Below are positions 1 to 64,000 of a stretch of 64,000 bases of DNA, in pieces. The number at the start of each line of letters is the position of its first letter. Positions within the stretch are counted from its first letter, which is position 1. The translations under genes and the position numbers were made by a program. This DNA comes from Ruminococcus sp. HUN007 (GTDB lineage: Bacteria; Bacillota; Clostridia; Oscillospirales; Ruminococcaceae). The notes below the pieces were generated by a model. It ran no database searches, was not told the origin of the DNA, and saw nothing but the letters and a program-made list of their open reading frames with translations. The stretch lies in the NCBI RefSeq assembly GCF_000712055.1, contig NZ_JOOA01000001.1, positions 558,001 through 622,000 on the forward strand. Direction: 5' to 3'.

Positions 1-59
1 GCCTTAGTGCTTTCTGTGTACGGTTTTCCCTCGCATTCGGGACAGAAATAGATCTCCAT
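1..59 (-). CDS. N-terminal fragment of a small Cys-rich protein (runs off the window)
   Basis: An ATG at 59-57 on the minus strand is preceded by a strong GGAGGGG ribosome binding site at about 64-71. The first residues are MEIYFCPECEGKPYTEST, and the frame leaves the window still open. The CPEC motif suggests half of a zinc ribbon. Only about 19 residues are visible, so the family cannot be named. It lies just downstream of the XRE regulator on the same strand and may share its transcript. Confidence 0.5.
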   Translation of the reverse strand, partial: MEIYFCPECEGKPYTESTK

Positions 60-100
60 TAAAACCCCTCCGTTAATCCGGCATCATCATGAACGAATCA

Positions 101-379
101 TCACTTCTTGACTGTTATGTAGTCGATGAGTTCATCTGTAAGGATCTCAAACAGCTTGAGAAGTGCTTCAGTATTCTTGTTTACTGAGAAGATGAAGAGA
201 AGTGAAAGGAAAGTATTCCATGTCATTGTTCTCTGCTTCTTCTCGATAGCAAGGATCGTCTGTCTGCTCATGCCTGCAATATCAGCAAGCTCAGCCTGTG
301 TGATCCCCAGCTTAGCACGAAGCACTACAAGATTTTCTGTCATGCGTTCCACTAACAGTTCCTTTGTTTTTTCGTTCAT
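101..379 (-). CDS. XRE-family helix-turn-helix regulator
   Basis: A 92-residue DNA-binding protein. Residues about 15-70 form a Cro/C1-type HTH: LGITQAELADIAGMSRQT matches the helix-turn-helix, followed by the usual IEKKQRTMTWNTFLSL core. The C-terminal 25 residues are acidic and may dimerise. It is a single-domain repressor type; the target is unknown, but direct ATTTGCA repeats in its leader suggest autoregulation. The Cys-rich ORF downstream is the closest candidate partner. Confidence 0.85.
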   Translation of the reverse strand: MNEKTKELLVERMTENLVVLRAKLGITQAELADIAGMSRQTILAIEKKQRTMTWNTFLSLLFIFSVNKNTEALLKLFEILTDELIDYITVKK

Positions 380-422
380 AATAAAACAACCCCTATCTTT
401 TTACTAATATCATAAATGAGTA

Positions 423-444
423 ATTTGCATAAAAATTTGCAAAT
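423..444. promoter_or_regulatory. Direct ATTTGCA repeats, possible XRE operator
   Basis: ATTTGCAT (423-430) and ATTTGCAAAT (435-444) repeat with 12-bp spacing between the promoter at 466-494 and the XRE start. This position would suit autorepression. The role is inferred from position only. Confidence 0.35.
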
Positions 445-465
445 ATACCCGCCTTTATACTATGT

Positions 466-494
466 ATTATACTACACTTCATGAAATGTGTCAA
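466..494 (-). promoter_or_regulatory. Consensus sigma-A promoter for the XRE gene
   Basis: On the minus strand TTGACA (494-489) is separated by 17 bp from TATAAT (471-466), a perfect consensus promoter. It lies about 90 bp upstream of the XRE start codon. Confidence 0.75.
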
Positions 495-646
495 GAGTTT
501 CAGAACAATTTGTGCATGAAAATATGTAATTGTGCTAAAGGGCAGCTGCGTGTGATATTGACCTACCGCAAGCAGCCAGTTTTGTATGCAATCTTACAGA
601 GCAGATTTTTTACCCGCCACACCGTCAATTCTTTAGTCTGACGAAG

Positions 647-781
647 GTGATGTGCCTTCGGCACATAATAAAAAAACAGACTGCATAACCTTAATGGTCA
701 CGCAGTCTGTTTTCTGTAATCGGTGATTTTCCAGTCAGCGACTGGAAAATTTCTATTTTATTTTCCGAAGGAAAATACTCC
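647..781. repeat. Composite triple-hairpin intergenic repeat, copy 1
   Basis: Contains, in order, GTGCCTTCGGCAC, an AAACAGACTGC...GCAGTCTGTTT stem, TTTTCCAGTCagcGACTGGAAAA and TTTTCCGAAGGAAAA. The same string of stem-loops recurs at 2441-2585 and 3481-3599. This copy lies just past the stop codon of the 788-2368 gene and could act as its terminator. Confidence 0.75.
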
Positions 782-787
782 ATTAAT

Positions 788-2368
788 TCATGCCTCGCAG
801 GAGAGCCAATCCGAAAGGGTTCTTTTTTCAGAATCAAATGATACTCCGATTTTGAACACTTTTCTGTTATCTGCTGAAAACGGAAGAGCATAGTCTTTAT
901 CATCTATCTGTCTGAGGGCTGCTTCAGCAGTTTCATCTCGTTTGAATTCAAACAGATAAATAAATTTTTCTGTTTCCACTTTGCAGTCTATCCGCCCGCT
1001 GAACGTATGCATTTCACAAACCGTGTACTTACCGAGCAGTGTAAATACAAGATATATAACAGTCTGAAAATAATGTTCAAACGGTGCTTCATTTGAGGTA
1101 TATGTAATACTCGCAAAAAGAGCAGTAAGTACATTTCTTATGGAATCCAGATCTCCTTCTTCGACATAGCCTTCAAGAGTAAAAATATCCAGTCCGTTTG
1201 ATTCCGCTGCACTCGGAACATAATACGGCATCATACTGTTAAGGAATCCGTACTTTACCTCTTCGTTAGGAAACGAAAGAGTATAACGCTGAAGCCTTCT
1301 ATTGTATTCCGATATTGTAAGATAACCGCACTGATAAAGCAGAGGTGTAGGAGACAGTGAATCTCCGGTATAATCAAGAATAACACTTTCACTGGCGTAA
1401 ATTGTTTTATCCGAAAACTTACGTACATCAAAACTGTTGTTCCTGAGCATCTTAACAAGAAAAGTAGGTGAGCCGCTTTCAAACCAGTACGGTCTGAATT
1501 CATGAGCATAAAACGCATTTATAATGCTGAAAGGATTATAAACACCTTCAAAATCCGGATAAAAATGATATCCGTCATAAGTTTGTTTTAACTGTTTCCT
1601 GCATTCATCTATAGTGAGATCCTGTGATTTGGCAAGTAATTCAATATGTTCAGAAAAATATGTATTAAGTTCATTTTCAGTAATTCCGCACAAAGCTGAA
1701 AATTCTTTATTCAAAGAAATATCTATCAGCTGATTCAAGTCACTGAATATGCTTACCTTATGAAATTTAGTAACGCCGGTAATAAACACAAACTGAATGC
1801 AGGCATCACAGCTTTTCAGATTACTGAAAAATCCTTTGAACAGAGACTTGTTATGTTCCTGCAGTTCAGGATCATTTATAAGATCAAGCAAAGGCTTGTC
1901 ATATTCATCAACAAGAACAACACATCGTTTTCCTGTTTTTTCTTTCACTCTGACAAGAAGATTTTTAAACCTGGTTTCGACTGAAACGGCATCTGTTATA
2001 ATATCGTATTTATGTTCCCAGTCTTTAAGATGAGAATCCAGCACCTCTTCAAGGGAATTCGTCTTAGAATAATCCTTCCCGTTAAAATCAAAATAAAATA
2101 CAGGATACGGGTGCCATGCATCAGGATTATCTGCTTCCAGTTTTTCTATTTCAAGTCCGGCAAACAAATCCTTTCTGCCTTCCCAGTAAGCCTTCAGTGC
2201 AGACAGCAGCAGACTCTTTCCGAATCTGCGGGGACGACTTAAAAAGAACGGTGCAACATCATGAACCAGTTTATATATATAAGCTGTTTTGTCAACATAG
2301 ATACAGTTATTATTAACGAGTTTCTCAAAATCCTGTACGCCCATTGGGAGTATTTTTTTATTGCTCAC
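788..2368 (-). CDS. AAA-ATPase-like protein with C-terminal PD-(D/E)XK nuclease domain
   Basis: A 526-residue protein of the large AAA-ATPase_like plus PDDEXK_9 (DUF1703) family common in gut anaerobes. It starts MSNKKILPMGVQDFEKL, then YVDKTAYI and SRPRRFGKSLLLS (degenerate P-loop, about 44-56). VVLVDEYDKPLLD (about 150) is the Walker B. Near the C-terminus GRIDCKVETEKFIYLFEFKRD is a PD-(D/E)XK-like D...E-x-K motif. Members are thought to be mobile or defence-related, but no function is established. It is flanked by two copies of the triple-hairpin repeat. Length is normal for the family. Confidence 0.85.
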   Translation of the reverse strand: MSNKKILPMGVQDFEKLVNNNCIYVDKTAYIYKLVHDVAPFFLSRPRRFGKSLLLSALKAYWEGRKDLFAGLEIEKLEADNPDAWHPYPVFYFDFNGKDYSKTNSLEEVLDSHLKDWEHKYDIITDAVSVETRFKNLLVRVKEKTGKRCVVLVDEYDKPLLDLINDPELQEHNKSLFKGFFSNLKSCDACIQFVFITGVTKFHKVSIFSDLNQLIDISLNKEFSALCGITENELNTYFSEHIELLAKSQDLTIDECRKQLKQTYDGYHFYPDFEGVYNPFSIINAFYAHEFRPYWFESGSPTFLVKMLRNNSFDVRKFSDKTIYASESVILDYTGDSLSPTPLLYQCGYLTISEYNRRLQRYTLSFPNEEVKYGFLNSMMPYYVPSAAESNGLDIFTLEGYVEEGDLDSIRNVLTALFASITYTSNEAPFEHYFQTVIYLVFTLLGKYTVCEMHTFSGRIDCKVETEKFIYLFEFKRDETAEAALRQIDDKDYALPFSADNRKVFKIGVSFDSEKRTLSDWLSCEA

Positions 2369-2440
2369 CGTTTACCTCCTGTTATCAGATAAATGTAATA
2401 ATTCATATAATTAGTATACCACGTTTCAGACTTTCAGGCA

Positions 2441-2585
2441 ACAGAAAATGTGATGTACCTTCGACACATAATTAAAAAAACAGACTGCATGACCTTAACG
2501 GCCACGCAGTCTGTTTCTGTTATCGGTGATTTTCCAGTCAGCGACTGGAAAATTTCTATTTTATTTCCCGAAGGAAAATACTCCG
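2441..2585. repeat. Composite triple-hairpin intergenic repeat, copy 2
   Basis: Nearly identical to copy 1 at 647-781 (ACAGACTGCATGACC..., the CCAGTCAGCGACTGG stem and CCGAAGGAAAATA). It sits between the AAA/nuclease start and the end of the next minus-strand gene. Confidence 0.75.
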
Positions 2586-2611
2586 ATTCGGAACGCACCG
2601 CGTACCGAATT

Positions 2612-3058
2612 TCAAATATCAGATAAATCTCTGACTTCATACTCCGCTTCATCCCACGATTTCACATGATCCTGAATCGTTTTCTCGTCATAACCAAACC
2701 AAGTCATTTCCCATAAAACAAGAGAAACAAATTTCTCATCTCCATATTCGGACAGGCTCTTCTCATCGACGGTATATCCAAGCGTGTATTTCCACGGATT
2801 GATCTCCAGCCCGTATTTTGTATCTGAAGCCTCATCAAACATATGTACTGCATCATATTCTTCTTCATCTGTCTTAACTCTTTCAATTTGTATAACTTCA
2901 GAATCAGATTTTACTGGCTCTATAGCTTTAATATCAGTAATCGCATGTCTGACGCACTGTTCTGTATGCTCAATATCAGGTGAATTCACGCACATTTTCA
3001 GAAAGCAGCGAACCACTTCCTCAATATCGCATTTTTCTATCACTTCATAAAAGTACAT
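2612..3058 (-). CDS. Hypothetical acidic protein
   Basis: A 148-residue acidic protein of a family I cannot name. It has no signal peptide or membrane segment. The C-terminal part is rich in aromatics (SLVLWEMTWFGYDEKTIQDH), a style common in small cytosolic proteins encoded singly in Ruminococcus genomes. Its start overlaps the 3' end of the ArsC-like gene by 19 bp, so the two are probably translated from one message. No catalytic motif is evident. Confidence 0.6.
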   Translation of the reverse strand: MYFYEVIEKCDIEEVVRCFLKMCVNSPDIEHTEQCVRHAITDIKAIEPVKSDSEVIQIERVKTDEEEYDAVHMFDEASDTKYGLEINPWKYTLGYTVDEKSLSEYGDEKFVSLVLWEMTWFGYDEKTIQDHVKSWDEAEYEVRDLSDI

Positions 3059-3405
3059 AATTTTTCTTCCAATTCAGTTTCTTTAAATCCCGGCAATACA
3101 AAATCATCTCCAACGAGAAGCGGACGCTTAACAAGCATACCATCAGATGCAAGAAGTGCAAACTGTTCATCTTCGCTCATTGACGGCAGTTTCTTGGATA
3201 ATTCAAGTTCTCTGTAGAGAATACCACTTGTATTGAAAAAACGCTTAAGCGGAAGGCCGCTTTTTGCATGTAATTCTCTGAGAGTTTTCTCATCCGGATG
3301 TTCTTCCTTAATATCAAGAGATGTATATGATACGCCATTATCATCAAGCCATTTAAGTGCCTTTTTACATGATGTACATTTGCTGTAGCAATATACTTTT
3401 ATCAT
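3040..3405 (-). CDS. ArsC/Spx-family thioredoxin-fold protein
   Basis: A 121-residue protein of the arsenate reductase/Spx family (thioredoxin fold). Near the N-terminus YCYSKCTSCKKALKWLD holds a CxxC redox pair, followed by an I-K-E-E-H-P strand, LPLKRFFNTSG, and a KRPLLVGDD segment typical of the family's RP motif. CxxC suggests a Spx/MgsR-like or general reductase role rather than classical CX5R arsenate reduction. No ars genes are nearby. It overlaps the following hypothetical gene. Confidence 0.8.
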   Translation of the reverse strand: MIKVYCYSKCTSCKKALKWLDDNGVSYTSLDIKEEHPDEKTLRELHAKSGLPLKRFFNTSGILYRELELSKKLPSMSEDEQFALLASDGMLVKRPLLVGDDFVLPGFKETELEEKLCTFMK

Positions 3406-3480
3406 AATACTAACCGTCCTTTCAGTTTAACTGATGTTTTTATTTAGATATTTTCAGTATAGCATAATTCATTCCTTCAT

Positions 3481-3599
3481 ACAACAGAAAATGTGATGTG
3501 CCTTCGGCACATCATAAAAAAACAGACTACATGACCTGAGCGGTCACGCAGTCCGTTTATATTATCGGTAATTTTATTTTCCGAAGGAAAATACACCGA
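3481..3599. repeat. Composite triple-hairpin intergenic repeat, copy 3
   Basis: A shorter, more diverged copy of the repeats at 647 and 2441. It keeps GTGCCTTCGGCAC, the ACAGACTACATGACC...GCAGTCCGTTT stem and TTTTCCGAAGGAAAA, but lacks the middle CCAGTC stem. Confidence 0.7.
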
Positions 3600-3642
3600 G
3601 TCTGATAGGTCACTCAGTGCATGACAAGAAAATAATAACAAG

Positions 3643-3680
3643 CGAGGCGCAGCCGACGCATTTGCGTCAGTTACGCCTCA
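3643..3680 (-). terminator. Terminator-like hairpin after the ABC importer operon
   Basis: A long imperfect hairpin (GAGGCG...GACGCA ttt TGCGTC...CGCCTC), followed on the minus strand by a T-rich tail. It lies 32 bp past the stop of the substrate-binding protein gene. Confidence 0.5.
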
Positions 3681-3711
3681 GATGAGTTCTTAAAGTGTTA
3701 AACCGTAAATA

Positions 3712-4761
3712 TTACTTGTTTACTGCAGTAAAGCTGTCGCCGTTTGCTTCGTATGAATCCGGAACGCCGTCAAACTTTTTGAATGAACGCTTTACGAGAG
3801 CATCGGTGTCTGTGTTTTCGCCTAACAGGCCGATGTCCTTGAGTTCCTTTGCTACGTTTACGAGAGCGTCATAACCGCCCTGTACGCTTGGTCTGAATTC
3901 ATATGTTTTAAGGATTGCGCCGTTGTCGTCTGCGTTTCCGCTTACGTAGTCCTTTTCAACCTGTATCTTTGCAGCTTCCTCAGGATGTGCTGCTACCCAT
4001 GCGGATGCCTTGAGGCATGCGTCAGTAAACTTTGCTGCGATGTCTGTGTGCTTTTCAGCAAGCTCGGTTGAAACGAATGTTACGCAGCAGTACTCTGATG
4101 CGAACGGTTCAGTCTTGGCTGTATCCATGAGTGCGAGAAGATCGTATTCCTTTTCAGCCTGTGAAGCGATCGGATCCATTACACAGATAGCGTCAACGGC
4201 ACCGTTCTGGAGAGCGATCGGCTGATCTGTTGTGGAATAAACGAGGAACTCAATATCTGAGCTGTCAGCGCTGATGTCGAAACCGTCTGCGAAGAGAAGA
4301 CGCTTTGCAGTAACTGCTTCAGATCCTGCGAGCGAAGATACGGCGATCTTCTTACCCTTTAAGTCGCTTACTGTCTTGATACCTGAATCCTTCTTTACGA
4401 GAAGCTTTGTACAGCCTGTGTGCATACCGGCTGTGATGACCATGTTGAGACCGTTGTCGATAGGCTGGATGAACTTGCCTACAAGTCCGAATCCGCAGTC
4501 AATAGTACCTGCACCGAGAGCGGCCTGAATATCAGTCTTGCCGAAATCGACTCTTTCCCACTTGATGCCGGCTTCGTCAAGATAGCCGTTTTCCATTGCT
4601 ATCTGAAGAGGTGCGTGACAGAGTGCACCCTGTGCCTCACCTATTTTAAGCACATATTCTCCGTCATTTCCGTTTGCAGCACCCTGGCTGTTTCCGCATC
4701 CTGTAACTGCTGCCATCATCATCGCTACAGCTAAAACACCGGCAAATATTTTCTTTTTCAT
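3712..4761 (-). CDS. ABC transporter substrate-binding lipoprotein (NMT1/SsuA/TauA type)
   Basis: A 349-residue lipoprotein. I chose the internal start MKKKIFAGV at 4761, which has a GGAG site; an upstream extension would hide the signal peptide. The lipobox AAVTGC gives lipidated Cys22. The mature part fits the NMT1/nitrate-sulfonate-taurine binding family: GEAQGALCHAPLQIAMENGYLDEAGI, VDFGKTDIQAALGAGTIDCGF, DLKGKKIAVSSLAGS. It is the last gene of a leftward operon with an ATPase and permease, forming a complete importer. Substrate cannot be read from sequence; sulfonates, nitrate-like ions or pyrimidine precursors are known for the family. Confidence 0.85.
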   Translation of the reverse strand: MKKKIFAGVLAVAMMMAAVTGCGNSQGAANGNDGEYVLKIGEAQGALCHAPLQIAMENGYLDEAGIKWERVDFGKTDIQAALGAGTIDCGFGLVGKFIQPIDNGLNMVITAGMHTGCTKLLVKKDSGIKTVSDLKGKKIAVSSLAGSEAVTAKRLLFADGFDISADSSDIEFLVYSTTDQPIALQNGAVDAICVMDPIASQAEKEYDLLALMDTAKTEPFASEYCCVTFVSTELAEKHTDIAAKFTDACLKASAWVAAHPEEAAKIQVEKDYVSGNADDNGAILKTYEFRPSVQGGYDALVNVAKELKDIGLLGENTDTDALVKRSFKKFDGVPDSYEANGDSFTAVNK

Positions 4762-4786
4762 AAAAACTCCATTACTCCATTCATTA

Positions 4787-5566
4787 TTATATATTGTACT
4801 CGATCTCGCGTTCTTTTCCTGCAAAATCAAGTATTTTCAGTATTTCACTTCTGAGTCTGATAAACTCAGGATTGTTTCTGTCACGCGGCTGTGAAAGATG
4901 TACGTCGATGACCTTTTCTATCTTTGCAGGTCTTGGCGTCATGACAACTATCTTGTCCGCAAGATAAACAGCCTCGTCAACATCATGTGTTACCATTATC
5001 ATGGTCATTTCCTTCTCTTTCTTGATTCTGAGAAGTTCGTCCTGCATGTTCATTCTCGTGAATGCGTCAAGAGCTCCGAGAGGTTCGTCGAGAAGAAGTG
5101 CTTCCGGATGTCCGATAAGTGCGCGGGCAAGAGATGCTCTCTGGCACATACCGCCTGAAAGCTGATGCGGGAATGACTTTTCAAAGCCCTTAAGTCCGAC
5201 CAGCTCGATGAACTCATTTACGTCATTCTTTCTCTCTTTAAAGAGCTTTCGCACCTTAAGTCCGAAAGATATGTTGTCGTAGATATTGAGCCACGGGAAA
5301 AGATTCGGGTCCTGGAAAACCAGTCCTCTGTCATGATCAGGACGTGTGACTTTTTTGTCGCCTAAATAAACGGCACCTTCTGTAGGAGTGTCAAGTCCGG
5401 CAAGCAGACGAAGCATGGTTGACTTTCCGCATCCGGAAGGACCGATAAGGCATACGAAGCTGCCTTTTTCTATTTCAAGATCAACGCCGCCGAGGGCGAT
5501 AACGGTTTCTCCTTCAAGTGTAGTGAAGGACTTCTTCACACCGTCGAATTTTATTGCTCCTACCAT
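4787..5566 (-). CDS. ABC importer ATPase (SsuB/TauB/NrtD type)
   Basis: Nucleotide-binding subunit of the importer. It has Walker A GPSGCGKST, Q-loop VFQDPNLFPWLN, signature LSGGMCQRASLARAL, Walker B LLLDEPLGALD and H-loop VTHDVDEAVYLAD, and ends in the GKEREIEYNI tail seen in the SsuB/TauB group. I prefer the start MVGAIKFDG at 5566, which has AGAAGGG upstream. It overlaps the permease stop by 7 bp, indicating translational coupling. An alternative ATG lies at 5587. Confidence 0.88.
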   Translation of the reverse strand: MVGAIKFDGVKKSFTTLEGETVIALGGVDLEIEKGSFVCLIGPSGCGKSTMLRLLAGLDTPTEGAVYLGDKKVTRPDHDRGLVFQDPNLFPWLNIYDNISFGLKVRKLFKERKNDVNEFIELVGLKGFEKSFPHQLSGGMCQRASLARALIGHPEALLLDEPLGALDAFTRMNMQDELLRIKKEKEMTMIMVTHDVDEAVYLADKIVVMTPRPAKIEKVIDVHLSQPRDRNNPEFIRLRSEILKILDFAGKEREIEYNI

Positions 5567-6522
5567 TTTATCACGCCCTTCTGCCATCCAAGCACTCTGT
5601 CACGTATTTTGAAAAGAATCGTTATTATAAGATAGAAGAGTGCTGCAATAACTATCAGTCCTGCATATACGTTTGAGTAAGCCATCATTTCCTTCTGCCA
5701 GTTTACGTACCAGCCTATACCGTATTTTGCGCCGATCATTTCAGCAGTCATAAGTGCAACGAATGATCCGCAAATACCGTTGAACAGTCCGAGAAAGATG
5801 CTCGGCATTGCGGCAGGCACACCTATTTTAAATATTTTATGAATGTTCTTTGCACCGAGTGTGGATGAAACTTCAAAGTAGGAATTCTTTACGTTTGAAA
5901 TACCGCTCGAAGTAAGCACAACTGTCGGGAACCATACTGAAATACCTATGATGAAAGCACTCGCGCTGCTTGCCTTTGCAAATACAACAAGCAGGATAGG
6001 AATCCAGGCTGTTGACGGAATAGGACCGAGTACCCTGATGACCGGATTGATCCAGTAGGCAGCAGTTTTGCTGAATCCGACTGCGATACCCATGAAGAAC
6101 CCGATAATAAGTCCGCCGAAAACGCCTTTGAAAAGGAGCTGCATTGAGAATGCTATACATTTTCCTATAAGTTCCCTGTCTTCCACAAGCGTTCCGAACA
6201 CGCGGTCAAGTGCCGGGAAATAGAGCACAGGAAGAAGAGCAGTTTTTACTGTAAGTATGTTGAGAATATTGAAGAAAAGAATTACACCGGCAAGGAAAAG
6301 CGCACGGTAAAACAGCGGATTTTCCGGTTTCTTTTTCTTCTTTTTGTTTACTGCGTTTCCGATGAGTGCACCTGCATAGTAGATCACTGTTACTATTATG
6401 ATCAGATATGCGAAGTACGGATGTGCCGATTTCTGATGCAGTGATGAATCAGGAACTGCAAACGCCACAGCTACAGCTGCTGCTGCAGAGATAAGCGGCA
6501 GCAAAGCATTTATTTTTTTCAT
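5560..6522 (-). CDS. ABC importer permease (SsuC/TauC type)
   Basis: A 320-residue inner-membrane subunit. An N-terminal extension with two or three hydrophobic helices (1-110, including a KKKKKKP cytosolic loop) precedes the BPD_transp_1 core. The EAA-like loop is STLGAKNIHKIFKIGVPAAMPSIFLGL, which contacts the ATPase. The added N-terminal helices are longer than in classical SsuC. It is coupled to the ATPase downstream and follows the DUF1847 gene after 13 bp. Confidence 0.87.
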   Translation of the reverse strand: MKKINALLPLISAAAAVAVAFAVPDSSLHQKSAHPYFAYLIIIVTVIYYAGALIGNAVNKKKKKKPENPLFYRALFLAGVILFFNILNILTVKTALLPVLYFPALDRVFGTLVEDRELIGKCIAFSMQLLFKGVFGGLIIGFFMGIAVGFSKTAAYWINPVIRVLGPIPSTAWIPILLVVFAKASSASAFIIGISVWFPTVVLTSSGISNVKNSYFEVSSTLGAKNIHKIFKIGVPAAMPSIFLGLFNGICGSFVALMTAEMIGAKYGIGWYVNWQKEMMAYSNVYAGLIVIAALFYLIITILFKIRDRVLGWQKGVIKW

Positions 6523-6535
6523 TGAACATTACCCC

Positions 6536-7246
6536 TTATTTTCTTTCTGTATCTGCTGTGTCTGCACCCGGAGAAAGCTTTGATCTGTCGATTTCAGCAC
6601 CTACAGGAGCGTGCAGGAGTTTCTTGTAGTATGCTCTTGCCTGATAAAGAGCACCGGCAGGATTATGAGCGAGCACTCTGTCCTTGGTTATGAGAGTTGT
6701 GGTAAGTCCCTTTGCATATTTGTAGAACAGACTGTCATGGCCCACACAAAGACCTACTACAACGTTAAGATCTACCTTTTCCTTTGCAAGAAGCTTTGCC
6801 TGCATTATAGGGTTACACATTACAGGACCGGTGATACATGTGTATTCTTCCCTTACACCGATATCCACCTTGTTCTGTGAACCTACCTTACAGCTTATGC
6901 CGTAAACTTCGAATCCGTTGAGTCTGAGGATACGTGCAAAAATTCTGCTTTCCTCGATAAGGCCGACACAGGTTGCAATACCGATCTTTTTCGCACCTAT
7001 ACGTCTTGCAAACTCGATTATCTCTTCTACTCTTGTATATTTTCCGTAAAATTCTCCTTCGATCTCAGCAGCTATTACTGCGACCTTCTTATTCACTCTG
7101 CTCTTTTCATAGAGAGCTGCGACTTCGTTTATCTCTTCTTCAGTAAGTTCTGCTGTCGGACAGAATTCAGGGTATTTGCCCTTTCTTGTAAGACAGTTCA
7201 TTACGCCGCAGTCTGCGCAGCTCATACAGTTGTTTTCTTTAGCCAT
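6536..7246 (-). CDS. DUF1847 metal-binding-like protein
   Basis: A 236-residue soluble protein that fits DUF1847. The N-terminus CMSCADCGVMNCLTRKGKYP...FCP is a Cys cluster likely to bind metal or an Fe-S cluster. The body contains VAVIAAEIEGEFYGKYTRVEE, IGIATCVGLIEE and a NVVVGLCVGHDSLF segment with further conserved Cys and His. Family function is unknown. Its place between an exporter and an importer in one operon suggests it handles the transported metal, sulfur compound or cofactor; this is inference. A GGAG site precedes the start. Confidence 0.82.
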   Translation of the reverse strand: MAKENNCMSCADCGVMNCLTRKGKYPEFCPTAELTEEEINEVAALYEKSRVNKKVAVIAAEIEGEFYGKYTRVEEIIEFARRIGAKKIGIATCVGLIEESRIFARILRLNGFEVYGISCKVGSQNKVDIGVREEYTCITGPVMCNPIMQAKLLAKEKVDLNVVVGLCVGHDSLFYKYAKGLTTTLITKDRVLAHNPAGALYQARAYYKKLLHAPVGAEIDRSKLSPGADTADTERK

Positions 7247-7274
7247 GATTCATTCTCCTTAAAAAATAATATTA

Positions 7275-7907
7275 TCAGCATTTAAAATTTATATCTATTA
7301 CCCTGTCTGCACTTTCAAGCAGCAGCGGGTCGTGCGAAGCAGCAAGAACCGTGATTCCGTTTTTGTTTACTTCCTTAAGCATATCTCTGACTATTTCGGC
7401 GCTTTCCCTGTCGAGATTTGATGTCGGTTCGTCAGCGATTATTATTTCCGGTTCCGTGACAAGAACTCTTGCAAGCATTGCCCTTCTGTATTCCCCGCCG
7501 GATATCTGTGACGGATATGATCCAAGAAGAGATGTGAGCGAAAGCCTTTCTGCAATTTCCTCTGCTTTTTGTTTATCGGGTTTCTTCTTTGCAGTATATG
7601 CCAGAAACAGGATATTCTGCCAGACGGTCAGTTCCGGAAGAAGAGCATTCTTCTGCATCATGTACCCGATAACACCGCTCCGGAGAGCTGTGCGCTCTTT
7701 TTCGGAAAGCTTTGAAATGTCGGTACCCTTTATGAAGACTGATCCGCTGTCTGGACGGAGCATACCCGTGAGGATATTTAAAAGTGTTGATTTTCCGCAT
7801 CCGGATGCTCCTGCAAGTGCAGCCATCTCACCCTTTTTTACTGTTATGTCCGTGCTTTTAAGCCCGTTTTTTCCGAACAGCTTTGTAATATTTTTTCCTT
7901 CTATCAT
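7275..7907 (-). CDS. ABC exporter ATPase (LolD/MacB type)
   Basis: A 210-residue ATPase with Walker A GASGCGKST, signature ISGGEYRRAMLARVL, Walker B IIIADEPTSNLD and the switch AASHDPLLLE. The short length and N-terminal IEGKNITKLFG place it with LolD/FtsE-type subunits that drive FtsX permeases. Its start overlaps the end of the FtsX gene by 4 bp, so the two form a unit. It likely powers mechanotransmission or export of a membrane-associated substrate. Confidence 0.88.
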   Translation of the reverse strand: MIEGKNITKLFGKNGLKSTDITVKKGEMAALAGASGCGKSTLLNILTGMLRPDSGSVFIKGTDISKLSEKERTALRSGVIGYMMQKNALLPELTVWQNILFLAYTAKKKPDKQKAEEIAERLSLTSLLGSYPSQISGGEYRRAMLARVLVTEPEIIIADEPTSNLDRESAEIVRDMLKEVNKNGITVLAASHDPLLLESADRVIDINFKC

Positions 7908-9091
7908 GTCTGTTCCTCCATAAGCAGTGCCGGCTCAGTCCGGAGGATTCCTGCAAAAGTTACTGAGACAGCCGCTGCAAGCATCACAAGATCGATGCCG
8001 AGAGTTCTGGCAGCAAGTGAAAAGGCTCCGGCCGGTGAAATAAGCTTGTACGGCATATCGAGTGCTGCCTTTACCTGTTCATGTAGCGGAAGCAGTATAA
8101 TGCATATAAGTACCATACCCGCTGCAGCTCCGGCTGCAAAAAGAAGAAGATACTCGAAAGCGAAATATTTAAGCACCCTGCTTCGCGGACATCCTGCCGC
8201 AAGCATACTTCCGGCTATTCTGCGGCGCTGCCTGAAAGTGAGCGTTACCATTGCAAACAGGGAAACGACAGCAATAATAACTGCACATGCTGAAACAATG
8301 CCTACCAGGTTAGACATGAGATCAATGTGGCTTTTAAGATCTGCCGAAAGCTCATCGACAGGATAAACCTTTGCTTCGGTGCCTTCAAGAGCTTCATTCA
8401 TACGTTTGGTCACCATGCTTATGTCAGCATCTTTTTCAAGCTTTACAAGAAGCATTGAAACAATACCTGTTTTCTCGCCGAACATGAATTTATACTGTTC
8501 GGAAGCGGTTATTTCATTCGCTGCGGAATACGGTATAAAAATACTGTTGTCATATCCCATTCCTGTTTCCTCGAGTATTCCCGCAATGGTGAAATCGCGT
8601 CCGAATAACGTAATTGTATCGCCCTTTGAGAAATTACCGCCGGAACCTGCAAGAGCTTCATATCCGTTTAACTCATGAGAGCTCCCGGACCACTGTGATA
8701 CGGCAAAATCTGTTTTCGGATCAAATGCAACTATCTGTATTCCCTCCTCAGCACAGCAGCTCAGCGCCAGCGTTTCCATGTAAAGCTGAGGTGTTACTGT
8801 CTCTGTTCCTTCAATATCAGTGATGCGGGACATCACATCATCTTTAAACATGATCGAACATGCCTTTCCTTTGAAAAGCAAATCGCGTGTATTATCAAGA
8901 TAAGCTTCCGGAACGATCATCATGTCAGCATATGATCTTCCGTAAAGTTTCTGTGAACCGTTTTTAAGATTTTCCGTGAACAATCCTGTTCCGAAAAGAC
9001 ATGCGGTTATTACAAAAAACAGAATAAATATAACGGTACTTCGGAATGCGCTTCTTGATATTACCTGTAAAACGTATTTACCGGTTTTCAT
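7904..9091 (-). CDS. FtsX/MacB-like ABC permease
   Basis: A 395-residue permease with one N-terminal helix (about 12-32), a large extracytoplasmic domain (about 33-265) and three C-terminal helices forming the FtsX domain (VSACAVIIAVVSLFAMVTLTF onward). This is the MacB/LolC topology. It is the first gene of the leftward unit FtsX-LolD-DUF1847-permease-ATPase-lipoprotein. Divergent from it are DUF4418 and surface proteins, which may supply or receive its substrate. Confidence 0.86.
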   Translation of the reverse strand: MKTGKYVLQVISRSAFRSTVIFILFFVITACLFGTGLFTENLKNGSQKLYGRSYADMMIVPEAYLDNTRDLLFKGKACSIMFKDDVMSRITDIEGTETVTPQLYMETLALSCCAEEGIQIVAFDPKTDFAVSQWSGSSHELNGYEALAGSGGNFSKGDTITLFGRDFTIAGILEETGMGYDNSIFIPYSAANEITASEQYKFMFGEKTGIVSMLLVKLEKDADISMVTKRMNEALEGTEAKVYPVDELSADLKSHIDLMSNLVGIVSACAVIIAVVSLFAMVTLTFRQRRRIAGSMLAAGCPRSRVLKYFAFEYLLLFAAGAAAGMVLICIILLPLHEQVKAALDMPYKLISPAGAFSLAARTLGIDLVMLAAAVSVTFAGILRTEPALLMEEQT

Positions 9092-9146
9092 TACTGATCA
9101 CTTCTCTTCATCATAATATGCACTTCTTTTGTGGACAAAAATATAA

Positions 9147-9163
9147 GGGGGCTTAAAGCCCCC
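9147..9163 (-). promoter_or_regulatory. GC-rich hairpin in the leader of the exporter operon
   Basis: GGGGGCTT/AAGCCCCC forms a very stable short stem 56 bp before the FtsX start. On the minus strand it is followed by a loosely T-rich run (TTATATTTTTG). It may be an attenuator or a transcript-end signal. Confidence 0.4.
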
Positions 9164-9454
9164 CGCGTTAATGTATAAATATTTTTGAACTAAACCTTAT
9201 AAACACTATTTTACCTATCAGAATGATATGATTATATCATAATTAAATTTATCAGTCAATTGTAAGAACTAACAAAATCCATCCCTGTTTTCATTTAAAT
9301 TCCTGTTGACATGTTGAATACAGTAAAAACAAAACTTATTCTGATTCCTATATACTATTATAGTTTTTTACTATAACCATTCCTGTAAGCGACAAGCATC
9401 AGGATATAACTTTTATCTATAGCTGACGATAGTTAAGTGATATTATTCAGATTA

Positions 9455-9484
9455 TTGACTTTACGTAAAGGTTCGGGTTATAAT
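9455..9484 (+). promoter_or_regulatory. Strong promoter with palindromic spacer (MerR-like)
   Basis: TTGACT (9455-9460) and TATAAT (9479-9484) are separated by 18 bp. The spacer starts within the perfect palindrome CTTTACGTAAAG. Dyads inside a lengthened spacer are the hallmark of MerR-family operators. It drives the DUF4418/lipoprotein/cupredoxin unit about 240 bp downstream. The regulator is not in the window, so MerR control is inferred. Confidence 0.55.
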
Positions 9485-9726
9485 AAATAGCAGACCAAAC
9501 ACACCAAACCTATAGAATAAATCAATTACTTTTAATATCTCCGGTCCGGAAAAAGGCAACGCCCCCCTGTTTTCTCTTTCCGCCGGAACGATATTACTGA
9601 ACCTTACCGGATATCCGGAGCTGCATAATGCTGTTCTCCGGAATAAGGACGTCGGCATCACTTCCGTCTTCCTTAATGCAGGCGACATAAACCGCTAAAA
9701 AATTCATATCATACAGGAGTGACAGG

Positions 9727-10143
9727 ATGACAAACAGGATATCATCTTCAGTAAACATTTTAATTTCTTCATTTCTTCTGGCAGCAGTTAACACTTTCTG
9801 CAAACCGTGTCACGGACTTATGACTATGCCGTGTGAACGCAGCACGCATATCGCATTTATAGCTCTGGCTGTGATAATTGCAGCAAGTATACTTCGCTTC
9901 TTTTTAAAAAAAGGCGCACAGGCTGCTGCAGTTATAATAACAGTACTGAGCAGTATACTGCTCATACTTGCACCTGTAATGGGAAAATGCAAAGTCGCAT
10001 TTATGTCATGCAATCTGAAGACTTTTCCCGCATTAAGAACAGGCGGCATATTTATTATAGTACTTACAGCAGTATTTACCGGAGCAGAACTTGTAAACAC
10101 ATATCTTAAAAAGGATGCAGTAAACGGAGTGAGATCAGTTTGA
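9727..10143 (+). CDS. DUF4418 membrane protein
   Basis: A 138-residue protein with four predicted membrane helices (about 8-24, 43-60, 66-84, 106-124). Conserved Cys/Met-rich loops follow helices 1 and 3: CKPCHGLMTMPC and MGKCKVAFMSC. This fits DUF4418, often encoded beside FtsX/LolD exporters. The Cys/Met/His loops suggest metal or thiol chemistry at the outer face; this is inference. An AGGAG site precedes the ATG, and the next gene overlaps its stop (TTGA). Confidence 0.8.
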   Translation: MTNRISSSVNILISSFLLAAVNTFCKPCHGLMTMPCERSTHIAFIALAVIIAASILRFFLKKGAQAAAVIITVLSSILLILAPVMGKCKVAFMSCNLKTFPALRTGGIFIIVLTAVFTGAELVNTYLKKDAVNGVRSV

Positions 10144-10796
10144 AAAGAAAAATACTTGCGGTCGCCGTACTCAGTATCATGCTCACCGGATGCGGCAGTA
10201 CAGAACAGAATACTGTTTCGAATGAAGCAAAGGAAACATCCGCTGTTTCAGAAACCACGGCATCAACTGCCGAAGCAACTATAAAGGAAGAAACCACCTT
10301 TTTTTCGGAAACATCGTATTCAGATACAGTAACATCAGAGACATCCGTAACTGAAACATCAGTATCATCTTCTTCAGATTCTCAGAAGGCAGCAACGCCT
10401 GAAACAGAAATCCATAAAGCAGATGAAGAAGGCACTGAAGAGACAGCGGTGAACACTGAAGAACCGCCTGCTGAAGAAACCATTCCGGTAACTGAATCCG
10501 CCGAAGAAAGATTCTACGGTGTTCTTATCGATGCTGACTGCAGCGATTTTGAAGATCCTCCGGCTCACGATCTTCCGTGCATGCTCATGGACGGATGCCG
10601 TGCAAGCGGATACGGTATCGACATTCTTAAAGATGACGGGACATGGGTATTTTATATGTTTGACCAGAAAGGTCAGGAACTTACACTTGATTATCTGCTG
10701 AAAACAAAACGTATGGATAATCTTTATGTATATGTAACAGGAAAATCTGAGGACAGTGTGATCAGAGTGACGGGACTTGAAGAAGCACCGTACTGA
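10140..10796 (+). CDS. Lipoprotein with Ser/Thr/Glu linker and Cys/His C-terminal domain
   Basis: Starts at TTG 10140, overlapping the DUF4418 stop, with GGAG 9 bp upstream. The lipobox MLTGCGS gives a lipidated Cys near residue 18. Residues about 25-120 are a low-complexity Ser/Thr/Glu spacer that lifts the domain from the membrane. The C-terminal domain (about 122-218) has GVLIDADCSDF, PAHDLPCMLMDGCRASGYGI and a beta-rich end. The H-x(3)-C...C-x(2)-SGYGI arrangement resembles small exported domains found near cupredoxins (DUF5818-like, from memory). Likely a surface metal or redox protein. Confidence 0.65.
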   Translation: MKRKILAVAVLSIMLTGCGSTEQNTVSNEAKETSAVSETTASTAEATIKEETTFFSETSYSDTVTSETSVTETSVSSSSDSQKAATPETEIHKADEEGTEETAVNTEEPPAEETIPVTESAEERFYGVLIDADCSDFEDPPAHDLPCMLMDGCRASGYGIDILKDDGTWVFYMFDQKGQELTLDYLLKTKRMDNLYVYVTGKSEDSVIRVTGLEEAPY

Positions 10797-10881
10797 TCCT
10801 TCCGGGGTACTTGATATAGCAGATACGCAGGCACAGGCTACAGATCTGCAGGGCAATATAATTCATCAGGAGGCACTAAAA

Positions 10882-11701
10882 ATGTTAAAAAAATTCTCAT
10901 CAAAAATCAAAGCTTTTGCTTTTGCATCAGTACTCGCATCTTCACTGTTTACAGTACCTGCTGTTTCAGCAGCAGCAGAAGAAGAAAACTCAGAAAAAAT
11001 TAGTTACACCTTACAGTGATCTCTGGAAAGGAAACATATCCGTAAAGGTCGGTGAACCTGTAAAATGGTATGTAGATGTACCGGAGGATGTAACTCCGAA
11101 GGGATGCGGCGCTACCATCAAGATTCCTGGTCTTGGCTGGGGCACAGATACCCACAACAAGGAAGAGGGTCATCTTGTTCTCAAACAGGGTGAAAACTTC
11201 GTTTACGAGTTCACACCGTCAGAAACCGGAGACATTCTCTTCACATGCTGGATGGGTTCAGGATGCCATCACAATTATATTCATGTTACTGAAGACGGTA
11301 CCTATAATGCTGAAGCAGGTGTTCCAGACGCACTTGACGGTCAGAAGGCTGCAGCCGCTCCGGAAGTAACGACAACTTCTGCAGAAACGACAACAGCAGA
11401 TGTGACCGTAGCACCGGCAGAAACAACTTCAGAAACTGCTCCGGCAGAAGTAACCACAGCCGCTGAAGAAACTACATCTTCTGAAGTAACCACAGAAAAT
11501 GCCGTTACATCTGCAAAGGCAGCAGAACAGACTGATCCTGTTCAGACAACAAGCCAGCCTGTTACTTCTGCACTGACGACTACATCAAAGCCGGGAAATG
11601 TTACATCCACTCCGAAAACAGGCTCATCTGCTCCGGCAGCCACTGTATTATTCATGATAACTTCACTCGGAGCTGCATTTATCACAAGGAAAATGAAATA
11701 A
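10882..11701 (+). pseudogene. Sortase-anchored cupredoxin-like protein, one frameshift at A6
   Basis: ATG 10882 follows AGGAGG. A signal peptide (MLKKFSSKIKAFAFASVLA...AVSAAA) leads into a frame that stops at 11019. Removing one A from the A6 run at 10994-10999 joins it to the long second frame. That frame encodes a cupredoxin-like fold (ISVKVGEPVKWYVDVPED, GCGATIKIPGLG, FTCWMGSGCHHNYIHV) with Cys, His and Met as likely copper ligands. A long Thr-rich stalk follows, then TPKTG, a hydrophobic helix and RKMK, a sortase anchor. It would be a wall-attached copper or redox protein. The shift could be a sequencing error, phase variation or slippage. Confidence 0.75.
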
Positions 11702-11708
11702 AAAAAAG

Positions 11709-11750
11709 CACCAGCTGATAACAACTTTTTTCTGTTGTCATCAGCTGGTG
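11709..11750. terminator. Bidirectional terminator between cupredoxin and sbcC
   Basis: CACCAGCTGATAACAAC (11709-11725) pairs with GTTGTCATCAGCTGGTG (11734-11750) with a single mismatch. It is flanked by A7 on the left and TTTTATTT on the right, so it can end both convergent transcripts. Confidence 0.9.
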
Positions 11751-11756
11751 TTTTAT

Positions 11757-14700
11757 TTATCCGATTATCCTTACGGTACTTCCGTTTTCAGTGTTCTTTA
11801 CGAGTATCTGCTTCGGAATGCATTCGCCGAGTTTTTCGACGTGTGAGATGATACCGATCTGGCGGGCGTCGCCGTCTTCGCCGGTCAGTTTGTTCAGAAC
11901 GCTGATCGCACGGTCGAGTTTGTCGCCGTCGAGTGAACCGAATCCTTCGTCGATGAACATGGATTCCATGCTTATTCCGCCGGAATGATTCTTTACGACA
12001 TCGGAAAGGCCCAGAGCAAGTGCGAGCGATACCATGAAGGCTTCACCGCCGGAGACGGTTCTTGTATCACGCGGAGGTGCTCCGGAATTGCACTGGATGC
12101 TGAGTTCCAGTCCGGCCTTTTTGTTTTTTGCAGAGGCTTCATACCGGTGAACGAGTTCAAATCGTCCGCCGCTCATATCAAGAAGACGGTAGTTCGCCTG
12201 ATCGACGATCTCTCTGAAAACACTTCCCATAACATGTCTTTCAAAAGAGAGTCTGCCGCCCTCGCCGTTTGCACCGCTCAAAAGATCAGAAAGACGGATA
12301 AGCCTGTCGTAAGCCGGCTTTGTCCTGTCAAGCTCTTTCTTTAAGGATCTTACCTTTTCAGTTACAGCAAGATCATTGTTCCTCATTTCACGAAGATCGC
12401 TGTAACGCTTTTCGCTTTTTTTATACTCAGCCTCACCTGCAGCGATCCGTTCACTGATAAGGCCAAGATCAGTTTCCTTAAGGTCCTTCGTTTCTTCGGT
12501 ACGTTTCAGCATATCCTCCTTTGCAGAATGAAGCTCCTTCTGATAAGTGTCTATTCTCGCCTTCTCTGCTTCTATCCACTTCTCCGGATCACTCTCCGGA
12601 GAACATATGCTCATAGCAACACGGTAATGCGAATCACCGTCAAATCCCGCTTCTCTGATCTTTGCAGTGAATTCTTCATTAAGCTTTATGATATCATTTT
12701 CAGTTTCGGCAAGTTTGTTACGGGCTGTATCAAGGCTGCCCTTTAAACCGCTCTGTTCTTCCTTCGCCCCGGAAAGATCTTTCTGAGCTTTTTCAATGGT
12801 TTTTACAATACTGTCGTGCTTCTTTTTCAGAGTTTCAAGTTCTTCTTCCGCTTCTTTTCTGGTATCGTACTTAAGCCTTGACTTTATTTCCTCATACCTT
12901 GTCTTCGATTCGGTAAGAACAGCTGATACCACGGAAAGTTCAGCGTTAAGAGTGCTTATCACCTTATCGAGTTTTTCATTTTCCTCTTCGTTCCTTTTAC
13001 ACTCTGCAGCTGTCGCAGATGCTTCTTCATCATCGGCCTTAGCTTTTTTATATTCATTTTCAAAGCCGGTCACTTCATTATTAAACGCATCAGATCTTTC
13101 TTTCAGGAATTTTTCGTCTGCAAGCATCTCCCAGGTACATTCACCGAAAAGCTTTGAGGCGCCTTCAAGTATGTTTTTCTTTTCCGTTTCAATCCCGGCA
13201 CGAAGATTTTCATTTTCCTTTTCCTTTTCAAGCATCCTGTCTGATTCGGATTTATAGTCAGCTGATGCCTTTTCGACCGCTTCCTTATCCGGAATATCTG
13301 TTTCAGACCGGGAAACATCAAAACTAAAGGACGTATGTCTGGTATGACACACCGGACATACAGCTTCGCCGTGGTCACGGACTTCATCAAAGAGTTTCCT
13401 TTCAAGGATCTCTGCCTGTCCGTCAAGATATCTGCCCGTGAGATCCACGCTTATTTCATGCAGTTCCTTACACTTATTCACAATATCGAGAAGCTCTTTT
13501 TCAGCTTTTTCAAGTTTCTTTTCTCTTTTTATATTTTCCGATATTTTTTTATCAAGTGCATCAAGATCTGCCTTCTTCTCTTTCGCACGCTTAAGCTGAT
13601 TTCCCGCTTCGGAAAGCCTTGCTCCGGTATCGCCGAGTTCTTCTGCTCTCTTTTTCAGTTCCTTCAGGGCTTTTTTGTTTGCCTCTGATTTCTGAGTATT
13701 CTTTTCAAGAGCAGCTTTCGTTTCTTTTTCCTTTTTTTCAGCTTCCTTATACACTGCAAGATGTTTATCGAGATCGTCGTATTCAGGAAGGAGCTTTTGA
13801 GCATCGCTTATGCTTCCTGTCAGTCTGTCACGTTCAGGTTTGAGCTTTTCTGATTCTTCAAATACTTTCTGACATGCGATGCACTTTTCTTCACTCTTTT
13901 CAAGTCTGACTTCAAGATCTTTTATCTGTGCTTTTTCTCTGTCAGATTCTCTCTTCTTCTCATTAAGGCTTTTTTCCGCAGGGTAAACGAGATGAAGTGC
14001 CTGGCTGAATGTTTTAAGTTTCTCACCGGCTGCTTTAAACTCATTTTCCATGGATCGCAGTTTATTAAAATGCTCTTCTGCATTTCTGCTTTTTTCAATG
14101 AGTGCATTGTTGCTTTCAGCGGTCTTTTTTTCTTCAATAAGCTTTTCCTTTTCCGCGGCAAGCTTATTTTTTTCCTTTTCCGCAGCTTTTGTCTGAGCTT
14201 CAAGGAAACTGTTGAGTTTATCAAGGTTTTCAGAAAGCTCAGGATGATCGTAGCTGTAAAATGCCGCATCAGTTTCCGTAAATGATCCTGACGCTTCAGG
14301 AATGCTTATACCTTCAAGAATATGTCTTGCCTTGTCTTCGTCCTGTTTACGGAGATTTTTAAATTTGTTTCCGGCCGTTCTTACAGCTTCCTGAAGTCTT
14401 CTGTAAGGCGAACTGTCGAAAAGACGTCCGAGTATCTCCGCACGGGCTTCACTGTCGGCATCAAGAAATTTTCTGAATTCACCCTGAGCAAGCATGATTA
14501 TCTGCTCAAACTGTTTCTTGTTGAGTCCTATTATTTCAGTAATGCGTTCCGTTACTTTTGTATCACCCTCGGAAGGCATACAGTCCGGTTCAGTCAGAGA
14601 CGCTCTGCTGGTCATATTGCCGGTCTTTGTAAAGTGCATTATACGTTCCGCCCTGTACTTCCTGCCGCTGACTTCAAAATCAAGTGTAACAACGGTATCA

Positions 14701-14921
14701 GTACCCGGATCGGCGGACTCACAGCGCATCATGTTTCTGGTTCTGTGTTCACCGCCAGGAGCACCGTAAAGTGCATACATAATCGCATCGAAAATGGTGG
14801 TCTTTCCTGCACCGGTGTCACCTGTAACAAGATAGAGTCCGGTACCGAGAGCAGCAAGATCTATTTTCGTGTAATTTTTGTAGGATCCAAAAGCCTGCAT
14901 AGTAACAACTAACGGTTTCAT
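11757..14921 (-). CDS. sbcC: SbcC exonuclease subunit (Rad50-like ATPase)
   Basis: A 1054-residue SMC-type ATPase. Together with SbcD it cleaves hairpins and double-strand ends. The N-terminal P-loop is VTGDTGAGKTTIFDAIMYALYG, with AQGEFRKFLDAD just after it. Long Glu/Lys-rich coiled coils (about 210-500 and 570-880) flank a zinc hook CPVCHTRH. The C-terminal ABC part has the signature RTVSGGEAFMVSLALALGLSD and Walker B MFIDEGFGSLD. Length is normal. Its start overlaps the sbcD stop (ATGA), giving coupled translation. Confidence 0.96.
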   Translation of the reverse strand: MKPLVVTMQAFGSYKNYTKIDLAALGTGLYLVTGDTGAGKTTIFDAIMYALYGAPGGEHRTRNMMRCESADPGTDTVVTLDFEVSGRKYRAERIMHFTKTGNMTSRASLTEPDCMPSEGDTKVTERITEIIGLNKKQFEQIIMLAQGEFRKFLDADSEARAEILGRLFDSSPYRRLQEAVRTAGNKFKNLRKQDEDKARHILEGISIPEASGSFTETDAAFYSYDHPELSENLDKLNSFLEAQTKAAEKEKNKLAAEKEKLIEEKKTAESNNALIEKSRNAEEHFNKLRSMENEFKAAGEKLKTFSQALHLVYPAEKSLNEKKRESDREKAQIKDLEVRLEKSEEKCIACQKVFEESEKLKPERDRLTGSISDAQKLLPEYDDLDKHLAVYKEAEKKEKETKAALEKNTQKSEANKKALKELKKRAEELGDTGARLSEAGNQLKRAKEKKADLDALDKKISENIKREKKLEKAEKELLDIVNKCKELHEISVDLTGRYLDGQAEILERKLFDEVRDHGEAVCPVCHTRHTSFSFDVSRSETDIPDKEAVEKASADYKSESDRMLEKEKENENLRAGIETEKKNILEGASKLFGECTWEMLADEKFLKERSDAFNNEVTGFENEYKKAKADDEEASATAAECKRNEEENEKLDKVISTLNAELSVVSAVLTESKTRYEEIKSRLKYDTRKEAEEELETLKKKHDSIVKTIEKAQKDLSGAKEEQSGLKGSLDTARNKLAETENDIIKLNEEFTAKIREAGFDGDSHYRVAMSICSPESDPEKWIEAEKARIDTYQKELHSAKEDMLKRTEETKDLKETDLGLISERIAAGEAEYKKSEKRYSDLREMRNNDLAVTEKVRSLKKELDRTKPAYDRLIRLSDLLSGANGEGGRLSFERHVMGSVFREIVDQANYRLLDMSGGRFELVHRYEASAKNKKAGLELSIQCNSGAPPRDTRTVSGGEAFMVSLALALGLSDVVKNHSGGISMESMFIDEGFGSLDGDKLDRAISVLNKLTGEDGDARQIGIISHVEKLGECIPKQILVKNTENGSTVRIIG

Positions 14922-16147
14922 ACGTTTCTGCCCTCCTGTTTAACGGAATACTCAATTATCCTGTCGGCGGCCGCATCGATATCATCAATTCCAAGCAGTT
15001 CACTTACATGATCAATAAGTTCGAGTTCCTTTTCATCCGGTTGTGCCCCGTCTTTCATGAGAGCATAGAAATCAGCAAAATGTTCGGTAACGGATTTTCC
15101 ACCCATGCATGCGATACTGTCACGCAGGTTTTCCTCATTGCGCTTCAGTTCATAAATACCAGTTATTTCAAGCATGCGGTTTCCGGACGCTTCCGCTGCT
15201 GTGCGCAGTTCTTTTGCCAGATCCGGTCTTACCTTGCAGTCGGTTATCTTTGCTTTCAGATATTCATTCTTATATTTTCCGGAAACTAGTTCATTTATAA
15301 TATTTTTATAAGTATCTTCGAGTACCCTTACCTTATGAAGCGGACGTATCGGGATAATTTCCGTTGATGCTTTCCCGCCTTTGGCACCCAGTTCAACAAG
15401 GACAGGTCCCTTTTCGGAATATTTCGCCTCGTCAAAATGATAGCAGAAAGGCGAACCGGCATAACGGATATTCGGAGGTCCTACCTGCTGAGCTGCATGA
15501 ATATGACCAAGAGCTGTGTATTCGAAATCTTCAAACGCTGAATAATCGATACCGCCGACACCGGCAACCATCGTTTCGGAACCGCCGCGTTCGGCTTCAA
15601 TTCCGCCGCGTGTTACGTTCTGATGAGCTACCATGACGTTACGAACTGAGGTATCGATGTTCTGGTGTTTTAAAAGTTCGCGGCAGGCTGTGTCATAGTC
15701 ACGGAAGTCTGTTCCGAGCATGTCGTTTACAAGAGCCGGGAAAATGTACGGCATGAGCCAGAACACGACATCTCCGTACTCATCGCGGAGTGTAACGTGA
15801 GAGATTATGCCGTTTCCAGGGATAACGCCTGAAATGTGCACACCGTTCCTGCTGAGGATACTGCTTGCAAAGCCAAGCTTCTGACCGGAATCGTGATTTC
15901 CGGCAGCAATAAGAACAGGAACGTTCATTTCTGCAAGTTCAGTTATAAACTCATCCAGAAGTGCAACGGCTTCGGAAGACGGCGTACTTCTGTCATAAAC
16001 GTCACCGGCAATGACTACTGCATCTGCCTTTGTTTCACGTACTGTTTTAATGAATTCATTTTTCCAGTACGGCTGGTCTTCCTTTACGAGCGCAACTTCA
16101 TTCATATACTTGCCGAAATGAAGATCAGCAATGTGTAAAAATCTCAT
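14918..16147 (-). CDS. sbcD: SbcD nuclease subunit (Mre11-like)
   Basis: A 409-residue calcineurin-like phosphoesterase. Metal-binding motifs are DLHFGK, GDVYDRSTPS, AAGNHDS, MVAHQNV and ALGHIHAAQ, the full Mre11/SbcD set. It forms the nuclease of SbcCD in processing stalled forks and hairpin DNA. It is the first gene of the pair and is coupled to sbcC. Given the many long palindromes in this window, SbcCD is relevant to their stability. Confidence 0.95.
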   Translation of the reverse strand: MRFLHIADLHFGKYMNEVALVKEDQPYWKNEFIKTVRETKADAVVIAGDVYDRSTPSSEAVALLDEFITELAEMNVPVLIAAGNHDSGQKLGFASSILSRNGVHISGVIPGNGIISHVTLRDEYGDVVFWLMPYIFPALVNDMLGTDFRDYDTACRELLKHQNIDTSVRNVMVAHQNVTRGGIEAERGGSETMVAGVGGIDYSAFEDFEYTALGHIHAAQQVGPPNIRYAGSPFCYHFDEAKYSEKGPVLVELGAKGGKASTEIIPIRPLHKVRVLEDTYKNIINELVSGKYKNEYLKAKITDCKVRPDLAKELRTAAEASGNRMLEITGIYELKRNEENLRDSIACMGGKSVTEHFADFYALMKDGAQPDEKELELIDHVSELLGIDDIDAAADRIIEYSVKQEGRNV

Positions 16148-16256
16148 AATTACATTTCTCCCCTAACATTTATGAAAACACTGATTAAACCGGGATTCGA
16201 GGGGCTTCGCCCAAGACATCCACGATGATTTAAGAATAGATCATCGTTCACGTTTG

Positions 16257-16993
16257 TCATCGTAACAGCATTATGATACCCCAGGCTTTGTTCACGTAAT
16301 ACCCTTCTTCCTGCGGACGTTCTATCACGATTATCTGCATTCCGAGTTTCCTTGCAGCAGACATCTTCTCAGCAAATCCGCCGGCTTTTCCGCTGTCCTT
16401 GGTAACAAGAATATCACAGCCTTCAAAATCACGGATGTTTTCGTACTCGCTGAAAGGACCTTTTCCGGTAATAATATCAGTAAACCCGCAGCTTCTGCAT
16501 TTTTCCGCATTCTCCGGCGAATCGTAGACCCTTATCCGCGAACGGTCCGCAAAACAGGAAAACACCGCTGCTTCCTTGCTTCCGGTTGCTATAAATATTT
16601 TTCCTTCAGTATTTTTTAAGATAATCTGCCGCCTGCCCGGCGTTTTCAAGATAGACCGCCGCTTCATCCCGCTTTTCCGGTTCTCTTTTTACACGTATAT
16701 ATCTTTTTTCAGAATATCCTGAACGTGTTACCGCCTCCCTGATATTTGCCGTAATGTTCTCAGCATACGGATGCGTCGCATCGACCACGGCAGTATATCC
16801 GTTTCCAAGCAGTTTTACAATATCATCGATACTTTTGGTACCGACAAGTTTTTTTTAAATACGGCGACGACGGAAGAAGGTCACTGCCGTATTCAGTTGT
16901 TACGCATATGTCGGCATATATCCCCTTTGCAGCACATCTTTCTGCAATTATACGTCCTTCGGTAGTCCCGCCGAATATGAGCAGTTTTTTCAT
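16257..16993 (-). pseudogene. cobK: Precorrin-6A reductase (CobK), two homopolymer frameshifts
   Basis: Three consecutive frames together encode a full-length CobK of about 244 residues. Part 1: MKKLLIFGGTTEGRIIAER from 16993. Part 2: VVDATHPYAENITANIREA. Part 3: KIFIATGSKEAAVFS...ILVTKDSGKAGGFAEKM...VIERP. The joins fall at A8 (16849-16856) and A6 (16611-16616, both read on the minus strand), and dropping one A at each restores one frame. CobK reduces precorrin-6A in cobalamin synthesis. No other cob/cbi gene is visible, so this is either an isolated remnant or an intact gene misread at two tracts. Confidence 0.85.
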
Positions 16994-17043
16994 AACTTAT
17001 GATCACCTTCCCTGTTTTCAACCGCTTCATTCATTAAACGCTG

Positions 17044-17072
17044 AACCGGACGACGTATACGCGCCGTCCGGT
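17044..17072. terminator. Hairpin between cobK and the MmcQ-like gene
   Basis: AACCGGACG pairs perfectly with CGTCCGGTT around a 11-nt loop. It lies downstream of the MmcQ/YjbR-like gene on the minus strand; there is no clear T tract, so terminator is a guess. Confidence 0.45.
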
Positions 17073-17109
17073 TGACTGATGATCCGTGTATTAACACAGA
17101 AAAAGCATA

Positions 17110-17859
17110 TTACTTAAGCAAAGCACTGAGACTGTTAGGAACTCCGCGCGGTCCTCTTACTGCAAATACGCCGAAATCCGTTTTCAGTCTTTCAAAGGTA
17201 AACTGATCCGCCTCATACCTTTTCAGAAGTTTTATTTTCATAAGTGCTTTGATCGTCAGTCCGTCGCTGTGATAGTTATACGGTATATCCGTTTCGAGCA
17301 CCTTACATCTGTACATGATCGCAGAAACAGGTGCTCCGACATAAATATACACGATGTCGTTCTTTATTATTCCTGCACCCTGTTTCCAGTCGATGGTATC
17401 AGTATCGTCAAATGCGTGGATTATATCGTAATACTTCGGATTGGACGGGATCAGCCATTCCTTCGGCTGACGAAGTACTTTCCTTTTCTTCTTTGAAGCG
17501 GTCGCACTGAAGCCGATATCGATAAGTTCACAAACAGCTTCAAAAGGAACAGTTCCGTCAAGTGCTATCGAGATCCAGTTTCCTCTGCTTATATGATAAC
17601 CGGGATAGTAACCGTCCAGACTTACAAGATAATCCCTCATGAGTATATCTTCAAGTTTGACGTTCAGTATATCGACCATCCCGCTTTTTTCACTGTCTAT
17701 CTTTTCATATGAGATATTCATAATGATACCGAACCATTTCCGGTTGTCACTGTGACGAAACACTGCATAATCCGGATACCTCTTCCACAGATACTCCGGA
17801 TCTGCCTTGTATTTTTTCTTTATGTATTCTGTAACTTCAGAACGCATTGAATCATTCAT
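17110..17859 (-). CDS. MmcQ/YjbR-family DNA-binding-like protein
   Basis: A 249-residue protein. The start MNDSMRSEV at 17859 is chosen because GAGAGAAGGG precedes it; the longer frame needs a TTG. Residues about 10-120 fit MmcQ/YjbR (CyaY-like fold): YIKKKYKADPEYLWKRYPDYAVFRH, WFGIIMNIS, PGYHISRGNWISIALDGTV. The C-terminal part (EWLIPSNPKYYDIIHAF, GAGIIKNDIVYIYVGAPVSAI) looks like an EVE/PUA-like domain, which in other proteins binds modified nucleotides. The combination is common in Firmicutes and its function is unknown. Confidence 0.7.
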   Translation of the reverse strand: MNDSMRSEVTEYIKKKYKADPEYLWKRYPDYAVFRHSDNRKWFGIIMNISYEKIDSEKSGMVDILNVKLEDILMRDYLVSLDGYYPGYHISRGNWISIALDGTVPFEAVCELIDIGFSATASKKKRKVLRQPKEWLIPSNPKYYDIIHAFDDTDTIDWKQGAGIIKNDIVYIYVGAPVSAIMYRCKVLETDIPYNYHSDGLTIKALMKIKLLKRYEADQFTFERLKTDFGVFAVRGPRGVPNSLSALLK

Positions 17860-18221
17860 TTCTTCCCTTCTCTCTGAGTTCCTGTTTATCGTTTTCTTAA
17901 TTAACGGCAAGCTTCAACTGTAGATTTTATTTAAATTGTGCCGCAGGCACAACCTTTAGTTTATCATTATCATAACATAATCCGGAGTAAACATCAAGGC
18001 AAAACATGCAAACGAATGTATTTCACGGCCTGATCGCCGATTTGTTTAATATCCGCTCATATGTCCGGTTAATCGCTGTCTGTAACAATCTTTTTTGTAA
18101 TGCGGAAATCATTTAAAGATTTTTTAAACTTTGAAATGTTATTATATATTCAGACGACAGATAAATATGTCGGAAAAAAGTGAGCTTTATTACTGAGCTA
18201 CATAAAAAAGGAGACGCAAAC
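17860..18221. other. Intergenic divergent promoter region
   Basis: A 362-bp gap between divergent genes. It holds a TTGTGCCgcaGGCACAA hairpin at 17936-17952 and AT-rich promoter-like sequence near 18120-18150. No open frame looks coding. Confidence 0.5.
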
Positions 18222-20627
18222 ATGTTTTTCAAAATGCTGAAAAATGATCTGAAAATGAAAAAGGGACTTAATCTGATCCTGTTCATTTTCATTGTTATTG
18301 CATCGGTACTGGTGTACGTCAGTGCATCGCAGCTGTATATTCAGCTGACCGGTGAGGAACGTACTGTGAAAAGCTGCAGTTCTTCGGACCTGATCATGAT
18401 GTTTGAAAACACTGAGGAAAAGCGTGAGGAGAAACTTGAGATTATTTCGCAGAGTCTTACTGAACACGAATTTTTCGGTGATTTTTATCAAAGCGAAGGC
18501 GTAACTGCAGAAGCGAAGCAGTTTGACTTTGAAAGGATCGATGAGGACGACAAGGAAAGCTTTTTTGAGAAAAAGCAGCTCATCACCACCCTGCCCCGTG
18601 AATGCAACCTTGTGTATGACACGAATGACAAACCCTTCTATGTAAAGAACGGGACTGTATGGATCTCTCATAAAATGCGCGATGTCACAGGATCAAAAAC
18701 CGGTGATCATTTGAAGATCATCACACCTATGGGCCGTGCATATGAATTCGAGATAGCCGGATTCTACAAAGAACCTACTGCTATCTACCTTTTCAAATAT
18801 TTTCTTTCCGATGATGACTACAAAGTGATCTCGGCTGATTTTCCGGTAAAAACAGATATTTTTTCCGTTTACACTCCGGAAGTAAACAATGACATTACAA
18901 GCGTTTTCTTTTCTGATCTGCGTAATAATCACGGAATACAGATTATAGACGGCTGGTGGAGCAGGAGCACAATGTCAGATGACTATGTGGTAATATTCAT
19001 AATCACATTCTCGATGATCCTTATGAGTATTTTCATGCTTGTCATTATACTTATGACCATACGTTTCACCATGATATCCGCTCTTCGTGATGAGGAAAAG
19101 GAGATCGGCATGATGCGTGCCATGGGTATCGATTCCCTTCGTTTCCGCTGGCTGTTTGTCGCAAAATACATTGCATTTGCCGTCACCGGCGGAGTTATCG
19201 GCATAATCGCCGGAATACCGGTTTCCTACAGACTTATGCACCTTTTTGCCGGCGGCATCACCTGGCCTCCGCTTCATGAACTGGTACTTGTCGGTGCTGC
19301 ATCTGCTTTGCTTATGACTTCATCGGTAATACTGTTCTGTCTGTTTATAATGAGACGAATAAATAAAATATCTGTAATCGACGCCATACACGGTGAAAAC
19401 CGGGGCGAGCGTTTCGGAAAGGCATCTGCACTGCTGCTTCACAGACGAAAAAAGATGCCTGTACCGGTATATCTCGGACTGTCTGATATTCTTACACGCA
19501 TAAAGCGCTACATCTTTCTTGTGATAGCGTACACTCTCGGCGGAATGATGATCCTGCTTCCTGGATATCTGTACCACTCAGTAATAAATCCTGAGTTTAT
19601 GAAATACAGTATGATCTACAGTTACGACTTCTTCCCTGACTTCAGTGACGAGATGATGAAGGAATATGAAAAAAGGGAAAACGCTGAAAACAAGTTTTTC
19701 TGGGATATTTACAACGACGACCTTAAAAACAATGGAATAAACGCACACGTAGATACCTACTGCTACAGCGGCGGTGAACTTTATACCGGTGGACGGTGCG
19801 ACTGTGATGTATATTTTAATTTTGACGATATGTCCCCGATTATTTACAGTGAAGGAACTGCACCGGTTCTCGAAAACGAGATAGCAATGTCGAGCTACAC
19901 AGCAAGAAACCGTGGAATAAAACCAGGAGACGAAATAGAGGTCGGCCTTAACGAATATTCCGGAGACAAGCTTCACATCACACTCAATAAGAAGAAAGTG
20001 ATCGTCACCGGCCTTATCGATATGATTGAATGGGCATCACCTTACCTCATAATGGGAAGCGAATACGATAAAAGCTGTATAAACGGAAAAGGTTACTATG
20101 CTCTGAACATATATTCAGATAACAAACAGGCCGAGTGGAATAAAATGAACGATCTTTTCGGCGGCCATGTTATGTCCGGAGAAGAAGCGATCATGCGTTA
20201 TCTTGAAGACTACGAGATCCCGCTCAGACTTTTCAGAAATGTGGTTTTCGCAGCAGTTGTATTCGTAAACATTCTGCTTACTGTCCTTTACATGAACATT
20301 TTTATTTCGGAAGACAAATCAGAGATCGCACTTCAGAGATGTCTCGGAACAGACGACAGAAAAATACGTGCCGCTGAGCTTTTCAGAATGATGACGCTCA
20401 CAGCCGCATCAGTCATCGCAGCCATAATTATATCAAACTCTGTCGGTGCGAGGATGTTTGACTTACTGTTCGGAGCGATAAATCTTTCGGGATTCAGATT
20501 CATGCCGATGCCGGTACTTACTTTTGTCATCATGCCGGCCGTATCACTGCTCACAGTGCTCATACCTTCACTAATAAGACTTGGAAGAATAGATAGGATC
20601 GATATACGCAGCATAGCAGAAGAATAG
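18222..20627 (+). CDS. Large FtsX-family ABC permease (BceB/MacB-like)
   Basis: An 801-residue permease; the start MFFKMLKNDLKMKKG at 18222 has AAAAGGAG upstream. It carries one N-terminal helix (LILFIFIVIASVLVYVSA), an extracellular domain of about 190 residues, a first FtsX domain (about 250-375, with the DEEKEIGMMRAMG motif), a further helix near 430, a second extracellular region and a second FtsX domain (FAAVVFVNILLTVLYM to the end). This two-FtsX layout is typical of peptide- or antibiotic-handling exporters. It is followed by its ATPase after 8 bp and, further on, a two-component system. Confidence 0.85.
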   Translation: MFFKMLKNDLKMKKGLNLILFIFIVIASVLVYVSASQLYIQLTGEERTVKSCSSSDLIMMFENTEEKREEKLEIISQSLTEHEFFGDFYQSEGVTAEAKQFDFERIDEDDKESFFEKKQLITTLPRECNLVYDTNDKPFYVKNGTVWISHKMRDVTGSKTGDHLKIITPMGRAYEFEIAGFYKEPTAIYLFKYFLSDDDYKVISADFPVKTDIFSVYTPEVNNDITSVFFSDLRNNHGIQIIDGWWSRSTMSDDYVVIFIITFSMILMSIFMLVIILMTIRFTMISALRDEEKEIGMMRAMGIDSLRFRWLFVAKYIAFAVTGGVIGIIAGIPVSYRLMHLFAGGITWPPLHELVLVGAASALLMTSSVILFCLFIMRRINKISVIDAIHGENRGERFGKASALLLHRRKKMPVPVYLGLSDILTRIKRYIFLVIAYTLGGMMILLPGYLYHSVINPEFMKYSMIYSYDFFPDFSDEMMKEYEKRENAENKFFWDIYNDDLKNNGINAHVDTYCYSGGELYTGGRCDCDVYFNFDDMSPIIYSEGTAPVLENEIAMSSYTARNRGIKPGDEIEVGLNEYSGDKLHITLNKKKVIVTGLIDMIEWASPYLIMGSEYDKSCINGKGYYALNIYSDNKQAEWNKMNDLFGGHVMSGEEAIMRYLEDYEIPLRLFRNVVFAAVVFVNILLTVLYMNIFISEDKSEIALQRCLGTDDRKIRAAELFRMMTLTAASVIAAIIISNSVGARMFDLLFGAINLSGFRFMPMPVLTFVIMPAVSLLTVLIPSLIRLGRIDRIDIRSIAEE

Positions 20628-20635
20628 GAGAAAAA

Positions 20636-21391
20636 ATGAAAGTAATATCAGTAAAGGATCTTTGCAAGACCTATATAGTAAAATCACGCAGCAGCAACGT
20701 TCTTCAGAACGTAAACTTTGAAATGGAAGGGGGCGAATTCGTTACCGTAATGGGACCTAGCGGAAGCGGAAAATCCACGCTGCTCTATACAGTAAGCGGC
20801 ATGGACAGCGCTACAGCCGGAGAGGTCGTTTTTAACGAAAAAAATCTTTCGGCGCTGGGCAAAAAAGAGATAATGCACCTTCGCCTTACGGAAATGGGTT
20901 TTATTTTTCAGCAGATGTACATGATGAAAAAGCTGTGCATACTCGATAATATCGTCCTTCCGGGATATCAGGCCGGCGGAGACCGCAAGAGTATTAACGA
21001 ACGTGCCTTAAAACTTATGCGCAGACTTGGTATAGCCGAGACCGCCGAGCATGAGATAACGGAAGTATCCGGCGGTGAACTGCAGCGTGCATGCCTGTGC
21101 CGTGCGCTCATCAACTCCCCGAAAATCATATTTGCCGACGAGCCGACAGGTGCTCTTAATTCGAGTGCGGCATCCGGTGTCATGCGTGAACTGGTAAATG
21201 CCAACCGTGACGGCACAGGTGTTCTTATGGTAACGCACAGCGTAAAAGTGGCAGCCCAGAGCGAACGTGTCATCTATCTTGTGGACGGCGGCATAAGGGG
21301 CGAAGTAAGTCTCGGAAAGATAAACGACGAGAGTGAGATACCGGCACGTGAAAAAGTCGTAAACTCATGGCTTGCAGAACAGGGATGGTAA
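20636..21391 (+). CDS. ABC exporter ATPase (BceA/MacB type)
   Basis: A 251-residue ATPase with Walker A GPSGSGKST, Q-loop FIFQQMYMMKKL, signature VSGGELQRACLCRAL, Walker B IIFADEPTGAL and H-loop MVTHSVKVA. The MacB/BceA type fits the two-FtsX permease immediately upstream. A GGAG site precedes the ATG. Together they would export or sense an envelope-active compound. Confidence 0.9.
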   Translation: MKVISVKDLCKTYIVKSRSSNVLQNVNFEMEGGEFVTVMGPSGSGKSTLLYTVSGMDSATAGEVVFNEKNLSALGKKEIMHLRLTEMGFIFQQMYMMKKLCILDNIVLPGYQAGGDRKSINERALKLMRRLGIAETAEHEITEVSGGELQRACLCRALINSPKIIFADEPTGALNSSAASGVMRELVNANRDGTGVLMVTHSVKVAAQSERVIYLVDGGIRGEVSLGKINDESEIPAREKVVNSWLAEQGW

Positions 21392-21403
21392 AGGAGAAGT
21401 ACA

Positions 21404-22807
21404 ATGAAAAGAATAAAAACATGTCTTGCCGGAATTGCTTCGGTATTTATCCTTACGTCCTGCACGGCAAAGGCGACCTACGAAGGATTCACCATACCGG
21501 ATCAGGGCGGAAGCACACTGACTCCGGTGACAGAATACTCCCGCACACTGGATCTTGATGATATCTGTCCGGAAGAAGAAACGATCTCGGAATACACATC
21601 TGACGACGGACTATGTGTTATCCAAAAGAAGAAACACTATTACGCGGTCACACTTGATCTTGAAAAAGGTGATCACTACAAAGCCGGAGCAGCTTATGCG
21701 GATGCCATACTAAAAGCGGCACCGGACTTCGGAGAAAGCTTTGAACCATATCTTTTTGAGAACATAACCATGGCATTCAGCGAAGCAAATGAAGAAAGTT
21801 TCAAATCACTGACTGAACGTGTTACCGCACTGAAAAATTCACTTGAAGAGGAATACCGTCTTGAAGCCGAAGGATTTGCTGACAGAATAAGCGGAGGCGT
21901 ACACGGATTCAGTAAAGACGGAATCATATCATACGAGGAAGCACTTACCCTTCAGATGGTACCGGACGCTCTCCGCGGTACATCCTGCAGCGCAGTTTCA
22001 CTCGACGAAAGCCGCACAGTTTCAGGAAAGCGTATTTCAGCCCGAATTCTTGAATGGCTGAGGGGCAGCTCGGATCAGATATCACAGATTCAGACAGTTT
22101 TAAAATATAAAAACGGAGACAGATCAATAACGACCGTTTCTGCACTCGGACTTCTCGACGCAATATCAGGTTTTAATGAAAACGGCGTCCTTGCCGGTAT
22201 ACTCGACGTGGGCGGAACAAATAAATGCGAATATACTTACGAAGGAAAGACCTGCTACACATTTGCACTGCGTCACGCCCTTGAAAACTCGGTAAACGCC
22301 CGTGACGTCGCTGAGTACATGCTGGCGGAAAGTGATAAATTCACATTCAGCCACAACATTTATGTTACAGATGAAAAAGATGCTTTCTGTGTTGAAAACA
22401 GTGCAAACGAACTTCTCGGAAAAGCGAGGATCAGAACGGAGAGCACTCCCCTTCGCCCCGACTATGCTAATTCTCCGGACGGCGCTTTCTTCGTGGTAAA
22501 CTGCTACGTTTCAGAAGAAAGCCCTGACAAAAATGCTTTCGATCTCCGTAATCTTATAAGGTGGCGTAAACTGTCCGAATGGTTTGACGGTGATGAAAAA
22601 TTCACATCCGGCAGTTTCCGTTCCCGCCTTGCTTCCGAAACAAAGGAAAACTACGACAGAGATCTTCCTGTCGAAGGAGCCGATGCCGACGCATTCCACG
22701 TACTTGTCATCGACTACTCCACCGGCGAGACCGATGTTTCATTCTACCGTCCCGATGACGAAGCGGGTGTTCCGGAATATATAAAAATTGCAGAGATAAA
22801 GAAATAA
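21404..22807 (+). CDS. Lipoprotein Ntn-hydrolase (linear amide C-N hydrolase, C45/AAT-like)
   Basis: A 467-residue exported protein. The signal ends at the lipobox FILTSC. The core fits the acyl-CoA:6-APA acyltransferase/C45-type Ntn-hydrolases: RGTSCSAVSL has the internal Cys expected to become the N-terminal nucleophile, followed by GKRISARILEW, STVSALGLLDAISGFNENGV-like strands and VTDEKDAFCVENS. Such enzymes cleave linear amides such as N-acyl amino acids, penicillins or peptides. Sharing an operon with an exporter suggests it degrades or trims the exported or sensed compound. It follows the ATPase by 12 bp. Confidence 0.75.
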   Translation: MKRIKTCLAGIASVFILTSCTAKATYEGFTIPDQGGSTLTPVTEYSRTLDLDDICPEEETISEYTSDDGLCVIQKKKHYYAVTLDLEKGDHYKAGAAYADAILKAAPDFGESFEPYLFENITMAFSEANEESFKSLTERVTALKNSLEEEYRLEAEGFADRISGGVHGFSKDGIISYEEALTLQMVPDALRGTSCSAVSLDESRTVSGKRISARILEWLRGSSDQISQIQTVLKYKNGDRSITTVSALGLLDAISGFNENGVLAGILDVGGTNKCEYTYEGKTCYTFALRHALENSVNARDVAEYMLAESDKFTFSHNIYVTDEKDAFCVENSANELLGKARIRTESTPLRPDYANSPDGAFFVVNCYVSEESPDKNAFDLRNLIRWRKLSEWFDGDEKFTSGSFRSRLASETKENYDRDLPVEGADADAFHVLVIDYSTGETDVSFYRPDDEAGVPEYIKIAEIKK

Positions 22808-22849
22808 AGAGACAAATAAATACAGGACAAAAGATACAAACAGAAAAAA

Positions 22850-22872
22850 CGGCATCGCTTAAAACGGTGCCG
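22850..22872 (+). terminator. Hairpin after the exporter operon
   Basis: CGGCATCG pairs with CGGTGCCG (one wobble) around CTTAAAA, then CTATTGATTT. It separates the hydrolase gene from the two-component promoter. Confidence 0.55.
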
Positions 22873-22875
22873 CTA

Positions 22876-22905
22876 TTGATTTGAACACTGAAACTGTGAT
22901 ATAAT
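22876..22905 (+). promoter_or_regulatory. Promoter of the two-component operon
   Basis: TTGATT (22876-22881), an 18-bp spacer and a perfect TATAAT (22900-22905). A GTGCTGT...ACAGCAC hairpin follows in the leader, before the response regulator. Confidence 0.6.
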
Positions 22906-22969
22906 GGGTGTCATGAACGTGCTGTCTGCTTAAATGAACAGCACAAAAAAATACTGATTTACAAAGGCG

Positions 22970-23656
22970 GTGACTTATCTGACTGACATACTTATGATAG
23001 AAGACGATCCGGAACTCGGAACACTTATAAAAGACTTTCTTGCCAAAGAAAAATTCTCGGTAAAGCTTTGTCCTGACGCGGAAAGCGGAACAGAACTTCT
23101 CGAAAAGGAAGAATTCAGACTTGTTCTGCTCGATGTAATGCTTCCGGGCAGAAACGGATTTGAGACATGTTCGTATATACGCTCAAAGGGAAACACGCCG
23201 GTACTTATGATGAGTGCCAGAGATGACGAACAGAGCATGCTCACCGGATTTGAGACCGGCGCTGACGATTACATCGGCAAACCGTTTTCCGCTGCTGTAC
23301 TGACTGCCAAGATAAAGGCCATGCTCAAACGGAACGGCGATCAGAATGAAACTTCTCACCTTTCCTCACACGGCATCACACTCGATCCGGTATCACGAAG
23401 CGTTACAAAGAACGGAAATGAGATACGTCTTAACATAAAGGAATTTGCACTGCTCAAATGCCTTATGGAACACGAAGGCGAAGCAATGACCAGGGATGCG
23501 CTCTTCAATGAAGTCTGGGGACACGACTGTTTTACCGAACCCTCAACTGTCAGCGTTCACATCCGCTGGCTCCGTGAAAAACTGGAAGAGGACATAACCC
23601 ATCCGGAACTCATTAAAACCGTCTACAAGCTCGGCTACCGTTTCGGAGGTGAATGA
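22970..23656 (+). CDS. OmpR/PhoB-family response regulator
   Basis: About 228 residues. The receiver has the acidic pair EDDPELG, phospho-acceptor Asp in VLLDVMLPGRNG, MMSARDDEQS and K of YIGKPFS. The C-terminal winged helix contains IKEFALLKCLMEHEGEAMTRDALFNEVWG and TVSVHIRWLREKLEE. The start is unclear: GTG 22970 lies inside AAAGGCGGTGA (22963-22973), which looks like the ribosome binding site itself. Translation may begin at CTG 22979 or ATG 22994. It pairs with the kinase downstream (4-bp overlap) and probably controls the exporter upstream. Confidence 0.9.
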   Translation: MTYLTDILMIEDDPELGTLIKDFLAKEKFSVKLCPDAESGTELLEKEEFRLVLLDVMLPGRNGFETCSYIRSKGNTPVLMMSARDDEQSMLTGFETGADDYIGKPFSAAVLTAKIKAMLKRNGDQNETSHLSSHGITLDPVSRSVTKNGNEIRLNIKEFALLKCLMEHEGEAMTRDALFNEVWGHDCFTEPSTVSVHIRWLREKLEEDITHPELIKTVYKLGYRFGGE

Positions 23657-24949
23657 TGAAACGACTCGTCATCTCACTTGCCGCGGTAACACTTCTTTTC
23701 GCTGCACTCTCTCTGCTGTGGCTGTACGCCGTTCCGGAACTTACCCTTTCACGTATAAATGCAAGGTCAGTTACGGTCAACAGATTAAACAGCATGCTTG
23801 AAAATGAGATCTCAGAAGGCAGAGATGCGGAAACGTGTGTCTCAGAACTGTCAGATATTCACGAAAGTCTGATGCCTGACAGCATAAACTTCCTTTCTGC
23901 AGACAATACTGACGGAAGTATTTTTGCAGCATCCGGAGGCGGCGGAAACATGATCTGTCCGGTACACAAAAACGGTGAGATCATCGGCTTTGCCGTTTAC
24001 ACCTACTCCGATCCGCTTAAGCATATCTCCGACGTACTTGTGCTTTCCGTCCTCACTTTCTGCTGGATTGCTGCCTCGGTATTTCTGATCTTTATCTATG
24101 CAAACATTCTTAAGCCGTTTAAAAGGCTATCAGAATATCCGGAACGCATCGCTAAAATGCCCGACACAGACAAACTGCCAGAGACGCGTAACCGTCGTTT
24201 CGGGAAGTTCATCTGGAGTATGAACATGCTCCGCGACGTGCTCATAAACGAAAGAACCCGCTCGGAAAGACTCGAAGGACAAAGGCGCACTCTCCTCGCC
24301 TCCGTAGCCCACGGTGTAAAAACCCCGGTCACGAACATCCGCCTTTACGCCGAAGCGATAAAAAACCGGTCTTTACTCCGAAAACGGAAGCGACAACGCA
24401 GCACTTGCCGAAAAGATCGACAGCAATGCCGAAAAAATTCAGTCACTTGTAAAGGAACTCATTGAAACATCGGCATCTGCCGTGAGCAGCTACACACCGG
24501 AAATATCATCTTTCTATATTTCCGAACTGGCAAAACTCATTTCCGGCGAATACTCCGAACGAATGAAAATAAGCCATATCCCGTTTGAAGTGAAATGCAG
24601 CTCCGGACACATAATGAACAGTGACCTTTACGGTCTTGTCCGCATAGTGTCGCAGCTCATCGAAAACGCAGTCAAGTACGGAAACGGCGAAGGAATTAAA
24701 GTTACCATCGAATCCGATTCCGACGGCGTATGCATCTCAGTCCGCAACAAAGGCGAACTCCTCCCTGAAGATGAACTGCTGTTCATCTTCGACAGCTTCC
24801 GCCGCGGTTCCAATTCGCACGACACGGAAGGCAGCGGAATAGGCCTGTTTACAGCAAGAACGATAGCATCTTCCCTTGGCGGAAGCATATGCGCAAGAAG
24901 ACTCGAAGACTCCGGCGAAATGGAGTTTACAGTTTATATTCCGGACTAA
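23653..24949 (+). pseudogene. Sensor histidine kinase, one frameshift at A6
   Basis: Two frames together give a kinase of about 431 residues. It has helix 1 (VISLAAVTLLFAALSLLWLYAV), an extracytoplasmic sensor of about 100 residues, helix 2 (VLVLSVLTFCWIAASVFLIFI), a HAMP-like linker, and an H-box in LLASVAHGVKTPVTNIRLYAEAI. The frame then breaks at A6 (24360-24365). Dropping one A gives AIKTGLYSENGSDNAALAEK and continues to the N-box QLIENAVKYG and GSGIGLFTARTIASSLGG. The usual DNGxG box is replaced by VRNKGELLPE. The partner is the upstream regulator. Confidence 0.85.
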
Positions 24950-24953
24950 TGAG

Positions 24954-24979
24954 AAAGCGGAGCCGCGGCTCCGCTTTTT
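24954..24979 (+). terminator. Terminator AAGCGGAGCC/GGCTCCGCTT
   Basis: A perfect palindrome with T5, just after the kinase stop. It belongs to a family of AGCGGAGCC terminators also seen at 33503, 35652, 50533 and 54264. Confidence 0.85.
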
Positions 24980-25005
24980 ACGCCCTTCAGTTCTAATACA
25001 ATGTA

Positions 25006-25034
25006 TTGACAATGTATTAAAAAAGCGATATAAT
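25006..25034 (+). promoter_or_regulatory. Consensus promoter and operator of the RelB/YoeB locus
   Basis: TTGACA (25006-25011), a 17-bp spacer and TATAAT (25029-25034), a perfect consensus. The repeated ACAATGTATT (24999 and 25010) overlapping the -35 could be the antitoxin operator, as is usual for autoregulated toxin-antitoxin loci. Confidence 0.75.
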
Positions 25035-25059
25035 ATAGATAAAGAAGGAGGGATGTGTT

Positions 25060-25333
25060 ATGGCACAGACTACTGTAAGTATAAGAATGGACGAAGATCT
25101 AAAAAAGGATTTTGATTCAATATGCAATGATCTTGGAATGACAATGACAACTGCTGTTATAATACTCGCAAAAAAAAATGGCAAGAGAAAAAAGATTGCC
25201 ATTTGAAGTATCTATCGACCCTTTCTACAGCGAATCGAATATGAAAGCTCTCGAAGAAAGTATAGTTCAGATGAAAAACGGCAAAACTGTAACTAAATCA
25301 TTCGACGAACTGGAGTTACTCGCCAATGAATAA
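25060..25333 (+). pseudogene. RelB/DinJ-family antitoxin, frameshift at A9
   Basis: ATG 25060 follows GAAGGAGGG. The N-terminus MAQTTVSIRMDEDLKKDFD then CNDLGMTMTTAVIILAKK is a ribbon-helix-helix RelB/DinJ domain. The frame stops at 25206. Removing one A from the A9 run (about 25169-25177) gives MAREKRLPFEVS...SFDELELLANE, the normal C-terminus of the family, ending at 25333. The natural protein would be about 90 residues. The toxin start overlaps its end (ATGAATAA). Confidence 0.85.
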
Positions 25334-25388
25334 ACTCACTTTCACAGAAAACGCTTTTGATGAATATCTTTACTGGCAGATGTCATAA
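25326..25388 (+). pseudogene. yoeB: Truncated YoeB/Txe toxin N-terminus
   Basis: MNKLTFTENAFDEYLYWQ is the start of Txe/YoeB mRNA interferases, here stopped after 20 codons. The remaining 60 or so residues, including the catalytic ones, are missing. The break coincides with the start of a duplicated segment (25375-25547) that has a second copy at 28376. The locus therefore encodes an antitoxin without an active toxin. Confidence 0.8.
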
Positions 25389-25547
25389 TGAGCATCTGCC
25401 TTTTCTATATATTTACGATCATTAAGCTTCTGAATTCAAAGCATTCTTAGCCTTCTTCTCTTTGATAAGAATATCAGCAAATACCATCGTCATTGCGCCA
25501 AGGGCAAGCCACTCAAATGATGAGATGCTGCTGTATGTTGCTGTCGG
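25375..25547. repeat. Duplicated segment, copy A (terminator plus 3' part of the 74-aa gene)
   Basis: Starts with GGCAGATG...CATCTGCC-TTTTCT (a terminator) and runs into the C-terminal 40 or so codons of the small membrane protein gene. It matches 28376-28548 in the same orientation with only a handful of substitutions. The pair brackets about 2.8 kb of accessory genes. Confidence 0.8.
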
Positions 25548-25646
25548 GCTGAGGATCTCTGAGATGTATCTTACCATTACTGATACTGCTGTAATAACAT
25601 ATCCCATCTTAAAGATTGCATTTCCTATTCTCTGTGACTTTTTCAT
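25422..25646 (-). CDS. Small two-helix membrane protein
   Basis: A 74-residue protein with a basic N-terminus (MKKSQRIGNAIFK), two hydrophobic segments (MGYVITAVSVMVRYI; FEWLALGAMTMVFADILI) and a Lys-rich tail. No family is recognised. It could be a small toxin-like or membrane-anchored peptide. Its 3' half is duplicated at 28.4 kb, where it has no start. Confidence 0.6.
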   Translation of the reverse strand: MKKSQRIGNAIFKMGYVITAVSVMVRYISEILSPTATYSSISSFEWLALGAMTMVFADILIKEKKAKNALNSEA

Positions 25647-25764
25647 ATTGATTACTTCCTTTCGGTGTTTGTAATTTCATTTTTGTTTTCGGGGTGTTCC
25701 CCTTTCCATGATCTTATTATACACCTTTCGGAAGTTGTGGTCGTTCGTTTATTATTACGGTACA

Positions 25765-26462
25765 TTACAGTTTTGTAAGGTTGGTGTGAAACGAGGTTGC
25801 ATTTATAATTGAGGTAGTATAAACAGGTTTGTTCGTAGTAATAATCAGATGTATCCCAGCTTCGTTGCCAGTCATCAAAAGACGTCTGATAACATCTTCG
25901 CTCTTGGCACCATAATCTGCAATAAGATATTCAAATTCACTTATCACCACGATAAAATACGGCAGTTTTTTATATCTGCCATCGTTTTCTGAAATCATCT
26001 TATTATACTCTTCAAGATTGTTTGTTCCCATCTTTGAAAAACAGTTCAAAACGTGTATGCATTTCTCTGATCAGATCATCAAGATACGCTATATGCCATA
26101 ATGAATGATCTCTCGTATTATTTTTGGTATCAATCTCTTTTAATATGATATTCTCATATGGAACCCAATAAAAAATACTTGTAATCATGGAATTGATACA
26201 TGATTTTTCAACAGCATCTTTCGCTCCGATCATCACATGCTTCATCTGTACAAGATCCCCGGTTACAATATTTCCGTCCTTATCCTGACCAATCACTACA
26301 GGGAGTATGCATTCTGAATTACAAAATTTATCACTTTCGATCACATCACGGAGAGTTATTAACTCCTGGTTTTTTATTCTTCTCTAAAACGGTTCCTTTG
26401 CTAAGAAGATCGATAGGAAAATATCCTTCTTTCTTTTCTGATACCTTAACTTCATCGCTCAC
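25765..26462 (-). pseudogene. FtsK/SpoIIIE-like motor fragment with lost Walker motifs, two frameshifts
   Basis: Starts at GTG 26462 after GAGAGGAG. Frames join at A6 (26370-26375) and A5 (26037-26041) by removing one base each. This gives about 230 residues: EGYFPIDLLSKGTVLEK, ITLRDVIESDKF, VVIGQDKDGNIVTGDLVQMKHVMIG, SCINSMITSIFY, RFELFSKMGTNNLEEYNK, GRYKKLPYFIVVISEFEYLI. It matches the FtsK motor core, but the Walker A has become GAKDAVEKS and the Walker B Asp is Ser (VVISEFE for VVIDEFA). The N-terminal membrane part and gamma domain are absent. Either a decayed paralogue or a pseudo-ATPase. Confidence 0.75.
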
Positions 26463-26514
26463 AGAGCATTCTCCTCTCATTTTCAGAATATACTATTGTC
26501 CTGTTCTTAAAAGG

Positions 26515-26549
26515 ATTATAACATGAAAAGTACTGAAAATTCGAAGATA
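26515..26549 (-). promoter_or_regulatory. Promoter with shared ATCTTCGAATTTTCA box
   Basis: On the minus strand TATCTTCGAATTTTCA, 13 bp, then TATAAT, upstream of the FtsK-like gene. The same box with 12-13 bp spacing occurs at 40759, 42366 and 54181. Confidence 0.55.
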
Positions 26550-26585
26550 ATGATATTTTTTTTGCGTCATAGGTGCAATATGATT

Positions 26586-26643
26586 GAACCGGAGCAGTCG
26601 GCTCCGGTTCCACCTTTTATCGGTACGCCTTCGGCGTACTATT
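26586..26643. repeat. Two intergenic palindromes
   Basis: GAACCGGAGC/GGCTCCGGTTC (26586-26610) followed by ATCGGTACGCCTTCGGCGTACTATT. These are members of the two dispersed hairpin families found through 25-54 kb. Confidence 0.7.
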
Positions 26644-26710
26644 ACTCTCAGTATATTGTAAACCATCATTCACGTTCCAATTCCTAATAAATATATTTCC
26701 GCAAAAATAA

Positions 26711-26776
26711 AATATTTTGCCGAAACATATTGCCGATTACTCCTGGATATGTTATAATATATATCGGCAAATAATT
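26711..26776 (+). promoter_or_regulatory. Promoter and inverted-repeat operators of the AbiEi-like gene
   Basis: TTGCCG (26730-26735), 17 bp, TATAAT (26753-26758). ATTTTGCCGA at 26714 and ATTGCCGA at 26728 face TCGGCAAATAAT at 26764, giving inverted repeats around the promoter. AbiEi-type regulators are known to repress by binding such repeats. Confidence 0.55.
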
Positions 26777-26804
26777 AATATTTTGCTGGTATATAAGAAC
26801 GGAG

Positions 26805-27539
26805 ATGATGATATGTGGTATAAAGACAGTATTTCAAAAACTGGATAAAAACAAAATTTACAATCGCAGACAGCTATATGCTATTCTCTCAGCAGCAAAA
26901 ACGGATTTATCTTTTAATTCTTTCAACTGGACACTGAACGATATTGTAAGCAAAGGTATGATAACCAAAAAAGCCAGAGATATGTATCTCATTGCTGACG
27001 ATTCAATTGACAAAAGCATTTATATTCCTATATATAACGAAAAAAGTAATGAACTAATACTGAACGTTGAAAAACAGTTTCCTTATCTTGACTTTGTTTG
27101 TTTTGAAAGTGTTATGCTTAACGAATTCCTAAATCATCTGATTTCCAGAAATACGATCTTTATCATGGTTGAAAAAGATGCTTCAGATTTTGTATTCAGA
27201 TATCTTCAGGAAGAAACAGATAAGAATATTTTACTAAGACCTAATTCAAAAGAATGGGATGCTTATTGGAATCAGGATAGTATAATAGTCCTGAACTTGG
27301 TCAGCGAATCTCCAAAGGACAGAAAAAAGCCGCATGAAATAACAATCGAAAAACTTCTTGTTGATATAATTGCGGAAAAATCATTCGGCTTTTTAATCAG
27401 CAAAAGTGAAGTAGAAGGAATATTCAGAACGGCTGCAGAAAGATATAAAATAGACACTATCCGACTCATGAGATACGCCAAAAGAAGAAACAAAGCAGCC
27501 GAAATTATGAACTTGCTGGAGGAATGCAGCATTGCTTAA
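26805..27539 (+). CDS. AbiEi-like (DUF6577-type) winged-helix protein without a toxin partner
   Basis: A protein of about 244 residues. The N-terminal 60 residues form a wHTH (IYNRRQLYAILSAA, FNWTLNDIVSKGMI, MYLIAD), followed by a mixed domain (YLDFVCFESVMLNEFLNHLISRNTIFIMVEKD) and EITIEKLLVDIIAEKSFGFLISKSE, the layout of AbiEi/AbiGi antitoxins. No AbiEii nucleotidyltransferase follows. The start is doubtful: ATG 26805 abuts the GGAG site. ATG 26813 is ideally spaced and would give MWYKDSISKLDKNK if the A5 run near 26835 carries one extra A. Confidence 0.65.
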   Translation: MMICGIKTVFQKLDKNKIYNRRQLYAILSAAKTDLSFNSFNWTLNDIVSKGMITKKARDMYLIADDSIDKSIYIPIYNEKSNELILNVEKQFPYLDFVCFESVMLNEFLNHLISRNTIFIMVEKDASDFVFRYLQEETDKNILLRPNSKEWDAYWNQDSIIVLNLVSESPKDRKKPHEITIEKLLVDIIAEKSFGFLISKSEVEGIFRTAAERYKIDTIRLMRYAKRRNKAAEIMNLLEECSIA

Positions 27540-27637
27540 TAGCAAGCCACAGTGTTCCAGCCAATATTTTCCGTAAGAAAAACAATTGTTAAATAATAAT
27601 ATTTGTGTTATAATACTTAAAGGAGAAACAAACATTC

Positions 27638-28159
27638 ATGGAAATAGTAATAGATAAACTAACTCCTTGCTTAGAAAAAGTAAAAGGCCACTCGATAGTT
27701 GATACTGATTTTAAAATCGCAACAAAAGAAGACTTAAAATCATTAAAAAAATGGCAATTCAAATGGACTTCTAAAGATCTTCATGAATGTGAGATATATA
27801 AGCTCACAGTAAATGGAGATGAACGAATTCAAGGACTTGTTGCAATTCAGGATATACACGGGAGTAATGCAGTTTATGTGAAAATAGCTGAAAGCGCTCC
27901 GCACAACATTGGCATAAATAAAGAATATTTAGGTGTAGGGGGTCATCTATTCGCTATCGCAGTGCAGCGCTCTTACGATCTTGGTTATAATGGCTTTGTA
28001 TATATGGATGCCAAAAACCTCAGTCTTGTTAAACATTACAGTCAATCCTTAGGAGCTATACTAATTGGTCAACCTCATCCATACAGGATGATTATTGATG
28101 AAGAAACTGCTTATCATCTTATTAAAACTTACAATTTCAGGAGGGATGAAAATGTCTGA
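27638..28159 (+). CDS. GNAT-fold acetyltransferase-like protein
   Basis: A 173-residue protein. The motif GVGGHLFAIAVQRSYDLGYNGFVYMDAKN...LVKHYSQSLGA resembles GNAT motif A and the following helix, and GLVAIQDIHGSNAVYVKIAES the preceding strands. Substrate unknown. AAAGGAGAAAC precedes the ATG. The next small gene overlaps its stop by 8 bp. A GNAT plus a tiny coupled partner recalls GNAT toxin-antitoxin modules, though there the antitoxin is usually first and of RHH type; this is inference. Confidence 0.65.
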   Translation: MEIVIDKLTPCLEKVKGHSIVDTDFKIATKEDLKSLKKWQFKWTSKDLHECEIYKLTVNGDERIQGLVAIQDIHGSNAVYVKIAESAPHNIGINKEYLGVGGHLFAIAVQRSYDLGYNGFVYMDAKNLSLVKHYSQSLGAILIGQPHPYRMIIDEETAYHLIKTYNFRRDENV

Positions 28160-28349
28160 AAATGAATTCAAAAAAATGTGTGAACTCGATACTATCGCAG
28201 AAGAAGCTGGCGGCTATGTAGCCTACCATCCTTCATATGAAAATGAAGTAATATATAACTACCGGGCAATCTTAGAGTATTGCCAAGAACGAGGTATCGA
28301 ACCTCTTGACTTAACTATAAGAGAGATGCAGCAATTTATAGTTGCATAA
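28152..28349 (+). CDS. Small acidic protein coupled to the GNAT gene
   Basis: A 65-residue protein with a strong AGGAGGGATG site inside the end of the upstream gene. Sequence features: FKKMCELDTIAEEAGGYVAYHPSYE and YCQERGIEPLDLTIREMQQF. No family is recognised. Translational coupling indicates a functional pair with the GNAT protein. Confidence 0.65.
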   Translation: MSENEFKKMCELDTIAEEAGGYVAYHPSYENEVIYNYRAILEYCQERGIEPLDLTIREMQQFIVA

Positions 28350-28375
28350 TTTACATTATTCATTCAGCTGAAAAA

Positions 28376-28548
28376 GGCAGATGTCCGTATTTGAACATCT
28401 GCCTTTTTCTATATATTTACGATCATTAAGCTTCTGAATTCAAAGCATTCTTTGCCTTCTTTTCTTTGATAAGAATATCTGCAAATACCATCGTCATTGC
28501 TCCGAGGGCAAGCCACTCAAATGATGAGATGCTGCTGTATGTTGCTGT
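28376..28548. repeat. Duplicated segment, copy B
   Basis: A second copy of 25375-25547. It begins with the terminator GGCAGATG...CATCTGCC-TTTTT, continues with the 3' part of the 74-aa gene (no start codon) and ends 3 bp before the pnkp stop. The terminator serves the GNAT operon on the plus strand. Confidence 0.8.
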
Positions 28549-28551
28549 CGA

Positions 28552-31116
28552 TTACAGTCTCGGATCGACCGGTTCGCTTTCAAAAGCCAGAACACCGAAT
28601 GAGCATTCATGCACACGGTAAAGCGGTTCTTTTCTCACAAACCTGTTAAGCGACTCCATACCGAGAGAGAACTCCTTTAATGCAAGTGTACGCTTACGGT
28701 TAAGCGAACGTACCTTCAGACGTTTGAGATGATCCGGTTCAAGGTACTCAGCCCCGTAAATTATACGCAGATATTCACGTCCTCTGCACTTTACCGCAGG
28801 CTGCAGGAGTCTGTGTCCCTGTTTTGCAGTAAAAGTCTCAGGCTTTACAACCATGCCTTCACTGCCGTTTCCGGTAAGATCAAGCCACCAGTTTACGCCG
28901 TTCTTTACACTGTTTTCGTCCTCTGTATCCACACAGATATACGGTGTTTCCATGTAAACAGGATCTTTGCCGGTTATGTATTTTCTGATATTCTCCATGT
29001 GCCATACATGCTTTTCTTCCGAGAATACATGTCCTTCCACCGCAAGTATATGGAAAGGTGCGATACGTATGTCATCAGTACTGTTTACTGTCCAGCAGTA
29101 TTCACGGTAAGCCTTTATATATTTATCTATGTCATCCTGCTTTGACCTGTAACGTTCAAGTATATCCGAAAGATCGACGTCCTGTTCATTTGCCTGATCG
29201 CCGTTGTCCTTCTGACGTATGCACGCCTTTTCAAGCACACTTACAGCCGCTTTCAGACTTCCAGCTCCTGCATTTCCGGCAGGTGCGTACTGAGAACGAA
29301 TAAGTCCCTGTGCTTTTTCAGACCACGGCATAAGCTCGGTATCGAGACATACCCAGTCTGTTTTAAAGTCATCCCAGAAAGCACTTTCAGTAAGTACAGT
29401 ATCAAGTCTGTCAAGCAGTTCAGTTTCTGCATTTCCCCTGTCAAAGAATTTTCTGCCGGTCCTTGTGTATATGATACCTCTTGAACCGTCTGTTATACCG
29501 AACATTCCGGCTGCTGTTTCCGCATTCCTGCAAAGCACGATGACAGCTCTTGAACCCATATGCTTCTTTTCGCAGACAACATTTCTTATTCCCCTGCTTT
29601 TATAGTATTCAAAAGCTTCAAGCGGATGTTCAAGATATCCGTCAAGTCCGCTTGTTTCACACGGAGACATGGTCGGCGGAAGATAGATAAGCCAGTGCGG
29701 ATCTGCCGCAAAGCGTGACATGATCTCAAGGGCTGCAGCAGCGTTGTTTTCGTGTATATCTATCGACGGCATAAGTTCAGTTTCAACGTGAAGTTTCTTA
29801 TTGAAGTCACCAACAGTGAGCATATCGCCGATATCTTCTTCCTGCTTTTCCTCAAGCGGCTTTACCGGTTCATAGTACTGCTCCAAAGCATCGACGCTTA
29901 CAAACTCCTTTTCCGGATAGCGGTATGCAGTCAGCTTTCCGCCGTAAACGCATCCGGTATCGATACAGTAAGTGTTATTCTGTGCTCTGACTTCCCTTCC
30001 GGCTATATGACCGTATACAACTGCCGCATCTCCACGGTAGTCTGCAGTCCAGTCAAGACGTACCGGAAGTCCAAAGGTATCAGTTTCTCCCGTGGTTTCA
30101 CCGTAAATACAGAAATCACGTACTCTGGCTGACGCACGGCTGATATATTCCTGTTTAAGTCCTGCGTGGGCAATTACAAGTTTTCCGTCGTCGAGAACAT
30201 AGTGACTTATAAGGCTGTCGATAAACCCTGCTGCCTCATTTTTAAAGTCATCGCCCATGCCTTCAATATCCGCTATTGTCTTATCGATACCGTGAGTACG
30301 GGCTATGTTCTTTCCGCGAAGATATTTAAGAAGCTTCACATCATGGTTGCCCGGTACAGCTATCGCGTTTTCAGACTTCACCATATCCATTACAAGACGC
30401 AGAACATCTGCATTCCTGTTTCCTCTGTCACAGAAGTCACCGAGGAATGCTGCTTTTCTTCCTTCAGGATGTGAATAGATGCCGTCAGTTTTTGTGTATC
30501 CGAGCTTTTCAAGAAGAAGTTCAAGCTCGTCAAAACAACCGTGTATGTCACCGATAATGTCGAACGGTCCGTGCATCTCCTTTTTGTCGTTCCAGAGCTT
30601 GGTGCGGACTATCTCCGTGTTTTCAAGCTTTTCAAGGGAATCGATAACGTAAACGAAACGGAACCCTTCCTTCTTAAGATAACGTATACTGCGTTTAACA
30701 TCACGGCAGTGATTGCGTATAACGCGCTCGCTGAAACCACGGTCAGGACGTGCCTTGTTTCGTTCCTGTATCAGATCTTCAGGAAGGTCAAGTACGATCG
30801 CTGCAGCATGAACGTCGTGTTCTCTTGCAAGATCAAGCACCCGTTTTCTTGCACTCTGCAGAATGTTTGTAGCATCTATGACAGTAAGTCTCATATGTTC
30901 AAGTCTTTTTTTCGCAGCGTAGTAAAGAAGATCGAATGCATCTTCCGAAACATTCTGACTGCTTTCATTGTCGCATACCATTCCTCTGAAAAAGTCCGAT
31001 GAAAGTATCTCGGTCGGTCTGAAATGAGTACCGGCAAAAGTTGTTTTACCGGATGAAGTCCCGCCGACAAGTGCCACGAGGCAGAACTCCGGTATCTCTA
31101 TTTTGAATTTATCCAT
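28552..31116 (-). CDS. pnkp: Polynucleotide kinase-phosphatase-ligase (bacterial Pnkp)
   Basis: An 854-residue RNA-repair enzyme, three domains in order. The 5' kinase has P-loop GGTSSGKTT (18-26). The 2',3'-phosphatase of the calcineurin type (about 182-400) has DIIGDIHGCFDE, GDFCDRGNRN and VPGNHDVK. The C-terminal adenylyltransferase has motif I EKKHMGSRA with nucleophile Lys near 518. Clostridium thermocellum Pnkp has the same layout and length. It heals and seals RNAs cut by ribotoxins, together with Hen1. The start MDKFKIEIPEF at 31116 overlaps the hen1 stop (ATGGATAA); a longer frame upstream is unlikely. Its stop abuts duplicated segment B. Confidence 0.95.
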   Translation of the reverse strand: MDKFKIEIPEFCLVALVGGTSSGKTTFAGTHFRPTEILSSDFFRGMVCDNESSQNVSEDAFDLLYYAAKKRLEHMRLTVIDATNILQSARKRVLDLAREHDVHAAAIVLDLPEDLIQERNKARPDRGFSERVIRNHCRDVKRSIRYLKKEGFRFVYVIDSLEKLENTEIVRTKLWNDKKEMHGPFDIIGDIHGCFDELELLLEKLGYTKTDGIYSHPEGRKAAFLGDFCDRGNRNADVLRLVMDMVKSENAIAVPGNHDVKLLKYLRGKNIARTHGIDKTIADIEGMGDDFKNEAAGFIDSLISHYVLDDGKLVIAHAGLKQEYISRASARVRDFCIYGETTGETDTFGLPVRLDWTADYRGDAAVVYGHIAGREVRAQNNTYCIDTGCVYGGKLTAYRYPEKEFVSVDALEQYYEPVKPLEEKQEEDIGDMLTVGDFNKKLHVETELMPSIDIHENNAAAALEIMSRFAADPHWLIYLPPTMSPCETSGLDGYLEHPLEAFEYYKSRGIRNVVCEKKHMGSRAVIVLCRNAETAAGMFGITDGSRGIIYTRTGRKFFDRGNAETELLDRLDTVLTESAFWDDFKTDWVCLDTELMPWSEKAQGLIRSQYAPAGNAGAGSLKAAVSVLEKACIRQKDNGDQANEQDVDLSDILERYRSKQDDIDKYIKAYREYCWTVNSTDDIRIAPFHILAVEGHVFSEEKHVWHMENIRKYITGKDPVYMETPYICVDTEDENSVKNGVNWWLDLTGNGSEGMVVKPETFTAKQGHRLLQPAVKCRGREYLRIIYGAEYLEPDHLKRLKVRSLNRKRTLALKEFSLGMESLNRFVRKEPLYRVHECSFGVLAFESEPVDPRL

Positions 31117-32563
31117 TTTTCGTAAACACCCCCATCTGAGTCGGTGTACCGTATTTTTCATCATTATCGCCTATACCGCTTATCACGCAGGTGTAGCCGA
31201 ATTTTTTACATATATGATCCGTCCAGTCCTTAAACTCCTCACGTGTCCATTCAAAACGGTGATCGCCGTGACGAAGCTCATTTTCCTGCATATGCTCGTA
31301 ATTTACGTTGTATTCACTGTTCGGTGTTGTGAGTATAACTGTTTTCGGTACGGCAAATTCAAAAACTGCGCGTTCGAAGGACGGTATCCTCATCGGTTCA
31401 ATATGCTCGATGACCTCGATAACACAGGCACAGTCAAAACCTTCGAAACGTTTATCCCTGTAAGTCAGCGATGCCTGCATAAGTGTAAGTTTATCTCTGC
31501 GGGCCGACGGCATCCTGTCGAGGTGAAGTCTCTGTGCAGCCTTTTCAAGGACGGCCGCCGAAACATCACAGGCAGTGACTTTTCTTATTTGCTGTTCGTT
31601 CAGAAGAAGTGAAGTAAGTCTGCACTCACCGCATCCGAGATCAATGACTGAAGAAGCACCGGAGGCAAGAACTGCATTCTTTACAGTTTCCATACGCAGG
31701 GTATTAAGCGGTGTAAAATCTTTCTTCTGAACACCTGCATTTTCTTCCGAAGAACTGTCAGATGCAGCCGGAACATTTTCCACAGATTCATTTTCTTCTG
31801 TCAAAGTGTCTGCATTGTCAGTTTCATCAGGATCTTCACCGAGAAGAATATCCATTGCTTTGCGTGCATAGCTTTTACGGGCATTGAAATACCGTCTCAT
31901 TATCTTTTCCCTGTACGGATGATCGGCAAGCCATCCTTCGCCGTGATCAAGCAGCTTCTGTATTTCACCTGAAGAAATGTAGTAATGCTTCTGCTTGTCA
32001 AACACGGAAATGAGCACGTAAACATGATTAAGAAGCTCTGAAAGCTTCACCGTACCGCTAATGGTAAGATCTATATACGGCGAGTTTCCCCATTCCGGAA
32101 AGCTTTCATCAAGTATAGTTCTTTCTGTTTTCACCGTATAACCAAGTGGCTCAAAAAGTTCTGAAGCAAGGTTTTCATCTCCGTAGTCACGCAGTGAATA
32201 GAGTTTAGCCGTAAGTTTAAGCGGTGTATCTGCAAGTTCCTGTTTTTTATCACATCTTCCGTTCATAGCCGTCGAAAAAACACGTGAAATAGCAGTGCTC
32301 ATAAATGATGTTGAAGCATACGGACGGTCGTTTACATAATCAAAAAGGCCGCCTTCAGTGCTTCCTACCCTTCCTCTCGCAAGATCAAGAGGATCGATAT
32401 CCAGCAGAAGTGCGGCCGTTGTACGTTCACTGCTTACCTCGGGATAAAAGACGTAAGCCTTTCCGTATGACAGTTCAAACTGCTGTGCCCTCGACGGATT
32501 TTTGTGAAGCAGAAATCCAAGATCTTCGGTATTTGTACCTTCGTAAGTAATTGTAAATAACAA
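31109..32563 (-). CDS. hen1: Hen1 RNA 3'-terminal ribose 2'-O-methyltransferase
   Basis: A 484-residue partner of Pnkp. The N-terminal domain (about 1-240: MLFTITYEGTNTEDLGFLLHKN, YVFYPEVSSERTTAALLLDID) is the bacterial Hen1-N module that activates Pnkp ligase. An acidic linker leads to the methyltransferase (about 285-484), with SAM motif VIDLGCGECRLTSLL, metal site CVIEVIEHIEP and a HGDHRFEWTREEF segment. It marks the 3' end of a cleaved RNA before sealing, which blocks re-cutting. Start TTG 32563 has AAGGAGTG 7 nt upstream. First gene of a two-gene operon with a structured leader. Confidence 0.94.
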   Translation of the reverse strand: MLFTITYEGTNTEDLGFLLHKNPSRAQQFELSYGKAYVFYPEVSSERTTAALLLDIDPLDLARGRVGSTEGGLFDYVNDRPYASTSFMSTAISRVFSTAMNGRCDKKQELADTPLKLTAKLYSLRDYGDENLASELFEPLGYTVKTERTILDESFPEWGNSPYIDLTISGTVKLSELLNHVYVLISVFDKQKHYYISSGEIQKLLDHGEGWLADHPYREKIMRRYFNARKSYARKAMDILLGEDPDETDNADTLTEENESVENVPAASDSSSEENAGVQKKDFTPLNTLRMETVKNAVLASGASSVIDLGCGECRLTSLLLNEQQIRKVTACDVSAAVLEKAAQRLHLDRMPSARRDKLTLMQASLTYRDKRFEGFDCACVIEVIEHIEPMRIPSFERAVFEFAVPKTVILTTPNSEYNVNYEHMQENELRHGDHRFEWTREEFKDWTDHICKKFGYTCVISGIGDNDEKYGTPTQMGVFTKNG

Positions 32564-32610
32564 TCTTTGTCACTCCTTTCGCTTTGTTATTCTTTCGTTT
32601 GTATAAGAAA

Positions 32611-32679
32611 ACACTGACCGTTCAATGCAGCATCTATTCGTGATTCCGGTCGAACCGGAACTCTTGTATCGATCAGTGT
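32611..32679 (-). ncRNA. Structured 5' leader of hen1-pnkp
   Basis: On the minus strand ACACTGATCG pairs with CGGTCAGTGT (10 bp, one G-U), enclosing TTCCGGT-TCG-ACCGGAA, a perfect 7-bp hairpin. It begins within a few bases of the predicted transcription start and is followed by TTTTCTT, so it could act as an attenuator or a small RNA. It does not fit a tRNA cloverleaf. Confidence 0.6.
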
Positions 32680-32687
32680 ATTTCTCT

Positions 32688-32716
32688 ATTATAATACTAC
32701 TCAAATCAAAATGCAA
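32688..32716 (-). promoter_or_regulatory. Promoter of hen1-pnkp
   Basis: TTGCAT, 17 bp, TATAAT on the minus strand. Transcription would start about 32681, directly at the leader structure. Confidence 0.65.
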
Positions 32717-32745
32717 GAAAAATTTTATTTATTTCCTATAACCAC

Positions 32746-32774
32746 TTGAATTCATGACAAAATTAAGGTATAAT
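32746..32774 (+). promoter_or_regulatory. Promoter of the YefM/ParE operon
   Basis: TTGAAT, 17 bp, TATAAT, ending 30 bp before the antitoxin start, with AAAGGAGG in between. Confidence 0.65.
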
Positions 32775-32804
32775 TTTGTTATAGAATACAAAGGAGGTAT
32801 CACT

Positions 32805-33068
32805 ATGCCTACAATCAAATCAAGCGCTGACTTACGTAACGGATATAACGAAATATCGTCATTATGTCACTCTTACAATGAAGCTGTTTTCATAACTAAA
32901 AACGGAAAAGGCGATCTTGCTGTCATGAGTATCGAACACTACGAAGCACTAATGGGCAGACTTGAATTATACGGACTTATCAAAGAAGGACTGGATGATG
33001 CAGCTAACGGTAATGTACGACCTTTATCGGAAGCTATGTCAGATATAAGGGCTAAGCGCAAAAGATGA
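32805..33068 (+). CDS. Phd/YefM-family antitoxin
   Basis: An 87-residue antitoxin. The start MPTIKSSADLRNGY at 32805 has AAAGGAGG at ideal spacing; an upstream in-frame ATG lies inside the promoter. The fold signature is SADLRNGYNEISSLCHSYNEAVFITKNGKGDLAVMSIEHYEAL. The C-terminal helices would wrap the toxin. Stop and toxin start overlap (ATGA). Probably autoregulated by binding its own promoter. Confidence 0.9.
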   Translation: MPTIKSSADLRNGYNEISSLCHSYNEAVFITKNGKGDLAVMSIEHYEALMGRLELYGLIKEGLDDAANGNVRPLSEAMSDIRAKRKR

Positions 33069-33388
33069 ACTATCGTATCTTCATTACACATAAAGCAGAG
33101 CTTGATATCAATGAAGCCGCTGACTATATTGAATTTACACTGATGAATCCTTCTGCTGCTGATAATCTCCTTAACAAAATCGAAGAAGAGTTTAACTCAA
33201 TTTCTTTTATGCCCGAAAAACACCAGATAATAGACGATCCGTTCCTTTCTTCACATGCAATCAGAATGGTAGTTATCGACAATTATATTGCTTTTTATAC
33301 TGTGGATGAATCTCAGAAAATCGTGACTATTATACGTTTCATTTACGGAAGACGGAACTGGATATCAATTCTTCGGCAGACTCTGTAA
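33065..33388 (+). CDS. ParE/RelE-family toxin
   Basis: A 107-residue toxin: YRIFITHKAELDINEAADYIEFTLMNPSAADNLLNKI, FMPEKHQIIDDPF, IRMVVIDNYIAFYTVDES, ILR FIYGRRNW-like end (residues IIRFIYGRRNWIS). This is the RelE/ParE fold; the final RRNW pattern fits the YefM-associated plasmid-stabilisation branch. The target is DNA gyrase (ParE) or ribosome-bound mRNA (RelE), which cannot be settled from sequence. Intact, paired with the antitoxin upstream. Confidence 0.88.
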   Translation: MNYRIFITHKAELDINEAADYIEFTLMNPSAADNLLNKIEEEFNSISFMPEKHQIIDDPFLSSHAIRMVVIDNYIAFYTVDESQKIVTIIRFIYGRRNWISILRQTL

Positions 33389-33502
33389 CACTCGATTTAG
33401 TAAATGAACTATTTGTTTTTTCGTTTACTGTCAGCCACTATTCAGAAAGCAACCGTAGTTTGTGAATCTAAAAGGCATAAAAAATCTCAAGCATTAAAAA
33501 TT

Positions 33503-33530
33503 AAAGCGGAGCCGAGGCTCCGCTTTTTTT
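33503..33530 (+). terminator. Terminator AAAGCGGAGCC/GGCTCCGCTTT
   Basis: Near-perfect palindrome followed by T8, between the convergent toxin and HipA-like genes. Confidence 0.85.
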
Positions 33531-33546
33531 CTCATTTATAGCAAAG

Positions 33547-34710
33547 TTATCCGGCAGCCAGTTCTGCGATATGATCTATACGTGCTGCGATTATATCTTT
33601 GATTTTTTTTATACGTGCATAGTCTATGAATCCGGTTTCCATGAGAGGATAAAGTATCTCGCCCGCTTCATTGGTAAAGTCATTCAGTTCTGATGCATCA
33701 AACCAGTCAAATGAAGTAACCAGTTTCAGCTGTTCTTCCGGATCAGTTCTGAACGGTTTTGATTCGTAGTTTTCTATTCGTTTTACCGGTTTGTTGTAAA
33801 ACAGTGACGTTCCGCTGTCGTAAACCGGCGCCGGTGAAATGTATTCCAGTGTTTCGGCATTTCTTATAAATCCGAAATTATTGAAATGCCTGTCCTGATT
33901 TGCGATAATGTAATCGACCGTCAGCATTCTGTCGATAAATGCGATAACATCACTTTTTTTCATTCCGGCAATAACGCAGCAGTTAAGAAAATGCTCGTAT
34001 GAATTCTGATGATTCGGTTTCGGAGTGATCTGCATTATCCTGTGCGCAGAGACAAGTTCTGTTTCCGTACTAAGAAAATTCTCACATACGCTGTACGGAA
34101 TGTCATCTATCCAGACTATTTCATATGAAACATGCGGCACATTAAGACGCTTCATAAGAGCAGATGCAATGACTTCATTAAAAGGTTCCTGTTCAAAAGG
34201 ATCACTTCCTGCTTTCAGAAGAATTCGTTTTCCGTCAGATATCTTCCAGCGTTTTTTCAGCCATCCGTCTGATGTGTTATCAGGTGAAATAAAACTCATA
34301 TTTTCTGAAACAACACCGCCAAAAAGAATATTACCTATATCTTCAGAAAAATCATTTTCAAAGAAATTCATATCATCCCAGGTAAGAGATGCTCCGGCAG
34401 GTTTTATCCAGTAGTGATCGGATAAACTCAGTCCGTAGCTTTTGGTGAGGAGTGAGCGTGCATTGCTGATGCCAAGGTTATCAAGTGCATTTTTCAAACC
34501 CGAACGGCTGGCAGGTATCGAACGTCCCGTCCACCATTCATTAAGGGCACGGTGATCTGCATTTCCTTTTTTCGCTGTACCTGGAGGCAGATGATCAGCA
34601 TTTATGACATCACCGATCTTTGAAATACCACCAATCATTTCATTTATAAACACCTTGGCAACTTCGGTATTCTTATGCATCAACACATATTTTGATTTCA
34701 CTGCTTTCAC
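33547..34710 (-). CDS. HipA-like Ser/Thr kinase domain protein
   Basis: A 387-residue protein. The C-terminal half is the HipA kinase fold: RILLKAGSDPFEQEPFNEVIASAL (nucleotide Lys and helix Glu), DYIIANQDRHFNNFGFIRN (catalytic N-x-D-R-H-x-x-N) and PAPVYDSGTSL (metal Asp). The N-terminal 100 residues are not the usual HipA N-domain. No HipB is encoded next to it, so it is an orphan kinase of the kind seen in gut Firmicutes. Target unknown; HipA itself phosphorylates glutamyl-tRNA synthetase. Confidence 0.8.
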   Translation of the reverse strand: MKAVKSKYVLMHKNTEVAKVFINEMIGGISKIGDVINADHLPPGTAKKGNADHRALNEWWTGRSIPASRSGLKNALDNLGISNARSLLTKSYGLSLSDHYWIKPAGASLTWDDMNFFENDFSEDIGNILFGGVVSENMSFISPDNTSDGWLKKRWKISDGKRILLKAGSDPFEQEPFNEVIASALMKRLNVPHVSYEIVWIDDIPYSVCENFLSTETELVSAHRIMQITPKPNHQNSYEHFLNCCVIAGMKKSDVIAFIDRMLTVDYIIANQDRHFNNFGFIRNAETLEYISPAPVYDSGTSLFYNKPVKRIENYESKPFRTDPEEQLKLVTSFDWFDASELNDFTNEAGEILYPLMETGFIDYARIKKIKDIIAARIDHIAELAAG

Positions 34711-34733
34711 TCCTTCCTGAATAACTTATACTG

Positions 34734-34770
34734 AAACAGCAGAGTCCCGCATAAGAACTCTGCTGTTTCT
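34734..34770. terminator. Hairpin AACAGCAGAGT/ACTCTGCTGTT
   Basis: An 11-bp perfect stem upstream of the HipA-like start, followed on the plus strand by TCTTATTATTT. It lies in the leader on the minus strand, so it may be an attenuator or a plus-strand terminator. Confidence 0.5.
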
Positions 34771-34833
34771 TATTATTTAATTATAGTGATTCAAATTATT
34801 CTTGTCAATGGAACATAATGTCAGAGTTTTAAC

Positions 34834-35050
34834 TCACGTAATGTGATAAATCCCCGCATCCTTTACTTTTTCGCCGGTAATCTTTTCGAATGCCTTTTTG
34901 TACGCTTCGAGCTGGTTCTGATATTTCACATCAAGGGCGTTTCCGTCTGCGTTGGTTTTGTAATCCACGATGTGCCACTCGCCTGCTTTGCGGTATACAA
35001 CGTCCATTATGCCGTTTATTACTGTCGATGACCGCTTCAATGTGCAGCTT
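34834..35050 (-). pseudogene. addA: C-terminal remnant of AddA helicase-nuclease
   Basis: About 72 codons: VINGIMDVVYRKAGEWHIVDYKTN...YQNQLEAYKKAFEKITGEKV. This is the nuclease end of AddA (PD-(D/E)XK, with D...D-Y-K). Everything upstream is missing and an intergenic palindrome (35057-35086) sits at the break. No start codon belongs to it. A non-functional fragment. Confidence 0.75.
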
Positions 35051-35056
35051 TCTCCT

Positions 35057-35086
35057 TTTATTCGGTATGCCTGCGGCATACTATTG
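35057..35086. repeat. Palindromic repeat TTCGGTATGCCTGCGGCATACTATT type
   Basis: GTATGCC-TGC-GGCATAC stem with conserved flanks. Other copies: 35679, 38971, 40786, and variants at 26614 and 50561. Confidence 0.75.
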
Positions 35087-35200
35087 ACTATACGTATAAT
35101 ACGCACTATAATATTATCAGGGGAAAATGAAGTAAATGCTAAAGAAATCATAAAGAATGGGCTACTTCCGCCTCTTGAATTATAATGATAAAGGATTTGA

Positions 35201-35605
35201 ATGATTATGCTGAAACTATTTTATCCTGCATGTTTTTACCCGAATGATACTGGCTTTACTGTGATCATTCCAGACCTTCCGGGATGTGTAACAGAAGGAA
35301 AAGAAATTACTGAAGCTTTTGAAATGGCTGTAGACTGCGCAAGCGGATGGGTTCTTACAGAACTTGAAGATGGAAATCCAATTCCTAAAGCGTCGGATAT
35401 TCAAACCATAACTGCTGATGAATATCCTGATGGATTCACTACAATGATCGTTCTTGATATGGACAGTTATGCTGAAAAATACGGTGAAAAATCCATTAGA
35501 AAAAACTGTACCTTACCTGCCTGGCTTAATAACAGAGCTGAAAAAATGAATATCAATTTTTCACAGGTACTTCAGGAAGCTTTGATCCAGAAGCTGAATA
35601 TATGA
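35201..35605 (+). CDS. hicB: HicB-family antitoxin-like protein (orphan)
   Basis: A 134-residue protein: YPACFYPNDTGFTVIIPDLPGCVTEGKEITEAFEMAVDCASGWVL is the HicB partial RNase-H fold, and the C-terminus LPAWLNNRAEKMNINFSQVLQEALIQKL is a ribbon-helix-helix. No HicA is found on either side. Solitary HicB proteins may act as regulators. AAAGGA precedes the ATG. Confidence 0.85.
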   Translation: MIMLKLFYPACFYPNDTGFTVIIPDLPGCVTEGKEITEAFEMAVDCASGWVLTELEDGNPIPKASDIQTITADEYPDGFTTMIVLDMDSYAEKYGEKSIRKNCTLPAWLNNRAEKMNINFSQVLQEALIQKLNI

Positions 35606-35651
35606 CATCACAACTATAAAAGGATAATGCGCCTTTGGCGCATTCATAATT

Positions 35652-35675
35652 AAAGCGGAGCCTCGGCTCCGCTTT
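35652..35675 (+). terminator. Terminator AAAGCGGAGCC/GGCTCCGCTTT
   Basis: Perfect palindrome after hicB, preceded by a small GCGCCtttGGCGC hairpin near 35625 and followed by another TATGCC palindrome (35679-35708). Confidence 0.75.
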
Positions 35676-35774
35676 CTCGTTTTATTCGATATGCCAGCGG
35701 CATATATCAGAAACATCCTTCCACCTCAATACAAAGGAAGAAGGATGTTTTAATTTTAATCAGAAACAGATTCC

Positions 35775-36365
35775 CTACTTGTTTTTCTTTATTTCATCGC
35801 AATACGGAAGTATCTCATCGAAATAATCGTTCAGAGGCAGTGTAGCACCGGAATGTTTTCCGCCTGGTATACGACGGAAACGTTCGTTTCTGCACAATCT
35901 TTCAGTAAAATCATTAGTATCGATTATCTCATCCGCATCTCCTACAATGCAGCATACATTATCGTTCTTCAAATCAGTAAGCGTTCCGAACATGGATATA
36001 AACGATGTGATTTCTCCATCATAGCCGAGACGCGGAAGATGAAGAAACGGCAGGAGGCATGGATTGATCAGTATAACCGGAAGATTAAACTCAGCAGACA
36101 AGTATGCCGCAAAGAAACCGCCAAGACTTGTTCCGACGATAACATCGATTTTTTTGTCAGTGATAATATGTCTGAGATCATCAGCAATGCTTTCAGGTGA
36201 TTTTGCATCATAGTCTACTGAAGGCGAAGTAATATTTTCACACTGTTTTCCAAGTGCAGCATATGCCGCATTCTCAGGTGAACCATGATAGCCATGAATA
36301 TTGAGAATGTTTAGATCATACTTGTTTCCATTGTTATTATTTCTTATATCGTTGCTGTTATTCAT
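35775..36365 (-). CDS. YqiA/YcfP-type alpha/beta hydrolase
   Basis: A 196-residue small esterase-like protein: ILNIHGYHGSPEN (oxyanion region), DVIVGTSLGGFFAAYL (nucleophile Ser in GTSLGG), CCIVGDADEIID (acid) and IPGGKHSGATLPLNDYF (His). The Asn-rich start (MNNSNDIRNNNNGNK) looks like a disordered tail. Family function is uncertain (esterase). The remains of a close paralogue flank the second IS copy at 50.6 and 52.6 kb. Confidence 0.8.
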   Translation of the reverse strand: MNNSNDIRNNNNGNKYDLNILNIHGYHGSPENAAYAALGKQCENITSPSVDYDAKSPESIADDLRHIITDKKIDVIVGTSLGGFFAAYLSAEFNLPVILINPCLLPFLHLPRLGYDGEITSFISMFGTLTDLKNDNVCCIVGDADEIIDTNDFTERLCRNERFRRIPGGKHSGATLPLNDYFDEILPYCDEIKKNK

Positions 36366-36549
36366 TTACATATACTCCTTCTGTGAATATCAATAAACTC
36401 CTCCGGCGTACTATTTTCACTTATCTCCGTATCCGTCTTATTATACCCTATTTTTTATCATTTCGCAAATACGATTAAATCGGAGTCTCAGTTCCGATTT
36501 CTCATTGTTACTATTCACGACCTAATTTTCCCAGTACAAAAGAAAACAA

Positions 36550-36586
36550 CACCACTGGACCGGTTTTATTACCGGCCTGGTGGTGC
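36550..36586 (+). terminator. Hairpin terminator at the IS66 left edge
   Basis: CACCAC...CCGGT/ACCGG...GTGGTG with an internal loop, then TATTTTTT on the plus strand. Confidence 0.55.
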
Positions 36587-36597
36587 TGTATTTTTTA

Positions 36598-38052
36598 TTA
36601 TTCACATTCAGCAAATATTTCTTCGACAGTATATGGGTTACCATCACATAATCTTGTTAATGCATCATATTCGTTGATTCCATTTCTTCGGCATGTTTCA
36701 ATGTATGTACGAATCATTGCATAGTTATTTGCTGTTTTTGAAGATGCGAACTGACCTGACACCTTCATTTTTGTTTTCGTCCCACGTAGTGCTCGTTCTG
36801 AGAGATTATTTGTTGTAGGCAGACTGAAATCATATACCCAGGCGAAGTAATTGCTGCGATATTTTATGATTCTGCGTATCAGAGCGCGTTCCGGACCGCC
36901 TGAATATTTTGATGTATTCGCTTCTGCCAGCGTTTCTGCTCTTTGCAGAAGTTCTGTAAGCTTGCTTTCAAAATTTTCAAGATATCCATCATCAAATCGT
37001 GTTGTTCCTGCTTGTATCAGATTCTTTCGGTCTTTTATCGTTGCTGATATCAATGCTTTTATTTCAAGCAGTACTTCATGATTGGTTTCATCTGCAAGTT
37101 TCTGAAGATCGCGCTGCAAATGTGCATTACACTCAATATTTATGAACACAAAACGTTCATTGTAATTGATGCTGTTATGATCATGCATAACAGATGTTTC
37201 AGCAGAAAGATTTTCAAGTATTCCATCCAGAAGAATTCCGTTCATATCTTTGTTTTCATGGGCTGCAAAGAACGCGATTCTTTCGTCTCCGTAAAATCTC
37301 AGGCAGATTCTTTTGGTATCGGCGTAAACCACGGTATCATCCCAGTAAATGAGCAGTCTTTTAAGTAACTCCCTTCGCAAATCATTATGAAAAACTGCCA
37401 GTGCTTTGGCGGCTCTGGCCTGTACTTTAGCTACATACCCTTCACTCGGACTGATCTCTCCGTTTGTTATGCCCTGAAAGAATACAGGAACCTTATTTAT
37501 TGACGAATTCATAATATTCAGCAAAACAAGTATCATTGCCTGTACGTTTGCTCCATATCTTACTTTCGTTCTTTTTTCAGGTGCCGTTCTGCTGATCACC
37601 AGGGTCCCGCAATTCTTACATTTGTAGACGTAATACTTATGCTTCACCCTCTTTACTTTAACTTCTACTTCTATTTCATAGCGATTTTCTGTTTTTCCGG
37701 TATATTCAAACTCATCTTTTTTGCATTTCGGACAACAGTCATCTTCAGTTAAACAATGTTCCGTTATATCAGTTATTGCTTCTTCTGCAGGTGGTTCAAG
37801 CTCTGATCTTTTATGCCCTGTTTGGCCTCCTTTGGAATTATCGGTTTCTTCTCTGCTGTTTGGTCTTGCTTTTGATTTCCCGATTGGTGTCTGCGATGTA
37901 GGCAGAGATGTATTGGTTCCATCTCTGTCCTGTACCGCTTTCATATGCCGGATCTCGGCTTTAAGTGTTTCTATTATGGTGTCTTTCTCGTCAAGTGCTT
38001 TTTGATATTCTTCGTCCTTCTTAGCAAGCTTTTTTTGATACTCACAGAACAA
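36598..38052 (-). CDS. IS66-family transposase (TnpC type)
   Basis: A 484-residue DDE transposase. The N-terminal coiled coil (about 1-45) is followed by a TSLPTSQTPIGKSK and GGQTGHKRS linker typical of IS66. Next come a zinc-binding segment (CCPKCKKDEF...YKCKNC) and the catalytic core with YWDDTVVYADTKR, VMHDHNSINY and NNLSERALRGTKTKMKVSGQF (final Glu). Length is normal and the frame is intact. Confidence 0.92.
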   Translation of the reverse strand: MFCEYQKKLAKKDEEYQKALDEKDTIIETLKAEIRHMKAVQDRDGTNTSLPTSQTPIGKSKARPNSREETDNSKGGQTGHKRSELEPPAEEAITDITEHCLTEDDCCPKCKKDEFEYTGKTENRYEIEVEVKVKRVKHKYYVYKCKNCGTLVISRTAPEKRTKVRYGANVQAMILVLLNIMNSSINKVPVFFQGITNGEISPSEGYVAKVQARAAKALAVFHNDLRRELLKRLLIYWDDTVVYADTKRICLRFYGDERIAFFAAHENKDMNGILLDGILENLSAETSVMHDHNSINYNERFVFINIECNAHLQRDLQKLADETNHEVLLEIKALISATIKDRKNLIQAGTTRFDDGYLENFESKLTELLQRAETLAEANTSKYSGGPERALIRRIIKYRSNYFAWVYDFSLPTTNNLSERALRGTKTKMKVSGQFASSKTANNYAMIRTYIETCRRNGINEYDALTRLCDGNPYTVEEIFAECE

Positions 38053-38053
38053 A

Positions 38054-38356
38054 TCATAGTTTTTCCTGTCTTAATTTACAGATTGTATCTATCTTTTCAT
38101 CAAGCTCTTTGGTGTGATTTTCGCATTCAATTACAAGCTGTTCATACCAGATATCGCGTACTTTCTTCACTGCATTTTTTGATGACCGAACTTGTCTGCA
38201 AAGCTGTTTTATCCGCCTCTGATATCCAAGATATATGAGATGATGATTATGCTGCAGTTTTTTATATCTCTCACCATTTTCAAATTCTTTTACCAGACGT
38301 TTAAGTCTTTTATTTTCATATTGTAATGATGTATTGATAAAAAACTGCCTGTTCAT
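38054..38356 (-). CDS. IS66-associated small coiled-coil protein
   Basis: A 100-residue, very basic, helical protein (LQYENKRLKRLVKEFENGERYKKL; RRIKQLCRQVRSSKNAVKKVRD). It ends 2 bp upstream of the transposase gene. It does not match classical TnpA or TnpB, and is probably an accessory DNA-binding protein of this IS66 branch. Confidence 0.7.
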   Translation of the reverse strand: MNRQFFINTSLQYENKRLKRLVKEFENGERYKKLQHNHHLIYLGYQRRIKQLCRQVRSSKNAVKKVRDIWYEQLVIECENHTKELDEKIDTICKLRQEKL

Positions 38357-38376
38357 AGCTTGCTTCCTGTTCTGTT

Positions 38377-38748
38377 TTATTTCTGTTCCAGCGCTCTTTC
38401 TGCTGATTCCTTTATGTTCAGTAAGTGATTTTTAAGAATAGCATTTTGTTTTTCAAGTTCGCTGATTCTTTTATCTTTCTGTATACTTTCTTCTTTTAGT
38501 TTTTTTATGATTTCCTTGTAATCCGGTTCTGCTGTTACCTTCGTTTCAACAGTATTGCTATTTGATTCTGATTTAGCCTTTCGTCCCGGCTTTCCTGTAG
38601 ACGGTATCAGTTCTCCCGTTACCGGATCTTCCACTCCAAGATACTTGCGTATTGGTCTTGATTGTTTGGTTACAGGGTCGTAGTGTGATGTTGATTCATA
38701 AAGAACCACTCTTCCGGTTTTCTTATCTGTGTAGCGTACAATCGACAT
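38377..38748 (-). CDS. IS-associated accessory protein
   Basis: About 123 residues; the start MSIVRYTDKKTGRVVLYES at 38748 has AAAGGAAG upstream. YESTSHYDPVTKQSRPIRKYLG then GRKAKSES resembles N-terminal segments of clostridial IS proteins that read adaptor-like DNA ends. The C-terminal half is a coiled coil (KKLKEESIQKDKRISELEKQ). First gene of the element. Confidence 0.7.
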   Translation of the reverse strand: MSIVRYTDKKTGRVVLYESTSHYDPVTKQSRPIRKYLGVEDPVTGELIPSTGKPGRKAKSESNSNTVETKVTAEPDYKEIIKKLKEESIQKDKRISELEKQNAILKNHLLNIKESAERALEQK

Positions 38749-38970
38749 GATTTCAGCTTCCTTTCTACACTTGGTACTTATTATTATATCACATACCAAC
38801 GAAAATGTCAATAGTTTTATTGGTATCTATTTAAACAAATACCACTATGCTTTTTTGTACTTTTTTTACGTAAAAAAAACAGTGCTGAAAACATCGCATT
38901 TTCAATGTTTTCAGCACCATTATCATTTTTCTATTTTACATTATTTGGCCGTGAATAGTAACTTCTCATT

Positions 38971-39000
38971 CTATTCGGTATGCCTACGGCATACTATTTT
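38971..39000. repeat. Palindromic repeat TTCGGTATGCC type
   Basis: CGGTATGCCTACGGCATACTATTTTTT; the T run may end the minus-strand gene at 39002. Confidence 0.7.
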
Positions 39001-39001
39001 T

Positions 39002-39742
39002 TTATATCCCAACAAAAAAACGCGCTGTCAGAATCACTCCCACAATCACGAATAATACGTAGACGATATTTCTTCTGTGAAATCTATTTACATAAATATC
39101 CTCCGGATCATCCGGATTTACGTAGATATCACGGATATCTCCAATACGATTCTTCTTTGCAAAATATCGTCTGTTTTCAGGATTAGTGTAAGTAAATCCG
39201 TTGGTGGTGTACTCCCATACATGAATATACATAGTATCTTTGGTCTTTGCACCAGTAGCAACAGTATCTATGCATGTAGCTGCAACGCATTCCGTACAGC
39301 GATTCTTTTTCAGATATGCAACAATCTTTTCATAAATGAGTCCATATGCACCGCCTGTAAGAAAAGCAAACGAAATTAATTTGTCTTTAAAAAGTTCATA
39401 CTCTTCACCCGGAAAGATATTGAGTTTGTCCACAATCAAGGTGAACAGACTGACAAGCAGAGTCAATGCACCTAGAATGAACAAACCAGTGCTCTCTAAA
39501 CGTTCTTCAGGATAATCAGAGACAGTGATCTTTATCGTAAAAATGCCTAACATCATAAAACCGAAACCAACTGCTGTACCTGTAATGCGTTTGTCAAATT
39601 CCAGAATCATAAAAACTGCAGCAGTAACCAGACCTATAAGCGCCAGTACGGCATATATGATATTTGCCTTCGCCCGATTCAAGTCAAAATTCTCGTATGT
39701 AATCGGAAAATATTCTTCTTCCGGATTGTATTTCATTTTCAT
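39002..39742 (-). CDS. Membrane protein with DUF3592-like extracytoplasmic segment
   Basis: A 246-residue protein. Helices at about 26-46 (ANIIYAVLALIGLVTAAVFMI), 56-72, 86-106, 124-138 and a C-terminal helix (IVYVLFVIVGVILTARFFV). Between helices 4 and 5 lies CTECVAATCIDTVATG...WEYTTNGFTYTNPENRRYFAKKNRIGDIRDIYVNPDDPEDIYV, which follows the DUF3592 pattern. Function unknown. Confidence 0.65.
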   Translation of the reverse strand: MKMKYNPEEEYFPITYENFDLNRAKANIIYAVLALIGLVTAAVFMILEFDKRITGTAVGFGFMMLGIFTIKITVSDYPEERLESTGLFILGALTLLVSLFTLIVDKLNIFPGEEYELFKDKLISFAFLTGGAYGLIYEKIVAYLKKNRCTECVAATCIDTVATGAKTKDTMYIHVWEYTTNGFTYTNPENRRYFAKKNRIGDIRDIYVNPDDPEDIYVNRFHRRNIVYVLFVIVGVILTARFFVGI

Positions 39743-39917
39743 TTTGTTTTCCTCATTTCTTCTGTCTTTTTCTTTTGTTTTTTATTTTTCAGGCTCATAG
39801 CCATTATCTGTAACTTAAGTATATCATATTTTAAATATGTTATCAATATTGTACTTTTACAGATTTACCACTCAATACAAATTTTTTGGGCCACAAAATT
39901 GTATTCAATATCAGACA

Positions 39918-39958
39918 TAAAAAAATCCGGCAGCCTGAAACCGAACTTCAGCTGCCGG
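39918..39958 (-). terminator. Rho-independent terminator of hairpin RNA array 2
   Basis: On the minus strand CCCCGGCAGC-TGAA...TTCA-GGCTGCCGG followed by ATTTTTTTATG. It is strong and lies at the 3' end of the array, with no gene between, so it defines a noncoding transcript. Confidence 0.8.
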
Positions 39959-40192
39959 GGGTTAAGTTTTTGGTCTTTAGTATAATTTACACGGTACCTG
40001 TCCGAAGACAAACATTCATCAGAAAAATGAGAAACTGCTGTATGTACCGTAGGTTTCACGGTGCCTTGTTTTTTCTTCAGAGGAAAATGAAAACTGCTGT
40101 AAGCACCGTATCTCTTTTTATTCACGGTGCTGTTTTTTTCTTCAGAGGAAAATTAGAACTGCTGTTAGCACCGTATCTGTGTTTCATATCGT
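39959..40192 (-). ncRNA. Tandem hairpin RNA array 2 (standalone)
   Basis: At least three repeated units on the minus strand: [GCACCGT...ACGGTGC]-(A/T)TACAGCAGTT-linker (TTTTCCTCTGAAGAAAAAA). Stems lie at 40168-40194, 40103-40130 (7 bp perfect) and 40044-40064, with starts 59-65 bp apart. A diverged unit is at 39991-40011. The RNA of about 270 nt would start near 40192 (TATACT at 40204-40199) and end at the terminator 39918. The sequence is homologous to array 1 beside DUF2828. No open frame fits. Confidence 0.7.
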
Positions 40193-40198
40193 GTTATT

Positions 40199-40247
40199 AG
40201 TATATCACAGTCAGCAGTTTTTTCACGGCGAAAAAGCTGCGACATCT
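40199..40247 (-). promoter_or_regulatory. Array 2 promoter with conserved upstream block
   Basis: TATACT (40204-40199), exactly 17 bp, then the block 40222-40247, which matches 25 of 26 bases in the array 1 promoter. The block overlaps the 3' end of the phosphatase gene, encoding its last residues. Confidence 0.65.
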
Positions 40248-40696
40248 TTCTGTTTTTGTTTTAGTGCTGAAAGGATCTTTCCGAATACAAGCTGGTTAGG
40301 AAAATATCTTTTGTCTTCGAAGATCTTTTTTCCGTTACATTCGAAATATTCAAGAATGGCCATCGCACATCCCGCACTCCTGCTCTGTCCGTAATCGCAC
40401 TGGCAAATAATATCTTTACCTTCATCATGTGCTTTAAGGATAAATTCCGCTGCCTCTCCCGCCTGCGGGAAAAATGCTTTTATCCCTTCCGGATCATTCT
40501 CAAATGCATCCCAGTCGATATCCGGAATGCAAACATAGAAAACATCATCTGTCACATCAGAATAGTCAACCGGCTGATAACCGGCAGAATGTCCATCCGG
40601 CGGATCGAAAAAAGTGATAACAGCCGTGTTTTTCGGGAATTCTCCGTTTACAATTATTTTGTAAACATCATTTCTTGAAAGTACCGATACGTTCAT
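40223..40696 (-). CDS. Dual-specificity/tyrosine phosphatase-like protein
   Basis: A 157-residue protein with the loop DIICQCDYGQSRSAGCAMAIL, a C-x(5)-R phosphatase signature (CDYGQSR). The preceding sequence (MNVSVLSRNDVYKIIVNGEFPKNTAVITFFDPP) matches its paralogue at 53634. Its C-terminus KQKDVAAFSP is encoded by the conserved promoter block of array 2, which suggests the original end was replaced by that element. It has a promoter with the shared TCTTCGAATTTTCA box. Confidence 0.75.
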   Translation of the reverse strand: MNVSVLSRNDVYKIIVNGEFPKNTAVITFFDPPDGHSAGYQPVDYSDVTDDVFYVCIPDIDWDAFENDPEGIKAFFPQAGEAAEFILKAHDEGKDIICQCDYGQSRSAGCAMAILEYFECNGKKIFEDKRYFPNQLVFGKILSALKQKQKDVAAFSP

Positions 40697-40740
40697 TAGA
40701 TCATCCTTTCGCTTGCAAAATTCAACCTGACTATGATTAT

Positions 40741-40774
40741 ATTATAGCACATCATTTTTGAAAATTCGAAGATA
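40741..40774 (-). promoter_or_regulatory. Promoter with shared ATCTTCGAATTTTCA box
   Basis: TATCTTCGAATTTTCA (40774-40759), 12 bp, TATAAT (40746-40741) upstream of the phosphatase gene. Confidence 0.55.
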
Positions 40775-40785
40775 TTTGATTATCC

Positions 40786-40814
40786 TTTTATTCGGTATGC
40801 CTGCGGCATACTAT
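40786..40814. repeat. Palindromic repeat TTCGGTATGCC type
   Basis: TTTTATTCGGTATGCC-TGC-GGCATACTATTC; it touches the stop codon of the 40811 gene. Confidence 0.7.
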
Positions 40815-41326
40815 TCTATCATATTCGTCATAAACACAGGCACTGCATCGATACGGTGGCAGTCGTCGCTGCATACTATTCTTCCAAAGAAATCCAAACT
40901 CTTGAAGCGTTCATGACCTAAATGATATTCGTCCCCGTCATCCTTGTACGACTCTCTCCATGGCAGATTCGTCAGGTAACGGGTAAACCATATCTGCAAA
41001 TTTATCTCCTCACATCCGTAGTGATAGATCTTATGCACGCCATATGGTTCCCATCTGTTCATATATGTATATTCGACATCATCGATATGAAGGGATGCAT
41101 ACAGTGAACGTTCACCTGACAGGAGGGCTTCAATCACATCTGTAAAGCTGGTATAAAGTCTGTTCTGCGCTGCCAGATAGTTTTCAGCCTCCTCTTTTGT
41201 CCAGATCACAGAATCCATATCATCTCTGTAAAAATCCCTGAGGATTGTTTCCGGTATCTGAGCTCTTCTGAAGTGTGATTCGACTGAATCATATCCTGCT
41301 GAATAATAAAACTTTATTCTTTCCAT
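40811..41326 (-). CDS. Hypothetical protein
   Basis: About 171 residues, start MERIKFYYSAGYDS at 41326 chosen for AGGGGGAT upstream. Aromatic- and acid-rich, with no signal or helix. Sequence such as SHFRRAQIPETILRDFYRDDMDSVIWTKEEAENYLAAQ gives no recognisable family. It ends just after the 303-aa gene and is probably co-transcribed. Confidence 0.6.
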   Translation of the reverse strand: MERIKFYYSAGYDSVESHFRRAQIPETILRDFYRDDMDSVIWTKEEAENYLAAQNRLYTSFTDVIEALLSGERSLYASLHIDDVEYTYMNRWEPYGVHKIYHYGCEEINLQIWFTRYLTNLPWRESYKDDGDEYHLGHERFKSLDFFGRIVCSDDCHRIDAVPVFMTNMIE

Positions 41327-41375
41327 CTGATCATCCCCCTGATTATGATGTTCTGATTTATCCGGCATATGGCAA

Positions 41376-42287
41376 TCATACATTTACTTCGATAATACAT
41401 TCCAGAGCGCTCGGATCTTCGATTGGCAGTTCATGTTCTGCAATATATCTGCGGACAGTTTTACGGATACCCTCAAAAGTGAAATTCCACGTTTCTGTAT
41501 TCTCGTCGTAAACCATCATAAGATCATCGATAAACTCGACATGACTACCTTCGACCTCAGTATCATCCTGCCAGTTCCATTCCATTTCAATTTCTTCGCC
41601 GTAACGGAAAACAAGTCCCAGAGCCGGTACGCGTACAAGATAATTGTAAAGATACTGACTGGAAGATCTGTATTTCAGGTAGAGACCCTCACGCTTGTCA
41701 TTCACCTCAGGTCCGTTATTACAGATCATTTCCCTGCCATAATAAACAGGCTTTACCGACTGAACAAGTGCCTTTGGAAACATATCATCAAGCCGACATT
41801 TTACTGATGAGACTTCATGCTCGAAAACTTCGATAATGCATTCCGTTTCATCCGGATCCGAAATATCACTGTCCGCCGCCATAAACGAAACCGCCATATC
41901 ATAAAGTTCACCGCGTGACATCACTTCCGGTGTATCTGATACTTCAGCGTAATACAGAAGAACATCATCTGAAATGTTCTCTCCATCGCGGATATATGCT
42001 CTGTCATATCCAATTTGAAAATAGCCTTTCAGTGCAGGTATGATCACGCGGAAATCATAGACGAAAATTCTTCCGTAAAGATAGAACACATTCTGTTCAA
42101 GTATGTTCTGGATATATTCCCGTTCATCAGTCGAATCTTCCGTTCTGTAAAACTTATCGAGCTTATAAGCATTCTCATAGTCCTCACGATTAAGAACGGT
42201 GCATCTCATTTTGCTTTCTTCCCTGCCGGCCATTTCCCATACAGCAGCATTTGTGCGGATATCCTTCAGTTTACATTCAAAAGTCAT
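41376..42287 (-). CDS. Hypothetical protein
   Basis: A 303-residue acidic protein with no recognised family, signal peptide or membrane helix. It has repeated EC-IIEV strands: ETECIIEVFEHEV in the middle and ALECIIEVNV at the C-terminus. This hints at an internal duplication of a beta-rich domain. It is driven by a promoter with the shared TCTTCGAATTTTCA-type box and followed by the 40811 gene. Confidence 0.6.
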   Translation of the reverse strand: MTFECKLKDIRTNAAVWEMAGREESKMRCTVLNREDYENAYKLDKFYRTEDSTDEREYIQNILEQNVFYLYGRIFVYDFRVIIPALKGYFQIGYDRAYIRDGENISDDVLLYYAEVSDTPEVMSRGELYDMAVSFMAADSDISDPDETECIIEVFEHEVSSVKCRLDDMFPKALVQSVKPVYYGREMICNNGPEVNDKREGLYLKYRSSSQYLYNYLVRVPALGLVFRYGEEIEMEWNWQDDTEVEGSHVEFIDDLMMVYDENTETWNFTFEGIRKTVRRYIAEHELPIEDPSALECIIEVNV

Positions 42288-42346
42288 GATATTTCACCTC
42301 ATAAGATTTCATACGGTGGTGGTCATTCTTTCGTTTCTGTAAACCA

Positions 42347-42381
42347 ATTATAACACACAAATTTCTGAAAATTCGAGGATA
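42347..42381 (-). promoter_or_regulatory. Promoter with shared ATCTTCGAATTTTCA-type box
   Basis: TATCCTCGAATTTTCA (42381-42366), 13 bp, TATAAT (42352-42347), upstream of the 303-aa gene. Confidence 0.5.
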
Positions 42382-42438
42382 ATTTGAAAATAATAAAAAA
42401 GCAGTGAACGTCTTGTTCTTTGACGTTCACTGTATTCC

Positions 42439-43116
42439 CTAACTTTTCTTCAGAGTGTAGATCATGCACGGCCGGCCGCCGGTCTCATAATTCATTTTTC
42501 CGCTTATGAACCCCTGCTCGATAAGATAGTTCATATATCTTCGCACCGTTACTCTTGAAAGATTTACTTTATCAGCAATTTCTTCACCGGTAAATTCCGA
42601 AGATGAATTATTAAGCAGAAACATTTTTATCGTGTCGAGAGTCTGATCCTGAATGCCTTTCGGAAGCAACGCTGATTCACGTACTGCTGAATTACCGATC
42701 AAGCTGTCTATATGATGCTGTGAAAAAGATGAAAGCTCATGAAAAGTATTTTTCATAGCAAGAAATTTTTCCAGTGCCTGCTGGAAACGGTCATTGAAAA
42801 ATGGTTTGACAAGATAATCTACCACGCCTAGACGAACGGCTTCTTCAATCGTTTTTCCGTCATTTGCAGCTGTGACCATGATAACTGAGGCAGGTATGTT
42901 TTTGCCTCTGATCATCTTCAGAAATTCCAGTCCGTCAGTACGCGGCATGTACACGTCAAGAATTATAAGATGTATTTCATGGCTCTCCAGATATTCCAGA
43001 GCCGACTTGCCGTCTCTGCACACTTCAGCAACATGAAATTTCTTATTCTCATTTACGTACTGTCTGTTTATCATAGCGACCATCGGATCATCTTCCACTA
43101 TCAGAACTTCGTACAT
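42439..43116 (-). CDS. Response regulator, CitB/DcuR type
   Basis: About 225 residues. The receiver has EDDPMVAMINRQYV, phospho-Asp in LIILDVYMPRTDGLEFL, MVTAANDGKT and K of DYLVKPFFNDRF. The C-terminal HTH (GEEIADKVNLSRVTVRRYMNYLIEQGFI) is of the CitB/DcuR kind. Start ATG 43116 has a GGGGG-type site; an in-frame TTG two codons earlier overlaps the kinase stop. Partner of the kinase upstream. No transporter target is visible. Confidence 0.9.
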   Translation of the reverse strand: MYEVLIVEDDPMVAMINRQYVNENKKFHVAEVCRDGKSALEYLESHEIHLIILDVYMPRTDGLEFLKMIRGKNIPASVIMVTAANDGKTIEEAVRLGVVDYLVKPFFNDRFQQALEKFLAMKNTFHELSSFSQHHIDSLIGNSAVRESALLPKGIQDQTLDTIKMFLLNNSSSEFTGEEIADKVNLSRVTVRRYMNYLIEQGFISGKMNYETGGRPCMIYTLKKS

Positions 43117-43118
43117 TT

Positions 43119-44705
43119 TCAAGCCCCCTTACTTTTCAGTACAACAGAAAAAGACGTACCTGTATTCTTTTCCGAATCCACATTTATAGTTCCGCCGTAT
43201 TTATTCACAATACTTCGGACCTGATACAAACCTGTACCATGTCCGCTGCCTTTAGTAGTATATCCGTTTTCATATATCTTACCGATATCCTCTTCTGATA
43301 TTCCTTCACCAGTATCATCCGTATTTATTATAAGAGTTCCTGAATCAGTAAAAATACCTACTGACAGTTCTTTCGGCGGTTCGTCTTTCAGGTTCATGGA
43401 ATCCATAGCATTTTCAATAAGATTACCGATAACAGTTACAAGATCTCCTGACGGAAGCGATATATCTTTTCTTGACAGATGACTTCCCGGTTCAAGACTG
43501 AACTGTATATCCAGTTCAGAAGCTCTGGCATATTTTCCAATCAGAAGTGCCGCCACTGACGGATCTTCAATATTTTTCATTATATTATGAATAATATTCT
43601 GCTGAATAGATGTTATACCGGAAATATACTCACATGCTTTTTTATTTTCACCCATATGGATAAGTCCGAGGATCACGTGCAGTTTATTGGTGAAATCATG
43701 ATTATTCGCCCTCATAGATTCAACAAGATACCGGACGCCGGAAAGATCCTCCATAAGCTTGGTAAATTCCGTCCTGTCTCTGAGAATACACAGTCCTCCG
43801 TATACTTCAGAATTCTTGGAAAGCGGAAACAAATCTGCAAGTATATCCGCTCCGTTTGAGCTGCATACTGATATACTGTTGAGTTTTTCACCTTCAAGAA
43901 CAGATGAAACAGGCAGATCCTGCGTGATATCTGATAATAAACTGCTCTGCTGATTTTCCGGTATGTCAAACATTTTTTCTGCAGCCTTATTCATATAGAC
44001 AACTGTTCCCTCTTTATCAAATTCAATAATTCCTTCTTCGAGTGATTCAAGGATATTGTTTCTGAGTGAATACATAGCTGAGAATTTATCCGGCTCATAG
44101 CCCTGAAGCTGATTTTTTATGTTATCTGCAAGTCTGCGTGAGAGAATAACGGAAAGTATAATAAGAAATACAGCTGAAAGCAGATGAATGAGTATGATCG
44201 TAATTATACGGTGCCTGATATTATCAGTGAGCATGACAGCCAGAACAAAGCCTTTATAATTGCCGTCTTCATCATAAACAGCGGCATACGCACGTCTCTG
44301 TGGTCCTGACGGTCCGGTATCAGAGGTTACATACAGACGGCCTGACGATGAAAAATCCGGAATCGTGCCGTCGTATGCAGTTCCTATAAGTTCAGGATTT
44401 GAATGATATCTTCTTATATTATCCGAATCAATAACAGATATGACATCTATACTTAAAAGTGATTTTTTCAGACTGTCAAGATAATCGGTCATGGAATACA
44501 AATCAGACTCATTACCTTCATCTTCTGTCATAAAACGCGACTGAGCAATAGTCTGAGCCATATTCTCAAGGTTTTCATCGATTCTCATTATATCTATTCT
44601 TACATTTACAGCAATGCTTATCAGCGTTATACAAAGTGTTGACACCGCAACCAGAACACTCATGGTTTTTATAAACCTGCTTCGGATGTTTCCCGTTTTT
44701 CTCAT
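43119..44705 (-). CDS. Sensor histidine kinase, CitA/DcuS type
   Basis: A 528-residue kinase. TM1 (SVLVAVSTLCITLISIAVNV) and TM2 (IITIILIHLLSAVFLIILSVIL) bracket a PASp sensor (SLLSIDVISVIDSDNIRRYHSNPELIG) characteristic of citrate/C4-dicarboxylate sensors. A cytosolic PAS follows (LEEGIIEFDKEGTVVYMNKAAEKMF), then the H-box NHDFTNKLHVILGLIHMG and ATPase boxes NLIENAMDS, TGEGISEEDIGKIYENGYTTKG, GTGLYQVRSIV. Likely senses an external organic acid. Confidence 0.9.
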   Translation of the reverse strand: MRKTGNIRSRFIKTMSVLVAVSTLCITLISIAVNVRIDIMRIDENLENMAQTIAQSRFMTEDEGNESDLYSMTDYLDSLKKSLLSIDVISVIDSDNIRRYHSNPELIGTAYDGTIPDFSSSGRLYVTSDTGPSGPQRRAYAAVYDEDGNYKGFVLAVMLTDNIRHRIITIILIHLLSAVFLIILSVILSRRLADNIKNQLQGYEPDKFSAMYSLRNNILESLEEGIIEFDKEGTVVYMNKAAEKMFDIPENQQSSLLSDITQDLPVSSVLEGEKLNSISVCSSNGADILADLFPLSKNSEVYGGLCILRDRTEFTKLMEDLSGVRYLVESMRANNHDFTNKLHVILGLIHMGENKKACEYISGITSIQQNIIHNIMKNIEDPSVAALLIGKYARASELDIQFSLEPGSHLSRKDISLPSGDLVTVIGNLIENAMDSMNLKDEPPKELSVGIFTDSGTLIINTDDTGEGISEEDIGKIYENGYTTKGSGHGTGLYQVRSIVNKYGGTINVDSEKNTGTSFSVVLKSKGA

Positions 44706-44742
44706 CTTCAGATATTCTCTCCTTATTTCAGAATCATCATAT

Positions 44743-46613
44743 GATTAGAGCGTCAAAACAGCGATTTTGACTTTTCAAAATTCCAATAGAATCTTGAAAA
44801 TTTAATATTATTACAAATTATGGATATATCGAAACGTAAATCTCAATATTTAGTAGCTTTCCTTACTCATTTTTCAGGCTATTACCGCATTTTGGGCGCG
44901 GCATGCCGAGCCTTGCATGAATTTGCAAAACTTCTGGATGTTCATAGCAGTTACTTTAGCTCCAAAGAATAGTTTCTTTCGAATCATACCTCTTGCCGGT
45001 ATTTTGTCAACATGATATTTTCTTCGAAGAATGGATGGAAGTGATTCAACACCATTTCGGAATTTAGTTAAGTCACTAAATTCTTTTGTAGAACGTTTTC
45101 TCTGTTGCTGAGCTCTGTTTTTACTTTTTAATGAGACTGTTTTCTTACAAACCTTTACTCTCAAGTTAGGTTTACATTCATTAAAGTGTGGACAGTTTTC
45201 GCACTTTTCTTTATCGAAGGATGCTACACACTGCCCTGTCTTTTTATTGTAGCTGCAGCTTATTGGTTCATGTCCTCCGGGACACTTTAAGATCTGTGTT
45301 CCGTCTTCACTGAATTCAAAATCAGCATTGATATCTGGTGTTTCTTTACCAGTAAGATTAGTGTTTACAATTTCAATGTTTTTTTGATTTTGCTAATGCT
45401 TCATCAGCTGTATATGCACCGTCAGCTACTATTACTGTGCGGTCGTCTTCCGGCTGAGAATTCATTCTTTCCATTGCATCATTGATGAATTTCTTATCAC
45501 TGTAATTGTTTGCTTCAAACTGAAAATCAGTTACAAGCGTATCACCGTTTTCATTTGATGATTCTACTAAATTTGCAGCGTATCCTATATGATTTTTACC
45601 TGCTTTATGGCGAAATGTTGCTTCCGGATCCGCAGGATTCTGAAGTATTGAAGAATCCATACTTGAATCGTCTGCATCTTTAAGCTGACGGATTCCGTTA
45701 GGATATATGTTAGTCTGCTCATTGAGAAAGCGTACCAGCAATTTATATGCACTGCTGTCTTCAATATCTTCATCACACAGGTTCATCAGAATTTTTGCAT
45801 CTTCAAGAATAGTTACAATCTTGCTATCAACAGATTCACTACGATTATGATATACTACTTTATTTCTGTCATCTACATCAGCATAATGCATGTATTCCAA
45901 AGGCACTTCTGCATTACTGCGTTTCATCTCTTTTACAAGGTTTGAAACACATGTATAAAGCAGTTCGAGACGCGACATTTTCTTCACATTTGCAGATATC
46001 ATCATGCTATCCATACGTTTAAGATGATGATCTATTCCCATAACAAGCGCCATAACATCTGTTATTTCTTTTTCCGTATTTTGTATGAGATCTATTCCTG
46101 TTTCAATTTCATACATTGCTAATCTTTCACGAAATCTTCCAAGACTTCTGTCACTAAGGGGCTGTTCATCAAATGATGTTGTGTGAAGTGCATACTGATA
46201 TCTTATGTCAAACAGCAATGATTCAAGAAATTCATCATCGGACTGTCCTGTTAGCTGCTGAATGAATATTGCGCCTACGAGAACGTTTACCGGAGTATTT
46301 GGACGCGATAATTTTTCGCTGTAAAGAACCGCATACGGTGTTTCATCTATTGCAGGAAATACTTTTTCAGCAAATACTTTTGCCCATGATTTTTCTAAAA
46401 ATCTGCGTTCTCTTTCTGTTAAATTCAGCGTGGAATCGAACATTGATATTTGTTCATTCCTTAAATCGTTTGCTACGAATGACATTTCTTTTTCCTCCGA
46501 AATTTGATACTTCTATTGTACCATATTTCGCGTTTTCATTTGTTGTAATAATATTAAATTTTCAAGATGCTTTTGTTGGCTCAGATTGGTCTTACCCTTT
46601 TGACGCCCGAATC
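44743..46613 (-). mobile_element. IS1182-like insertion sequence, copy 1
   Basis: A 1871-bp element. Terminal inverted repeats GATTAGAGCGTCAAAA and GATTCGGGCGTCAAAA match at 14 of 16. It is flanked by a 7-bp direct repeat ATCATAT (44736-44742; 46614-46620). It carries one transposase gene, broken by one extra A relative to copy 2. Confidence 0.92.
44874..46485 (-). pseudogene. IS1182-like DDE transposase, frameshift at A7
   Basis: Same protein as in copy 2 (536 residues), but the tract at 45379-45385 has seven T on the plus strand where copy 2 has six. The first frame ends ALAKSKKH and the remainder continues in another frame to 44874. Domains as in copy 2. If the extra base is an assembly error, this copy is active. 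Confidence 0.9.
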
Positions 46614-46851
46614 ATCATATAAGAATTATAGCATATTTTCAATGTCTTTTGAACAGACTATGACTTTTGTAAGTAAAAAAAAACGAGGCCGTATCACGTA
46701 TTTTCCGCCAACAGAAGCAGTTTTACCAGATCCTTTAGTTACTTTTGAAGATGCCGTTTAAACTTTTCTATGTTATATAGTTTCATATAATTGCCAGTTC
46801 ACTTCCTTTGTATTAAAATATAATCAAAGAAACAGAAAGGATCTGATAAAG
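46614..46851. other. Gap with possible gene remnant
   Basis: An open stretch ends at 46761 (KKRGRITYFPPTEAVLPDPLV then TFEDAV). It looks protein-like but has only a short upstream frame interrupted near the IS, so it may be the tail of a gene cut by the insertion. No clear start or family. Confidence 0.35.
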
Positions 46852-47187
46852 ATGAATACATTCGCAAGTATAATGGAAATGATGATGGTGGTTTGCTTCG
46901 GAATATCATGGCCGCTCAACATCGTAAAAGCATGGAACTCAAGAACCGCAAAAGGAACAAGTTTACTGTTCTATTCTTTCATTTGGATCGGTTATGCATT
47001 CGCTCTCATAGGAAAGTTTATTACAATACACAATAACGCACCAGCTCCGTGGTATGAAACCGTTCACTGGTATGTTATGTTCTTCTATGTACTGAACGTT
47101 ATTATGGTAACAGCAGGTATAGGAATCTATTTCAGAAACAAAATTATCGACAGCAAATCAGGCAGACTTGAATTAAAAGCCTCTTAA
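46852..47187 (+). CDS. SemiSWEET/PQ-loop-like membrane protein
   Basis: A 111-residue protein with three helices (about 5-22, 39-57, 70-95). FGISWPLNIVKAWNSRTAKGTSLLFYSFIWIGYAFALIGK has the Pro and topology of a PQ-loop repeat, so a dimer could form a small sugar or solute channel. AAAGGATC precedes the ATG. It is followed by an SGNH-like gene after 20 bp, probably in one operon. Confidence 0.75.
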   Translation: MNTFASIMEMMMVVCFGISWPLNIVKAWNSRTAKGTSLLFYSFIWIGYAFALIGKFITIHNNAPAPWYETVHWYVMFFYVLNVIMVTAGIGIYFRNKIIDSKSGRLELKAS

Positions 47188-47207
47188 ATAAGAAAGGAGT
47201 AATCATT

Positions 47208-47858
47208 ATGGAAAACACAATCAAAACAGGCCTTTTCAGCAGAAGAAAAGACATCACACTCACATCAACAGATGCCGTATCTTCCAAACCTGAAGTTCCG
47301 GAAATATATTCAGCACAGACTGAAAAATATATAAAGCTCAACAGAATCGCACAGAATAACGGAATCGTCCTTTTAGGTTCAGATTTCTTCAACAGCATGC
47401 CGGCCTGTGAACTGAAACAGGCATTAGGATTCGACTGTTGCCTTTACAACAGAAGTTTTGACGGTCTCACAGCTGCAGATTCTGAAGCTGTCTATACAAA
47501 TGTGATCGCTGATATGCATCCGTCAAAAATTCTTATCCAGCTTGGTGAAACTGATCTTGAACGCGGATTCAGATCTATTCCTGAAATAATCAGTTCATAC
47601 AGAAACCTTATTGCTTCGATCAGAAAACACGATAGAAAATGTGAAATAGTTATCGTTTCAGTATGCGAAAACAATTCAGGTATCCAGCCGGAAGAATTCA
47701 ACAAGCAGCTTGAAAAGCTTGCTGATGAAAATAAATGCAGTTTTGCTGATATCAGTGCAGCATTTTCAAATGATGCTCCTGACATCAAGGCTTTCAGTCT
47801 CCTTAAGCGTTTTATGCGCGACAGGATCACATTCTGCGAAGCTATGAATATGATATAA
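47208..47858 (+). CDS. SGNH/GDSL hydrolase-like protein
   Basis: A 216-residue protein. GIVLLGSDFFNSMPACELKQAL corresponds to the GDS block with the order G-S-D, YNRSFDGLTAADSE to the second block and LIQLGETDLERG to the third (GxND replaced by GETD). The final D-x-x-H is not evident, so activity is uncertain. No signal peptide. AAAGGAG upstream. Confidence 0.65.
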   Translation: MENTIKTGLFSRRKDITLTSTDAVSSKPEVPEIYSAQTEKYIKLNRIAQNNGIVLLGSDFFNSMPACELKQALGFDCCLYNRSFDGLTAADSEAVYTNVIADMHPSKILIQLGETDLERGFRSIPEIISSYRNLIASIRKHDRKCEIVIVSVCENNSGIQPEEFNKQLEKLADENKCSFADISAAFSNDAPDIKAFSLLKRFMRDRITFCEAMNMI

Positions 47859-47880
47859 CCACTCCAAAAAATATAAAAAG

Positions 47881-47927
47881 CCAGCATATTATTTCACGTT
47901 TATGTGATAATGATATGCTGGTTTTTT
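47881..47927. terminator. Strong hairpin terminator
   Basis: CCAGCATATTATTTCAC pairs with GTGATAATGATATGCTGG (small bulge), then TTTTTTG; A-rich on the other side. It serves the convergent genes at 47858 and 47969. Confidence 0.85.
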
Positions 47928-47968
47928 GTTATAGTGACGCACAAAAGACTTATACGTTCAACATAATT

Positions 47969-49564
47969 CTATACAATTCCTTCAAAAATGACCTTTCCGT
48001 TAATATTAAGGCGTTCAACTCCCGGTTTCTTATTACTGTTAAAACTGAAACTCAGTAAATATCCTGTATCAAGTCCGAAACGATCAAGATATTCACATAT
48101 CTGTTTCTCTCCTTTTTCATTGTACCGGTCTCCGTGCCAGATTTTCAGTTCGATCACATATCTTCTTCCGAGATAGTGGATCACAACATCCATACGACGA
48201 TGATCTCTTGTCTGTTCCTCAACGCTGTATGTTCCGGTACCGTTGATAATCGGAGCAAGATATGTTAAGAACCGTTCTCGGCCTTCTTCTTCAAGAAATT
48301 TCTCATTATCATCCTTATGAATGATGTTATGATCTCTGATAAAATGCTCCATTATTTTCGGAACATTCAGCCATCCGTTTTCATCTATAAATATAGATCT
48401 GGAGTCAGAAGCACTTTTCCTAAGATCTGAATTCTTTCTGCTTTCGCCGATGAAATATACATACAACCGCATTTCAAAGATTCTGTTTGCAACAGCAACG
48501 GTATTATGATTATTATAGATAAATCCGTACATGCGCAGCTGTTTCTGTTCCTCATCATCAGGAAGATACGCAATAGTATCGCCTTTAAGTATGATATTTC
48601 TGAGCTGATCCTTAAGTTCAGGAGTTTTTTCAAGTTTTACCATTGCTGACTCAAAGAAAGAATTGTCCTCTGAAAGGATAAGACGGACTGCCTCATCTAT
48701 ACCGGCAACAGTCCATGCCTCAGAAAGAGAAGCGAAATATTTCGGAACAAGTTTCGTATCAATGATCTGACAAATACGGCTCACAAAATACGGGAATCCG
48801 TTTGTATATTTTCTTATTTCCTTTGCGATAACTGCCGTATTCATTCCGGTTTTATGATCAGATTCATATTCATCCAGCATTTTCATGATGCCTTCTTCAG
48901 GAAGACTCATGTCAATATCAAAATCTGTTGCGATATTCCACGGACTGTTTAGTTTATGTTCTTTTTCCGGTCTGATATTTAACTGAAGATGTTTTATATC
49001 ATGCACTCCGGCAAGTATAACTGAATGGAATGTAAGCGTGCCTTTGATATTACGGCTGGTATACCCATCCCTGAGCTGTGCAAGAAAATCAAGAAAGACC
49101 TGATTGTTTGATGCAGAGTCAACTTCATCGATAATCAGAACAACAGGTTTGTCGGAATTTTTAATCCATCTTTTGAAGATACGGAACAGATCATCCATCT
49201 TGACTTTTTCCACATCTGCATCGTTCAGTTTTTCAAGAACATCCAGTATATCTTCAGGAACAGGAACATCTTCAAATTCATGTAAATCAATGATCAGTCT
49301 GGCTAACGCCTGCGAAAAAACAGCTCCGTTTTCAAAAACATCCTTATCTATCCCCTGAAAATCCAGGAACAACACGAGATAATCATTCTGCAGAACCTTA
49401 TACAGTTCTGACAAAGTAGTCGTTTTTCCGTACTGTCTCGCACGATTGATCGTGAAATACTTTTTGTTATCAACAAGTTTTCTGATCTCATCTATTCTGT
49501 CCTGAATGTCAACCATATAGTGCTCATCAGGATTGCAGGCAGATGTCGTGTTGAACTCCTTCAT
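47969..49564 (-). CDS. AAA-like ATPase with C-terminal PD-(D/E)XK-type domain
   Basis: A 531-residue protein. FTINRARQYGKTTTLSELYKVL is a P-loop variant (RQYGKTT) and VVLIIDEVDSASNN the Walker B. FPYFVSRICQIID lies in the following winged-helix region. The C-terminus DHRRMDVVIHYLGRRYVIELKIWHGD (D...E-L-K) fits a PD-(D/E)XK fold. This is a second member of the mobile AAA/nuclease class also seen at 788-2368. Intact, monocistronic, function unproven. Confidence 0.82.
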   Translation of the reverse strand: MKEFNTTSACNPDEHYMVDIQDRIDEIRKLVDNKKYFTINRARQYGKTTTLSELYKVLQNDYLVLFLDFQGIDKDVFENGAVFSQALARLIIDLHEFEDVPVPEDILDVLEKLNDADVEKVKMDDLFRIFKRWIKNSDKPVVLIIDEVDSASNNQVFLDFLAQLRDGYTSRNIKGTLTFHSVILAGVHDIKHLQLNIRPEKEHKLNSPWNIATDFDIDMSLPEEGIMKMLDEYESDHKTGMNTAVIAKEIRKYTNGFPYFVSRICQIIDTKLVPKYFASLSEAWTVAGIDEAVRLILSEDNSFFESAMVKLEKTPELKDQLRNIILKGDTIAYLPDDEEQKQLRMYGFIYNNHNTVAVANRIFEMRLYVYFIGESRKNSDLRKSASDSRSIFIDENGWLNVPKIMEHFIRDHNIIHKDDNEKFLEEEGRERFLTYLAPIINGTGTYSVEEQTRDHRRMDVVIHYLGRRYVIELKIWHGDRYNEKGEKQICEYLDRFGLDTGYLLSFSFNSNKKPGVERLNINGKVIFEGIV

Positions 49565-49671
49565 TGAACATTTTCTCCCTTCATTTCAGATTGTCTGTTT
49601 TTTTATTATACCATTTTTGGAGTGGATAATTCAAGAGAATCATAAAAACGATGTTTTAAGGCTACGAAATT

Positions 49672-50431
49672 TTATATCAGATCAAGTGTACGCGTATCTT
49701 CCGATCCCATACAGAATTTATCGAGGACTTTTACGAAAAGCTCATCTTCCGGAACAACGTATTTAAACAGCGTCATGCATGATCGAAGCTTGTAGCAGTC
49801 CGGATCGCCGAATACCACCATCGGGTCGTTCTCGTCAATATCAAGGAGAATAGATGTTATCTCACGGAGACGTTCGCCGAGAACCGGGTGATCATAGTAA
49901 TCGCGTGCTTCGGTAAGATCCTTTATCGAAAAATACGCAGTTGTGGAACTCATTCCGAGTCCGGCTATCTGCGGGAACACATACCACATCCAGCAGGAAC
50001 ATTTCATACCGCGTTTTATTTCGGCAAGTGCAGTTTCATACGTGTCGCCGAAACCATATCCGCCATCATGTGCATCGATAAATCGCTGAAGCTCGGTGCA
50101 TCTCAGCTCGATTCCAAGAACGCCGTATTTCTCCTGATTCTCCTTTGAATAAAATGCATCCATATCCTCAGGAGCAGCATTTTCATCGGGTCCGTATCCG
50201 AATTTCTCCTTTGGAAATGCAGCAAACAGCTCTTTAAATGAACTGTATTTATGAAGTGCGGTAACACGGGTCTGGATTTTTTTCGCCGGATCATCCGTAA
50301 GAGAAAACTCAATAAAATCTCCCACGCTGACCTGCTGACATTTCTCATCGTTCAGACGAAGTTCAATAGTCTTGCTGCCTGATTTTATACTTTCAAACGG
50401 TTTTTGAATTTAATTTCATTTTATGAAGCAT
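49672..50431 (-). pseudogene. ASCH-like plus DUF1810 protein, frameshift at A5
   Basis: ATG 50431 follows GGGAGGAG and reads MLHKMKLNSK. Dropping one base from the 5-base tract 50401-50405 joins it to PFESIKSGSKTIELRLNDEK, the start of an ASCH-domain (PUA-like) protein. Next come VSVGDFIEFSL and MDAFYSKENQEKYGVLGIEL. The second half (LQRFIDAHDGGYGFGDTYETALAEIKRGMKCSCWMWYVFPQIAGLG...) is DUF1810. The fused form would be about 252 residues and bind nucleic acid or a nucleotide; exact role unknown. Confidence 0.8.
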
Positions 50432-50532
50432 GTTTTTTCTCCTCCCTTTGCAGTTCTTATGATTTTTTATTATACCATCCCGGACATCAATAATTCAATA
50501 GTAATATTTTGCGCCAGAGGCGCATTAAATTT

Positions 50533-50589
50533 GAAGCGGAGCCGCAGCTCCGCTTCCTCCTTTTATCGGAACGCCTTCGGCGTGCTATT
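50533..50589. repeat. AGCGGAGCC terminator plus CGGAACGCCTTCGGCGTGC palindrome
   Basis: The same two-hairpin combination as at 26586-26643: GAAGCGGAGC/GCTCCGCTTC, then ACGCCttcGGCGTG, ending at the stop codon of the YqiA remnant. Confidence 0.75.
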
Positions 50590-50682
50590 TTAACAAACTC
50601 CCTATGATATCCGAAAAATATTCCTTCAGCGGTAATGTAGCTCCGGAATGCTTTCCGCCAGGTACACTTCTGAAATTTGAAT
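50585..50682 (-). pseudogene. 3' part of a YqiA-like hydrolase split by IS copy 2
   Basis: Reads FRSVPGGKHSGATLPLKEYF then SDIIGSLLK and stop, clearly homologous to the end of the 35775-36365 protein. The upstream part continues across the IS at 52553-52640. The catalytic His lies in this fragment. Confidence 0.8.
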
Positions 50683-52552
50683 GATTCGGGCGTCAAAAGG
50701 GTAAGACCAATCTGAGCCAACAAAAGCATCTTGAAAATTTAATATTATTACAACAAATGAAAACGCGAAATATGGTACAATAGAAGTATCAAATTTCGGA
50801 GGAAAAAGAAATGTCATTCGTAGCAAACGATTTAAGGAATGAACAAATATCAATGTTCGATTCCACGCTGAATTTAACAGAAAGAGAACGCAGATTTTTA
50901 GAAAAATCATGGGCAAAAGTATTTGCTGAAAAAGTATTTCCTGCAATAGATGAAACACCGTATGCGGTTCTTTACAGCGAAAAATTATCGCGTCCAAATA
51001 CTCCGGTAAACGTTCTCGTAGGCGCAATATTCATTCAGCAGCTAACAGGACAGTCCGATGATGAATTTCTTGAATCATTGCTGTTTGACATAAGATATCA
51101 GTATGCACTTCACACAACATCATTTGATGAACAGCCCCTTAGTGACAGAAGTCTTGGAAGATTTCGTGAAAGATTAGCAATGTATGAAATTGAAACAGGA
51201 ATAGATCTCATACAAAATACGGAAAAAGAAATAACAGATGTTATGGCGCTTGTTATGGGAATAGATCATCATCTTAAACGTATGGATAGCATGATGATAT
51301 CTGCAAATGTGAAGAAAATGTCGCGTCTCGAACTGCTTTATACATGTGTTTCAAACCTTGTAAAAGAGATGAAACGCAGTAATGCAGAAGTGCCTTTGGA
51401 ATACATGCATTATGCTGATGTAGATGACAGAAATAAAGTAGTATATCATAATCGTAGTGAATCTGTTGATAGCAAGATTGTAACTATTCTTGAAGATGCA
51501 AAAATTCTGATGAACCTGTGTGATGAAGATATTGAAGACAGCAGTGCATATAAATTGCTGGTACGCTTTCTCAATGAGCAGACTAACATATATCCTAACG
51601 GAATCCGTCAGCTTAAAGATGCAGACGATTCAAGTATGGATTCTTCAATACTTCAGAATCCTGCGGATCCGGAAGCAACATTTCGCCATAAAGCAGGTAA
51701 AAATCATATAGGATACGCTGCAAATTTAGTAGAATCATCAAATGAAAACGGTGATACGCTTGTAACTGATTTTCAGTTTGAAGCAAACAATTACAGTGAT
51801 AAGAAATTCATCAATGATGCAATGGAAAGAATGAATTCTCAGCCGGAAGACGACCGCACAGTAATAGTAGCTGACGGTGCATATACAGCTGATGAAGCAT
51901 TAGCAAAATCAAAAAACATTGAAATTGTAAACACTAATCTTACTGGTAAAGAAACACCAGATATCAATGCTGATTTTGAATTCAGTGAAGACGGAACACA
52001 GATCTTAAAGTGTCCCGGAGGACATGAACCAATAAGCTGCAGCTACAATAAAAAGACAGGGCAGTGTGTAGCATCCTTCGATAAAGAAAAGTGCGAAAAC
52101 TGTCCACACTTTAATGAATGTAAACCTAACTTGAGAGTAAAGGTTTGTAAGAAAACAGTCTCATTAAAAAGTAAAAACAGAGCTCAGCAACAGAGAAAAC
52201 GTTCTACAAAAGAATTTAGTGACTTAACTAAATTCCGAAATGGTGTTGAATCACTTCCATCCATTCTTCGAAGAAAATATCATGTTGACAAAATACCGGC
52301 AAGAGGTATGATTCGAAAGAAACTATTCTTTGGAGCTAAAGTAACTGCTATGAACATCCAGAAGTTTTGCAAATTCATGCAAGGCTCGGCATGCCGCGCC
52401 CAAAATGCGGTAATAGCCTGAAAAATGAGTAAGGAAAGCTACTAAATATTGAGATTTACGTTTCGATATATCCATAATTTGTAATAATATTAAATTTTCA
52501 AGATTCTATTGGAATTTTGAAAAGTCAAAATCGCTGTTTTGACGCTCTAATC
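50683..52552 (+). mobile_element. IS1182-like insertion sequence, copy 2
   Basis: A 1870-bp element in the opposite orientation to copy 1 and apparently identical apart from one base in a poly-A tract. It is flanked by a 7-bp repeat TTTGAAT (50676-50682; 52553-52559). It interrupts a YqiA-like hydrolase gene. Confidence 0.93.
50811..52421 (+). CDS. IS1182-like DDE transposase
   Basis: A 536-residue transposase. The N-terminal DUF772-like region has VNVLVGAIFIQQLTGQSDDEFLESLLFDIRYQYAL and LSDRSLGRFRERL. The catalytic core has ALVMGIDHHLKRMDSMMI (first Asp), VIVADGAYTADEALAKSKN (second Asp) and a final region with CENCPHFNECKP. C-terminal RGMIRKKLFFGAKVTAMNIQKF supplies the last helix. GGAGG precedes the ATG. 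Intact. Confidence 0.92.
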   Translation: MSFVANDLRNEQISMFDSTLNLTERERRFLEKSWAKVFAEKVFPAIDETPYAVLYSEKLSRPNTPVNVLVGAIFIQQLTGQSDDEFLESLLFDIRYQYALHTTSFDEQPLSDRSLGRFRERLAMYEIETGIDLIQNTEKEITDVMALVMGIDHHLKRMDSMMISANVKKMSRLELLYTCVSNLVKEMKRSNAEVPLEYMHYADVDDRNKVVYHNRSESVDSKIVTILEDAKILMNLCDEDIEDSSAYKLLVRFLNEQTNIYPNGIRQLKDADDSSMDSSILQNPADPEATFRHKAGKNHIGYAANLVESSNENGDTLVTDFQFEANNYSDKKFINDAMERMNSQPEDDRTVIVADGAYTADEALAKSKNIEIVNTNLTGKETPDINADFEFSEDGTQILKCPGGHEPISCSYNKKTGQCVASFDKEKCENCPHFNECKPNLRVKVCKKTVSLKSKNRAQQQRKRSTKEFSDLTKFRNGVESLPSILRRKYHVDKIPARGMIRKKLFFGAKVTAMNIQKFCKFMQGSACRAQNAVIA

Positions 52553-52640
52553 TTTGAATTATCAAACAGATCCTTTGTGAACTGGTGATCTCCGAGAATC
52601 TCGTCTTCTTCACCGACAATACACCTCCGTTTCGTGCAAG
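52553..52640 (-). pseudogene. Middle part of the split YqiA-like hydrolase
   Basis: CIVGEEDEILGDHQFTKDLF then DNSK ends at the IS junction and continues in the 50.6-kb fragment. It aligns with CCIVGDADEIIDTNDFTERL of the intact paralogue. A stop codon lies just upstream and the first half of the gene is absent, so the gene was damaged beyond the IS insertion. Confidence 0.75.
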
Positions 52641-52660
52641 GCACTTATATGGTTTTGCTG

Positions 52661-53559
52661 TCATCTTTTATCATACAAACCATCCGCTACCTTAATAATC
52701 AGATCGTGCAGCTCTAGACGCTCCTTGTGTTTCTGAGGAATAGCATTGTAGCCGATGTATGCTCCGAGGATATTTCCGCAGACTGCTCCTGTTGAATCGC
52801 TGTAAGTGTGTCCTTTTCTGTTTCCGCAAGCTGAACAGCTTTCCGCATGATCACCGAAAAGTCAGCTATATGCTGCGCTGTCGGAAACAGCTTTTCCATC
52901 GCTGTGATAGAATCATTTATGGCAGTTTTTAGCGGTACATCGCTTTCTGTAACTGCTCTGATGATATGTGCCAATGCAGCGGCGGGAATAAAGCCAAGAT
53001 CATGACCGTGCGTCAGTGCTGCTACTTCTGCGGCAAGCATATCCGATTCTTCGTAAGAAGTATCAGTATCAGCGAAAAACAGTCCTATCGGTGCAACACG
53101 CATGACTCCACCGCAGCCTTTGCTGTCGTTGATCGGAGTTTCCACTGTGCCGTTTGCACCTGCCTCGATCTCTGTCATGCAGGTCATTCCAGGGCATCTT
53201 CTATGGAACAATTCCGGTACACGCATCAAGTGTGAATGATGCTGTATACCCTGCACAGGGTATATTTCTTTCTGTGTCTGATACCAATACTGATACATCT
53301 CCCTGATACTACTTATGTAATCAGGATATACGCCTTTGTTTCCTGCAAGCAGCATACCTTCCGCAGTAAACAGGGTCATCTGTGTATCATCCGATATTTC
53401 GGCGACATCATCGTCCAATATCAGATCATACTCTGTGATGCCCTCCTTGCCGTACTCGGAGAAAATCTCATCTTCACGTTTGAATTCGACTGCATATCCC
53501 AGTGCATCTCCGGCTGCCCCACCTATGAGACAGCCACGGAATTTATCAATATTGCCCAT
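52661..53559 (-). pseudogene. ADP-ribosylglycohydrolase family protein, frame broken near the C-terminus
   Basis: The N-terminus DKFRGCLIGGAAGDALGYAVEF and DDDVAEISDDTQMTLFTAEGML carry the metal Asp cluster of DraG/ARH enzymes, and NDSKGCGGVMRVAPIGLFF is also typical. The first frame runs to 52714. A second frame encodes HTYSDSTGAVCGNILGAYIG (the C-terminal D-S-D-S-T-G-like motif) and ends at 52661. The frames overlap from about 52835. The usual GW-EALAIA segment is missing, so a deletion as well as a shift is likely. Such enzymes remove ADP-ribose from proteins or nucleic acids. Confidence 0.75.
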
Positions 53560-53633
53560 AGACTCCTTTTTTAATAATAAACGTATATCACTCGTTTATC
53601 ATGCCTAAAAGCCCTTCTTCTAAAATATCGTTA

Positions 53634-54098
53634 TCATTGTCCAGATAGAAATAGATTTTCGAGAGCATCGAAAACCTTGTGATATACAACCTGATTTGGA
53701 TAGTATCTGTAATCCGTAAAGATATCTATTCCGTTATGGAAGAAGAATTCCTTTATCGCTGCTGCAGTAGCGGCACTGCGGCTCTGTCCATATTCGCACT
53801 GACAAATGATATCCTTCCCGCTCTGATAAGCTTCGTAAATGAACTCGGCGAGATCATTTGCATTCGGAAAGAAGCTTTCGTAGGTATAGCCCTTTTCCGG
53901 AAGATAATCAAGGTCGAGATCATCAAGTTCACAATAGAATACATCATTGCAAACATTGCTGTAATCGACATGAGTATAGTCTTTGTCAATATGATTCAGC
54001 TCCGGATCGTAATAAGAGATCACAGCCGTATTCTCCGGAAAATCTCCTCTTCTGATGATCTCTTCAATTGCTTCTCTTGAATATACTGATACGTTCAT
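53634..54098 (-). CDS. Dual-specificity/tyrosine phosphatase-like protein
   Basis: A 154-residue paralogue of the 40223 protein: MNVSVYSREAIEEIIRRGDFPENTAVISYYDP and the loop DIICQCEYGQSRSAATAAAIKEF (C-x(5)-R). It ends LENLFLSGQ, likely the native family end. It follows a promoter with the shared ATCTTTGAATTTTCA box and is next to the ADP-ribosylglycohydrolase on the same strand. Substrate unknown. Confidence 0.75.
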   Translation of the reverse strand: MNVSVYSREAIEEIIRRGDFPENTAVISYYDPELNHIDKDYTHVDYSNVCNDVFYCELDDLDLDYLPEKGYTYESFFPNANDLAEFIYEAYQSGKDIICQCEYGQSRSAATAAAIKEFFFHNGIDIFTDYRYYPNQVVYHKVFDALENLFLSGQ

Positions 54099-54161
54099 TA
54101 AACCACCCTTTCACAAAGTGTTCATACAATATCCGATCATTATTGTTTACCGAGTATTTTG

Positions 54162-54196
54162 ATTATATCATATATATGTATGAAAATTCAAAGATA
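54162..54196 (-). promoter_or_regulatory. Promoter with shared ATCTTTGAATTTTCA-type box
   Basis: TATCTTTGAATTTTCA (54196-54181), 13 bp, TATAAT (54167-54162), upstream of the phosphatase. Confidence 0.55.
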
Positions 54197-54263
54197 TCAG
54201 CAAAAACTGAAAATTCTACGTTATAAACAAATACAGAGCCATTTATATGTTCATACAGACACG

Positions 54264-54287
54264 GAAAGCGGAGCCGCAGCTCCGCTT
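54264..54287 (-). terminator. AGCGGAGC palindrome downstream of DUF2828
   Basis: GAAAGCGGAGC/GCTCCGCTTC, 34 bp past the DUF2828 stop; a member of the dispersed terminator family. Confidence 0.7.
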
Positions 54288-54320
54288 CTGTATTTCTGTT
54301 GTGTCGTATTATTGCCCCGC

Positions 54321-55787
54321 TTAGCCAACCTTCGCATATCGTTCGCACATTATCGCTCTGTCCATGACGAGTTCCGGAGTTATTTCTCCGCCCATCATGA
54401 GGTCGAAGAGTGACGGTGAGAAGCCGGATACCAGGGCGGTACCGTTTGTCCCCAGCTTCACAGGGAAGTTTGTCTGCATGCTGTTTACATTCCAGAAAAC
54501 TACCTGCGGAAGCTTGTAGCCGGCATTCTCGTACATCTGACGCATTGTGTCGTAGAGTGTCTGGTCGTTGCCTCCTTTGATACATCCGTCGAATTCCATA
54601 TCGGAAATGATGAACATTTTCGAAGGTATTTCCTCGCAAGGAACATTGTTCTTCACAGCTGTGCCAAGGATGAGACGGAACACCGCTTCGAGGTCGGTAT
54701 TTGCTACCTCGTTATACGACTGGCAGTAACGAACTTTTTCCGTGATGTCCTGACCTGTTACCTCAACAAGCTGCGGATGCATCGAAAATGTTATGAAGTG
54801 ATTTGCAAATGCCCCTTTGTTGTGCTCTGCAAAATATATGCCGAGTGACAGTGCTGCGTCTATCGGACGAACACTGTTTCTTGCACATGTCATTGAGCCG
54901 GATCCGTCGATCACGGCAATGGCATTTTCTTCGCTGTTGGCATATGAAGGGAGGTTCTTCCACGTGAGATCGAGCATCCAGCGTTCCTTGTGATCCATAT
55001 CGTAGTTCGTAAGACACTTACGTACTACATCATACGGATAGAGCGTATCTGCATGCATCGTTACGGTGCCATGCTCTACTGCCTGCAGGAAATTGGTGTA
55101 TCTTTCCCCGTCGTTACGAATGAATGCTTTTCGGTACTTGAACATCGCACCGGATGACTGCTTGCTGTAGTCGAAGGTGTAGTCTGCAGTACGGAGACGG
55201 TTCTCGATAATATCCGAGTTCTTACGGAGTTTCGAGAGAGTCTTACGGTATTCGCTCTCGGACATGCCGAGAAGCTTTGCGATGCGGCGGCCGTTTTCGC
55301 GTGTCTCCTTTGATGAGGCGTTTACTGACGGAAGCCACTTTGCAAGAAGCGAAACCTGTCCGTCTTCTGACATGGACTTACAGTCAGCAGAAAGCTGTCT
55401 CTTTATTATCTCCACTGCTTTCTGCTCGCATGGTGTTCCAAGAAGAGCGCAGAGGTCGTCGTATCTTCCGTATTCGCAGAAATATTCCGCATTACGAAGA
55501 ACTGCATCCGGAACTTCTTTTGCAAGAAGCTTAACAGCCTCACGGAAGAATCTTCTTTCGCCAAGGCCACCGCGGATATCACGTGCAAAGAAGATAATCT
55601 TCATTGTACGTACCGGATCTTCCGCATATGCACGGCGTACTGCTGCGGCGATATCCTCAGAAGAGGCATTTCTCATAGCGCCTGCACGGAAGAACAAATC
55701 GAGACATTCCGAATTACTTGTCGAATATGTCTTAGCGCCGTTGAATGTGTTTTTGACAGTTGATTCGTTCTTTAATAATTCTAACAT
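54321..55787 (-). CDS. DUF2828 protein (Ro60/TROVE-like repeats plus vWA domain)
   Basis: A 488-residue protein. The helical N-terminal part (about 1-290: LDLFFRAGAMRNASSEDIAAAVRRAY, TMKIIFFARDIRGGLGERRFFREAVKLLA, YGRYDDLCALLG) resembles the HEAT-like ring of Ro60/TROVE proteins, which bind misfolded and Y RNAs. The C-terminal vWA domain has the MIDAS motif AIAVIDGSGSM plus FIISDMEFDG. GAGGAGAA precedes the ATG. The tandem hairpin array is directly upstream on the same strand and two WYL regulators diverge from the shared region. I infer a Ro-type ribonucleoprotein whose RNA is the array. Confidence 0.8.
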   Translation of the reverse strand: MLELLKNESTVKNTFNGAKTYSTSNSECLDLFFRAGAMRNASSEDIAAAVRRAYAEDPVRTMKIIFFARDIRGGLGERRFFREAVKLLAKEVPDAVLRNAEYFCEYGRYDDLCALLGTPCEQKAVEIIKRQLSADCKSMSEDGQVSLLAKWLPSVNASSKETRENGRRIAKLLGMSESEYRKTLSKLRKNSDIIENRLRTADYTFDYSKQSSGAMFKYRKAFIRNDGERYTNFLQAVEHGTVTMHADTLYPYDVVRKCLTNYDMDHKERWMLDLTWKNLPSYANSEENAIAVIDGSGSMTCARNSVRPIDAALSLGIYFAEHNKGAFANHFITFSMHPQLVEVTGQDITEKVRYCQSYNEVANTDLEAVFRLILGTAVKNNVPCEEIPSKMFIISDMEFDGCIKGGNDQTLYDTMRQMYENAGYKLPQVVFWNVNSMQTNFPVKLGTNGTALVSGFSPSLFDLMMGGEITPELVMDRAIMCERYAKVG

Positions 55788-55844
55788 AACAATTCTCCTC
55801 TTCTGATTTTTTATTTATTTAATTTATATTCTTTCCATAATCAT

Positions 55845-56161
55845 GTCTGCTTAAAACAGACGCTCTGAAACAGCAAGGTTCCTTCCAAACAATTAAAAAT
55901 GATAATGCTGTATGTACTTTTTTCAAAGTACAACCATTATATATTTTTTCATCAATATAGGCTCGGCTGTATGCACCTTTTTCAAGGTGCGAGCAGTTTA
56001 TAGATTCTTTTCAAAAATATAGCTTGGCTGTACGCACATTTTTCAACGTGCAATTGAATTTGTAACCTGTACCTTTTCCACGGTGCCTGTCTTATAGACA
56101 TCTTCAATTTTCAGTTGAAATAAGAAACTGCTGTATGCACCGTATCTCCGTTTCAGAGCGT
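55845..56161 (-). ncRNA. Tandem hairpin RNA array 1, upstream of DUF2828
   Basis: Read on the minus strand, hairpins lie at 56137-56163, 56069-56086, 56034-56051, 55973-55990, 55914-55931 and a small one at 55845-55861. The third to fifth are GCACGTT-GAAA-AATGTGC, GCACCTT-GAAA-AAGGTGC and GTACTTT-GAAA-AAAGTAC: GNRA tetraloops with compensatory stem changes and one G-U pair. Most stems are followed by (A/G)TACAGC. Spacing is about 40-68 bp. No T tract separates it from the DUF2828 start, so it may be the mRNA leader, a processed RNA, or both. Confidence 0.7.
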
Positions 56162-56167
56162 GTTCTT

Positions 56168-56216
56168 AGTATAGCACAAACAAATCGGATTTCACGGAGA
56201 AAAAGCTGCGACATCT
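56168..56216 (-). promoter_or_regulatory. Array 1 promoter with conserved upstream block
   Basis: TATACT (56173-56168), exactly 17 bp, then TTCACGGAGAAAAAGCTGCG and ACATCT on the plus strand (56191-56216), shared with array 2. It lies 60 bp from the divergent WYL start, so it probably holds the WYL operator. Confidence 0.65.
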
Positions 56217-56275
56217 CATGACCTTGAAAAAATTGCTGTAATAAGGTATACTTATCATACAAGGGAGGGATTTTG

Positions 56276-57535
56276 GTGAGCACATTTTCTGAACTTATCA
56301 AAACATTCAGCCGTACCCGCGACTATGTGCGGGACTTTTTTATCTACGGCTGCAAGGTTCGTGATGATTTCAAACACAAGAGCAGCCGAACTTATGACGA
56401 CGAACGCCGACGCACGGAAAGCTGGCTCGGTGACTATATAAATCATGATGATTCAAAACGAGGCAGACAGATAAGCATGTCGGTGGACAGCGGACATATA
56501 ACTGAAAACCCGCTGTATCAGGCTTACTACGCAAAGAGTTTCACGGATAACGACATAAAACTTCATTTCTTCCTGATTGACCTTCTTGCAAACGGAAAAC
56601 AGTTTACTTCACAGGAACTTACTAATCTTCTTTTTAGGAAATACGATTTTTATCTCGATGAAAAAACTGTCCGCACAAAACTTAAGGAATATTCAGACGA
56701 GGGACTTTTCATCTGTGAAAAGGAAGGCAGAACACCGTATTACAGTATTTCACCGGATACTTTCGATGAAATGTCCGGACGTTATCCCGGACTTAAAGAT
56801 GCTGTAAGATTCTTTTCCGAGATACAGCCTTTCGGGGTTATCGGAAACAGTATTCTTAAAAGCTGCGATATGCAAAACGACAGATTTATCATGAAGCACA
56901 ACTACATCGCCCGTACTCTGGAAGATGACATACTCCTTGATATTCTTGAAGCCATGCGTTCTGAACGTTCAGTAAAACTTAAAATCTTTCCGGCACGTTT
57001 ATATCTTTCAGAAAACACAAAGGAACTGAACCGGATCTGCGTTCCGATGAAGATAAGCACATCTGCCCAGACCGGACGGCGATATCTGATAGTATATACG
57101 CCGAATAAGAACAGCTTTGATTCCATAAGGCTCGATTATATAAAAGAGGTCAAACCGGATGAACCGTGTCCGGAATATTCAGCTCTGATCGAAAAGCTGA
57201 ATGAAGAACTCACGCACGTTTTCGGCATTTCATTTTCCGGAAGAAACGGTACGGAGGAGATAACTCCTCTGCGCATAACGATGCATATTTCTCCTGAGGA
57301 ATACTACATTTTCGACCGTGTGAAACGTGAAATAAGATACGGAAAAATTGAGCAGACCGGCGAAAACACCTATCTGCTCACGCTTGATATATATGATCCA
57401 AAAGAAGCTGTTCCGTGGATAAGGACATTCACCGGAAGGATCATTTCGGTTGAAGGAGAAACTGAAGAGATATGCAGACAGTTCCGGACTGATACCGAGG
57501 CCATGGCCAAGCTCTATGGGGAGGTGCAGGCATGA
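56276..57535 (+). CDS. WYL-domain transcriptional regulator 1
   Basis: About 419 residues, start GTG 56276 with AGGGAGGG at good spacing (a TTG lies one codon earlier). The N-terminus has RDYVRDFFIYGCKVRDDF and YDDERRRTESWLGDYI, a pattern shared by WYL proteins of Ruminococcus. A winged helix follows at about 90-160 (LHFFLIDLLANGKQFTSQELTNLL, TVRTKLKEYSDEGLF) and then the WYL domain (about 225-330: ILLDILEAMRSERSVKLKIFPARLYLSENTKE, RRYLIVYTPNKNSF). WYL domains sense nucleic acids or nucleotides. Overlaps the second WYL gene by 4 bp. Confidence 0.85.
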   Translation: MSTFSELIKTFSRTRDYVRDFFIYGCKVRDDFKHKSSRTYDDERRRTESWLGDYINHDDSKRGRQISMSVDSGHITENPLYQAYYAKSFTDNDIKLHFFLIDLLANGKQFTSQELTNLLFRKYDFYLDEKTVRTKLKEYSDEGLFICEKEGRTPYYSISPDTFDEMSGRYPGLKDAVRFFSEIQPFGVIGNSILKSCDMQNDRFIMKHNYIARTLEDDILLDILEAMRSERSVKLKIFPARLYLSENTKELNRICVPMKISTSAQTGRRYLIVYTPNKNSFDSIRLDYIKEVKPDEPCPEYSALIEKLNEELTHVFGISFSGRNGTEEITPLRITMHISPEEYYIFDRVKREIRYGKIEQTGENTYLLTLDIYDPKEAVPWIRTFTGRIISVEGETEEICRQFRTDTEAMAKLYGEVQA

Positions 57536-58515
57536 ACATATTTCATGAGATATACGGCACTTACTTCCGTATCGTAAAACACCTGCTTAAGCGCAGACGC
57601 ATGACGGAATCAGAACTGAATTCGGTTATAATCGATGAAGGATACCGCGACTCGTGCCTTTTCCTGCAGCCGAGACTGATACCTAACGCTGACGGATCTG
57701 ACTGGGGACTTTTCCGGAAAAACGATGACGGAACACTTTCTGCCAACACAAAGAACGATCCGCAGTCTCCTCTCACTCTCCTTCAGAAAAGATGGCTCCG
57801 CACAAAGCTTGATGATCCGCGTATCCGTCTGTTCCTGTCGGATGATGAGTACTCCGGTCTTACGGAAGAACTAAAAGATACTGCTCCTCTTTACACTTAT
57901 GAGATGCTTTATTTCTACGACCAGTTCAGTGACGGTGATCCGTTTGAAGACAGGAAATATAAAATGCATTTCCGTGAGATACTTACTGCACTGCGCGAAC
58001 GAGAGATACTTGATGTGTCATACCGTTCAGGGAAAGGCAATGGAAAGCGTCTGCGCGTTGTCCCGTTCTACATCGAATACTCAGAGAAGAATGACAAGAT
58101 TCGTGTCCACTGCATTTTTCCGTTCAGTGAGCAGAAAGAGAATTTCATCATACTCAATATCGGACGTATTCTTTCACTGAAACGCACAGGAATTTTCTTT
58201 TCAGGTGAAATTGATTCAGAGGCATGCTTCCGCCAGACCCGCTGTGAAGAACCGGTCACTGTCCGCATAAATCCGGAACGCAACGCTCACGAAAGATTTA
58301 TGATGGAATTTGCGCCGTATGAAAAGCGCACAGAACTTGATACGGAAACCGGAGTGATGACAGTACAGCTCTGGTACGACAGCCTCGATGAAACTGAAAT
58401 ACTCATCCGCCTGCTCGGATTCGGTCCGATGCTTGAAATTGTTTCGCCGCCAGATTTCCGCAAACAGGCCGTCGAAAGAATAAAAAGACAGTGCGAAATT
58501 ATGAAGAGTGAATAA
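57532..58515 (+). CDS. WYL-domain transcriptional regulator 2
   Basis: A 327-residue protein coupled to the first. The N-terminal 60 residues (IYGTYFRIVKHLLKRRRMTESELNSVI) may be a degenerate HTH. The WYL core is HFREILTALREREILDVSYRSGKGNGKRLRVVPFYIEYSEKNDKIRVHCIF, followed by the WCX-like C-terminal part (IEVRIN-like strands VTVRINPERNAHERFMMEFAPYEKR). Tandem WYL genes recall PafB/PafC, which work as a heteromeric activator. Likely controls the array/DUF2828 promoter. Confidence 0.82.
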   Translation: MNIFHEIYGTYFRIVKHLLKRRRMTESELNSVIIDEGYRDSCLFLQPRLIPNADGSDWGLFRKNDDGTLSANTKNDPQSPLTLLQKRWLRTKLDDPRIRLFLSDDEYSGLTEELKDTAPLYTYEMLYFYDQFSDGDPFEDRKYKMHFREILTALREREILDVSYRSGKGNGKRLRVVPFYIEYSEKNDKIRVHCIFPFSEQKENFIILNIGRILSLKRTGIFFSGEIDSEACFRQTRCEEPVTVRINPERNAHERFMMEFAPYEKRTELDTETGVMTVQLWYDSLDETEILIRLLGFGPMLEIVSPPDFRKQAVERIKRQCEIMKSE

Positions 58516-58539
58516 CAGAAAAACTATCGTTAAAAACAA

Positions 58540-58588
58540 ATCCGCATATTCCAGAGTCCACGCATTACGTGAACCGGGATATGCGGAT
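58540..58588 (+). terminator. Terminator after the WYL genes
   Basis: ATCCGCATAT pairs with ATATGCGGAT, with an inner GGTTCACG/CGTG-type stem, followed by CTTATTGTATG. Confidence 0.6.
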
Positions 58589-58650
58589 CTTATTGTATGT
58601 CGTTTTAATCATTGATAAGCTAAATTGATCAATGGAAATTGCTTTCGTAT

Positions 58651-59316
58651 TTACATCTCCTCAGTCTGCCGTCTGAGCTCATCGGTGATCTCCTGTGCTG
58701 ACTTTCCTTCCGGATCTATCGGATCGCCGAAGATGATCTTCAAGTCGTATTTTTCAATGTTTTCGATATCAAAAAGTCTCGGCAGTCTGTTTGTTACCGG
58801 ATAGATCTTGCCGGAACCGATTATGCGGACCGGGACTGTTTTTACTCCTGTATTCTTTGAGATAAGTGCTGCTCCCTTTTTATACTCACCGAGGTTTCCG
58901 GATCTCGTTCTTGTGCCCTCAGGATGAATGAGCAGGAGTTTTTTCTTTTTCTCTATGAGATAAGCGGCTCTTCTCAGTGCACCGGAAAAATCGCCCTTAC
59001 GGTCAACAGGTATGCCGCCGGAAACGCGGAAAATGAATTTTTCAAGCGGATCATCAAGGTGTTCCGCAGCTATCAGTGCGCACATGTCGTCGATGGAATA
59101 GCATTCACTCAGCGCTGCCCATACCCACATGCAGTCAAGATCACTTTCATGATTCGGACAGATGATGTATTTTTCAAACGGATCTATTTTTTCAAGACCT
59201 GTAACTTCAAAATGATACATGTGTCCGGTAAGTTTTACAAACGCATCAAAGAACAGATAGTCCCTGTATCTTCTTTCAAGCGGATAACGTCCGTACTTTC
59301 TTTTTTTATCCATCAT
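58651..59316 (-). CDS. plsC: 1-acyl-sn-glycerol-3-phosphate acyltransferase (PlsC)
   Basis: About 221 residues; start MMDKKRKYGRYPLERRY at 59316/59313 behind GGGAGGG. Motif I NHESDLD (NHxSxxD type), motif II region FRVSGGIPVDRKGDF, motif III IHPEGTRTRSG and motif IV VKTVPVRIIGSG are all present. It acylates lysophosphatidate at the inner membrane in phospholipid synthesis. It lacks an N-terminal helix, as many Firmicute PlsC paralogues do. Confidence 0.88.
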   Translation of the reverse strand: MMDKKRKYGRYPLERRYRDYLFFDAFVKLTGHMYHFEVTGLEKIDPFEKYIICPNHESDLDCMWVWAALSECYSIDDMCALIAAEHLDDPLEKFIFRVSGGIPVDRKGDFSGALRRAAYLIEKKKKLLLIHPEGTRTRSGNLGEYKKGAALISKNTGVKTVPVRIIGSGKIYPVTNRLPRLFDIENIEKYDLKIIFGDPIDPEGKSAQEITDELRRQTEEM

Positions 59317-59436
59317 GGCCCTCCCTTTATTTTTAACACGATCAGTTTTCCGGGCAAGTGCCCTTGGTGAAGGATACCTGTGAAACATTAACAGACATTT
59401 CTCACTGAAAACCAGCCGGCTTTATGATACTTTTCT

Positions 59437-60330
59437 TTATTCGTTAATTATCTTCGTGCCTTCGTTATCGATGAGAAGATCGTGTACCTTCCAGCCGTGG
59501 ATGCCTGCATTTTCAAGCGAGAATTCCATCTTGCCCTTGAAGAATGTATTTTCCTCATCAACTATTGCCATAAGTGTAGGACCTGCGCCTGAAACATAAA
59601 CGGCGTAGGCACCGTGAGTATAGGCTGTGTCAAAAACGTCGCGGCAGTGCGGAATAAGTTCCATTCTGTACGGCTGGTGAAGCTTGTCGTGTACAGCAGT
59701 GCGCAGATTCTCGTATTTTCCGGTAAGAAGTGATGCCGAGAAAAGTGCCGCTCTTGAAAGATTATAGACAGCATCCTTATGTGAAACTTCCTTCGGCAGA
59801 CAAGCTCTTGCCTTTTCCGTCTTAAGTTCGAATTCAGGGATCATTGCTTCAAAATGAAGCTTTGTATAAACCTCCTGCTTTACCCAGTGGACTTTTCTTC
59901 CGTCGAAAACAGCCGTTACTATACCGCCGAGAAGTGCAGGCGCTGTGTTGTCCGGATGTCCTTCTATCTGGGCTGCCAGGTCAACAAGATCATCCTGAGT
60001 AAGCGGATTTCCGAGAAGATGATTTGCACCTGCAAGTCCGGCAACGATACACGCTGAAGATGAACCAAGCCCTCTTGCCATAGGTATGTTGTTTGTCTGG
60101 ATTATTTTAAGTCCTTCAAGTTTTCTGCCGCAGATCTCGTAAAGATCCCTTGCAGCAACGTATATCATATTAGTCTCATCTGCCGGAACTTCTATTCCGT
60201 CAGCAGATGTTATGTCGATACGGTCCGATTCCTCCATTTCCACATAGTTGAAGAAACCGAGAGCCAGTCCCAGTGCGTCAAAGCCTGCACCAAGATTGGC
60301 ACTTGTTGCAGGTACTCTGATCTTTATCAT
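59437..60330 (-). CDS. thrB: Homoserine kinase
   Basis: A 297-residue GHMP kinase. It has VPATSANLGAGFDALGLAL (N-terminal motif), the phosphate loop IPMARGLGSSSACIVAGLAGAN and the C-terminal VYVSGAGPTLMAIV. QIEGHPDNTAPALLGGIV is typical of ThrB. It phosphorylates L-homoserine in threonine synthesis. No thrC or hom is adjacent. A GGAGA site precedes the ATG. Length is normal. Confidence 0.94.
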   Translation of the reverse strand: MIKIRVPATSANLGAGFDALGLALGFFNYVEMEESDRIDITSADGIEVPADETNMIYVAARDLYEICGRKLEGLKIIQTNNIPMARGLGSSSACIVAGLAGANHLLGNPLTQDDLVDLAAQIEGHPDNTAPALLGGIVTAVFDGRKVHWVKQEVYTKLHFEAMIPEFELKTEKARACLPKEVSHKDAVYNLSRAALFSASLLTGKYENLRTAVHDKLHQPYRMELIPHCRDVFDTAYTHGAYAVYVSGAGPTLMAIVDEENTFFKGKMEFSLENAGIHGWKVHDLLIDNEGTKIINE

Positions 60331-60415
60331 CAGAAGATCTCTCCTTATATGTATTTCCGGAAAATGTTTTACGGGACTTCACCCCACGCTGAATTATGAA
60401 CAGATCAGCGTTTTA

Positions 60416-60961
60416 TTATTTCTCCGGATAGTCTTTAAGATTTCTTATATATTCAAATGTCGCGTCTTCGCCCTTTTCAGCCAGCATGGTAAGAAGCATT
60501 TCAATAAGGTCTGAAGTTTCCTGATGAATAGAACGCTTTCCCTTTGCAAGCATGAAATATTCAAGCGGTGCCGAATCGGTATACTTGTCCTTTTTATAGA
60601 TCTTGCTGGCTGCAACCCTGTCACAGAACATTTCCTTAACGTACTTTACCGGCATGCGTACAGGTATAGGCAACCTTGTCTTGTAGTCGTAATCGCTCCA
60701 GTACTCAAAGTGATGTCTGTTTCTGCCCTTGTGATGCATCCACGCATACGAGAACCCATAAGTTTCACGTTCCCCCTCATGCGGCGAACGTGTACCCTGA
60801 AAGTATTTCACACCATTAAAAAACTCACACGGTGAAAACTTCGAAAGATCATGTGTAAGTCCCTGCCAGACAATGCCCGCCTTTATGCAGTGCAGAAAAA
60901 CCTGATGTCTGTGTCTGGTCACCGTTTTAAGATGACCTGTAAACCGTTCAAAAAAATTCAT
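60416..60961 (-). CDS. DUF5662 family protein
   Basis: A 181-residue His-rich protein: HRHQVFLHCIKAGIVWQGLTHDLSKFSP, YAWMHHKGRNRHHFEYW and MPVKYVKEMFCDRVAASKIY. Clusters of His and Asp (THDLSK; MHH; RHHFEYW) suggest an HD-like metal site. The family is known from bacteria and phages without a defined function. Monocistronic. Confidence 0.75.
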   Translation of the reverse strand: MNFFERFTGHLKTVTRHRHQVFLHCIKAGIVWQGLTHDLSKFSPCEFFNGVKYFQGTRSPHEGERETYGFSYAWMHHKGRNRHHFEYWSDYDYKTRLPIPVRMPVKYVKEMFCDRVAASKIYKKDKYTDSAPLEYFMLAKGKRSIHQETSDLIEMLLTMLAEKGEDATFEYIRNLKDYPEK

Positions 60962-61009
60962 TGCTATTCCCTTCTGTATTCCTAATGATACTGAGCGTCA
61001 AATTCAGCC

Positions 61010-61987
61010 CTATGAACAAGACGGAGTCGTCAAACTTATCCCCCTCCCCTCGGGGATGGGGTTGGGGGTGGGGGCAATCCCCGTACCGTCAAAACAAGGA
61101 ATAAAACTCTCAGACGCTGCCTCCCCGTCCTGAATGAAAGCATTCTCCACACCGAGTCCGACTGCAAAATCTATTACGGAATCATACTCCTCATCCATTA
61201 CCTTACGTCCAAGTTCCGGATAGTCTTTAAACTCTCTTACAGGAGTATACTGATTCATTATGCTCATAAATATATCATGACGGTATTTTTCAAACAGATA
61301 TCCAATCACCTCTTTTGATTCCTCTGCATGATCCGGAAGGATGAGATGCCTAACTATTATCCCCCTCTTCATCATGCCCTTATCATCGAATACCGGTGTA
61401 CCGACCTGTGAAAACATAGTGTCCAGAGCTTCCTTAGCCTTTTCCGGATAGTCAGCCGCATTCGAATACCGCTTTGCAGTTTCACTTCTTATATATTTGA
61501 AGTCGGTAAGATAAATATCCACCGTACCGTCAAGAAGCTTTATCGTCTCAGTCTTTTCATATCCGCTGCAGTTATACACCACCGGAAGCGTAAGTCCGTT
61601 CTTTCGCGCCTCCGCCACCGCATTTATCACCGAAAGCGTATAATGGGTCGGCGTTACAAGATTTATATTATTTGCTCCCTTTTCCTGCAGTTCAAGGAAT
61701 ACTTCCGCAAGGCGTTCGTCAGTGATCTTAACGCCGGAACTGCAGTCTGAAATGCTGTAATTCTGGCAGTAAACGCATTTAAGCGGACAACCTGAGAAAA
61801 AAACTGTTCCCGAACCGCTCTCACCGGAAATGCACGGTTCCTCCCACATATGAAGTGAAGCCCTGCCGGCAACCACCTCTGCCGGAGCACCGCAGTAACC
61901 AGTGCCGTGTGTCCTGTCCGCCCCGCATTCACGAGGACAGAGTCGGCATGACACAAGTGATGGATCGTTCATTTTAATCAGTCCCAT
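61010..61987 (-). CDS. Radical SAM protein (PflA-like activating-enzyme family)
   Basis: A 325-residue protein. An N-terminal Cys cluster CRLCPRECGADRTHGTGYCG precedes the radical SAM motif GCPLKCVYCQNYSIS (CxxxCxxC). Next come NINLVTPTHYTLSVINAV, VVYNCSGYEKTETIKLLDG and DIYLTDFKYIRSETA, the pattern of PflA-like AmmeMemoRadiSam-type/YjjW-like enzymes. Partner unknown. The last 20 or so residues (IAPTPNPIPEGRGISLTT) come from a G/C-run repeat and are probably not native. Confidence 0.85.
   Translation of the reverse strand: MGLIKMNDPSLVSCRLCPRECGADRTHGTGYCGAPAEVVAGRASLHMWEEPCISGESGSGTVFFSGCPLKCVYCQNYSISDCSSGVKITDERLAEVFLELQEKGANNINLVTPTHYTLSVINAVAEARKNGLTLPVVYNCSGYEKTETIKLLDGTVDIYLTDFKYIRSETAKRYSNAADYPEKAKEALDTMFSQVGTPVFDDKGMMKRGIIVRHLILPDHAEESKEVIGYLFEKYRHDIFMSIMNQYTPVREFKDYPELGRKVMDEEYDSVIDFAVGLGVENAFIQDGEAASESFIPCFDGTGIAPTPNPIPEGRGISLTTPSCS
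61052..61074 (+). other. G-quadruplex-capable tract
   Basis: Four G runs of 4, 4, 5 and 5 separated by 1-2 bases on the plus strand (61052-55, 58-61, 64-68, 70-74). It lies within the 3' end of the radical SAM gene, with CCCCTCCCC just before it. It is unlike the base use around it. Confidence 0.75.
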
Positions 61988-62066
61988 TTTATGTTTTTAC
62001 TAATATATAATAGCCTATTTTATGGGATTTGTCAATTTTGATGACAGCGTTCCGGGACTAAAAAAC

Positions 62067-62095
62067 AACGCTGAGTTCCCGGTTTTCTCAGCGTT
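62067..62095. terminator. Terminator of the nuclease/ATPase operon
   Basis: AACGCTGAG/CTCAGCGTT, perfect 9 bp, with T6 on the minus strand and ATTTTTT on the plus strand. Confidence 0.88.
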
Positions 62096-62105
62096 ATTTT
62101 TTATA

Positions 62106-62618
62106 TTATACTTTATTCTGCTTAAACGGTTTGTCAGTTCTTGAAATAGGCATTTCAGGATGACTTTTATTCCACTCATCTATAGAAACTATAGAAAAAT
62201 CATTTATAAGCTTTCCTTTATCAAATCTTTTCTGAAGTCTGAACGGAAGCTTTTTGGATATCTTATTTCTAAGTATTTTTCTGGTAACAGCATCGTCATC
62301 AGGAAATTCCAGTACAAAAATATAATCAACCGGCTTTTCTTTCTGCATAAGCTTAAGGTAGTGAAGTGAATCATAATACTTTTCAGAAACTTTATTAACT
62401 GTCTTTTCATCGCATGGATTAAAGGACTGACCTGATGAATAGACTGTTCCGTTTTTATATTCAACAAACAGAATTCTGTCTTTAGTTTCAATGATCCAGT
62501 CAACATCTGAAAGAAGTGATGCAGTATCGTCGAGATACATCTGATGATGTTCATCAGTCGCCCACAAAGCTTTATTGCAGTCAATCTGATAATATCCGTT
62601 CTCCTCTGTAAAAATCAT
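62106..62618 (-). CDS. PD-(D/E)XK-like nuclease candidate, partner of the ATPase
   Basis: A 170-residue protein. DTASLLSDVDWIIETKDRILFVEYKNGTVY has the D-x(n)-E-x-K spacing of a PD-(D/E)XK nuclease (Asp in VDW; EYK). The rest (DYIFVLEFPDDDAVTRKILRNKISKKLPFRLQ) looks like the remainder of such a core. Not a named family to me. It starts 3 bp after the ATPase stop and shares its terminator, so they act together. Likely the effector of a two-gene defence module, by analogy with other ATPase/nuclease pairs. Confidence 0.65.
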   Translation of the reverse strand: MIFTEENGYYQIDCNKALWATDEHHQMYLDDTASLLSDVDWIIETKDRILFVEYKNGTVYSSGQSFNPCDEKTVNKVSEKYYDSLHYLKLMQKEKPVDYIFVLEFPDDDAVTRKILRNKISKKLPFRLQKRFDKGKLINDFSIVSIDEWNKSHPEMPISRTDKPFKQNKV

Positions 62619-62621
62619 CTG

Positions 62622-63644
62622 TTAATGTACCTCCGAATTATAGACTTCATCCAGAAGTTTTTCAAAAGAACTTATCAGAATATTATTGTGCAGTTCTGAA
62701 AACTTTGCAGATGATTCTGAAGCAGCAAATTTTCCGTCTTTATTTAAGGAAATATACATAACGCTGTCTTCATCTCTGCTTCTTATCTCAAAATATTTAG
62801 CAAGAATATAACTGTGCGTGGATATAAATATCTGAACACCATTTCTTTGAAGTTCAAGTAAAATATCAGCGATTACCGGAATATACTCCGGATTTATATT
62901 TGCTTCCGGTTCATCCCAGAAAAGAACATCACCGCTTTTAAGAGCACCTTGTTTTATAAGCTGCCAGAGAAGTGCCATTTTTCTGATACCTTCAGCTACA
63001 AGATTGAACTCCTGTTTGTTCTGGCCTTTTATGTAATACTGATCTTTCTGATTATCATATAATACTTTTCCACCGATAATACTCTCTATTTTCTTAAGCA
63101 TATCCCCGGAATCAGTGCTGTCTCCATCTCCGGAAACATCAACTTTTACCATATGCAGAAGATCAGTATAAGTATCATCAAATCTGACATTATCACGTTC
63201 CACTGCTGAAATTAGGGTATAACAGTTCGAAAGAATTTCCTTTGCAGGAATGTACACACTGTTGGCACCTGAAAATATTTTTTCCCAGCTTTCCTCACCT
63301 GTAACCTTAGCATCAAACTTTTTGGTTTTAGCATCAAAGCTAAGTCCTAACACCTCTGATTTGCTTTCTTCTGAAGCATAGACGGCAATGTCTGTTTTCT
63401 CGGATTTTTTTCCTTTTGATATCAGAGCTGAAAGCTTATAGTCATCCGGAAGCATGGTTCTTGCCAGCTTATATGCAAACGGCGTCTTTTCATTTACTGC
63501 CTGACACGATGCATACAAAAGCTTCATGATATGTGTTTTTCCAGTTCCGTTTTCGCCTATAAAAATGTTTATCCCCCGTGAAAACTCTAATGAACTTTCA
63601 CTGAAAACAGTGTAATTTTTCAAATTCAGTTTATAAATTTTCAT
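62622..63644 (-). CDS. AAA (OLD/ABC-like) ATPase
   Basis: A 340-residue ATPase of the AAA_15/AAA_21 type. It has LNLKNYTVFSESSLEFSRGINIFIGENGTGKTHIMKLLY (P-loop GENGTGKT), the long insertion typical of the family, VAEGIRKMALLWQLI (signature-like), DVLFWDEPEANINPEYI (Walker B) and IFISTHSYILAKYF (H-switch). There is no TOPRIM domain, unlike OLD. It belongs with sensor ATPases of Septu, PARIS and retron-linked systems in architecture, but no specific match is claimed. Confidence 0.82.
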   Translation of the reverse strand: MKIYKLNLKNYTVFSESSLEFSRGINIFIGENGTGKTHIMKLLYASCQAVNEKTPFAYKLARTMLPDDYKLSALISKGKKSEKTDIAVYASEESKSEVLGLSFDAKTKKFDAKVTGEESWEKIFSGANSVYIPAKEILSNCYTLISAVERDNVRFDDTYTDLLHMVKVDVSGDGDSTDSGDMLKKIESIIGGKVLYDNQKDQYYIKGQNKQEFNLVAEGIRKMALLWQLIKQGALKSGDVLFWDEPEANINPEYIPVIADILLELQRNGVQIFISTHSYILAKYFEIRSRDEDSVMYISLNKDGKFAASESSAKFSELHNNILISSFEKLLDEVYNSEVH

Positions 63645-63659
63645 TTTAATCTCTCCGTG

Positions 63660-63944
63660 CCTGTTTTCCTGTATTACATATTATTTTACCATATCACACT
63701 ATTGATTTCAAGCAAGTTAATGGATTTGAGAGTTACGCAGAATGATTGCATCCCAATTCTCTCTATACAAATAATATATATTTTATGCGTTTAAATTATT
63801 TCTGTAAATATAATTATAAAATAATCATTATTCATTGTAATGATAAGCAAATTTTTTTATTCGTTTTTTGTAATTTCTATGAATAGCCTTATAAGCTTAT
63901 TAGATGATATAATAATTATAACCTTTATGAAAGTAGGAATTATT
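63660..63944. other. AT-rich gap
   Basis: About 285 bp of AT-rich sequence between divergent genes. It contains promoter-like AT stretches on both strands near 63680 and 63905, but no feature I can assign with confidence. Confidence 0.4.
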
Positions 63945-64000
63945 ATGGATGAAAAAGAAAAGGAAAAAATAATAACATTATTAAAAAGCAAGGATAATGA
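63945..64000 (+). CDS. N-terminal fragment of a gene running off the window
   Basis: ATG 63945 after AGTAGGA reads MDEKEKEKIITLLKSKDN and remains open at the window end. Too short to identify. Confidence 0.45.
   Translation, partial: MDEKEKEKIITLLKSKDN

What the first reader, a model, noticed from the sequence alone, without database searches (positions are those of the whole stretch)
54321..58515. DUF2828 (Ro60-like) gene, hairpin-RNA array and tandem WYL regulators form a candidate ribonucleoprotein system
Seen: a helical-repeat plus vWA (MIDAS DGSGSM) protein, immediately upstream on the same strand an array of small hairpins, and divergently two coupled WYL genes. Known: Ro60/TROVE proteins bind Y RNAs encoded beside them and take part in RNA quality control; WYL regulators can sense nucleic acid. 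Inference: the array encodes the RNA partner of the DUF2828 protein, under WYL control. I know of no described system with this layout.
Basis: partly seen in the sequence, partly recalled or inferred. Interest (0 to 1): 0.9.

Follow-up and report, generated by a model that had tools for sequence, protein, structure and literature searches.

The report
Ro-like protein with Y-RNA array
A rumen bacterium carries a distant cousin of the human Ro60 protein next to a row of small RNA genes built on one shared stem motif, probably its RNA partners, and the same pairing recurs in dozens of related bacteria and in many phages, often beside an RNA-repair enzyme.

The parts
54321..55787 (-). DUF2828/DUF7788 protein, Ro60-fold (helical ring + vWA with MIDAS residues)
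56079..56143 (-). array B, open unit 1 (7-bp stem, NN, ACAGCA, insert, stem, G)
   Evidence: (E 8.8e-06)
56027..56051 (-). array B, capped hairpin 1 (7 nt-GAAA-7 nt-NN-ACAGC)
55966..55990 (-). array B, capped hairpin 2
55907..55931 (-). array B, capped hairpin 3
56190..56212 (-). conserved promoter box of array B; -10 TATACT at 56168-56173
   Evidence: (relative L040)
56273..57535 (+). WYL-type regulator 1 (divergent)
57532..58515 (+). WYL-type regulator 2 (WCX domain, weak; overlaps regulator 1 by 4 bp)
40123..40174 (-). array A, open unit 1
   Evidence: (E 1.3e-06)
40057..40109 (-). array A, open unit 2
   Evidence: (E 3.6e-07)
39990..40050 (-). array A, open unit 3
   Evidence: (E 8.1e-06)
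40221..40243 (-). conserved promoter box of array A; -10 TATACT at 40199-40204
39921..39958 (-). intrinsic-terminator-like hairpin and T-run after array A (suggests a stand-alone RNA gene)

Best explanation
The locus encodes a Ro ribonucleoprotein. SHOWN by sequence comparison or structure prediction: the DUF2828 protein has a Ro60-like fold; the arrays consist of same-strand units that share a covarying 7-bp stem with NN-ACAGCA on one strand and a G after the other, and in relatives a subset carries tRNA-like (Y RNA/YrlA-like) domains; a conserved promoter box precedes arrays, the rtcB gene or WYL1; tandem WYL genes and RtcB are frequent neighbours. INFERRED: the units are transcribed; stem + ACAGCA/G is the docking site for the DUF2828 ring; the variable insert is an effector or gate domain that links the ring to tRNA-handling enzymes (PNPase, tRNA modification enzymes, RtcB) or covers its RNA-binding surface; the WYL pair, like PafBC or DriD, senses a nucleic-acid damage signal and activates the arrays, DUF2828 and, in relatives, rtcB; the output is decay or repair of damaged structured RNA, most likely tRNA.
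Against: No expression, binding or phenotype data for this organism. Window units carry no T-arm and no Rfam match at the gathering threshold; array B is partly degenerate as open units (1 mismatch, or 2 G-U). The YrlA matches lie below Rfam's cut-off (53.6 and 38.2 against 69), and in the same 5 loci no other unit matched YrlA at E up to 3, the permuted-tRNA unit of L250 included. RtcB is not in the window but elsewhere in the genome. 11 of 57 loci with at least 5.8 kb upstream have no WYL gene found, and 22 of 57 no RtcB. 44 of 80 loci lack the strict box. One DUF2828 locus (L094) has no strict unit, and 6 of 27 DUF2828 genomes no array-model hit. Sequence profiles do not link DUF2828 to Ro60.
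Confidence: 0.78

Rival explanations
1. The arrays are decoys: tRNA-mimic RNAs, held and stabilised by the DUF2828 ring, that absorb tRNA-cutting toxins or phage/host anticodon nucleases, with RtcB mending what is cut. This competes with the decay/quality-control reading of function, not with the Ro/Y-RNA identity.
For: Units sit among or beside tRNA genes in several phages (L250 by Rfam; with 136); RtcB and RlaP are neighbours in relatives and RtcB in Listeria phage LP-048; the YrlA tRNA-like domain has been proposed as a competitive inhibitor of an anticodon nuclease (PMC7790460, passages read).
Against: Most units, including all in the window, have no T-arm by my pattern (250 of 301 bacterial units; window). 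Insert types are conserved between species, whereas decoys in an arms race might turn over faster.
Confidence: 0.25
2. The repeats act as DNA or as an mRNA leader: operator sites for the WYL proteins, or an attenuator of the DUF2828 mRNA, not separate RNA partners.
For: In the window array B lies between its promoter box and DUF2828; palindromes can be dimer sites; in 72 of 79 loci the nearest unit ends within 300 nt of the gene.
Against: Array A has its own box and terminator-like site with only about 220 bp between them. Stem sequences vary while pairing is kept (59 distinct 5' stems among 299 units), unlike a fixed operator. Units lie downstream of DUF2828 in four of five further phages and can hold tRNA-like folds. 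A different conserved box fits the operator role.
Confidence: 0.07
3. Decaying tRNA genes or mobile repeats with no function that happen to lie near DUF2828.
For: Some units resemble tRNAs; array B in the window looks eroded.
Against: Strand and position specificity, family co-occurrence, compensatory changes, conserved insert types across species, presence in unrelated phages, confinement to two places in the own genome.
Confidence: 0.03

Closest known systems
rsr-yrlBA-rtcBA RNA repair operon (Salmonella; PMC7790460, passages read)
   Same: Ro60-fold protein, Y RNAs (one a tRNA mimic) and RtcB ligase encoded together under a dedicated regulator.
   Different: DUF2828 instead of TROVE/Rsr (no sequence match), several units per array instead of two Y RNAs, a different Ro-side motif (ACAGCA...G), tandem WYL genes and a promoter box with a sigma-70-like -10 instead of RtcR; rtcB is not adjacent in this window.
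Bacterial Y RNA / YrlA (Rfam RF02553; described in PMC8394870, passages read)
   Same: Basal stem plus tRNA-like domain made of T, acceptor and D arms; full-length model matches to units L081 7787-7883 and L174 150-252.
   Different: Both matches are below Rfam's gathering score; most units, and all in the window, lack a T-arm; the ACAGCA/G signature is not in the YrlA consensus printed.
Phage 'Ro-like RNA binding protein' / phrog_850 and Listeria phage CKA15_055 (PMC12282133, passages and section 8 read)
   Same: Same protein family (annotated Ro-like in several mycobacteriophage records; CKA15_055 is the DUF2828 relative) and the same units beside it. The CKA15 authors already proposed an Rsr/Y-RNA pair.
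   Different: The passages I read of the phage work do not define the unit. The bacterial loci add tandem WYL genes, the promoter box and conserved synteny.
PafBC / DriD WYL activators (PMC11804915 abstract; PMC12340889 search listing)
   Same: WYL1 model's best structural matches include DriD and PafBC; tandem genes resemble the PafB/PafC heterodimer; the promoter has a good -10 and an atypical -35 region.
   Different: Ligand and activation are unknown here; the target would be an RNA locus rather than DNA-repair genes.

Membership tests
Ro60 / TROVE family | helical-repeat ring plus vWA domain in the Ro60 arrangement over the full length | tested here: met
Ro60 / TROVE family | TROVE sequence profile (PF05731) | tested here: not met
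   only DUF2828 and DUF7788 reported; no TROVE match in the own genome. Hence called Ro60-like, not a member of the TROVE Pfam family
Ro60 / TROVE family | MIDAS residues DxSxS, T, D in the vWA domain | tested here: met
   invariant in 65 sequences; motif assignment recalled
Ro60 / TROVE family | binds Y RNA | not testable with these tools
   needs biochemistry
Bacterial Y RNA (YrlA, RF02553) | basal stem formed by the 5' and 3' ends | tested here: met
   window array A units
Bacterial Y RNA (YrlA, RF02553) | tRNA-like domain (T, acceptor, D arms) | tested here: inconclusive
   met in a subset of relatives (L081, L174, L250 and others); no T-arm in the window units
Bacterial Y RNA (YrlA, RF02553) | score above Rfam gathering cut-off | tested here: not met
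   best 53.6 bits against 69; none in the window
rsr-yrl-rtcBA type RNA repair operon | RtcB encoded in the locus | tested here: not met
   one RtcB in the genome, not in this window. Found in 42 of 80 related loci
rsr-yrl-rtcBA type RNA repair operon | RtcR (CARF + sigma-54 activator) regulator | not tested
   no direct search; WYL genes take the neighbour position
PafBC-like WYL activators | wHTH + WYL + WCX architecture | tested here: inconclusive
PafBC-like WYL activators | ligand-activated transcription of a promoter with an atypical -35 | not testable with these tools
   promoter box conserved; activation needs experiment

The most novel reading that the evidence does not exclude
DUF2828 proteins form a second, sequence-undetected Ro60 branch spread through Clostridia and hundreds of phages, with a family-wide RNA signature (stem-NN-ACAGCA...stem-G). 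Each locus encodes an array of different adaptor RNAs for one ring: tRNAs in natural order, circularly permuted tRNAs, hairpins, and a capped permuted form of the docking helix. One WYL-controlled ring would thus be switched between several partners or substrates by choice of array RNA, as part of a RtcB RNA-repair regulon.
Probability: 0.5. Interest if true: 0.88.

Novelty: new variant of a known kind. Interest (0 to 1): 0.77.

Why it matters
What bacterial Ro60 and Y RNAs do is still largely open. This work gives a sequence signature for the likely RNA partner of a whole protein family, dozens of bacterial and phage loci with several natural variants each, and a candidate regulator and promoter. 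That makes the docking rule, the role of tRNA mimicry and the link to RNA repair directly testable in culturable hosts and well-studied phages. It also gives a probable function to DUF2828, whose relatives are found in 671 of 50,697 phage records.

Tried and rejected
Considered and rejected: (1) the array as a chain of hairpins in general: in relatives only 28 of 350 ACAGCA sites have a partner upstream, no more than swapped stems (32). It holds for array B and some phages as a capped variant: with a 3-5 nt loop beginning in G, bacterial loci 3 upstream (all in L040, near-identical to the window), 0 elsewhere; viral loci 16 upstream, 5 elsewhere on the same strand, 0 reverse. A looser search (loop 3-12, any first base) over all 163 loci gave 27 upstream, 22 elsewhere on the same strand, 10 reverse, so part of those are chance. 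(2) The DSP-like phosphatase and ADP-ribosylglycohydrolase genes beside DUF2828 as parts of the system: 0 of 80 loci have them by BLASTP. (3) A genome-wide dispersed repeat: a unit pattern has 12 hits with up to 2 mismatches, the 4 with 0-1 mismatch all in the arrays, 8 with 2 mismatches elsewhere, control 4; the array model has 4 hits, all in the arrays (stricter filters). (4) YrlA elsewhere in the own genome: two sub-threshold hits outside the arrays, and the same search rings in 7 of 14 control genomes, so uninformative. (5) The lone array-model hit in a genome without DUF2828 (G130) looks like chance. (6) TROVE loci as carriers of the same units: in 8 short loci (about 3 kb, partial TROVE matches) 2 strict units, one on the gene strand of L253 with an atypical stem and a 179-nt insert overlapping the gene region, one on the opposite strand of L154; inconclusive. 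(7) Sequence profile of DUF2828 against the PDB: no hit. (8) The WYL1 N-terminal region could not be modelled (pLDDT under 50 at residues 1-93).

Limits of counts: the 80 bacterial loci are the best 80 of 123 confirmed, all sharing an 8-residue peptide pattern with the window protein. The 5 phages were picked by me from 40 listed of 671, with up to 2 G-U pairs allowed; besides the units counted, L271 has one more inside the gene and one on the reverse strand, taken as chance. The array model was built on 65 of the 79 units printed, themselves a choice of at most 5 per stem from 122 with inserts of 22-48 nt, partly from genomes that are also in the 297-genome set, so its hits in DUF2828 genomes are not fully independent. 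Units were selected for pairing; one search is the test that was not. The own-genome box search used the window's own sequence with up to 3 mismatches, not the general pattern. Neighbour counts rest on ORFs of at least 70 aa within about 6 kb; RtcB was confirmed by Pfam for 3 members and RlaP for 1.

Papers not held: Burroughs and Aravind 2016 (asked by DOI and by PMC id), Chen 2014, Sim and Wolin 2018, Wang 2018. What I say of these is recalled or taken from papers that cite them. Literature searches for DUF2828, Ro60/TROVE with arrays, WYL with TROVE/tRNA-like arrays, Rsr/YrlA, RtcB/RlaP/WYL (20 of 142 listed), DUF7788, RtcB/tRNA-like/Y RNA, Ro60/phage/Y RNAs (20 of 22 listed) and Y RNA/WYL/RtcB listed no paper that I could identify as describing this layout; they cover open-licence PubMed Central papers only and I read passages of few.
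Full report
WHAT IS THERE. The DUF2828 gene (54321-55787, minus) is as described. Divergent from it are two overlapping WYL-type genes (56273-57535 and 57532-58515, plus). Between them, on the DUF2828 strand, lies array B: one long unit (56079-56143) and three 7-bp hairpins with a GAAA loop, each followed by two bases and ACAGC. A second array, A, lies 16 kb away (39990-40174, minus) with three regular units, its own promoter box and a terminator-like hairpin at 39921-39958. A covariance model made from relatives hits nothing else in the window up to E 10; in the whole genome its four matches at E <= 0.01 (stricter filters) are all in these two arrays.

THE UNIT. Reading the DNA upstream of DUF2828 in relatives showed the general form: a 7-nt 5' strand (often AAGGCAC-like), two free bases, ACAGCA, an insert of 14-241 nt (median 53), the complementary 7-nt strand, and a G (299 units; the A of ACAGCA in 281). 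In 80 loci found with the window protein (best 80 of 123), 79 have at least one strict unit within 4 kb upstream on the same strand: 301 units in 288 kb, against 25 elsewhere on that strand and 41 on the other in 1.09 Mb in all, and 0 in block-shuffled upstream DNA. In 72 of the 79 the nearest unit ends within 300 nt of the gene. Those units were chosen for pairing, so I ran a test that was not: of 350 ACAGCA sites within 1.5 kb upstream, 262 have a 7-nt partner downstream, against 42 when stems are swapped between sites, 12 when their letters are shuffled, and 20 of 411 (same strand) and 14 of 483 (other strand) for ACAGCA elsewhere. In a 65-unit alignment, chosen for pairing, every one of the 7 pairs has double-sided changes, 129 cells against 30.5 +/- 6.1 in shuffles, and sliding the partner by one column drops pairing from 100% to about a third.

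TWO TOPOLOGIES. In the window's array B the three hairpins pair in the other phase: the strand with the G comes first, then GAAA, then the strand with NN-ACAGC. This is the same helix closed at its other end. Such capped hairpins with a 3-5 nt loop beginning in G occur in the 80 bacterial loci only upstream of DUF2828 in the near-identical relative L040 (3; 0 elsewhere on either strand). In 83 viral loci there are 16 upstream, 5 elsewhere on the same strand and 0 on the other. A looser definition gave 27 upstream, 22 elsewhere and 10 reverse over all loci, so it is less specific.

tRNA MIMICRY AND Y RNA IDENTITY. 51 of 301 bacterial units and 28 of 134 viral units hold a T-arm (shuffled means 0.7 and 0.4). 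Some are tRNAs in natural order without acceptor ends (Rfam tRNA matching model positions 5-66 of 71 in L086, L091 and L110). Others are circularly permuted: T-arm, acceptor strands closed into a hairpin, D-arm, with the unit stem where the anticodon arm would be. By a simple pattern there are 8 bacterial and 11 viral cases (shuffled controls 2.1 and 1.25), the cleanest to my eye being L081, L078, L084, L173, L174, L212 and L250. That is the published plan of bacterial YrlA, a basal stem plus D, T and acceptor arms (PMC8394870, passages read). The Rfam YrlA model matches L081 7787-7883 (E 2.7e-09) and L174 150-252 (E 7.8e-05) over its full length, below its gathering score of 69 bits (53.6 and 38.2); no other unit in those five loci matched it at E up to 3, L250's permuted unit included (alignment). 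The window's own units show no T-arm and no Rfam hit at the gathering threshold. Within a locus the inserts differ from one another: 284 of 295 units with siblings have their closest insert in another locus, and families recur across up to 16 loci. The array is a conserved set of different RNAs, not a turning-over spacer store.

DISTRIBUTION. In 297 genomes of the family, DUF2828 is in 27 and the array model hits 22: 21 of the 27, and 1 of the 270 others, which on reading looks like chance. Some training units come from genomes in this set, so the positives are not fully independent. In a wider sample, PF11443 is in 6 of 348 genomes of the phylum. In phages, DUF2828 relatives are in 671 of 50,697 records. 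PHROGs names the family 'RNA-binding protein' and several mycobacteriophage records call it 'Ro-like RNA binding protein', so its Ro-likeness is not new in phage annotation. 49 of 83 viral loci have units within 4 kb upstream: 134 units, 66 elsewhere on the same strand, 11 on the other. Five further phages of Mycobacterium, Escherichia, Klebsiella, Staphylococcus and Campylobacter, picked by me from 40 listed, all carry two to four units beside the gene, downstream in four.

REGULATION AND NEIGHBOURS. WYL1 is found in 56, WYL2 in 53 and RtcB in 42 of 80 loci (RtcB confirmed by Pfam for three members); a RlaP-like family in 5 (one member tested). Many contigs are short: of 57 loci with at least 5.8 kb upstream, 46 have a WYL gene and 35 RtcB. 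A promoter box (TTCGCARMTTTTTTT..CRTGAWW, about 17 nt, TATAMT; 26 sequences aligned) precedes both window arrays. The strict pattern is in 36 of 80 loci upstream on the DUF2828 strand, twice elsewhere, both times directly before WYL1, and never on the other strand. In 25 of 36 the next ACAGC's stem begins within 60 nt of the -10 (random expectation 15%). In 8 of the other 11 an rtcB open frame starts within 60 nt of it or spans it; in the last 3 the first unit follows after 179-298 nt. In the own genome the window's version of the box, with up to 3 mismatches, occurs exactly twice, at arrays A and B. In 12 related genomes a looser box has 14 hits in 11 genomes (backwards control 2): 8 exact, of which 7 lie in the loci already held here (positions checked); of 6 with one mismatch, 3 fall at such loci by position and 3 do not. 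The eighth exact hit, in Oscillibacter valericigenes, follows a second WYL1-WYL2 pair (Pfam WYL E 8.1e-09 and WCX E 3.3e-05, both over cut-off) and precedes a Band-7 gene (E 2.5e-28) and an RtcB frame that matches only model positions 140-425 (E 4.6e-44). WYL1's model is weak, but its best matches are DriD, CapW, PafBC and BrxR. PafBC and DriD are WYL activators that bind ssDNA (PMC11804915 abstract; PMC12340889 listing).

HOW IT MOST LIKELY WORKS. Shown here: predicted fold, RNA unit, co-occurrence, shared promoter box, neighbours. Inferred: the constant stem with ACAGCA and G is what the ring recognises; the insert decides what the ring meets. In Deinococcus the Y RNA tethers Rsr to PNPase for structured-RNA decay, and in Salmonella the rsr-yrlBA-rtcBA operon is regulated by damaged tRNA (PMC7790460, passages). 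By analogy, a damage signal would activate the WYL pair, raise the array RNAs and DUF2828 (with RtcB in relatives), and speed decay or repair of broken tRNA or rRNA. A decoy role against tRNases is the main functional rival.

WHAT IS KNOWN. The 2025 study of Listeria phage CKA15 (PMC12282133; passages and section 8 read) linked CKA15_055 to Rsr by HHpred and suggested Y RNAs nearby. CKA15_055 is the DUF2828 relative, and I find three units at record 25289-25552 just upstream. Its most transcribed non-coding region (26,236-26,727) instead coincides with a ROOL RNA match (90.1 bits, below the cut-off of 99.1); where the second and third most transcribed regions lie is not given in the passages I saw. 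The cited work of Chen et al. 2014 reports Y RNAs in diverse bacteria and mycobacteriophages (as cited; the paper itself is not held) and may include DUF2828 loci. I found no paper describing the tandem-WYL, multi-unit layout (open-licence PubMed Central only). I therefore rate it a new variant of the Ro/Y-RNA/RtcB kind.

On re-reading my calls I changed the statement on TROVE loci (one search did find one strict unit on a gene strand), added the looser capped-hairpin counts, the 44 loci without the strict box and the YrlA misses, and ran to test the rtcB-promoter, box-position and Oscillibacter statements.

Noticed in passing
L259 1961-2512 (Listeria phage cka15 OR088597.1, about 26195-26746): ROOL RNA match (RF03087, 90.1 bits, gathering 99.1, E 1e-17) coincides with the unexplained, most transcribed non-coding region 26,236-26,727 of PMC12282133; the same is seen in phage LP-048 (L249 4460-5011). 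The authors had discussed siRNA or Y RNA.
   Followed up: partly
window 53634-54098 (-) and 40223-40696 (-): Two DSPc-like phosphatase genes that look like paralogues, one near each array (downstream of DUF2828; immediately before array A, its end overlapping the promoter box). Pfam DSPc is below cut-off in both; not found in the 80 related loci.
   Followed up: partly
L270 5864-10877 (Oscillibacter valericigenes genome G646): Second WYL1-WYL2 pair with the same promoter box, followed by Band-7 and RtcB genes; suggests the WYL pair and box control more than one RNA-repair module.
   Followed up: partly
window 50811-52421 (+) and 45373-46485 (-): Two copies of one transposase gene (DDE type), the second shortened, lie between the two arrays; their translations agree over most of the shorter one by eye. 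May relate to how the arrays were separated.
   Followed up: no
L094: The only one of 80 DUF2828 loci without a strict array unit (a MAG named uncultured Chloroflexi); L084, a MAG of the same name, has two.
   Followed up: no
L272, L273, L250, L275: In these phages the units are interspersed with or next to tRNA genes, which could explain how tRNA pieces enter the units.
   Followed up: partly
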